The notes beneath the pieces were generated by a model. That model was not told the origin of the DNA. It ran no database searches and worked only from the letters and a program-made list of their open reading frames with translations. A stretch of 32,218 bases of DNA from a virus, in the IMG/VR virus record IMGVR_UViG_3300024264_000112, positions 1 to 32,218 of that record. The stretch is one strand, 5' to 3'. Both the position numbers and the translations under genes were made by a program. Positions 1 through 32,218 of the stretch are shown in pieces (positions within the stretch are counted from its first letter, which is position 1; each line of letters starts with the position of its first letter).

Positions 1-3000
1 TTGATTATCATTCCAATCAAATTCGTACCCACCTAGTTGTTTAATTTTATCGATAGCGTTACCTATTGGTATAATATTATCCTTTAATCTACTATCTGAA
101 GAGTAGTATGCTACTACATCACCTGTAGATCTTAAAAGACCTACTTGTATGGTATAAGCAGTAGTAAAATCAGTTTCATTAGTACAGAAAGCATAAGGTC
201 CTCTATATACATTACCCTCTCTTCTTGAATATTTAGGTGGTCCCCAAAATGGCATTGCAATAATTGTATTGTAATAATTAGAACCATTACCGTGATTAGA
301 AATTAAATAATTATGCCATCCACTATACCCTTCAAAGGCTCCACTTGCTTGGTGGAAAGTAAATTCATTATTACCAAATCCACGTATTTTTACACCATCA
401 GTTATTGTAGAAGTAGCAGCATTACCAGTAATAGTTGTTTGATCACCTGTATTGGTTCCTGACGATGCACCGCTGAAGTTTGATGCTACTATTGTACCAA
501 CTACTGAAACATCTGTAGATCCGGCTGCTCCACCTACTGTCATTATTAGACCTTCACCTCCGTTACCGTTTCCTGTATTATCAGTATCTGTAGTTGGTGA
601 GTTATTATAAAATCTTATACCACTATATGCGGCACCTAATCTAATACCCGTGTGATAACCTATAATTAAATCAGAATAGTGAGGGCTATTCCAAGCACCA
701 TTGGCAGTATCAATACCCATTGAGTAGTGATTGGCTGCAAATGTTGATCCACCGGCTCCTGAAATAAAACTAAGTTTTGTTCCTCCAATATTAGAAGTAA
801 GGAACCCAGATCCGTTTGATAGTTGGTTGTTGTTAGTTAGGTTACCTGAATCCCATATCTTTTTATTGGTACCCCATGCAGTATCACTTGTTGCCGTTCT
901 TCTCCATAAGTGGTCACCTGAAAATATTAATTGTTCTTGTCTGTGACTTGCATCCCATGATGCCCACTTAGAAACTGTGAGTAATGCGTGCCATCCATCA
1001 CCACCAACTCCTGTGTCGGCATAGTTTTGGAAGTCCCATTGGGCGTATCTATCATCATAATATGATGGTAATCTCGCGGCACCTCTACTGTCTGTAATGT
1101 AGTTTCTATCATTACTATCTGTTAGTGTACCTGTATTAGTTGTATAACCCTCTCCGTTTGTAAGTTGGTTATTGTTTGTTATATTATTAGCGTCAGTTGC
1201 TCCTGTGTACCCTAAAGTAGCTAAAGTTACATTCGAATTTAATACATTGGCAACACTAAAATCTCTAGAGTCATATAATTGGTATTGAGTTCCTGTACCA
1301 TCGGACCAACCTCCTACATGCATTCTGTTCGACGCACCATCTAACCCAAAATGAACTGCATAATCACTTCCGATATGAAATGACATGAAGGCATCATTGT
1401 TATTTTCAGACCTAACAGATAATGCATGGTTACCCGCTCCTTGGGAAAGTTCGCCTGTAGAACCAAATTTAGTTGCGGTATTCCAAGAAGCAGCACTTGC
1501 TATTTGTGCACCTTTTTCAATTGCGTTTGTTATACCGTAACCAGCTAAAGTTGTTGCAGCTGCTGCTGCTCCTAAAGAAGCAAGCGTAGGTAGTGTTTGA
1601 TCACCAGTGTTTGTTCCTGATAAATTAGCTCCTGCTATATCACCTGTAGCGGTTAAAGTTCCGTTGTCTATGGTTATCTTATTTGCTTCTGTTCCTTTTT
1701 CTCTTATGTATATAACTGGTGCATCTAAGTATATACCGCCAGAGGATGTGTGCAGGTGCATATTACCTGAAGTGTCTCTCGGAGTAATCCAATGTGTAGT
1801 AGAGTATTCTAATCTAATACCGTTATTAAATATGATATCACCTGACATAGTACCACCACTAGTTGACAATGCACCTAATGAAGATAAAGTTGGTAAAGTC
1901 TGGTCCCCAGTATTTGTTCCGGATAAATTAGCTCCTGTTATATTTCCAGTTGAAGTAATTGCTCCAGTAAATGTATTTGTGGTAGATGTAGTTTGGTTTA
2001 TATTACCGTCAACCTTTACTTCTCCACTTGCTTTTACATCTAATACCGGTATTCCTGATATATCACTTACTGCTAGTAAGCTTCCTTCTAGATTGTCTGT
2101 AATAGAGAATAACTGTCCATTAGTTCCCTGTATATCTAATACTGTTTCACCGTTTGTTTGTCCTAGAACATAAAGTGGAGTAGTGCTTGGAGAGGTAGTA
2201 GTTACTCCTTCTCCGATAGATATTGATTTAGCTACATTTAACTTACCGTCGTTTGTAAGTGCCATTGCCCCTTGAGCATCGGAGTGAGTATTCATACCCC
2301 ACCAGAATCCTCGATCTACGTCACTATTAACTTGAAAGGACATTGCATATTCATTTGCAATATGTCCAAAAGTATATCCAGATTTAAATCCAATAGCATA
2401 GTTAGTATCTGTACTCCATAATCTAATTTTAGATCTTCCGCTATATGAATCTGTTGCTAAATATCCTGTAGTCCATATACCTGACTCTCCGAGTGATGCT
2501 TTAGCTGTACCATTTACTGCCCATACTGCTTGGTGTCCGCCACCCATTGTACCTCCAGTGGTATTATTTGTATGTTTATATGCTAGACCGTATAAGTTCC
2601 CAAAATTAGCTCCGGTAGAAGAGTTCTTATAAGCTGTTCCCATTGACCAAATATGGTCTGTTTTAGTAGAGTCGTAAGTACCAAATATACCATTATTCCT
2701 AGATGTGGAAGTTAACGCTCCAGAGAAAGAATCATCAACATTACTCCTTAATCCTATAGAATCTGTTAATACTTCAGAATTTTGCCAGTAGAGTACTCCG
2801 TCTGTTCTCATTTCTAAGAACTTTCCAACTACTCCACTAATATGGAAAGCAATACCAGTTGTTGTAGTGTTATAGGATTCAGTCCATAAAGCAGCAGTAG
2901 TATAGTTATTATTTGTTTGGCTATTTCTAAATCTACCGTAAGGTGCAATAATTGTTCCACTCAACGTTCCTCCTCCTAAAGGTAATGCATAATTTGATAC

Positions 3001-3882
3001 ATTACCTGCATGTATAAGGGCATATGTAGTACCGCCATTTAATCTATAGGTTAAGTGGTTAGTACTCCCAGACCATAATCTATGTGTTTCAGTACCAGAT
3101 GCGTCTTTCCAAACTATATCACCAGGATCGGCGCCTTGAAAAGTTAAATCAGAAGCACCAAAATTAAAGCCAGAATATCCTGCTGTAGAATGATCTCCCC
3201 ATCCATAAGCTGTATTCCAGTTACCAGAGTTGTTAGCAAAATCATTTGCATTCCATATTCTATGATTTTTATATGTTAAATTACTAGAATTATGAGGTAG
3301 AGTTAATCCTGCTGATTCTCCGCTGGTAGCATAAGAGATAACGAAATTCTTAGATGGGTTTCTTGCTACCCACCAAGCATCTGTAATGCCTGATGTTGAG
3401 TTTCTAACTCCTCCAAATGAAGCTCCTCCCCAGCCGGTAGTTGATCTATTTAATCTAATACCTTCATTGTAATTACTATTAGTCGATGAATTAAAATTAA
3501 ATTGACCATTTACTGTTAATGAGGAATCGGTTGAAGAATCTGCATCGCTTCTAAGAAAAGAAGCTGCATGTAGACTATCAACTGTATCAGAATTTAAAGT
3601 ATCTCCTGTGGTTAGTACTCTAACGTTATTAACTCGAAGTTCTGCTGCTCCGCTAAAATTCATTATATTGTCAGCACTATCATCTATAGCTGCTAATGTA
3701 ACATTATTGGTACCGGTAAAGACTATACCTTCTCCTGGATCAGCAATGGTAAGTTGGTTTACACCTGCTATATTGTAGTTAGTACCTGTTATACCTCCAC
3801 CTGCTAAAGTAAGTCCATCTATAGTACCAATGGTGTTTAAACCAGTTCCAAATTTCGCTTTATCTTTTAGTCTTATTGCCAT
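1..3882 (-). CDS. Giant tail fibre with C-terminal peptidase S74 chaperone domain (3' end cut by window)
   Basis: The frame is open from ATG at 3882 to base 1 (1294 codons, no stop), so the C-terminus lies outside the window. The protein is Gly/Ser/Thr/Asn-rich, as phage fibres are. It carries repeated fibre modules: GANLSGTNTGDQTLPTL twice, WNTAYGWGDHSTAGY, and a SLLAVSDISGIPVLDV segment. The last visible stretch reads YYSSDSRLKDNI and then KIKQLGGYEFDW, the start of the peptidase S74 intramolecular chaperone. In that family the chaperone trimerises the fibre and then cuts itself off just before the Ser of S-D-x-R-L-K; here that Ser is residue 1262 and the paired Lys is 1267. The mature fibre would then end near residue 1261. 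It begins 2 nt after the stop of the preceding giant fibre, so it is probably cotranscribed. Role: host recognition (inferred). Fibre identity is firm; equivalence to T4 gp34 or gp37 is not shown. Confidence 0.87.
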   Translation of the reverse strand, partial: MAIRLKDKAKFGTGLNTIGTIDGLTLAGGGITGTNYNIAGVNQLTIADPGEGIVFTGTNNVTLAAIDDSADNIMNFSGAAELRVNNVRVLTTGDTLNSDTVDSLHAASFLRSDADSSTDSSLTVNGQFNFNSSTNSNYNEGIRLNRSTTGWGGASFGGVRNSTSGITDAWWVARNPSKNFVISYATSGESAGLTLPHNSSNLTYKNHRIWNANDFANNSGNWNTAYGWGDHSTAGYSGFNFGASDLTFQGADPGDIVWKDASGTETHRLWSGSTNHLTYRLNGGTTYALIHAGNVSNYALPLGGGTLSGTIIAPYGRFRNSQTNNNYTTAALWTESYNTTTTGIAFHISGVVGKFLEMRTDGVLYWQNSEVLTDSIGLRSNVDDSFSGALTSTSRNNGIFGTYDSTKTDHIWSMGTAYKNSSTGANFGNLYGLAYKHTNNTTGGTMGGGHQAVWAVNGTAKASLGESGIWTTGYLATDSYSGRSKIRLWSTDTNYAIGFKSGYTFGHIANEYAMSFQVNSDVDRGFWWGMNTHSDAQGAMALTNDGKLNVAKSISIGEGVTTTSPSTTPLYVLGQTNGETVLDIQGTNGQLFSITDNLEGSLLAVSDISGIPVLDVKASGEVKVDGNINQTTSTTNTFTGAITSTGNITGANLSGTNTGDQTLPTLSSLGALSTSGGTMSGDIIFNNGIRLEYSTTHWITPRDTSGNMHLHTSSGGIYLDAPVIYIREKGTEANKITIDNGTLTATGDIAGANLSGTNTGDQTLPTLASLGAAAAATTLAGYGITNAIEKGAQIASAASWNTATKFGSTGELSQGAGNHALSVRSENNNDAFMSFHIGSDYAVHFGLDGASNRMHVGGWSDGTGTQYQLYDSRDFSVANVLNSNVTLATLGYTGATDANNITNNNQLTNGEGYTTNTGTLTDSNDRNYITDSRGAARLPSYYDDRYAQWDFQNYADTGVGGDGWHALLTVSKWASWDASHRQEQLIFSGDHLWRRTATSDTAWGTNKKIWDSGNLTNNNQLSNGSGFLTSNIGGTKLSFISGAGGSTFAANHYSMGIDTANGAWNSPHYSDLIIGYHTGIRLGAAYSGIRFYNNSPTTDTDNTGNGNGGEGLIMTVGGAAGSTDVSVVGTIVASNFSGASSGTNTGDQTTITGNAATSTITDGVKIRGFGNNEFTFHQASGAFEGYSGWHNYLISNHGNGSNYYNTIIAMPFWGPPKYSRREGNVYRGPYAFCTNETDFTTAYTIQVGLLRSTGDVVAYYSSDSRLKDNIIPIGNAIDKIKQLGGYEFDWNDNQ

Positions 3883-3884
3883 AA

Positions 3885-6800
3885 TTAAATTAGTCTTCTA
3901 AATTTAAACACGTAGTCAGAGTTTCCTGTACATGTTGCTGAATGAGCAATTTGTAACTTTAAATCATCTGTATCTGCTGTAGCAGTACGTTTAGTTCTTA
4001 AATAAATATTCTTATTACTGGAAGCATGACCGGCTTTGTGTAATATAATTTCATCAGTATCATTACTGTTTGTATCTCCGCTATACCAAGTCATTGTACC
4101 TGAATAAGTTTCATACCAATGTCCTCCACCTACTGCATTGTCATGTGTATAGACTGATACTACGTATGTACCGGTTGCTAGATCTGTTCCATTAATACCT
4201 GTATCTTGCCAGTTAGTAGTAAGAGTCATTGACTTAGTAGTCGTATATAGCTGATCTATATCCGTACCCGATGTCATTGTCAATCCTGTATGTTCTACGT
4301 TTCCTTGAACATTTAAAGAACCGGTAAAGTCATGGTTATCGTCTGATGTGTCCCCAAATTTTGTTGAACCTGAGTCATATAGTATTGTGGTTGTGGTTAA
4401 CTCTGTTCTAATTTCCTGTGCTGTTAATGTACCTGATACTGTTAAATCACCTGTAATGCTTGTATTTTTATCTATACTAACACTTGTTTGTGCGTGTAGT
4501 TCAAGGTTACCGGTAGTATGACTATACCCTACCCATGCTGCATTATTTGCAGCGGCATCGCCAAACATATAGTAAGCATCAGCTGTACTTGATTGCTGTA
4601 CTATTGACCTAGTAGTTCCTTTGACATGTAAAAATGTGGTCGCATCGTAAGGTGTACCTGTTGTACCTGGTCCTAGAGTAACTCGGTTTGCAAATGTAGC
4701 TAAATTTGAAGCATCTAATACTAAGGTATCTGTCATAGTACCTCCTTCTGACGACCAAGAACTACCGTACCCAAATTTTAATTGACCATTGACACCCTGT
4801 ATCATACCGGGTTTATTTGCTCCTGCAGAGTCTTGATTTCCTATAAGTATATGTTGTGCAGTTCCTGTCTCTGTAACTCTTAATGCTCCAGCAAATTCTC
4901 CATGATTATTAGCTACTACTTTACCGCTAACTTCTACTACTCCATTTCCGCTTTGTGGGATTAAATGTATATTACCGCCGCTTGCAGCTGTATTAATTTC
5001 AAATTTTAACGTACTATTTCTTTGTCCTATCCATGCATAATCACTTCCTACTAAATCTCCATTAGAACCGTCAAAGTATATACCAGCATGTCCAGTTCCT
5101 GAGTTACGAAGTGCCATGTTAGAATCTTCACTTGATGTATTCTTAATATCTAATTTATAACCAGGACTTGTGCTCCCAATACCTACATTTCCACCACTTA
5201 GTATAGTCATTCTTTGGTTCCAAGAACCTGTATATGTCCAGAATCCTGCTCCTCCTCCTGATAATGAGTCTAGTGCAAATTGTGGAGTGTTTCCTTTACC
5301 CCACCACATTGAAGCTGCTGAAGAATCTCCTGCATCTAAGTATAATGTTCTTGCTCCTGTTGCTTTAATAACTGCTTGAAATTGTGTTCCGTTTGGTGTT
5401 CCGTCTCCTCCTCCGATATCTAGTAAAGCACTAGGGCCACTAGTTCCGATTCCAACTCTACCTCCAAATGGACTTAAAGCTACATTCCAATTTGCCGTAC
5501 CCGGACCATTTGTTGTCTGTAGACCTATTGTATCACCGTTATTCATTGAAGCAAAGCTCAAAGAAGTTGAATTACTATCGTGAGGTTTTAACCTTAAAAC
5601 AGCGTTGCTTATTACTTCTGCTTTAGTAGTTGCATTTCCTGTTCCTACAGGACCAAAATAACCTCTTCCTGCTACTTGGAGTTTACCGAGAGTAGGTGAT
5701 GTTGTTCCAATTCCAACGTTACCTGTTGATTCAAGACGCATTCCTTCAAAATAACTACTTCCATCATGACCTTTAAAAAGCAAATTACCTACAGCAGTTA
5801 TACCACTATTAGTATTAACAAAAAACTCGCCTCCATTTGAATAAACGCTACCATTTACTTGTAGTTTTTGAACAGGACTAGTCGTACCTATCCCGACGTT
5901 ACCGCCTGAAAGTATTGTAATGTCTTCAGAACCTGCTACTGTACCAGCGCCACCAAGAGTAAACTTCATCGCACCATCTCTGTCCATTATAATGCTAGAC
6001 TTCCAGTAATTTGTGTTTGCAGTATTTCTAGTTTGAAAAGCAATTCCAGCTCCTGTTTGTGTTGAGTTTTGACTTGTACCACTGATAAGGAGTAAACCTC
6101 CTGCTTTATGGTAAGCACTATTACCAACCCAACCGTCACCAATTTGAACAGCTACATTGTTTGCAGGTGAATCAGTAGAAACTTGTAGTTTTGTACTAGG
6201 TCCCGTATCTCCAATACCTACGTTTCCGGCGTTAGTGATACTCATTTTAAGATTACTAGCTGAACCTCCACCTACATAGAAGTTCATCTTACTCGTATCT
6301 AAATTTAAGAACCCTGTATTGCCAGAATTAACCATTATCATATCTACGTAACCAGTAGAACTTTCTAATTTAGCTACTGTATTAGCTCCTTTAACATGGA
6401 GCGCAGAAGAAGGACTTGTAGTTCCTATCCCTACGTAAGAATTTGCATAAAGGTTTCCTGTGTATATATTTCTCCAAGCATTAGTTGCACTAAATCCTAG
6501 ATCCATTGAATTATGTGCAGCAGGGTATACTTTACCGTTGAGGTCTAGGTTAAGTATTTGATTACCTCCGGCAAATAATTTTAAGTTATTACCTGTTGCT
6601 TTTAAGTCATCTGTTAATTGTATACCTCCAATTACTTCTAATTTTTCTGCAGCAAGAGATGTACCTATACCTACGTTTCCTCCATTTCTAATATAGATCC
6701 TATCTATATTATTTGTTCTTATTGCGAAAGCATGGCTTGAATACATACCGACACTTCCTTTATTACCATCTACACCTATTCTCTCTTGGTATTCTATAAT

Positions 6801-9800
6801 GGTACCATCGTTATTATAATCTGCATAAGTCCTGTTAAGGAAGAACCCTGAGTAGTTTCTATTTGTTTGGAAAGCACCTGATGTAGTATTATACTCTATG
6901 TCTAAAGCATTTCGTGAATCAGGAGTTCTACCTATACCTACTTCACCAGTTTCTAAGACCTTAAATAAATCTCCACCGGCGTTATTTTTTGATACAATAA
7001 ATGCTCTGTCAGTAGAGTCATTATTTGCATCCATGTCTATTCTAAAAGATCCATTTGATTTCAACCATCCACCACCGGAATATCCATTAAATGCTACTTT
7101 ACCATCTTGTTGAAACTCTGCTACTACTCCTGCTCCTCCGGACTTTTTAGTATTAATCTGTAATTTATCTGTTGATGCATGATTGTATATATCCCAAACC
7201 ATTGATCCTGCTTTTGCAAAAACTAGATTTGTATCGTCGCTACTTCCTGCACTATCTAGAATTACTTCTGCCCATGTATTAGAATTAGCTAAAGTAGTAT
7301 TCTGAACGAACCTAGTAGCTAATATAGTCCCATTAACATCTAGTAATTGACTTGGAACAGTAGTACCAATCCCGAACTTACCATTCTGAAGAAGGGTAGT
7401 TTTTGTAGAGTATGTAGTACCGTTATATGTACCGAATGTTAATTTACCGTTAGCATGATTAGGGTAGTAAACTGAATGTTCGTAACTTCCTACGCCCATA
7501 TCTGTTCCTAATCCCATCCAAGCGTTAGCGTCTGCATCTAAACCGTAAGTCTGTATTCTTGGTCCTCCGTAATATGCTCCTCCTATCATTAAAGCAGGTG
7601 CCGCTATACTTGTTTTATTAACTACAAGCCTATAAGTAGGCGCAGTCGTACCAATTCCGACGTTGCCTGCAGAAGTGATACGCATTCTTTCTGTATTGGA
7701 AGTATAAGCAACAAAACTTGTTGCATTAGCCCCAATTCTAACGTGGTAATCACTTGTACTTCCTGTTCCATTAAATCCAAGCGTGGATAGGGAGCCTCCT
7801 GCTCTGGTAATTGATCCTACTACTTCATCGTTTGTTGACGTAGCATTGAAAGTTCTGCCTGTTCCATAAACTCGTAAAAGACCATTTGGACTAGTAGTTC
7901 CGATCCCGACGTTGCCGTTTACTAACGACATAGTGTCTAACGGGGTGCCATCTACTCGGTTTCTAAAGAAAAACCCGGAAGTTGCAGTATCCCATTTATG
8001 ATCAAAATATAAATTACCATTATTATTTTCGTATCTTATTTTTGCGCCAGCTATACCAGTTGGTCCAGCGTCATCAATAAAGAAAATTTCAGGATTATAA
8101 TTTGAAGTAGCACCATTTAACCAAAGATTTCCGTCTTTAATTTCTAACTTAGCACCTGGACTAGTCGTCCCAATACCAACGTTACCTGAGGAGTTAATAC
8201 GCATTCTTTCAGAGCCGTTAGTGTAAAATCTCGTTACTCCGTGTGTAAAATTTGTATTATTCTTATTGGTTTGACCAATAGTGAGTAATCCAGCGCCTAA
8301 GCCTGTAGTACCTGGGTCGTAATTAAACTCAACTTGTTTATCCCAATCCCAACTAGCTCCTAATACAATAGATGTATTATTGTTGTTACCAATCATCCAA
8401 AGATGTCCATCACCGTATCCAAGTAGGTCAAAATTGTGAAGTCTTACTTTTTCGTATGTTTGGGTAAGTCTAGCTACTACATCACCATCGTTAGCAGCTC
8501 CTATTTCTAATTTGACACCAGGACTAGTTGTCCCGATCCCGACGTTACCTACTGAATCAATCCTAACAGCTTCTCCATTAGTTACGTTTCCAAAAGCAAT
8601 TTGCCTTGCTGTTTCTGCTCTAACATTAAATACTCCTGAGTTATTAAATATTTTACCAACAGGTGTTTCTCCCGTACCAACTCCCCAGCCTGCTGTTGAG
8701 TAACCTTCACCTGTTACGTAGATACCTGCGCTTGTTGTTTTGAGTTTTAATGAATTATCGTAGTATAACTGTACAGGCCCATTTGGGCTTGCATTTATCA
8801 TCGACTCATTACTAGAGGTGTTTAATCTGAGTACATTTGCTGTTTTGATATACAGATCACCAGTTAGGTTCTCAATATAAGAGCTCCCTGGAGTGTGAAA
8901 TATACGCATATCGTTGCCCGTACCAAACTGCAATTGCACAGTGTCGTTAAACTTTGTATTACCAGTCATCGTCCCACCAGCTAGTGGTAGGTATGTATTG
9001 CTTGCTGCTGTAGAGGTTAAGAACGAACTTAAGTCTTGGTCACCGGTATTAGTTCCTGATAGATTACTAATATCTATTTTATCTTGTGCAGATAATCCAT
9101 GGTTACCCCAGCCGAATGCTGTATTCCAATTTGCAGAGTTATCGGTAAATGGTAGAACATAATTATTTGCATTACTTGCTCCTGTATACCCTAAATTTGC
9201 TAAAGTTAATACTCTATTAGTATAAGCTGTTATAACACCATCTGTTAATGCTATTGTAGAAAGTACATTTGCTCCAGAAAAATTTAAATCTGTGTCAGTA
9301 CCAATTACTCTATTAACAGTTCCAGTTAAATACCCTTCAGTTGAATGATCTCCCCATCCATATGCCGTATCCCAATTTGCATTATTATACCCTGTAGCGG
9401 TAATATTACCTAATACCTTTAATGACCCTGTAAATTGATGTAAATCGTCAGAGCTGTCTCCAAACTTAGTAGATCCTGAGTCAAATAATATTGAAGCTGA
9501 TACAATTTCAGTATTAAATTGTTGTGCAGTTAATGTACCTGTTACAGTTAAATTGCCGGTTAATGTATCTGTCGTGTTCTGTAGATACGATGATGTAGAC
9601 GCATTAAGTGACGTTATGTTACTAGTATTTAAATCAACTTTAGTATTAGTAGCATTGCTAGCTGATGTAAAAGAACCAGATATTTTAGCAGCTGTTAAGC
9701 TTTTTACTAGGCTTAAAGAAGTAACTTCAGAATCCATTAATGCACCCAGTGCAGTTACTTGTGCTGAGGATGATACTATATTATTAGGTATATTATCTAG

Positions 9801-10787
9801 TTCAGTATAATCTGTTGTAAGTCCTTCAAATCTAGTAGCTACGGATGCTGAAAATGCTGTATTAGATCCTGAGATGTCTGATGCTATTTGAGCTGAAGAT
9901 GATACTATGTTATTTGGTATATTATCTAGTTCAGTGTAATCTGTTGTAAGACCTTCAAACCTAGTAGAAACCGAAGCAGAAAAAGCTGTATTAGACCCTG
10001 ATATTTCAGATGCTATTTGAGCTGAGGATGATATTATTGTTTTTCCTGTAAGTGTTGAAATTCTAGAGTCTAAAGAGGAAGACATTGATTGTAAGTCAAT
10101 TCCGTCTACTGTTCCTGAGACTTCTATAGAACCTGTTACACCTAAACTATCACCAAATTGTATAATAGTTCCTGCACTATCTATAAGTTTTTTACCTGAT
10201 AGTATTTCTACTGTTCCTTTAAGTTCAATATTTCCACTATCTGTTTGAATTGTAATATCATCAGCTCCAGTTTCAAGTAATTTTAAACTTTGTCCTGTTG
10301 AAGTAGTTACTGTTAAAACGTTTGAAGTAGAGGATATAACCTGTGTTCCGTCAATATAAAGTGAACCTGAGGATAGGTATAAATCCCTCCATTGTGCTGT
10401 TGGAGAACCTAAATCGTAAATATCATGACCATGAGGCATTATATGCCCTGCCATTTGAGTAATAACATTACCGTCTTTATCGACTACCATCGATTTGCCG
10501 TTGTCAACCTTAAGTGTCTTTTGATTATCACCGGTACCAATTAAGATTTCTTCTACTATTATCTTTTTTCTATTATTAGAAGCATCTTTAAATTCTATAT
10601 TACCGCTAGAATCTTTGGTCATCTTTGTACCACCTAGATCAATAGTAGATCCGGCAAGGTAGATATCATTCCACCTATTGCTAGCAGATCCAAGATCAAA
10701 AGTTTCATTTGTAGTAGGAATTATACTACCAGATACTTGACTTTGAATTTCTATACTACCGGTTAATTTAGGATCAAATATTTTCAT
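3885..10787 (-). CDS. 2300-aa tail fibre / adhesin-like structural protein with VGIGTTSP repeats
   Basis: This is a very long fibre-type protein. In order: an N-terminal region with two 'DLGS..RWNDIYL'-type modules (about residues 31-140); a tandem pair of 43-residue units (about 256-341); a module reading DSGSTKFGDSSDD (about 440); two W(D/N)TA(Y/F)GWG(D/N)H modules; about 13 VGIGTTSP-like repeats between about 745 and 1880; a second DSGSTKFGDTSDD module (about 2140); and a compact C-terminal domain ending FKFRRLI. VGIGTTSP repeats are common in Bacteroidetes surface and phage fibre proteins, where each marks a short beta module. No S74 domain is present; the last domain looks like a folded tip. 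The gene starts 1 nt after the previous stop, and another giant fibre follows 2 nt after its own stop. Probable role: virion fibre contacting the host surface. Which fibre position it takes is unknown. Confidence 0.83.
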   Translation of the reverse strand: MKIFDPKLTGSIEIQSQVSGSIIPTTNETFDLGSASNRWNDIYLAGSTIDLGGTKMTKDSSGNIEFKDASNNRKKIIVEEILIGTGDNQKTLKVDNGKSMVVDKDGNVITQMAGHIMPHGHDIYDLGSPTAQWRDLYLSSGSLYIDGTQVISSTSNVLTVTTSTGQSLKLLETGADDITIQTDSGNIELKGTVEILSGKKLIDSAGTIIQFGDSLGVTGSIEVSGTVDGIDLQSMSSSLDSRISTLTGKTIISSSAQIASEISGSNTAFSASVSTRFEGLTTDYTELDNIPNNIVSSSAQIASDISGSNTAFSASVATRFEGLTTDYTELDNIPNNIVSSSAQVTALGALMDSEVTSLSLVKSLTAAKISGSFTSASNATNTKVDLNTSNITSLNASTSSYLQNTTDTLTGNLTVTGTLTAQQFNTEIVSASILFDSGSTKFGDSSDDLHQFTGSLKVLGNITATGYNNANWDTAYGWGDHSTEGYLTGTVNRVIGTDTDLNFSGANVLSTIALTDGVITAYTNRVLTLANLGYTGASNANNYVLPFTDNSANWNTAFGWGNHGLSAQDKIDISNLSGTNTGDQDLSSFLTSTAASNTYLPLAGGTMTGNTKFNDTVQLQFGTGNDMRIFHTPGSSYIENLTGDLYIKTANVLRLNTSSNESMINASPNGPVQLYYDNSLKLKTTSAGIYVTGEGYSTAGWGVGTGETPVGKIFNNSGVFNVRAETARQIAFGNVTNGEAVRIDSVGNVGIGTTSPGVKLEIGAANDGDVVARLTQTYEKVRLHNFDLLGYGDGHLWMIGNNNNTSIVLGASWDWDKQVEFNYDPGTTGLGAGLLTIGQTNKNNTNFTHGVTRFYTNGSERMRINSSGNVGIGTTSPGAKLEIKDGNLWLNGATSNYNPEIFFIDDAGPTGIAGAKIRYENNNGNLYFDHKWDTATSGFFFRNRVDGTPLDTMSLVNGNVGIGTTSPNGLLRVYGTGRTFNATSTNDEVVGSITRAGGSLSTLGFNGTGSTSDYHVRIGANATSFVAYTSNTERMRITSAGNVGIGTTAPTYRLVVNKTSIAAPALMIGGAYYGGPRIQTYGLDADANAWMGLGTDMGVGSYEHSVYYPNHANGKLTFGTYNGTTYSTKTTLLQNGKFGIGTTVPSQLLDVNGTILATRFVQNTTLANSNTWAEVILDSAGSSDDTNLVFAKAGSMVWDIYNHASTDKLQINTKKSGGAGVVAEFQQDGKVAFNGYSGGGWLKSNGSFRIDMDANNDSTDRAFIVSKNNAGGDLFKVLETGEVGIGRTPDSRNALDIEYNTTSGAFQTNRNYSGFFLNRTYADYNNDGTIIEYQERIGVDGNKGSVGMYSSHAFAIRTNNIDRIYIRNGGNVGIGTSLAAEKLEVIGGIQLTDDLKATGNNLKLFAGGNQILNLDLNGKVYPAAHNSMDLGFSATNAWRNIYTGNLYANSYVGIGTTSPSSALHVKGANTVAKLESSTGYVDMIMVNSGNTGFLNLDTSKMNFYVGGGSASNLKMSITNAGNVGIGDTGPSTKLQVSTDSPANNVAVQIGDGWVGNSAYHKAGGLLLISGTSQNSTQTGAGIAFQTRNTANTNYWKSSIIMDRDGAMKFTLGGAGTVAGSEDITILSGGNVGIGTTSPVQKLQVNGSVYSNGGEFFVNTNSGITAVGNLLFKGHDGSSYFEGMRLESTGNVGIGTTSPTLGKLQVAGRGYFGPVGTGNATTKAEVISNAVLRLKPHDSNSTSLSFASMNNGDTIGLQTTNGPGTANWNVALSPFGGRVGIGTSGPSALLDIGGGDGTPNGTQFQAVIKATGARTLYLDAGDSSAASMWWGKGNTPQFALDSLSGGGAGFWTYTGSWNQRMTILSGGNVGIGSTSPGYKLDIKNTSSEDSNMALRNSGTGHAGIYFDGSNGDLVGSDYAWIGQRNSTLKFEINTAASGGNIHLIPQSGNGVVEVSGKVVANNHGEFAGALRVTETGTAQHILIGNQDSAGANKPGMIQGVNGQLKFGYGSSWSSEGGTMTDTLVLDASNLATFANRVTLGPGTTGTPYDATTFLHVKGTTRSIVQQSSTADAYYMFGDAAANNAAWVGYSHTTGNLELHAQTSVSIDKNTSITGDLTVSGTLTAQEIRTELTTTTILYDSGSTKFGDTSDDNHDFTGSLNVQGNVEHTGLTMTSGTDIDQLYTTTKSMTLTTNWQDTGINGTDLATGTYVVSVYTHDNAVGGGHWYETYSGTMTWYSGDTNSNDTDEIILHKAGHASSNKNIYLRTKRTATADTDDLKLQIAHSATCTGNSDYVFKFRRLI

Positions 10788-10788
10788 T

Positions 10789-11559
10789 CTATAATGCTCT
10801 TACTAAAGTTTTTATTATCCAATTGTCACTTGTTACTGTTGCCTGTAATCTCATATTTGCTCCAGAAGTATCGACGCTAAAAGTTACTCCACTGGTGCTA
10901 CCTATATCACTTGTAGAATTATCTGTATACTCTACAGATCCTCCATTATAAATAGCCATTACTGTTCCTGCTCTAGCGTTAGAACCACTGATGCAAGTAT
11001 AGTCAAAGAAAGCTCCGGAATAGGAGCCTGTATTAACTGTTGCAATAGTTTCTGTTGACGTTGAATCTACGTCTATGTTTTCTTGAAAGCTTAAAAGTGA
11101 GTTCTGTATTGTAAAATCTTCTGCATATGAAGATGTTACAGCAATACCACCGATGTTAACTGCTGCTGTTCCTGCAGTTGCTGTATCGAAGTAAACTTTT
11201 AAGTTATCTTCGTCTACCATTTCAACTCGTCCAGGGATTATTTGATTATCGTTAGTATCAAATACCTGAATGGTTGGGTATTGGTCTCCGATATTATGGG
11301 CTAAAGACCAAGTAGTTGCTGCTGTAGTTTGTTCTAGTCTTATAGATTGACCATAACCTGCTGCATTTGTTTCAATTCCTGTTAATAGAGAACCATCACC
11401 TATAAATGAACCAGAAACAGTACCTACTACCTCTAAGGTGTAATTAGGAGCTGTTGTACCTATACCAACAGGGCCTCCAAATGAGCCTGTTGTGGTTACG
11501 TTAAGAGAATTTAAGTTAGCATCTGATCCGCTAACTATTAGTTTTTTCCAGTTCGGCAT
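10789..11559 (-). CDS. Fibre-type structural protein, 256 aa, WKKLIVSGSDA N-terminus
   Basis: The protein starts MPNWKKLIVSGSDANLNSL, a leader shared with the 329-aa gene upstream, and then has one VGIGTTAP repeat near residue 32. The middle (about 75-130) reads TTWSLAHNIGDQYPTIQVFD and continues with IIPGRVEMVDEDNLKVYF. This resembles a beta-sandwich domain seen in many phage fibres (W-x-h-x-H-N-h-G, then h-Q-V-x-D). The C-terminal part (about 180-256) looks like another beta domain, ending IKTLVRAL. The gene follows a terminator and a TATTTATA motif, so it may head its own transcript with the two giant fibres. The 95-nt leader contains a GC-rich segment. Likely a short fibre or fibre-attachment protein; its exact place in the virion cannot be told from sequence. 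Confidence 0.72.
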   Translation of the reverse strand: MPNWKKLIVSGSDANLNSLNVTTTGSFGGPVGIGTTAPNYTLEVVGTVSGSFIGDGSLLTGIETNAAGYGQSIRLEQTTAATTWSLAHNIGDQYPTIQVFDTNDNQIIPGRVEMVDEDNLKVYFDTATAGTAAVNIGGIAVTSSYAEDFTIQNSLLSFQENIDVDSTSTETIATVNTGSYSGAFFDYTCISGSNARAGTVMAIYNGGSVEYTDNSTSDIGSTSGVTFSVDTSGANMRLQATVTSDNWIIKTLVRAL

Positions 11560-11582
11560 ATTTTCTCTATTATGGTTGGTTA

Positions 11583-11611
11583 CAGGTTTGCCTGCCCACT
11601 TCCCTTACGGG
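11583..11611 (-). other. GC-rich leader segment with two small hairpins
   Basis: In the otherwise AT-rich leader of the 256-aa fibre gene, the sense strand reads CCC-GTAA-GGG (a GNRA-type loop) followed by CAGG-CAAA-CCTG. It shares the core GGGCAGG with the GC-rich segment at 19991-20018. It could be a structured 5' leader. I recognise no known riboswitch. Confidence 0.35.
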
Positions 11612-11624
11612 CCAATAATATACT

Positions 11625-11632
11625 TATAAATA
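11625..11632 (-). promoter_or_regulatory. TATTTATA motif upstream of the 256-aa fibre gene
   Basis: The sense strand reads GCTATTTATAAGTATATTA. It starts a few bases after the terminator hairpin at 11638-11654 and lies about 66 nt before the start codon. It is one of seven copies in gaps and is taken as a candidate phage promoter core. Confidence 0.5.
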
Positions 11633-11634
11633 GC

Positions 11635-11654
11635 AAAAGAGCCCATAAGGCTCT
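11635..11654 (-). terminator. Rho-independent-type terminator after the 57-aa gene
   Basis: The sense strand forms AGAGCC-TTATG-GGCTCT, a 6-bp stem with a 5-nt loop, followed by a short T run (TTTTGC if the last stem T is counted). It starts directly after the stop codon of the 57-aa gene and before a TATTTATA motif. The T tract is short, so strength is uncertain. Confidence 0.6.
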
Positions 11655-11828
11655 CTACTTTTTATCTTTTTGTTCTTTGAGTTTATCTGAGAGCTTTACC
11701 CAAACTGTGTAAAAGCTTTCAAATTCATCACCTGTGTAAGGAGCTTGTCTTAATTTACGTAGTACAAACTCTATATCTTGACTGTTAAGGAAGTTCTCCT
11801 TCTCTTTTTGTTTTGTTAAAATACCCAT
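11655..11828 (-). CDS. Small hypothetical protein, 57 aa
   Basis: ATG at 11828 to TAG at 11655 gives a 57-aa, highly charged, probably helical protein. It begins MGILTKQKEKENFLNSQ and ends KLSDKLKEQKDKK, with a central FVLRKLRQAPYTGDEFESF. It lies in the same direction as its neighbours, 19 nt after the stop of the 329-aa fibre gene, and its stop abuts a terminator hairpin. That placement supports a real last gene of a transcript. I recognise no family. A small chaperone or assembly factor for fibres would fit the location, but this is a guess. Confidence 0.65.
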   Translation of the reverse strand: MGILTKQKEKENFLNSQDIEFVLRKLRQAPYTGDEFESFYTVWVKLSDKLKEQKDKK

Positions 11829-11847
11829 ATAACTAATTTACGAACTC

Positions 11848-12837
11848 TTATGAATAGATCCAAATATCTCCACCAGTATCTACCTTAATATTTCCGTTTT
11901 TTTGGTATTCACTATTGTCTGCATGATTACTATTAGATAAATCTACGACTGCAGAAGCATAAGCTGTTGTATTTGCTGTAGTTGCTGTACTATTTACTGA
12001 TTCATTGAAACCCCATCTAGTAATACCTGCATCCGCTTCATATATAAGAGCATGACCTGTTCCTGAACCTTCGTCAATTACAAGACCTCCTTCATCTGGA
12101 TTGGCTGATCCAGAATTTAAAAGAATAAATCTATCTTCTACTAATAAATTTTGAGTATTTAATGTTGTAGTGGTACCGTTAACGACTAAATCTCCACCTA
12201 CTGTTAAGTTATTGGAAACTGATACGTCATTTGGTAAACCAACAGTTACTGCTCCACCACCACCTACGGTTGTAAAGGTATTTGTTGATAATTCAATTTC
12301 TCCAGCTGTTCCTAAGAAAGTAACACCTGTATTACCTTGTGCTGCTGTTCCTGCTGATGATCCGTAATCTACTGAAAGGACTGTTCCGCCACCTCCGGAT
12401 AAACCTGTACCTGCTACTGAAGTATTTAATTGTGTTTCAGTAATTCCACCATCTATTACGGCTACAGTTACTGTATTACCTGCAGCTGCTGTACTAATTG
12501 AATTTCCTGAAGCAACTGTTAAGTCTTCTGAAAGTAAATCTATTGTGATATTACCAGTAGATCCTGTTAAGTTTAATTCTGTTACAAGTCCGGTTAAGTT
12601 ACTACCGTCTCCTTGGAAAGATCCACTAAATGAACCAGATAAAACTGAGGATGCTCCTGTTGATGTAATTATAGAAGAACCGAGACCAAAAGTGGTTCCG
12701 TTATACGTTATTCCCGAATTTTCAATTAAGCCGCCTGTACCTGCGACTAAAATATTATCGTTAGTAAGTACGGAAGAGGTTATCGATGCCAAATGGGCAT
12801 CTGATCCGCTTACTATTATCTTTTTCCAATTTGCCAT
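11848..12837 (-). CDS. Fibre-type structural protein, 329 aa, WKKIIVSGSDA N-terminus
   Basis: It starts MANWKKIIVSGSDAHLASI, nearly the same leader as the 256-aa fibre protein. The rest is Gly/Ser/Thr-rich beta-prone sequence with GDGSNLTGL near residue 80 and a segment at about 211-265 reading LTVGGDLVVNGTTTTLNTQN, then LLVEDRFILLNSGS, EGGLVID and ITRWGFN. That segment recurs in tail fibres of T4-like marine phages. The C-terminus (NIKVDTGGDIWIYS) is short and beta-like. A TATTTATA motif lies 24 nt upstream in the 34-nt gap. There is no Shine-Dalgarno sequence. Role: tail fibre or fibre-network component; exact homology to a T4 fibre is not evident. Confidence 0.75.
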   Translation of the reverse strand: MANWKKIIVSGSDAHLASITSSVLTNDNILVAGTGGLIENSGITYNGTTFGLGSSIITSTGASSVLSGSFSGSFQGDGSNLTGLVTELNLTGSTGNITIDLLSEDLTVASGNSISTAAAGNTVTVAVIDGGITETQLNTSVAGTGLSGGGGTVLSVDYGSSAGTAAQGNTGVTFLGTAGEIELSTNTFTTVGGGGAVTVGLPNDVSVSNNLTVGGDLVVNGTTTTLNTQNLLVEDRFILLNSGSANPDEGGLVIDEGSGTGHALIYEADAGITRWGFNESVNSTATTANTTAYASAVVDLSNSNHADNSEYQKNGNIKVDTGGDIWIYS

Positions 12838-12860
12838 GTTATAGTGGGTGTTTTATATAT

Positions 12861-12868
12861 TATAAATA
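12861..12868 (-). promoter_or_regulatory. TATTTATA motif upstream of the 329-aa fibre gene
   Basis: The sense strand reads GATATTTATAATATATAAAA, 24 nt before the ATG and inside the 34-nt gap. The copy also contains TATAAT, so a sigma70-like -10 element is an alternative reading. Confidence 0.5.
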
Positions 12869-12871
12869 TCG

Positions 12872-13249
12872 TTAGTTCTTAAATCCAAGAAAGAATTCAT
12901 TAGAGCCGCTATAAAACATTCCACCACTTACTGCTGTTGGTGTAGAGTCTTGCGATTTCATCTCTAATACTCCTTCATTATTAACTTTAATCTTCTCTTC
13001 TCCGTTAATTGATATAGCAAAATAGTCTGATACTCCGTCTAAATTTAAATCAAATGATCCTGTAACTTTTATATCGTTGGTAGTAGAGTAAAAAGAACCT
13101 GTTTCAACAAATATACCATTAATAAACTCTTCTCCTTGTACTGTAAAAGGTCCATCTAAATCTAAAGCTCCAGAGACTGCTAAAGAGCCGGTTAACTCTT
13201 TTGAGCCGGATAGGTAGGAGTCAATCTGTTTCCATTGAATTAATGCCAT
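12872..13249 (-). CDS. Small fibre/baseplate-type structural protein, 125 aa
   Basis: The protein begins MALIQWKQIDSYLSGSKELTGSL and continues with Gly/Ser-rich beta repeats (LAVSGALDLDGPFTVQG, then TGSFYSTTNDIKVTGSFDL). The (V/T)-x-G-S-(L/F) spacing is typical of phage fibre stalks. Its QWKQIDSYLSGS start is a looser version of the NWKK-IVSGSDA leader of the next two fibre genes, so the three may share a docking tag. It follows the gp15-like gene after 6 nt. I infer a small structural protein at the tail or fibre base; no specific family is recognised. Confidence 0.6.
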   Translation of the reverse strand: MALIQWKQIDSYLSGSKELTGSLAVSGALDLDGPFTVQGEEFINGIFVETGSFYSTTNDIKVTGSFDLNLDGVSDYFAISINGEEKIKVNNEGVLEMKSQDSTPTAVSGGMFYSGSNEFFLGFKN

Positions 13250-13255
13250 CTTATC

Positions 13256-14470
13256 TTATCTTATTTTACCGCTAATTACTACTTCATCTCCTGAGTCTAA
13301 CGTGTATTCTGTTTGACCTGTTTGTATTACTGCTGTTACATCTGCTCCTGCTTGAGAAATTGTATAATATAGTGCAGGTATAACTTGTCCGTTAATATAT
13401 AGTTGGAATCTTTCATCTCCTGAGGTAAATCCTGCTGGAGTAGTTTCTATATTCTTATTATTAAATAAAGCTGTATTTGTTGTAACAAAGTCTGCAATAA
13501 ATGTGTTATGTAAAGCAACATAGTTAATTTGTTCAGTAGTCATACCAAATCTCTGTACTCCTAAAGCACCTTGATCAAAGAATCTGTAATCCTGTGCTTT
13601 TTCTGGTGTTTTAGCTCGTGCTTGTAACTCTTCTATATCTCCTGCTAGCTCCATTCCGAATGTTACTGAGGATTTAGAGTAGAATTTATTCATTCCTGAT
13701 ATAGAAGCATTAATAGAATCAGGAACTATGTGTCCGTTAAGTACTAAAGTAAAAGTAGTTTTAGCTGCTCGATCTTGACCTTGTGCTAATTCGGTTGCTG
13801 TAGTATATTCGTCTATTTTAGCTCTAAAACTAAATTTTTCTGTATCTCCCCAGTATCCATCAGATGCATAATTAATACTTTCTACTAATTTATTCATCTG
13901 TTCAATATAATCTGTGAATATTACACAGGAATATGTTAAAGTTACGTATTCAGGAACTATTACTCCGTAGTATTCGTTTATAGGTTCTCTATTTGTAACA
14001 ACACTAAATCTATCGTATACATTCTTCTTAGAAAACTGTTTTTTAAATATACCAGCACTAATAGGGTTACTCGGGTCTACTTTACTTGCAAGAGATCTAT
14101 TTTTTTGTACTGAATCTCTTTTAAATATGATTAAAGGTGCTTGTATCTTACCGTTTTTATCTCTATAGAATCCATCTTTCTGTACTGATTTCCATCTTTC
14201 TGGAGATCCGTATAGTATTGGTACATTAACCTTATTTCCGTTCTGTATAACAGATGGTTTTATTACTTCATTAAAGTAATAGATAATAGTTTCATCTATA
14301 TCACGTAAACCTACTGTAAACCTTTTAACAGTGTCTCCTTTTACGGTTCTTTGATTTTCTCTCTTCTGTTTGTTGGGTACTGGTGGTTTACCTGTGGGTA
14401 GTTTTGGAGTAATTTGCTTTTGCAATAACTCTGCTTGTGATTTTGGTACCGGTTTCTTTTTTCTAGCCAT
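13256..14470 (-). CDS. gp15-like tail terminator / tail sheath stabiliser, 404 aa
   Basis: T4 gp15 caps the contractile tail and joins it to the neck. The pattern here resembles what I recall of T4 gp15: NKVNVPILYGSPERW (residues 79-93; gp15 has a VPITYAS segment), then LIIFKRDS, then EYVTLTYSCVIFTDYIEQMN (174-193; gp15 has a YELSIFTRYEDDM-like segment), and TFTLVLNGHIVPD (239-251; gp15 has SLTFEVNGWMYPP). The first 50 residues are basic and proline-rich. The protein is longer than T4 gp15 (272 aa): residues from about 265 add an extension with a beta-rich end (QLYINGQVIPALYYTI, then YTLDSGDEVVISG). It starts 2 nt after the gp14-like gene. I made this match by eye from memory, so confidence is moderate. 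Confidence 0.58.
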   Translation of the reverse strand: MARKKKPVPKSQAELLQKQITPKLPTGKPPVPNKQKRENQRTVKGDTVKRFTVGLRDIDETIIYYFNEVIKPSVIQNGNKVNVPILYGSPERWKSVQKDGFYRDKNGKIQAPLIIFKRDSVQKNRSLASKVDPSNPISAGIFKKQFSKKNVYDRFSVVTNREPINEYYGVIVPEYVTLTYSCVIFTDYIEQMNKLVESINYASDGYWGDTEKFSFRAKIDEYTTATELAQGQDRAAKTTFTLVLNGHIVPDSINASISGMNKFYSKSSVTFGMELAGDIEELQARAKTPEKAQDYRFFDQGALGVQRFGMTTEQINYVALHNTFIADFVTTNTALFNNKNIETTPAGFTSGDERFQLYINGQVIPALYYTISQAGADVTAVIQTGQTEYTLDSGDEVVISGKIR

Positions 14471-14472
14471 AA

Positions 14473-14958
14473 TTATAATCTTTGTCTAGCAATACCTACC
14501 TTGTCTGCTCTAGTTAAGTGACAATCCAGTACTAATGAAATAGAATCTCCATATCCTCCTGTTCTTGCAATATTGTAATCACTATCTCTACCGTAGAAAA
14601 GTTGGTTTTCCTTAATAGCATCTACTTCGTAGTAGTCCTCCTGCCACATTACTATATCACCTACTTCTGATACTGTGTTTATATCCCGTAAATCTTGTTT
14701 TAAAATTGCAAATGATGCTTGTCTACCTAAATCTACCCCTAATTCATTTACATCGTATACTTGATCTCCTCTAGTTATTAAACAATTGAGCTTTATTGGC
14801 TCTAAATACGTCTTTTCTAGTGCTTCTCCGTATAAGTTAGTACTGGTATCTATAATATTAAGTTTATATAGAAGTATTTCCTGTTCAATAACATCTTGCA
14901 ATAGTTCTCTATTGATGTTAACTAGTAAATTAAAGTCTTTATTACTTCCAAATATCAT
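14473..14958 (-). CDS. gp14-like neck / head-closure protein, 161 aa
   Basis: Residues 98-125 read SEVGDIVMWQEDYYEVDAI, then NQLFYGRDSDYNI. This resembles the beta-barrel part of T4 gp14 (E-G-D-x-h-Y-F ... F-E-h-x-x-V), a neck protein that closes the packed head. At 161 aa it is shorter than T4 gp14 (about 256 aa), so it could instead be a smaller head-closure protein of the SPP1 gp16 type. It overlaps the 99-aa gene by one base (TAATG) and sits 2 nt before the gp15-like gene. The order of connector, gp14-like and gp15-like genes matches the 13-14-15 order of T4. Assignment rests on pattern and order. Confidence 0.42.
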   Translation of the reverse strand: MIFGSNKDFNLLVNINRELLQDVIEQEILLYKLNIIDTSTNLYGEALEKTYLEPIKLNCLITRGDQVYDVNELGVDLGRQASFAILKQDLRDINTVSEVGDIVMWQEDYYEVDAIKENQLFYGRDSDYNIARTGGYGDSISLVLDCHLTRADKVGIARQRL

Positions 14959-15257
14959 TACTTCTCTTCTATTGTTTCGTTTGCAATCTCTATCTTAATT
15001 ATATTAGGGTACTTACTAGTAGCATTGGATTTAAATGCTTCAAATGCTTCTTCTCCTTGTTTTTGGGTTATAAGTTTTACTTTAAATGTCATAGCTCCCA
15101 TTTCTGATGAAGAGCCTGCATTAGTAACAGTGGTAATACCCGGTAATGCACGTAATAGCTCTGCTATATTCTCGCTTTCACCTTCTTTATACATCACACG
15201 TACCATACCTTCATAGGTATTGAATACTATCTGTTCTATTATTGTAAGTAACTTCAT
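14958..15257 (-). CDS. Hypothetical 99-aa protein in the neck operon
   Basis: A small mixed alpha/beta protein: MKLLTIIEQIVFNTYEG, then LRALPGITTVTNAG, MTFKVKLITQKQGEEAFEAF, and a final IIKIEIANETIEEK. The 'h-x-x-h-P-G-I-T-x-V ... F-K-V-K-h' pattern suggests a ferredoxin-like (beta-alpha-beta) fold, with no catalytic residues evident. It overlaps both neighbours by one base in TAATG junctions, so translational coupling with the connector and gp14-like genes is likely. The coupling argues for a structural or assembly role in the neck. I do not recognise a named family. Confidence 0.62.
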   Translation of the reverse strand: MKLLTIIEQIVFNTYEGMVRVMYKEGESENIAELLRALPGITTVTNAGSSSEMGAMTFKVKLITQKQGEEAFEAFKSNATSKYPNIIKIEIANETIEEK

Positions 15258-16399
15258 TATCCTACGTATATAGTCATTGGAACTTGTGCTAGAGTTGCTC
15301 TTAAGAAATCAGACTCTTGTGCCTGTGCTTCCATTTGTGCTCCTCTTGAAGCTTCTAATAACATACTTCTTAAATTTGTTAGTAATTCTGTTTTTTCTGC
15401 TCTAGCATCAGTTAACAAGTCTGCTTGATTTAAAGTAGCTTCTGATCCCGGTACTGGTACTGTTTGATACTTACCTCTTACGTAACCTAACATTTCTTTT
15501 GCTAAAGCTAATGCAAATGCATATATCCACTGTCGTCCAACACTGTTAATATGTGCATATTCTGGATTATTGTAAGGTACTTCTGATACAGTTGTTATAT
15601 TACCGGTATTAGTATCAAAATTTAATGCCGATTTATCTGAAAGTTTCATATACTCAAAGATAAGTACTCCGTCTACAGCAGGTACTGGGAATAGTTTAAG
15701 TCTATTATTAACTAATTCAAAAGTGAATGTTGATTTTCTTATTTGATCGTTAAATTCTATTGCTTGAGTCTTTAGTATATCGTATGATGCCGGCATTAAC
15801 ATAAAATTAACACCTGGGCTCATGTTTCCGAATCCAAATTGATCCATTAGGGAGTGAGTACCTGTTCCTGTTCCTGCATAAGGATCAAAGTACCTCTGTA
15901 TTGCAGGAGGCGCTTCATAAAATATCCTTCTTACTTCAATACCACCCTCTATACCTTTATCTGTAGCCCATTGATCTAAGTCATAGTTTTGCTGTGAGCC
16001 TGTTATAGCTAGAGATCCAGAATACTTAGTTACATTCCCTCCTACTCCTGCTTCTGTTCCATAATTCTTAGCAATCTGTACAAAACGATTAATGTTAGGC
16101 TCTACAATTTTATTATTTAAAGAACTTCCTGTTGGAGCTCCTTCAAAAGATAAGTAATTCTCTCTAATCTTATATTGAAAGACTTCATTTCCGTAAGTTG
16201 TAACAGCTTCTTCAAAACATGCGTAAAGAGAACCTGATTGTAGTTCAACATCCATTAAAGGGTACCCTAATCTTGTAGCACAGAATTTTGCTACCTTATC
16301 TGCATCTACAGCAAAGCTACTATCACTATCGTAAAACCCAAAAGGGGTCTGTCCTGCGGTGAAGTTACTTGTTCCGTTCCAAATACTTGTATTAGCCAT
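15257..16399 (-). CDS. Neck / head-tail connector-like structural protein, 380 aa (gp13 position)
   Basis: Residues about 30-90 read DADKVAKFCATRLGYPLMDV and LYACFEEAVTTYGNEVFQYK. This helical pattern recalls adaptor proteins that dock on the portal. The middle has PPAIQRYFDPYAGTGTGTH and SPGVNFMLMPASYD, and later a beta region (STFTFELVNNRLKLFPVP). Similar sequences occur in marine T4-like myoviruses as neck or structural proteins. It opens the group leading to gp14-like and gp15-like genes, so it takes the gp13 position; direct homology to T4 gp13 is not established. Upstream is a 56-nt gap with a near copy of the TATTTATA motif. The start has no Shine-Dalgarno sequence. Confidence 0.55.
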   Translation of the reverse strand: MANTSIWNGTSNFTAGQTPFGFYDSDSSFAVDADKVAKFCATRLGYPLMDVELQSGSLYACFEEAVTTYGNEVFQYKIRENYLSFEGAPTGSSLNNKIVEPNINRFVQIAKNYGTEAGVGGNVTKYSGSLAITGSQQNYDLDQWATDKGIEGGIEVRRIFYEAPPAIQRYFDPYAGTGTGTHSLMDQFGFGNMSPGVNFMLMPASYDILKTQAIEFNDQIRKSTFTFELVNNRLKLFPVPAVDGVLIFEYMKLSDKSALNFDTNTGNITTVSEVPYNNPEYAHINSVGRQWIYAFALALAKEMLGYVRGKYQTVPVPGSEATLNQADLLTDARAEKTELLTNLRSMLLEASRGAQMEAQAQESDFLRATLAQVPMTIYVG

Positions 16400-16414
16400 C
16401 GAATATAGTTTTAT

Positions 16415-16422
16415 AATAAATA
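16415..16422 (-). promoter_or_regulatory. Near copy of the TATTTATA motif (TATTTATT)
   Basis: The sense strand reads ACTATTTATTATAAAACTATA, 15 nt before the connector gene. It differs from the other six copies at the last base of the octamer. The spacing to the ATG is the shortest of the set. Confidence 0.35.
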
Positions 16423-16455
16423 GTAAGGTATTGTAATAAGGTTACCGTAAAAAAT

Positions 16456-17142
16456 TTAATCACTAAATGTTTTATATACCTGTAATATAGGTGAGACAAT
16501 TTCGTGTCTATGATTCTGTAATAATGTATGGGTTTTAAACCCTTCTACTTGCTCTTCTATACGTGCTAAAAAAGAAAATCCAGTTTCTCTCTTATCTTTT
16601 AAATCGATTTGTGCCAAATCTCCACATATTACCATTTTAGACCCTTTTCCCAGTCTACCTATTACTGTTTCCATTTGGTTATGTGTTACATTCTGAGCTT
16701 CATCTACTATAACGAACGAGTTTAGGAAAGTACGTCCTCTCATAAATGCAAAAGGTACGATTTCTATATTTTCCTTCTCTAATTCTTTATCTACTTTCTC
16801 TTTACTGTATAAAGCGTAGAGGTTATGATAGATTGGGGCTAACCATGGGTCCATTTTTTCTTTTATATCTCCTGGTAGGAAGCCTATATCTTCTTTAGAT
16901 ACAGTTGGTCTAGTAATAATAATTTTTTCTATCTTTTTTTGAAAGAGTAGATCTAAAGCTACCTGTACTGCTACTAATGTTTTACCGCTACCGGCCATTC
17001 CTTTCAGCACTGTTATAGGAGATTCAAATATTTTTGCTTTTGCTAGTTTTTGCTCTTCATTCAGTTGAACTTTAAACTTGATAGGACCTTTTGGTCTTCT
17101 TTTAGAGACGAAGACCTCGTCTGTATGGTGCTTATGTGCCAT
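16456..17142 (-). CDS. phoH: PhoH-like P-loop ATPase, 228 aa
   Basis: A PhoH-family ATPase: Walker A GMAGSGKT at residues 48-55, ITRPTVSKEDIGFLPGD at about 76-92 (diagnostic for PhoH), Walker B VIVDEAQN at 144-151, then a (S/K)MVICGDLAQID sensor segment and a LLQNHRHEIV end. The N-terminal PIN or RNA-binding parts found in some bacterial PhoH proteins are absent, as is usual in phages. PhoH is common in marine phages; proposed roles include phosphate stress or RNA metabolism, but its phage function is unsettled. It lies between capsid and neck genes with a terminator and a TATTTATA motif upstream, so it may begin its own transcript. Confidence 0.93.
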   Translation of the reverse strand: MAHKHHTDEVFVSKRRPKGPIKFKVQLNEEQKLAKAKIFESPITVLKGMAGSGKTLVAVQVALDLLFQKKIEKIIITRPTVSKEDIGFLPGDIKEKMDPWLAPIYHNLYALYSKEKVDKELEKENIEIVPFAFMRGRTFLNSFVIVDEAQNVTHNQMETVIGRLGKGSKMVICGDLAQIDLKDKRETGFSFLARIEEQVEGFKTHTLLQNHRHEIVSPILQVYKTFSD

Positions 17143-17167
17143 ATATCAATAACGTTATTATTATAAC

Positions 17168-17175
17168 TATAAATA
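17168..17175 (-). promoter_or_regulatory. TATTTATA motif upstream of phoH
   Basis: The sense strand reads ACTATTTATAGTTATAATAA, just after the terminator at 17191-17221 and 26 nt before the phoH ATG. A TATAAT occurs right behind it. Confidence 0.52.
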
Positions 17176-17190
17176 GTAATTCAAACGTAA

Positions 17191-17221
17191 ATAAAAAAAG
17201 AAAGGGGCTAAAAAAGCCCCT
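17191..17221 (-). terminator. Rho-independent terminator after the major capsid gene
   Basis: The sense strand forms AGGGGCT-TTTTT-AGCCCCT, a perfect 7-bp GC-rich stem, followed by TTCTTTTTTTA. It lies 29 nt after the capsid stop codon and is the strongest terminator in the window. Confidence 0.88.
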
Positions 17222-17250
17222 CTCAATGTAATCCAATAAAATATGTTACC

Positions 17251-18816
17251 TTATATCGTCGCTAAGTCAGAGATAAAGATTTTTCCATAAAATTCTGGTC
17301 TAATCATTTTCTTCGCGTAACGAGTCATGATACCTTTTCTTGGAGTGAAGGTAGCAGGATCGTATACTAGAGGAGTCATGATTAATGGTACATATGGAGC
17401 ATATACAGCACCACTTTCTAAGAACTGTCCACCTCTAAATCCAGTTAGGATTGTGTTTTCAGTCATGTAAGGGTTCTTATATACTTTAAATCTACCGTTA
17501 AGTTGTCCAACTTTTTGAACACCCATTGCAAATTCAGCCTGATCTCCATCAGTTTGTGCAGCATATCCTGGAATTGATTCTAAGATAGTAGCTACAGAAG
17601 GAGAACATACTAGGAAGTTTGCTCCACCTCTTAAGGTTTTCTGGTGAATTTTGTTAGATACTTTTTGGATTTTAGTTCCTAAAGTTTGGAACCATTGTCC
17701 TTGAGTATTGTAGAAGTCAGAACTTGAGCTTTCCCAAGCTGTTCCATTCCATACTTTGTTGTTCTCTGCAGACCATCTTTCAGTAGTTCTAGCACCACCA
17801 ATTAACATGTCTAAGATTTCAAGATCAATTTCCATTGAAATGTACTCACTCAATAAAGAAGTAAGTTCAGCTTCAGCATCAATTGAATGATAAGCATTAA
17901 GATCCTGAGCGAACTCTGGTGTCCATTGTGCTTTCAATTTTCTTGTTTTAGCAACAACTGATTCAGATTTCAACTCTACGTTGATTTCTGGAATGTTGAT
18001 TGATCCAGCAGGAGCGTCTTCAAAGTCTCCTCTTGTGTTATCAGCAGGTTGTACGTGGTATTGCATTGCACCTGTGATAGATACTGCAGCAGTTGCAGAT
18101 TTAGCTACTACGAAGTTTACATTTCCTCCACCTAAGAACGTAAGTTCTGGGTTAGTAGTAATATCTGTTGAACCAGATAGTAATCTAAATGCTCTTACAC
18201 CTTCTGCGTCAGCACCTGATGGTAATCCGATAGCTACTGTAAAGTAGTCAGCAATTGCAACATCGTTGTCAAATGCAACTGATGCAGAAGCAGCAGATCC
18301 AGTTGCAGCAGCTGATACAGCTAATGAACTAGTTGCGATAGAGTATCCGAATGCACCAGCACCGTATAAACCACCAGCAGCATCAACATCTACTCCTAAT
18401 TTGTTAACTCCAGATGCATTTCCATACATGCTAGCGTCAGCAGCTCTACCGTTTCCAGCAGTTCCGTATTTAAAGTCTAAGTAAAATACTAGACCTGAAG
18501 GTAAGTTCATTGGTTGAACCGAGACGAAATCTTTAGATGAGATTTGAGCGAATACCTTTCTTACTAAAGGTAAAGCAACTCCTGCCCATTGTTCTGATCC
18601 ACCACCGGCTGCTCCGATTGCGCTTCCTCCTGTAGATGATTGCTCAGCTACGATTTGTTTTGCTTGATTTTCTAACATGATTGCCATGTTATTAGATGTT
18701 TTAGCATCTAAACCTTCAAGCAATCCTGATGCTCCCCACTTGTCTGCAAGTTTAGCAGCATCGTCTTGCAAGGCTTTGTAGCCATTTGCACTTTCTAATA
18801 AAGAATTAATTTCCAT
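17251..18816 (-). CDS. 23: Major capsid protein, gp23-like, 521 aa
   Basis: This is a T4-type major capsid protein (HK97 fold), with the same length as T4 gp23 (521 aa). Matching blocks are FVSVQPMNLPSGLVFYLDF (gp23 has VQPMNSPTGQVF), KTRKLKAQWTPEFAQDLNAY and HSIDAEAELTSLLSEYISME (gp23 has QLKAAYSIELAQDL and MDADAELSGIL), and YAPYVPLIMTPLVYDPATF near the C-terminus. The first ~58 residues are helical and should be removed by the prohead protease: IVAE (55-58) stands where gp23 is cut, followed by a Gly/Ser-rich linker. The gene follows the scaffold gene after 32 nt and ends before a strong terminator, so scaffold and capsid form one unit. A gp24-like vertex paralogue is not in the window. Confidence 0.95.
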   Translation of the reverse strand: MEINSLLESANGYKALQDDAAKLADKWGASGLLEGLDAKTSNNMAIMLENQAKQIVAEQSSTGGSAIGAAGGGSEQWAGVALPLVRKVFAQISSKDFVSVQPMNLPSGLVFYLDFKYGTAGNGRAADASMYGNASGVNKLGVDVDAAGGLYGAGAFGYSIATSSLAVSAAATGSAASASVAFDNDVAIADYFTVAIGLPSGADAEGVRAFRLLSGSTDITTNPELTFLGGGNVNFVVAKSATAAVSITGAMQYHVQPADNTRGDFEDAPAGSINIPEINVELKSESVVAKTRKLKAQWTPEFAQDLNAYHSIDAEAELTSLLSEYISMEIDLEILDMLIGGARTTERWSAENNKVWNGTAWESSSSDFYNTQGQWFQTLGTKIQKVSNKIHQKTLRGGANFLVCSPSVATILESIPGYAAQTDGDQAEFAMGVQKVGQLNGRFKVYKNPYMTENTILTGFRGGQFLESGAVYAPYVPLIMTPLVYDPATFTPRKGIMTRYAKKMIRPEFYGKIFISDLATI

Positions 18817-18848
18817 GATTAAGGTTTGTTAAATAGTTTTTTTAAATT

Positions 18849-19841
18849 TTAAATAATACCAGCTAATTTTTGCATTCTTTTTACAGCAGCGCTAACTTCT
18901 GAAATTACCTCTGGTTTAGAAGCTGTAGTTCCAGTCGCTTTAGATGCCATTCCTAATTTGCTCTCGTTAGTAACTTTTGTAGCTTTCTTAGCTACAACGT
19001 TATCAGAAACAGTTTCGAATACTAATTTTACTTCTTTTACTGTTTCAGCTTTGTCAAATGCAGCAATGATATTAACTTTTTGTGCTTCAGATAAGTTATT
19101 AGTCTTAAACACTTTGTTAACATATAATAGTTTTGCATTAAGAAGATTAACTTCTTGTAGTTGATTCTGTAAGTTTTGGATAGTATCTAAAGCTTCATTT
19201 AATTCAGAATTATCTTCTTCTTTAATTTCTTCTTCTTTTACTTCTTCTTCTACTTCTTCAGTTACTTCTTCTTCTACTTCCTCGTTAGTTACTGATTCTA
19301 ACTCGGCTAATAGTTCGTCTAGGTCAATTTCTTCATCTTCAGCTCCAACTTCCATATCACCCTCAGGTTCTACTTCTGCTCCAGCGTCCATGTCGTCCAT
19401 GCCTAATTCTTCTTCACCACCGTCGCCCATTTCTTGTGCGATAATGTCACGAATAAGATCTTTAAGGTCGTCCACTTCCATGTCCTTTACCTCTACATCT
19501 TCTTCAGCTTCTTCAGCTGCTTCTTCTTCTCCAGCGTCTTCAGCTTCGTCTTCAGATTCTTCTGAATCATCCTCTGCTTCTTCCATTGCTTTTTCATCCT
19601 CCATAGATTCTCCTTCTACTGTCTCTACTTCAGTTACTTCTTCAGTTTCGTCTACCTCTACTTCGTTTACTACTTCTTCTTCAACAGATGCATCATCCAT
19701 CTCTTGTAATTTAGCAGCTAACATATCCTTTAAGTGTGGAGTTAACGATTCTTCTAAAGCTTCTTTAGCATTAGCAATAGCAGCTTCTCTAATAGATTTT
19801 GCTTCAGCAATAGCTTGCTTGAATAAATCTTTGTTTGCCAT
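18849..19841 (-). CDS. 22: Prohead scaffold / core protein, gp22-like, 330 aa
   Basis: Helical, extremely acidic protein directly upstream of the capsid gene. Residues 1-50 form a charged helix; about 52-210 are a run of Glu/Asp with few other residue types; about 213-285 are helical or coiled-coil (LNEALDTIQNLQNQLQEV, then LNAKLLYVNKVFKTNNLSEA); the C-terminus is VKRMQKLAGII. A C-terminal 'K-R-M-x-x-L-A-G-I' end and placement just before gp23 are typical of T4-type gp22, the main core protein degraded by gp21 during maturation. T4 gp22 is 269 aa; the extra length is mostly the acidic run. It heads a transcript after a terminator and a TATTTATA motif with a long leader (about 94 nt from motif to ATG). 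Confidence 0.83.
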   Translation of the reverse strand: MANKDLFKQAIAEAKSIREAAIANAKEALEESLTPHLKDMLAAKLQEMDDASVEEEVVNEVEVDETEEVTEVETVEGESMEDEKAMEEAEDDSEESEDEAEDAGEEEAAEEAEEDVEVKDMEVDDLKDLIRDIIAQEMGDGGEEELGMDDMDAGAEVEPEGDMEVGAEDEEIDLDELLAELESVTNEEVEEEVTEEVEEEVKEEEIKEEDNSELNEALDTIQNLQNQLQEVNLLNAKLLYVNKVFKTNNLSEAQKVNIIAAFDKAETVKEVKLVFETVSDNVVAKKATKVTNESKLGMASKATGTTASKPEVISEVSAAVKRMQKLAGII

Positions 19842-19934
19842 TTTAATAAATTTGTTTGGTTTCTACGATTATTGTAATCGTAATAGGAAAGTTTTTACAA
19901 AATATAATACAGTATAGATCACTGTATATTCGTA

Positions 19935-19942
19935 TATAAATA
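19935..19942 (-). promoter_or_regulatory. TATTTATA motif upstream of the scaffold-capsid unit
   Basis: The sense strand reads GTATATATTTATATACGAA, just downstream of the terminator at 19955-19986 and 93 nt before the scaffold ATG. The surrounding ATATATTTATATA is partly self-complementary. Confidence 0.48.
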
Positions 19943-19954
19943 TATACTATTTAC

Positions 19955-19986
19955 CAAAAACAAGAAAACCACCTATAAAGATGGTT
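19955..19986 (-). terminator. Rho-independent-type terminator before the scaffold gene
   Basis: The sense strand forms AACCATC-TTTATA-GGTGGTT, a 7-bp stem including one G-U pair, followed by TTCTTGTTTTTG. It ends the core-protease unit and is followed at once by a TATTTATA motif. Confidence 0.68.
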
Positions 19987-19990
19987 AACT

Positions 19991-20018
19991 TTCCTGCCCG
20001 TCGGTAGCGTCCGAGGAA
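19991..20018 (-). other. GC-rich structured segment in the 182-nt gap
   Basis: The sense strand reads TTCCT-CGG-ACGCTA-CCG-ACGGGC-AGGAA: a 5-bp outer stem, a stacked 3-bp hairpin and an unpaired ACGGGC. It follows the stop of the 185-aa gene by a few bases and precedes the terminator. It shares GGGCAGG with 11591-11597. Function unknown. Confidence 0.35.
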
Positions 20019-20023
20019 TTATC

Positions 20024-20581
20024 TTATGAGACTAAGTCTTCTACAGCTCCTTTAATAAGAGTGCTGACTTCTGCTCCTTTAATTAATGCTTTGGCGCTAT
20101 ATGCTGCTGCTGTAGCCCATTTTGTCTGTTTTAATAGCTGTACTGCTGAGCCTCCTGCTGATCCTGCCATACCGAATATGATTATAGAGTATAGTATCTT
20201 AGTTATACCTTTCTTCTTTGCTTCATCTTTAGTAAAAATTCCAACTATACGTTTGATAGGTGCCATAAATGCATCTTCATTTTTATGAGTGAAATTATAC
20301 CACCATTCAGCATTATCCATCATTCCAGGTTTGTTATATTTTTTAGCAAGCCATTTAAACATCTTAGCCAGCATATTTGCTACTGTGTTAGATAGTAGTA
20401 CATATCCTATTATACCTACAATAGCTGCTTCGTTTACCTGTCCTTCTTTGGATTCTATGTCTTCTTTATTAGCTTCAAGTTCTTTTTCAACTGCTTGTGC
20501 TAGCTTCGTAGCCATTGCTGCCATTCCCGGTTCAACAGCATTTTCTTCTTTATTTTCGAATAGTATATTTTGAAGTTTCAT
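20024..20581 (-). CDS. Hypothetical head-module protein with two hydrophobic segments, 185 aa
   Basis: Located between the protease and scaffold genes and joined to the protease gene by a TAATG overlap. The N-terminus is MKLQNILFENKEENAVEPG, followed by a helical stretch (about 20-48). Two hydrophobic segments follow: residues 52-75 (AAIVGIIGYVLLSNTVAN) and 127-151 (ITKILYSIIIFGMAGSAGGS). The C-terminal third is Ala/Lys-rich and helical. T4 encodes small core proteins near this site (gp67, gp68), but the hydrophobic segments are unlike them. It could be an internal head protein, a prohead initiator anchoring at the membrane, or a protein delivered with the DNA. The LFE at residues 7-9 could be a protease cut site. 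No family recognised. Confidence 0.68.
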   Translation of the reverse strand: MKLQNILFENKEENAVEPGMAAMATKLAQAVEKELEANKEDIESKEGQVNEAAIVGIIGYVLLSNTVANMLAKMFKWLAKKYNKPGMMDNAEWWYNFTHKNEDAFMAPIKRIVGIFTKDEAKKKGITKILYSIIIFGMAGSAGGSAVQLLKQTKWATAAAYSAKALIKGAEVSTLIKGAVEDLVS

Positions 20582-21159
20582 TAAGCTCTTAGTATATCGT
20601 TGATAATAGAATCTAATCCGCTATATTTGTTTAGTTTCTGTTTACCTTCTTGTAAAGATATTGGATTCATAAACGCACCATGTGTAGATGGATTAGAAAC
20701 AAAGTCCCAACATACTAATTCAAAGTCTGGTTGAACTTCTAAAGTACCTTCATTAGTTTGAGTAACTGAACCTGTACCTCTGGATGAAATCCCTATTGTA
20801 TGTCCTGCTTTTATAATCTCTTTTACAATGTTTCCGGCTGGTGTGTTTAGTAGTTCTACACGTCCCATAAGATCGTTTCCTTTCCACCATAACTCTTTTA
20901 CTATATGAGAGGCGTTCTTTAAGGAGACAATGGGAGATTCAGGGTGATCAAGTTCTCCGAATGCATTACCATTCTTTACAAACTCTTCTATATACTTTGA
21001 TGATTCTCTTTCTAATATAGCTTTACTATAAGTACGGCCATTTTGATTTTTTGCGATTGCTCTTTGCATTACGCCTTCCACTTCATATACTCCAGGTTTC
21101 TCTTTTGATTCCCTTAATATAGATTTAAATGGTGTTACTTCTATTAATAGTTGTGCCAT
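20581..21159 (-). CDS. 21: Prohead core protease, gp21-like, 192 aa
   Basis: A serine protease of the T4 gp21 (U9/S78-like prohead protease) family. NGRTYSKAILERE at about 40-52 is the conserved 'N-x-R-x-Y' entry; FGELDHPES carries the catalytic His (H72); and GHTIGISSRGTGSV carries the catalytic Ser (S125 or S126) about 53 residues later, as in the family. Length is close to T4 gp21 (212 aa). It should trim the capsid protein and digest scaffold and core proteins once the prohead is complete. It begins 4 nt after the 775-aa gene and its stop overlaps the next start, so expression is probably coupled. The ILRES near residue 14 could be a self-processing site. Confidence 0.92.
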   Translation of the reverse strand: MAQLLIEVTPFKSILRESKEKPGVYEVEGVMQRAIAKNQNGRTYSKAILERESSKYIEEFVKNGNAFGELDHPESPIVSLKNASHIVKELWWKGNDLMGRVELLNTPAGNIVKEIIKAGHTIGISSRGTGSVTQTNEGTLEVQPDFELVCWDFVSNPSTHGAFMNPISLQEGKQKLNKYSGLDSIINDILRA

Positions 21160-21163
21160 AGTC

Positions 21164-23491
21164 TTACTTTTTAGTCTCTCTTAATGTTCCATTTAGAGGT
21201 GCTGAATAGACTGTCTGTTTTTCGTCTTCTCCTATATTAGGTACTCCTACATCATGTCTATCTAACTCTCTTTTAGATATAACTTTTACTTTAGGGGTAT
21301 CTAGTCCTTTAGTAAATCCTGCTTTAGTAACAGGTCTTAAGTCTTTATTAAAAGCTGATTCTATAGCTGGAGCTAGAAATCCTCCAACTTTTAATCCTTC
21401 TTCATTTCTAATGTCTCCTAATGTATGGTAGACCTTCTGTATCTTTGTTCTTGTCTTGTCATAGTACGATTCTATATCTGTTACTACGTCTTGCAGTTGT
21501 ATAATAGCTGCTTTCATTCCTTCAAAACCGCCGTATTGCTCAGCAAACCTTGCTAATTCATTTGTAGCTGCTTCGTTGATTGTTCCTTCTTCTAATACTT
21601 TAGAGATTATTGCTTTGATATTTTCTTTTACGATTTCATCTTTACCCATTGCTTTTTTAATAGCTTTGTCTTTAGCATGTTTATAATCGTCTCCATCAAC
21701 ATCTCCGTCTCCGTCAAGATCTTTACCCTTCTTTTCTTCAAGGTTCTCAACCATAAGTTGAGTCTCTAAATAACTAAGTACATCTTTTTTAGCAAACTCT
21801 ATCATACCAGGCTCTGTCATTGGTCCCATTTTCCACTCTTCCCAGGCTTTAATTAACATATTAACACCTTTATCAAACATAGGTCCCATACTCTCTACAT
21901 ATCCTCCAGTTTCGTAGTCATTTTCTGTTACTACTTTTCCACCTTTAGTCTTCTTTCTTCTACCTTCTGCTATTTTACCGTATGTTTTAGATCTCCTACC
22001 TTCATTTGCACCATGCATAATATCAACACCTAAGTTATAATGCTCTCCTAAAGCATACATTACCTCTTCTGCTTCTTCTGCTTCTGTAGTATCGTTATTT
22101 TCTGCTCTATCTTGAATAAGAGAGATAAACTCCTGTAAGCTACCTACTCTTTCATTTACTACTACTTCTGCTTCTTCTAATTGTTTTCTACTTGGATCTG
22201 CTCCTTCGTTAAAACTAACTAAAGTTTTCTTAATAGCTTTTTTAAAGTTTCTTAAGTGATCTAATGCTTCTACTTTATCTTTTTCTTTTATAGAATCAAT
22301 AGCGTATGATAAATGACTTCCTTCTGAGTGGTAATTAACATCTTCAAATGAATCAAATAATGATTGAAGTGTTTCAATAGGCGTATTAAGTCTAATTTTT
22401 AGTCCAAACTCTAACATACCTTCGTAATCAAACTCTTTTGAGAACATATCTCCAGGTTTAAAGTTCTTTACTACTTTATCTTCCTGTCCATATTTCTCTA
22501 TATCTTTCATCTGTTGATCAGACATTGCTTCTTCTACTTCTACTTCTTCGTCGTAACTGTCTCTATTGATAGTTTCATACTCATTATAGTTAAACCAAAT
22601 ATCTTCAATATTTTCTGTATCTATTTCCCCTGAAAATATATCGTCTTTATGTGTTCTAATAAAATCTAATGCTTGATCTGTATTAATCTTATACCCTTTA
22701 TCGTCACCTGTAATTGTTAGTGCATCAATGACTTTTCTCATAGCCATTTTTCTGTCGTGGTTTACTGTTCTTTTTCCATCTATACCTGGTTCAGTAGGTA
22801 TTGGTTCTGCTTCTGAGATTTTCTCTTCTAAGTATGCGTTTGTAATATCTCTATAGTCAACTTCTTCTTCTTGTCCATCTTGATCAACTGCAAAAACTGT
22901 ATCGTCATGCCACATAGCAGCATTATCATCATTATTAGAGTTTGGATTGTATATGATTAACTCTCTTCCATCACTTAATTGAATAAAGGCATCATCTGCA
23001 TTTCCTAAAGCTTTTAAAAGAGTATCTTTAGTATAATTCTCTTTTAAGTCTGCTTTTTTAGTTCCGTTGAACGTATCTACCTCTTTACCTTTTTTAAACT
23101 CTACTGGTTTATCATGTTTATCAACTTTAGAAGATTCTCCTGCTAATAAATTAAGGTAGTGTAAACTATCTTTCTTCAAATTAACTAAAGCCTTATCCTT
23201 AGCCTTTGCTAAGTCTTCTTCAGATACTTTGTCTTGAGACATAAGTCCCATTGCTTCAAGTTCAAAATCCGTACCTCTACGAATTGCCTCGTCGGATAGG
23301 TTATAAACTTTTTCTTCTGCTTTTTTAGCATCAGAAATCATTCCCTTACTTTTAAGAATTGATACAGTATCTTCAAATCCGTTGAATTGAGATATTAAAT
23401 TTGGCCATGCCATGCGAGCGTCTCTAACGAATTGTGTTTTGTTAAACGTTTCGTTTACTACTCCTCTATACTTTTCTGTTAACGTTTTCAT
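21164..23491 (-). CDS. Large prohead-core-type / internal head protein with EF-hand loop, 775 aa
   Basis: A large charged protein placed between portal and protease, where T4 has its core genes. It begins MKTLTEKYRGVVNETF, similar to short N-terminal leaders of other genes here. Most of it is acidic and helical. About residues 495-525 form a basic patch (EGRRSKTYGKIAEGRRKKTK). At 591-602 a textbook calcium-binding loop DLDGDGDVDGDD is followed by a helix YKHAKDKAIKKAMG, an EF-hand or dockerin-like unit also seen in virion proteins of marine T4-like phages. No enzyme motif is seen. Many h-x-E sequences could be cut by the protease. A core or DNA-associated internal head protein is the best guess; no named family is assigned. 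Confidence 0.68.
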   Translation of the reverse strand: MKTLTEKYRGVVNETFNKTQFVRDARMAWPNLISQFNGFEDTVSILKSKGMISDAKKAEEKVYNLSDEAIRRGTDFELEAMGLMSQDKVSEEDLAKAKDKALVNLKKDSLHYLNLLAGESSKVDKHDKPVEFKKGKEVDTFNGTKKADLKENYTKDTLLKALGNADDAFIQLSDGRELIIYNPNSNNDDNAAMWHDDTVFAVDQDGQEEEVDYRDITNAYLEEKISEAEPIPTEPGIDGKRTVNHDRKMAMRKVIDALTITGDDKGYKINTDQALDFIRTHKDDIFSGEIDTENIEDIWFNYNEYETINRDSYDEEVEVEEAMSDQQMKDIEKYGQEDKVVKNFKPGDMFSKEFDYEGMLEFGLKIRLNTPIETLQSLFDSFEDVNYHSEGSHLSYAIDSIKEKDKVEALDHLRNFKKAIKKTLVSFNEGADPSRKQLEEAEVVVNERVGSLQEFISLIQDRAENNDTTEAEEAEEVMYALGEHYNLGVDIMHGANEGRRSKTYGKIAEGRRKKTKGGKVVTENDYETGGYVESMGPMFDKGVNMLIKAWEEWKMGPMTEPGMIEFAKKDVLSYLETQLMVENLEEKKGKDLDGDGDVDGDDYKHAKDKAIKKAMGKDEIVKENIKAIISKVLEEGTINEAATNELARFAEQYGGFEGMKAAIIQLQDVVTDIESYYDKTRTKIQKVYHTLGDIRNEEGLKVGGFLAPAIESAFNKDLRPVTKAGFTKGLDTPKVKVISKRELDRHDVGVPNIGEDEKQTVYSAPLNGTLRETKK

Positions 23492-23526
23492 CTAAATATT
23501 CAAACATTTTAGTGTTATGTGGTCTT

Positions 23527-23694
23527 TTATTTTTTAACTATCTTATAACCTAGTCTTTCAGCTTGTTTAGTAGCTCGGTTTTTCTTATTCCCTTTACTAA
23601 AAGCAAAAGGAGTCTGGTACCCTGCTACACCTGCTGTTGAACTTAGTTCTTCGATTACCTCTCTTACAGCTTTTAATACTACACTTCGTTTCAT
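23527..23694 (-). CDS. Small basic hypothetical protein, 55 aa
   Basis: ATG at 23694 overlaps the stop of the 284-aa gene in an ATGA junction and runs to TAA at 23527. The protein starts MKRSVVLKAVREVIEELSS and contains GYQTPFAFSKGNKKNRATKQ, ending YKIVKK. It has a short helix, a TPFAF turn and a strongly basic tail. The translational overlap and the conserved direction support a real gene. T4 has very small core proteins at the same site between genes 20 and 21 (gp67 and gp68), so a small core role is plausible by position only. No family is recognised. Confidence 0.72.
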   Translation of the reverse strand: MKRSVVLKAVREVIEELSSTAGVAGYQTPFAFSKGNKKNRATKQAERLGYKIVKK

Positions 23695-24545
23695 AGTTTA
23701 CGCATTTCGTTAACTAAGTCGTAATATTGCATTAAATTTATAAGGTGGTTATCGCTAATTTTTTCAGTCTTCTTTAAAGTCTTAATACTCTTAAGTACTT
23801 CTTGTAGTTTAATCTGTACTACTTCATCTTTTATCTTAGATGCTAATTCATTTACTTCAGCTCTAATTTTTTCTACTTCTTCATTAACTAAAGTTCTTAA
23901 CCTTGTTTTTGAATTTACTGATGTAATAAATTCTTTAAGAATATTTTTCTGTTCCGGTAAAAGAGTTTTATAGTTATTGTTGAACTTTTCAAGAAGTATT
24001 TTATATGTTAATAATCTTAAATCTTTATCATATTTTGAGTACTCCTCTATTAACGTATCTTTTACAGTATCTTTATCTACTTCGGAAGAAGTTAAATGCT
24101 CTAAGATTGTAAATTTATTATTTACTAAGAAATCTGGATTAACTAATGTATCGTTATTTTGAGCTTCTAATAGGCAGTATAATGCTGCTAGAGGTTTGTA
24201 ATCTCTAACTGATATAGCAAAGAAATCTTCTATGTTGTAGTTTTCTTTAATTTCCGAGATTAGTTTATATTTTGATTCTCTTAAAGTTTTTTGGTTAAGT
24301 TTCCTTGAAATCTCTGTTATAGAGGAAATCACAGTTTCAGCTTTTGCTTCACTTAAGTTATTATTCTTTAAGATATATTCGTATAATTTTAACTCTTTTG
24401 CTATTACGGTATTTCCGCCAAAGTACTTCTTTAATATACCTACAGCTGCAGATTCGTTCTTTGAGAGCGTATCAGCTGCTATTTGTTTAACTAACAATTC
24501 GTAAATTAAACCAGTATTCTTAAACTTTGAATGTTTTATCTTCAT
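23691..24545 (-). CDS. Hypothetical all-helical head-module protein, 284 aa
   Basis: Lys/Glu/Leu-rich and almost wholly helical by composition. The N-terminus is MKIKHSKFKNTGLIYELLVK; about 50-100 reads LKLYEYILKNNNLSEAKAET, and the last 70 residues (LVNEEVEKIRAEVNELASKI onwards) look like a coiled coil. The KNNNLSEA segment resembles KTNNLSEA in the scaffold protein. It follows the portal gene after 29 nt, which contain a TATTTATA motif, and overlaps the 55-aa gene by 4 nt. Position between portal and protease suggests a prohead core or assembly protein. It is not recognisably T4 gp67 or gp68. No enzyme motif is seen. Confidence 0.68.
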   Translation of the reverse strand: MKIKHSKFKNTGLIYELLVKQIAADTLSKNESAAVGILKKYFGGNTVIAKELKLYEYILKNNNLSEAKAETVISSITEISRKLNQKTLRESKYKLISEIKENYNIEDFFAISVRDYKPLAALYCLLEAQNNDTLVNPDFLVNNKFTILEHLTSSEVDKDTVKDTLIEEYSKYDKDLRLLTYKILLEKFNNNYKTLLPEQKNILKEFITSVNSKTRLRTLVNEEVEKIRAEVNELASKIKDEVVQIKLQEVLKSIKTLKKTEKISDNHLINLMQYYDLVNEMRKL

Positions 24546-24562
24546 AATATACGGTTACTATA

Positions 24563-24570
24563 TATAAATA
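24563..24570 (-). promoter_or_regulatory. TATTTATA motif between portal and the 284-aa gene
   Basis: The sense strand reads CCATATTTATATATAGTAA, 17 nt before the ATG of the 284-aa gene and within the 29-nt gap. Confidence 0.47.
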
Positions 24571-24574
24571 TGGG

Positions 24575-26464
24575 TTAGTCCTCTAAATCTTTAAGTTGAT
24601 TTTCATCTAATAGCTTAGAAGGGGTTTCTTTTGTGGATTCAAATATCATTTCCTTACTGTTTTCGAATGAATCTTTAATTTGATGATATATAGTTTGTGC
24701 TTTATTTGTATTTAATTCTGCAACATTTTCATTATCTGATTCGAAACCTCCATGCATTCCATGTACTCCTAATCTATCTCTTCCGCCCATAGGGTCTGCA
24801 TTAGTTCCGTAAATTGATGCTTTTTCTTTCGGTCTTCCACCTTCAGGTCCTATTTCGTTATAACCTGGTGGTACTGATCCAGGTCCTCCGCCTTTTTCTG
24901 TTGATGTTGCTCTTCTACCGTACATAGAAGCTAAATCATGTGGTGTACCGTAAGATCTTCCTGATTTAGCAGGATCATTTCCTTCTGCTTCTACTTGTGC
25001 TATTCTAAATGCTCGTTTAGCATCCTCTCTTACAAGCTCTCTCATTTCATTATATTGATCCTCAGATAAATTAAATATGTGGTCATATATGTAATCAGTA
25101 GAGAACATTTTAGAGTCTTTCATTTGATTAGCTAAATCAATCTTCTCTTTAAGAAGTGCTACTTTTTCTTGTTCGTATACTACTGATGGGTTCGTTAACT
25201 TGATTTCAAAGTTTGTTAAGCTTTCTCCTGTAAATCCTTGAGTATATAAATGTACTAAGGCAATTTTTGTTAATTCAGATTCTACTATCTTTTGTATTCT
25301 TTCAACTGTTCTAGCAAATCTTATATCTTCTGCTGCTAAAGTAGCTTTACCACTTAAATCTCCTTCATATCCAAAATATGCTTTAGGTATCTTTAAAGCA
25401 GCAAACATTTTAGCCTGTAAGTACTGTATATCATTAGTACCATCGTAGTCTAATCCTTTAGTAGTTTCTATTCTAGTAGAAGCATCTCCTCCTCTTACCG
25501 GTACGTAGAAATCCTCCATCATGTTCTGCATGTTAAACTTCAAGTTATATTGTCCTGTTTTTGGATCAACATAAGGAGTTTTTTTCATTCCATTAACAGT
25601 CTTTTGCATAAACTGATCAACTTCTGCTGGAGGTATAGAACCAACATTAACAAAGAAAGTACGTTTTTCTGGAGCTCTCATTATACGGTGAATTAACATC
25701 GCATCTTCCATTAACGTAAGTTGTTTAAATATTTTTCTAGCTGGTTCAATAAAAGATCTACCGTAAGGTAAGTAAGCATGATCTGATATTAATCTAAAGT
25801 GTGCTACTTCGTAATTGTCTAAGACTACAGCTTTAGAATCTCTTTTTGGTATATATGTAGGGTCTTGAGAAGAAGCAAGCCCATCTGGGTCGATTGTAAA
25901 TTGTACTTCTGCAGGTTTAGCTGGATCAGCTCCTTCGTGTCTACTCATATTATAAACCGTATAAGGTAGTACGTTATAGACTCCGAATTTTTCTGCTACT
26001 TCTAATTTTAAAAAGTAATCTCCATGCTTACACATTCCTCTAACCCATGACCATAAATTAAATTCAATATTTAATACATCATAAAAAAGGTTATATAATA
26101 CTCTTTGTAAGTTTTCGTCTGAAGATTTAATTGAAAGTACTTCCCCCATATCGTTTTTAAGCGTAGCTTCATCTGCTAATATATCTAATGCTGAAGCTAT
26201 TATAGGGTCTGTATCCATTGCTTCGTAATCAGAGTATAACTGTATACGAAGGGATTGGTAATTAAGGTTAGGATTAAATAGATTTTTGTTATTGTATATA
26301 TGTAATCTTGAGAACCTATCCACTAAAGAATTAGTTTCAAAATTACCAGTTGTCTGTATTTTATTAATATCAGCTACCTTTAGTTCGGTTCCGCCGATGT
26401 TTCTAATTATTACATCTGATGAGAAGAGTCTCTGTAGTCTTGGAAATAATGATTTATCTGCCAT
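24575..26464 (-). CDS. 20: Portal vertex protein, gp20-like, 629 aa
   Basis: T4-type portal protein, the dodecameric ring through which DNA enters and leaves the head. Supporting segments include DYEAMDTDPIIASALDILAD near residue 75, MEDAMLIHRIMRAPEKRTFF at about 250-270 (the gp20 'R-x-x-R-A-P-E-R-R-x-F' region), the following PPAEVDQFMQ, VPVRGGDASTRIETTKG, and DIQYLQAKMFAALKIPKAYF, all typical of the family. T4 gp20 is 524 aa; the extra ~100 residues are a Gly/Pro-rich, low-complexity C-terminus ending in an acidic helix. It follows the terminase gene after 42 nt, with a TATTTATA motif between. The start has no clear Shine-Dalgarno sequence. Confidence 0.94.
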   Translation of the reverse strand: MADKSLFPRLQRLFSSDVIIRNIGGTELKVADINKIQTTGNFETNSLVDRFSRLHIYNNKNLFNPNLNYQSLRIQLYSDYEAMDTDPIIASALDILADEATLKNDMGEVLSIKSSDENLQRVLYNLFYDVLNIEFNLWSWVRGMCKHGDYFLKLEVAEKFGVYNVLPYTVYNMSRHEGADPAKPAEVQFTIDPDGLASSQDPTYIPKRDSKAVVLDNYEVAHFRLISDHAYLPYGRSFIEPARKIFKQLTLMEDAMLIHRIMRAPEKRTFFVNVGSIPPAEVDQFMQKTVNGMKKTPYVDPKTGQYNLKFNMQNMMEDFYVPVRGGDASTRIETTKGLDYDGTNDIQYLQAKMFAALKIPKAYFGYEGDLSGKATLAAEDIRFARTVERIQKIVESELTKIALVHLYTQGFTGESLTNFEIKLTNPSVVYEQEKVALLKEKIDLANQMKDSKMFSTDYIYDHIFNLSEDQYNEMRELVREDAKRAFRIAQVEAEGNDPAKSGRSYGTPHDLASMYGRRATSTEKGGGPGSVPPGYNEIGPEGGRPKEKASIYGTNADPMGGRDRLGVHGMHGGFESDNENVAELNTNKAQTIYHQIKDSFENSKEMIFESTKETPSKLLDENQLKDLED

Positions 26465-26492
26465 TCAATGAATATTTTAATTCAGTATATAT

Positions 26493-26500
26493 TATAAATA
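26493..26500 (-). promoter_or_regulatory. TATTTATA motif upstream of the portal gene
   Basis: The sense strand reads GCTATTTATAATATATACTG, 28 nt before the portal ATG, in the 42-nt gap after the terminase stop. It contains TATAAT as an alternative -10 reading. Confidence 0.52.
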
Positions 26501-26506
26501 GCTCCT

Positions 26507-28081
26507 TTATAATAACCAAGATATATCTTCTTGTTCACCGAAGCCATTATCTATAAGATAAGGATTATTTTGTTGGGAACCAACTGATCTCATGATTCCT
26601 TTATTTTGAAGGTTTAAGTTTTGAAATGAGGATAACTGTGCTCTTGCTAAGTCCATTCCTTGTTGACGTAACCTTAAAGCAGTATCCCTTACGTATAGTG
26701 CCGTTGCGCATGCTATCAGTAAATCATCATTATATCCTACTTGTGCTTGAGGTTTACCGTTTTTCCATACAAATACTCTCATTTCACCTATTAACCTCTT
26801 TGATTGTATTGTAACTCCTCTTTCTCTAATATATTCAATCATCTTAGCTATTACTAATGGTCTGGTTCTAACTGACATTGTAAAACCTGGTACTAGTTTA
26901 TCTCTTTCAAATTTAGTCATATAGGACTCTACTGTTTCCATTTGAGATGTAGAGCTGTAATATATGTTGCTATACTGTCGTTCCATTATCTGTTCTATAG
27001 TAGCCCATCCTATATTTGCATTTTCTACTACTAAAAGTGCTTGATTGTATTCTGTTGCAATACCTACTAATACGTTACCGTAATCTTTTGGGGATAGCTT
27101 ACCTTTATACTCTCCTACCTGTGTTGCTGTTTCTACATCAAATATATGGAAGGCGGAATAATCAGCTGAGTCTCCTCTAGCTACATCGGCTACAACCATA
27201 TATGATTTTGTATAATCAACTCCTTCCCATATCCAAAGGTTAGTATCTACTCCTCTTTTTTCAAGAGGTTCTTTAAGGTATGTTTGTTCGTAAAACATCA
27301 TATCATCTGGTTCGAATACTGTATCTCCAGATGCTAAGAAGTCACAATCACATTCCTGTCCTGCCATTCTAGGACCTAAGTCTCTATCTTGTTGGTCTCT
27401 CCATTCTTGATCTCTCTCAGGGTGAACTGTCCAAGGTAACCTTATAGGTAGAAATGAATTTTCTCCTGATTCAGCTTTATCCCAAGTTTTGTGGAACCAG
27501 TTTCCAATTCCGTTAGGAGTTGATAGTGCCATACACTGTCCACCAGTTGCTAAGGTTTGTTGTGCAGCTGTAAACGTTTCTTCAATGTTATCAATAAAGG
27601 CGGCCTCATCAATAAGTAATAAGGATACTGCTTCGGATCTTGCTGCGTCCGCATTAGATGATTTAGCTGTAATTTTTGATCCATTCTTTAATCTTAAGGA
27701 TAATTTATTTTTTTCTAGTGCTGGTAGTTTTAACCATTTTGGAAGCTGGTCGTACATAAACATAGTTTTAGAAACTAAGTTACGTGCAGTTGCTTGAGTT
27801 GTTGCTAAAGCTAGTACGTTCTTATCTTTATGAAACAACATTAACCATAATGAGTAACCTGCAGCTAGAGTTGATATACCTAGCTGTCTAGATTTTAAAG
27901 TAATAAGAAATTGATTATCTCTAAATAAATGTAATACTTTACCTTGAAAAGGGTAAAGGTTAAATAGTATTCGACCTCTAGTAGGATGCTGTATGTAACA
28001 GTATTTCCTCATGAAGTACTCTGGATCTTTAGCACACTTGATGTACTCTTGTGCTATGATCTTTTTTATGTCTTTTGCCAT
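26507..28081 (-). CDS. 17: Terminase large subunit, gp17-like, 524 aa
   Basis: The DNA-packaging motor: an N-terminal ATPase and a C-terminal RNase H-like nuclease. Walker A is SRQLGIST (64-71), as in T4 (SRQLGKT-type, with the unusual early Arg). Walker B is LLLIDEAAF (154-162), and the coupling segment is MALSTPNG (184-191). In the nuclease, VADVARGDSADYSAFHIF gives D299, VVENANIGW gives E353 and GYNDDLLIA gives D452/D453, the three acid positions expected. The protein is shorter than T4 gp17 (610 aa), mainly at the N-terminus. The gene begins 2 nt after the stop of the 399-aa gene and precedes the portal gene. No small terminase (gp16) is recognised nearby. Confidence 0.96.
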   Translation of the reverse strand: MAKDIKKIIAQEYIKCAKDPEYFMRKYCYIQHPTRGRILFNLYPFQGKVLHLFRDNQFLITLKSRQLGISTLAAGYSLWLMLFHKDKNVLALATTQATARNLVSKTMFMYDQLPKWLKLPALEKNKLSLRLKNGSKITAKSSNADAARSEAVSLLLIDEAAFIDNIEETFTAAQQTLATGGQCMALSTPNGIGNWFHKTWDKAESGENSFLPIRLPWTVHPERDQEWRDQQDRDLGPRMAGQECDCDFLASGDTVFEPDDMMFYEQTYLKEPLEKRGVDTNLWIWEGVDYTKSYMVVADVARGDSADYSAFHIFDVETATQVGEYKGKLSPKDYGNVLVGIATEYNQALLVVENANIGWATIEQIMERQYSNIYYSSTSQMETVESYMTKFERDKLVPGFTMSVRTRPLVIAKMIEYIRERGVTIQSKRLIGEMRVFVWKNGKPQAQVGYNDDLLIACATALYVRDTALRLRQQGMDLARAQLSSFQNLNLQNKGIMRSVGSQQNNPYLIDNGFGEQEDISWLL

Positions 28082-28083
28082 AA

Positions 28084-29283
28084 CTACTTTGCTTTGTAAT
28101 CACACATTATATGTGATGGGTACAATTTGCCTTGTTTATTTCTGATATTGATTTTAAACCTATACTTCTCAGATTCAAAAACAATGTCTATTCTTTTACC
28201 AATACCTGTTTTACCGCCGTATTGTATCTCTATACCGGATATAGGTTCTGATGCTTGTTTATTATATTCATCACCAACGAAGAAAAATTCAGTCTTCTTA
28301 CCTCCTTTTAACATGAAGTACCCTGTACCTATACCGCTTTCAACTAAATTAAATAGTTTTTCTTTATCGTAATCATTAGTGGCTTTGTGGTATTCTGTAA
28401 AGTTGGTACCTGTCTTATCTTCTCTATACTCGTTAAAAACTCTACAGAATAATTCATTATCAATTCCAAAGGTCTCTAGTAATGCCACTCCGTCTGGTGT
28501 ATCTATTTTACCGTCTAGAAAATCATCTTTTGGGAAAACATTGACTGCTACTCCTGCATTAAAAAATGTTAAAGTCCCACCGTACTTCAAAGAAAGGTAT
28601 ATTCTCTCTGCCCCTTTAATTATAGTTAAATCTGTTAACGTAGCAGCTATATTCTCTCCTGTAAAACCTACTATTGGGCCTTTATCTGTAAAGTTTAAAG
28701 GTCTTCTTTTATTCTCACCGCCTTCATTTTTAACATTAAAGTTAGTAGTGTTTAATGAAAATTCTTCTATAATAGATTTAGTTAGTTCTGAATGTATATA
28801 TTCTTCTATACCATCTTTGAAGTTATTTAAATCTTGAGCAATTTCTTCTTCAAATTTTAATCCTTTACTATTTGCTCCTCTACCTCCTCTTGAACCTTCT
28901 CCAAAACTTATAGAAAGACCATTCCATTTAATGAATTCATTAACGTCTTCTATTTCAATACCTAACCCTTTTTCTAAGTGTGTTATAAACTCTCTATTGG
29001 TTTTTAAACTCCTTGTTATTTTAGGGCTATTTTTCTTATTAGGATCTAATGCTATTGGATCATCTATTTTTAATCCAGGGAATGCTTTTACTATTTTAAA
29101 AAGCTCTTGTATTTTAGGGTTACTAATTTGATCTGGTGAGGTTGGGAATTCTGTATAAGCTTCGTTAAGATTGAAACCGAACATTGATTCAAACAAAGCC
29201 ATATCCTCTTGATTGTTAATGTCAGGATATCCTTTTTTGGTCTTATAGGACCATTCTAATAAAACTTTATCTATAAGATTCAT
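28084..29283 (-). CDS. Unknown protein, possible degenerate PD-(D/E)XK nuclease fold, 399 aa
   Basis: N-terminal part (1-125) is helical and starts MNLIDKVLLEWSYKTKKGY. A Gly-rich loop (SFGEGSRGGRGANSKG, 126-141) precedes KFEEEIAQDLNN (143-154). Then TDLTIIKGAERIYLSLKYG places D218 and S231-L-K233, followed by a FFNAGVAVNVF strand. Acid in a helix, then D, 12 residues, x-x-K is the layout of PD-(D/E)XK nucleases such as Hjc, but Ser stands where Glu or Asp is usual. So it could be a divergent nuclease, an inactive relative used structurally, or a chance pattern. The gene ends 2 nt before terminase, a site where many phages keep nucleases that aid packaging. No firm family assignment. Confidence 0.6.
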   Translation of the reverse strand: MNLIDKVLLEWSYKTKKGYPDINNQEDMALFESMFGFNLNEAYTEFPTSPDQISNPKIQELFKIVKAFPGLKIDDPIALDPNKKNSPKITRSLKTNREFITHLEKGLGIEIEDVNEFIKWNGLSISFGEGSRGGRGANSKGLKFEEEIAQDLNNFKDGIEEYIHSELTKSIIEEFSLNTTNFNVKNEGGENKRRPLNFTDKGPIVGFTGENIAATLTDLTIIKGAERIYLSLKYGGTLTFFNAGVAVNVFPKDDFLDGKIDTPDGVALLETFGIDNELFCRVFNEYREDKTGTNFTEYHKATNDYDKEKLFNLVESGIGTGYFMLKGGKKTEFFFVGDEYNKQASEPISGIEIQYGGKTGIGKRIDIVFESEKYRFKINIRNKQGKLYPSHIMCDYKAK

Positions 29284-29289
29284 ATTTGG

Positions 29290-30474
29290 TTATGCTTCTG
29301 GTTCTTCTGCTGGTTCTTCAAAGTCAACTGGTTCGTCTGTTAGATCAGCTCCTCCACCTTCTTCTCCGGATTCTTCTCCTCCTAAATCTGCAGGTAGGTC
29401 TCCATCATCTCCTCCTGTGGCTCCACCCTCTTCTCCGGGGAAGTCTCCGCCTCCGCCTCCTGATGAACCGCTATCTACGTCTGCTGCATCTCCATCACCA
29501 GCTCCTTTCATAGGACCTTCTTTGTATAGGATTGCCAACTTATCTAAGGCTTGTTGATAGTCATCTATCTTATCTATATAGTACCTTTTACCCATTATTT
29601 GTGCTTCAAAGCCTGTTCCTGTCCATTTGAGAATATAGTCTTGTCCGTTTTTAATGTTAACTCTAAACTCTGTAGGTCTGGGAGATATCCAGTCTATGCT
29701 ATCTATAAATTCTTTAAATTCTTCTGTCTGAAGTTTGATTAAAGTTGCTTTAAGTGTTGGGAATTTTGCTAGTATAGTATCTGTAGCGTCTTCTAAAACA
29801 GTTTCTTTAGGAGCTTCCTTATCACCTTCTTCTTCGGGTTTAGGTTCTTCGTCTACCTCATCTAATAGAGACTCTTTAACTATATCTAATTTATCAAAAA
29901 CTCCTTTTTTGCCTTTTACAGTAAAAAAATCTTGTTTATGACTATCTGTAAATTCAGACTCTATTTCATGTTCTTCTCCTTTACCGTTTTTGTCTCTTAG
30001 TTTAACTAAATCTCCAACTGCTTCTTCCATACTACGTCTCATTTTCATGAGTTCATATTGATCAGGTCTTTCGTTTCTAAGGTAACTTTGAAGTTTTCTA
30101 AAATTAGTTTTAATTAGTTCGAATAATTCTCTAGCTCTTTTATCAGTCCTAACGTCTTGATTGTTCATTAGTCCTTTTATATCTCCTACTATATCAGAAA
30201 AGTTTGTATATAAACCTTCAAAGGAAGGTAAAGAGATAGGTTTATGTCCTATCTGTCCTGTATTTTTATCTACTGAATAGGTTTTAAAGTATGTTTTCAT
30301 ATCAGAAGATACAAAATCTTTATCAGGCCACTTAGAAACACCGTACCTTTTTTCAATACTAGCTCTAAAAGACTTTGGTAGTTCTTCTAAGCCTAAAGTA
30401 CCTCTAGTTTCCTCTTCTTCTTTCAGGATTAGTTCTGCGTAAGATTCTAATATAAGTTTTTCTAATTTATGCAT
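29290..30474 (-). CDS. Unknown structural-type protein with acidic Gly-rich tail, 394 aa
   Basis: Starts MHKLEKLILESYAELILKEE, a short amphipathic leader with an ILE that could be a protease cut site. Residues 20-170 are charged and helical (LFELIKTNFRKLQSYLRNER, MRRSMEEAVGDLVKLRDK). About 205-235 is Glu/Pro-rich. A compact alpha/beta part follows (about 240-320: ISPRPTEFRVNIKNGQDYIL, KWTGTGFEAQIMGKRYYIDK). The last ~72 residues are almost only Gly, Asp, Glu, Ser, Ala and Pro. The gene lies between two other unknown genes with gaps of 3 and 6 nt, in the operon leading to terminase. An internal head or core-associated role is possible. I do not recognise a family. Confidence 0.66.
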   Translation of the reverse strand: MHKLEKLILESYAELILKEEEETRGTLGLEELPKSFRASIEKRYGVSKWPDKDFVSSDMKTYFKTYSVDKNTGQIGHKPISLPSFEGLYTNFSDIVGDIKGLMNNQDVRTDKRARELFELIKTNFRKLQSYLRNERPDQYELMKMRRSMEEAVGDLVKLRDKNGKGEEHEIESEFTDSHKQDFFTVKGKKGVFDKLDIVKESLLDEVDEEPKPEEEGDKEAPKETVLEDATDTILAKFPTLKATLIKLQTEEFKEFIDSIDWISPRPTEFRVNIKNGQDYILKWTGTGFEAQIMGKRYYIDKIDDYQQALDKLAILYKEGPMKGAGDGDAADVDSGSSGGGGGDFPGEEGGATGGDDGDLPADLGGEESGEEGGGADLTDEPVDFEEPAEEPEA

Positions 30475-30477
30475 AGC

Positions 30478-32218
30478 TTACTTCTTTTTCTTTTTGTACC
30501 CTTTATGCCAGTGTTCGTTAGTAGTTTTAATATCTAATTCACTAACAGGAATATCTTCTACTGTTTTTCCGTTTTCAAATAAAACATCATAATGAGTTAC
30601 TACGTATTTTTTTCCTTCTTTAACTAAGGTATGTTTTTCTGGAATACAGTTTCCTTTACCGTATGTTTCATGTACTACTTTAGCAGCACAATCGTGAGCA
30701 AATCCAGGACCTGATTCATCTAAATCAGCATCTAATTCAAACTTCTTAAATCTATCTACGTCGTTGATATTTTTAATATGAACTCTTTTGCCGTCTTTAT
30801 CTAAACCGTATACTTTAGAACCATCATTTCCAGTTTTCTTAAGTTCTGCTTTAGCTCTACGTTTAGATACTGAGGAAGACATTCCTAAATCTTGTCTAGT
30901 AGCTTCACTAACTCTTTTACCTAGTCCCGGTAAGTTTCTTAAGTCTTGTACGTACTCATCTGTTTTAACTAGAATAGTACCTAATACTTCTTTTTCTTCT
31001 TTATCACGTCTATCTGCTGCTTTCTTAGTAATCTTAAATAATGTAATTTTAGATACTGCAGGATTAAAGTCTGGGTCTCTATCTTTAAAGTTACTGTTGT
31101 AGTATTGTGTTTGATGCATTCTATAGTCTTCACCTTCATGCTCTAATTCATGGTATTGAACGTGAACAAACATTGGTGCATACTGTTTCATTCTAGCTTT
31201 GATGCCACTCGCATCATGTTTCTTTAAAGCTTCAATTGCATCGTTTTCACTTGCTACACCTTTAGGAAGTAAGTCGGCAAATATCTGCTTACCAAACATA
31301 TCAGGCCCTCTTTTATTAGCATCGTCGATTAGTTCTGAACCTTTAAATGAATTATCCGTAAATTCTTTTAATGTTTTTTTAGATTCAGCTAAAATAGATT
31401 TGAATACGTCAATAGAAACTTTTCTTTTCTTTCCTTTATGTTCATACTCTACAAAATCCTTTGAGCCTGGTTTTTTAATATAGTCGGTTATTTTTACATC
31501 TACAGGTACTTTTTGATTCTTAACTACATTGTATTTTTTTATAGCTACTACTTTACCAATCTTCATTGATAAGTCTTCATTTACTCCATCAAAATCTCTC
31601 TGTTTTAAAGCTGCCATAATAGCATAAACAGCATCTTGCTCTTCATAGCCGTACCTCTTAGCCATTGCTTTAATGAATTGAGCTACTTTTTTAGATACTT
31701 CTGGGTTAAGGCTTTCATTAGTAGATTCGTTATACTCATCGTCATCATCATCGCCGTAATAGAATCCTAAGTTTTCTTGCTCTTCTTTTGAGTACTCATT
31801 AGATATCTTTTGTCTGAATTCTGAAATGCTTCCGATCCATTCCATTAAAGCTTCTACAGCTCCAGGATTATCTTCTATAAATTCATCAAAACCTTGTCTG
31901 TATCCTAATGCTCCAAATATTTCATCTAAGTCTCTAGAAGCGGATCCTCCGTATTCTTTAACTACTTTTTCTGTTTCTTCTAACTCATTATTTAAATAGT
32001 CATCTTCTTCTCGTCTGTAATCTTCATAATCTGTTTGATCACTACCTTTTGCTCCATCTAGTAAATCTCCTAGCTTAGCATCATTTTCCATTTCTGGGTT
32101 ATGTAAAGTAACAGCATTAGGGTGAGTGTCTCCTCTACCTACATGTAATTCATAATCTTCTTCTGAGTAGTTAGCTTTTAAATAATCAACTACGTACTGT
32201 ATTTCATCTAAGTCAAAT
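30478..32218 (-). CDS. Unknown charged protein, 5' end beyond the right edge (at least 579 aa)
   Basis: The frame stays open upstream of the Met at 32091 to the window edge (visible codons translate as DLDEIQYVVDYLKANYSEED, then YELHVGRGDTHPNAVTLHNP), so 32091 is probably an internal Met and the true start is outside. The visible part is acidic at first (a DDDDDEYNEST run), then basic. Segments of note: KKVAQFIKAMAKRYGYEEQD, FVHVQYHELEHEGEDYRMHQ (His/Glu-rich; not a clear HExxH), and GFAHDCAAKVVHETYGKGNC followed by HYDVLFENGKTVEDIPVSEL near the end. The C-terminus is a poly-Lys tail (GYKKKKK). It is followed after 3 nt by the 394-aa gene. Function unknown; a structural or internal head protein is inferred from context. 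Confidence 0.68.
   Translation of the reverse strand, partial: FDLDEIQYVVDYLKANYSEEDYELHVGRGDTHPNAVTLHNPEMENDAKLGDLLDGAKGSDQTDYEDYRREEDDYLNNELEETEKVVKEYGGSASRDLDEIFGALGYRQGFDEFIEDNPGAVEALMEWIGSISEFRQKISNEYSKEEQENLGFYYGDDDDDEYNESTNESLNPEVSKKVAQFIKAMAKRYGYEEQDAVYAIMAALKQRDFDGVNEDLSMKIGKVVAIKKYNVVKNQKVPVDVKITDYIKKPGSKDFVEYEHKGKKRKVSIDVFKSILAESKKTLKEFTDNSFKGSELIDDANKRGPDMFGKQIFADLLPKGVASENDAIEALKKHDASGIKARMKQYAPMFVHVQYHELEHEGEDYRMHQTQYYNSNFKDRDPDFNPAVSKITLFKITKKAADRRDKEEKEVLGTILVKTDEYVQDLRNLPGLGKRVSEATRQDLGMSSSVSKRRAKAELKKTGNDGSKVYGLDKDGKRVHIKNINDVDRFKKFELDADLDESGPGFAHDCAAKVVHETYGKGNCIPEKHTLVKEGKKYVVTHYDVLFENGKTVEDIPVSELDIKTTNEHWHKGYKKKKK

Follow-up and report, generated by a model that had tools for sequence, protein, structure and literature searches.

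Does the gene that abuts the terminase large-subunit gene (terL) of this virus encode a nuclease and, if so, what is the nuclease for? The stretch analysed (IMG/VR record IMGVR_UViG_3300024264_000112, positions 1 to 32,218; hereafter the window, 32,218 nucleotides) carries the gene on the minus strand, where it starts with ATG, is separated from terL by 2 nt and stands in a structural gene block of T4-like type that also includes the portal and prohead protease genes. Its product falls in phrog_8438, a PHROGs family of unknown function, and gave no Pfam family at E<=1. The original prediction had read it as a candidate nuclease of the PD-(D/E)XK type in which Ser takes the place of the usual acid, possibly a terminase-linked aid to packaging. 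The features used below are as follows.

28084-29283, minus strand: whole gene, leader plus nuclease-like cargo (399 aa; phrog_8438, E 4.7e-68)
29161-29283, minus strand: residues 1-41, leader, candidate capsid-targeting propeptide, ending LNE/A (common to unrelated cargo; junction; pLDDT)
28087-29160, minus strand: residues 42-399, cargo, HinP1I-like nuclease model (conservation and model)
28861-28902, minus strand: residues 128-141, Gly-rich loop preceding the core (G128 and G141 conserved)
28849-28851, minus strand: E145, helix acid (invariant, 33/33)
28630-28632, minus strand: D218, directly before strand 219-223 (invariant, 33/33; DSSP)
28585-28593, minus strand: S231-L232-K233, in strand 226-234 (S231 and K233 invariant, 33/33; DSSP)
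26507-28081, minus strand: terL, directly downstream of the nuclease gene (PF03237, 1.3e-10; phrog_2)
29290-30474, minus strand: upstream neighbour, 394 aa, with its own leader-like N-terminus (blastp to nuclease-fused proteins)
20581-21159, minus strand: prohead protease, gp21 type, Peptidase_S77, candidate processing enzyme (PF03420, 5.4e-36; phrog_207)
24575-26464, minus strand: portal protein, gp20 type (PF07230, 3e-68)
17251-18816: gp23, assigned by position and length, with no profile

The residues on which the nuclease reading was founded (E145-E146-E147, D218 and S231-L232-K233, a spacer of 12 residues separating D218 from S231) are present in the translation, as is the Gly-rich stretch ahead of the fold. 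E145, D218, S231 and K233 are invariant in all 33 rows of the alignment used for modelling and in 11/11 rows of a second alignment, in which the seven rows from the phage collection share no more than 28-33% identity with the window protein; G128 and G141 are conserved in both. The AlphaFold2 model of the protein (mean pLDDT 86.3, pTM 0.68) was poorly determined over residues 1-40 (block mean pLDDT 49-57) and mostly high over the remainder, and DSSP placed E145 in helix 143-156, D218 against strand 219-223 and S231 and K233 in strand 226-234. Ranking of Foldseek's candidates with VIA-align revealed that the best structural matches were the Type IIP PD-(D/E)XK restriction enzymes HinP1I (2fkc_A, Z 9.3, rmsd 4.7, 206 of 247 aligned, tied with the same enzyme in 1ynm, Z 8.5, rmsd 4.7, 192 of 241) and MspI (1sa3_A, Z 7.4, rmsd 4.4, 190 of 262), with Hjc (4tkd_B, Z 5.5, rmsd 3.9, 84 aligned) and HhaI (6uke_X, Z 5.2, rmsd 4.1, 150 aligned) lower. 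The predicted topology fits the PD-(D/E)XK fold, though the Foldseek E values are non-significant, no PDB match reaching E 0.001 (the best is Hjc, 0.057); the sequence profile found no PDB relative at E<=10. Three BFVD matches were significant, namely an S-CAM1 protein (8.4e-26), an unnamed entry and an uncultured-virus protein, while Pfam searches over the 33 relatives gave no family in more than two members, all weak, and PADLOC returned no match for the window protein. In the model, the order of the four residues and their positions on helix and strands agree with the PD-(D/E)XK superfamily, and we consider it very likely that the cargo has a nuclease fold. The structural comparison with Hjc and restriction enzymes supports this part of the original prediction. 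An HNH nuclease was rejected, as the protein has neither an HNH motif nor a corresponding Pfam match and its model resembles HinP1I instead.

D218 is the Asp before the second core strand and K233 the Lys on the next strand, as in PD-(D/E)XK enzymes, but the position two residues ahead of the Lys holds S231 in 33/33 rows in place of Asp or Glu, and because of this replacement the cargo is termed PD-(D/E)XK-like and is not assigned as a canonical member. Ser is a poor metal ligand. The motif of HinP1I is SD-X18-QXK and that of MspI is TD-X17-NXK; the corresponding motif of the window cargo is TD-X12-SXK. In PMC4081073 the MspI substitution is worded otherwise, with Asn listed as replacing Lys. 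Active enzymes with Gln at the acid position exist in the BisI family (PMC11347163), and the literature searched reports N or Q as substitutions, with no Ser precedent seen there. The bare loose D..[SE]xK pattern proves little alone, since 21-34% of shuffled cargo sequences contain it too.

Residues 1-41 form a separable leader. Five viral loci and a record of the Flavobacterium phage immuto match the window protein over only the first 35 to 67 residues, and their C-termini differ. A scan with the leader alignment gave 372 stretches, 314 of them confirmed; the best 80 of the 314 were combined with eight earlier loci into a set of 88 rows, which is redundant (L010 and L030 are one contig). Among the matches listed, terL lies downstream in 87/88 rows, the contig of the other (L021) ending first, and its start falls 3-17 nt past the gene's last base in 81/88 rows, 594-627 nt downstream in five and 1428 nt in one. 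Clustering on residues 46 onward (E<1e-10, coverage 0.6, L021 dropped) revealed ten cargo families behind the leader, comprising 87 proteins among the matches listed (25, 15, 14, 8, 5, 5, 5, 4, 4 and 2), while TerL in these listed rows is 73-100% alike to that of the window. Some cargo families are mosaics of common sub-parts; hhalign gave pairs above noise for families 2 and 8 (95.6%), 2 and 7 (91.8%), 1 and 7 (66.8%) and 1 and 3 (43.7%), and found no partner family above 2.1% for family 0, that of the window. For family 1 only 4 further relatives were found. The long leader occurred in 14/16 records searched, as a single match in 12 and with a second, marginal match inside the same ORF in two; being found once per genome, it is not common to several proteins of one phage. 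That the tag is kept and the cutter swapped suggests that the DNA-cutting enzyme packed into the particle differs from one such virus to another.

By eye, terL itself is interrupted in some relatives, by an intein-like ORF after the N-terminal half in L186 (11069-13102), by a gap of ~1.2 kb in L206 (3995-6769) and by a frame break in L131 (3424-4994). Small genes that some phages have between the nuclease and terL were considered as an immunity partner and rejected, as they appear by eye to be membrane- or spanin-like and are independent of cargo type. In a 484 kb uncultured phage (L101, LR756508.1), a leader-like N-terminus, ILLEWSYRVDKGYP, stands on a 358-aa acidic protein (5989-7065) with no evident nuclease, and a RecA/UvsX-like gene lies nearby.

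PMC9026906 gives L/I-x-E as the motif after which the T4 protease gp21 cleaves; in the IPIII leader, positions 4, 7, 8 and 10 are important for both targeting and processing. A site of this type and a gp21-type protease (20581-21159) are both encoded by the phage studied here. Since the sequences are related and the patterns were chosen after reading them, the leader-pattern figures are descriptive: among the matches listed, 65/73 unique leaders have [LI]xE in the 12-residue window at the junction, versus 685/8154 control cargo 12-mers (8%), a count that left out three proteins without an exact anchor; the eight leaders lacking it there all have V-x-E; E occupies position 41 in 53 of the 73; and hydrophobic residues at 4, 7 and 8 with E10, present in the window leader (MNLIDKVLLE), recur in 23/29 unique long-leader starts, E10 being missing from the other six, and in 7/7 short ones, versus 4/209 immuto ORFs, the gene at the nuclease position being one of the four. 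Of the immuto ORFs in the head region, 13/19 have [LI]xE within residues 5-20, versus 33/190 elsewhere (Fisher p 6e-6, likewise descriptive). One leader on unrelated mature proteins, the T4 arrangement, is seen across phages, and within a single genome for MIKL-type leaders only. Five ATG starts of record G018 fit the MIKL pattern and none did in the reversed control; they include the nuclease and three neighbouring proteins. The proteins carrying such leaders in G018 and L186 are probably a cluster of internal head proteins. These results make it fairly likely that the leader targets its protein to the head. In L186 (3104-6753), several nearby unrelated proteins upstream of terL were observed to begin with the same MIKL-type peptide.

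The cargo has a distribution of its own. The window protein matched 28 phage records. In 24, from cyanophages and two marine viruses, the match is confined to the cargo, beginning at residue 58 or later with 34-37% identity; in the remaining four, from Flavobacterium immuto phages, it is confined to residues 1-35. When viral contigs were scanned with an alignment, 508 confirmed relatives of the phrog_8438-type nuclease emerged, 80 of which were taken further. Some carry a variant long leader before the nuclease, while others have short leaders joined to it at the same point (MKTFKQFFREA/F, MKTFKQYFFES/Y, MIKLIDILYEA/F, MKSFKTFLNEG/F and MFTFKGYLAEM/Y) which, judged by sequence, look like T4-type capsid-targeting peptides. 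Untagged copies begin exactly at the junction (M-AYDFIP), and in one further group the nuclease is fused to a homologue of the upstream neighbour in the window, residues 197-372 of which are homologous to the N-terminal part of the nuclease-fused proteins of other phages (blastp E 3e-20 to L144, and similar). The cyanophage homologues lack the long leader and sit between mazG and a ligase-like KxDG gene, away from terL, and 19/44 relatives examined have no terL in the available flank, some flanks being short. A host restriction-modification enzyme was rejected, as a scan of a genome collection gave 87 pattern matches and 2 relatives only, both on marine alphaproteobacterial MAG contigs with a phage-like set of neighbours. 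Among cyanophage and pelagic relatives, a phrog_455-type protein with the ligase-like KxDG motif KWDGAP was seen to follow the nuclease in L184 (3327-4544), L178 (3074-4306) and the cyanophage loci L027, L102, L103, L105 and L107, and in some relatives it has a leader-like N-terminus of its own.

Of the ten cargo families, two gave models of PD-(D/E)XK-like type, and a further two match restriction-endonuclease profiles. Family 2 keeps E137, K188-A189-D190, S203 and K205 in 21/21 rows, and residues 126-353 of its model (pLDDT 85.0) align with HhaI (6uke_X, Z 6.0, rmsd 4.2, 149 aligned) and HinP1I (2fkc_A, Z 6.0, rmsd 4.1, 158 aligned); because these top rows tie with unrelated nucleotidyltransferase-like rows covering residues 49-129, the model is only supportive of a nuclease, and Foldseek returned nothing significant for it. 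Families 6 and 7 match the PADLOC profile REase_II (L099, E 2e-4; L075, E 1.5e-4), family 9 retains the usual E-x-K, and in the remaining families a motif was assigned by eye only. A generic D..[SE]xK motif was discarded as proof of ten nuclease families, being a post hoc pattern that shuffles reproduce at the rate given above. In one family-2 protein (L213, 2827-3945), residues 49-129 form a nucleotidyltransferase-like domain (Z near 5-6) ahead of the nuclease-like core.

We put at roughly 60% the probability that the locus is a polymorphic internal-head-protein system of a marine T4-like phage with a nuclease as its cargo. For such a system we infer that the 41-residue leader would direct the precursor into the prohead core, where the phage's own gp21-type protease would cut after L-x-E, most likely between E41 and A42. 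The freed HinP1I-like nuclease would then remain in the head, enter the host along with the DNA and cut DNA without the phage's base modification, be it chromosomal DNA of the host or mobile DNA, resident or competing. Phages would keep the leader and trade the cargo, much as happens at the T4 internal-protein locus. Injection of the enzyme to act against unmarked DNA is a more tentative part of this reading, to which we give somewhat less than even odds.

The packaging role raised by the original prediction fared less well. As proposed for terminase-adjacent HNH nucleases, the leader would bind TerL or the portal and the nuclease would trim or resolve branched DNA during packaging. This would account for terL being the next gene, 3-17 nt on, in 81/88 rows among the matches listed, and for the presence of Hjc, a junction resolvase, among the structural matches; however, ten cargo families (among the matches listed) are swapped while TerL stays 73-100% alike, the same nuclease stands at the mazG and ligase-like genes of cyanophages, and 19/44 relatives, some with short flanks, have no terL in reach. 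The leader moreover resembles a head-targeting propeptide, and T4-type targeting peptides substitute for it at the same junction, and we regard a packaging helper as very improbable. It is improbable, too, though less so, that the protein is a late nuclease acting in the cytoplasm, outside the head, on host or competitor DNA, with the leader as a regulatory or docking tail. Untagged homologues beside replication genes and the low pLDDT of the leader are consistent with that role, but the leader agrees with capsid-targeting sequences in position and residues, and neighbours upstream of terL have such leaders too.

A further possibility shares the head location with our preferred reading and differs in the activity of the cargo, which would be a DNA-binding or inhibitor protein derived from the PD-(D/E)XK fold, catalytically dead and injected against host defence as T4 Ip1-3 are. 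In its favour, Ser stands in place of the acid, and Ip1-3 share only their leader and inhibit GmrSD enzymes (PMC12373910). Against this, none of the E, D, S and K residues varies in the 33 rows, an equivalent set (E137, D190, S203 and K205) is invariant in the independent family-2 cargo (21/21), family 9 has the usual E-x-K, and the BisI-type enzymes noted above are active with Q at the acid position (PMC11347163), so that we judge a dead derivative unlikely.

How a phage carrying an active nuclease might protect its own DNA is suggested by immuto 2-6A (NC_055915.1), which is annotated at 18607-37015 with a 7-deazaguanine DNA-modification set, QueC, QueD, QueE, FolE, QueF and DpdA. Relatives of DpdA were found in 4/4 records that have the leader and are at least 156 kb long (immuto itself and three others, the latter at 76-79% identity), and in 0/7 partial ones. 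Pfam does not recognise DpdA of immuto and PHROGs lists it as unknown, and its name therefore rests on the record annotation. DNA bearing 7-deazaguanine resists restriction enzymes, as stated in PMC6884629, and the modification could protect the phage DNA from its own nuclease. Matches to DpdA among 50,697 phage records came from 4 immuto, 14 Campylobacter and 1 Weizmannia phages and from no cyanophage; because the cyanophage homologues have neither leader nor DpdA, self-protection of this kind is not general. More speculatively, virions might hold an inverted restriction-modification system, in which 7-deazaguanine would mark the phage DNA, each particle would inject a packed restriction-like nuclease attacking unmarked DNA, and cargo and target would be swapped in an arms race like the C-terminal domains of polymorphic toxins; we consider this doubtful.

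In comparison with HinP1I and MspI, the window protein has no detectable sequence similarity to either enzyme, carries Ser at the acid position, has extra N-terminal residues (42-125) as well as the leader, and is a phage gene not seen in a host restriction-modification pair. With T4 IPI-IPIII (Ip1-3), as described in PMC9026906 and PMC12373910, it shares a constant N-terminal leader, an L/I-x-E signature and unrelated, swapped cargo. It differs from them in the predicted nuclease fold of the cargo, that of T4 being a GmrSD inhibitor, in a main leader of 41 residues versus 10-20, and in a single fixed site beside terL. A targeting peptide has been used to put EcoRI or staphylococcal nuclease into engineered T4 heads for delivery (PMC9026906); that loading is man-made, whereas the arrangement in the window is apparently natural. 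The phrog_8438 protein of cyanophages, leaderless and placed as described above, belongs to the same family as the window cargo. The literature searched, which covered few subscription papers, did not describe any nuclease cargo that carries a leader tag naturally. T4 internal proteins are injected restriction inhibitors, and a natural locus delivering interchangeable restriction-like nucleases by the same route would reverse that; if true, it would also account for phrog_8438, a family with hundreds of uncultured relatives. The concrete predictions can be tested in one cultured pair, immuto and Flavobacterium sp. LMO8. Elsewhere in the window, C-terminal residues 465-530 of the product of 30478-32091 match phrog_22379; the C-terminal part of a cytidylyltransferase-like protein from a cyanophage (L104, 4858-6084) has a match to phrog_22379 as well.
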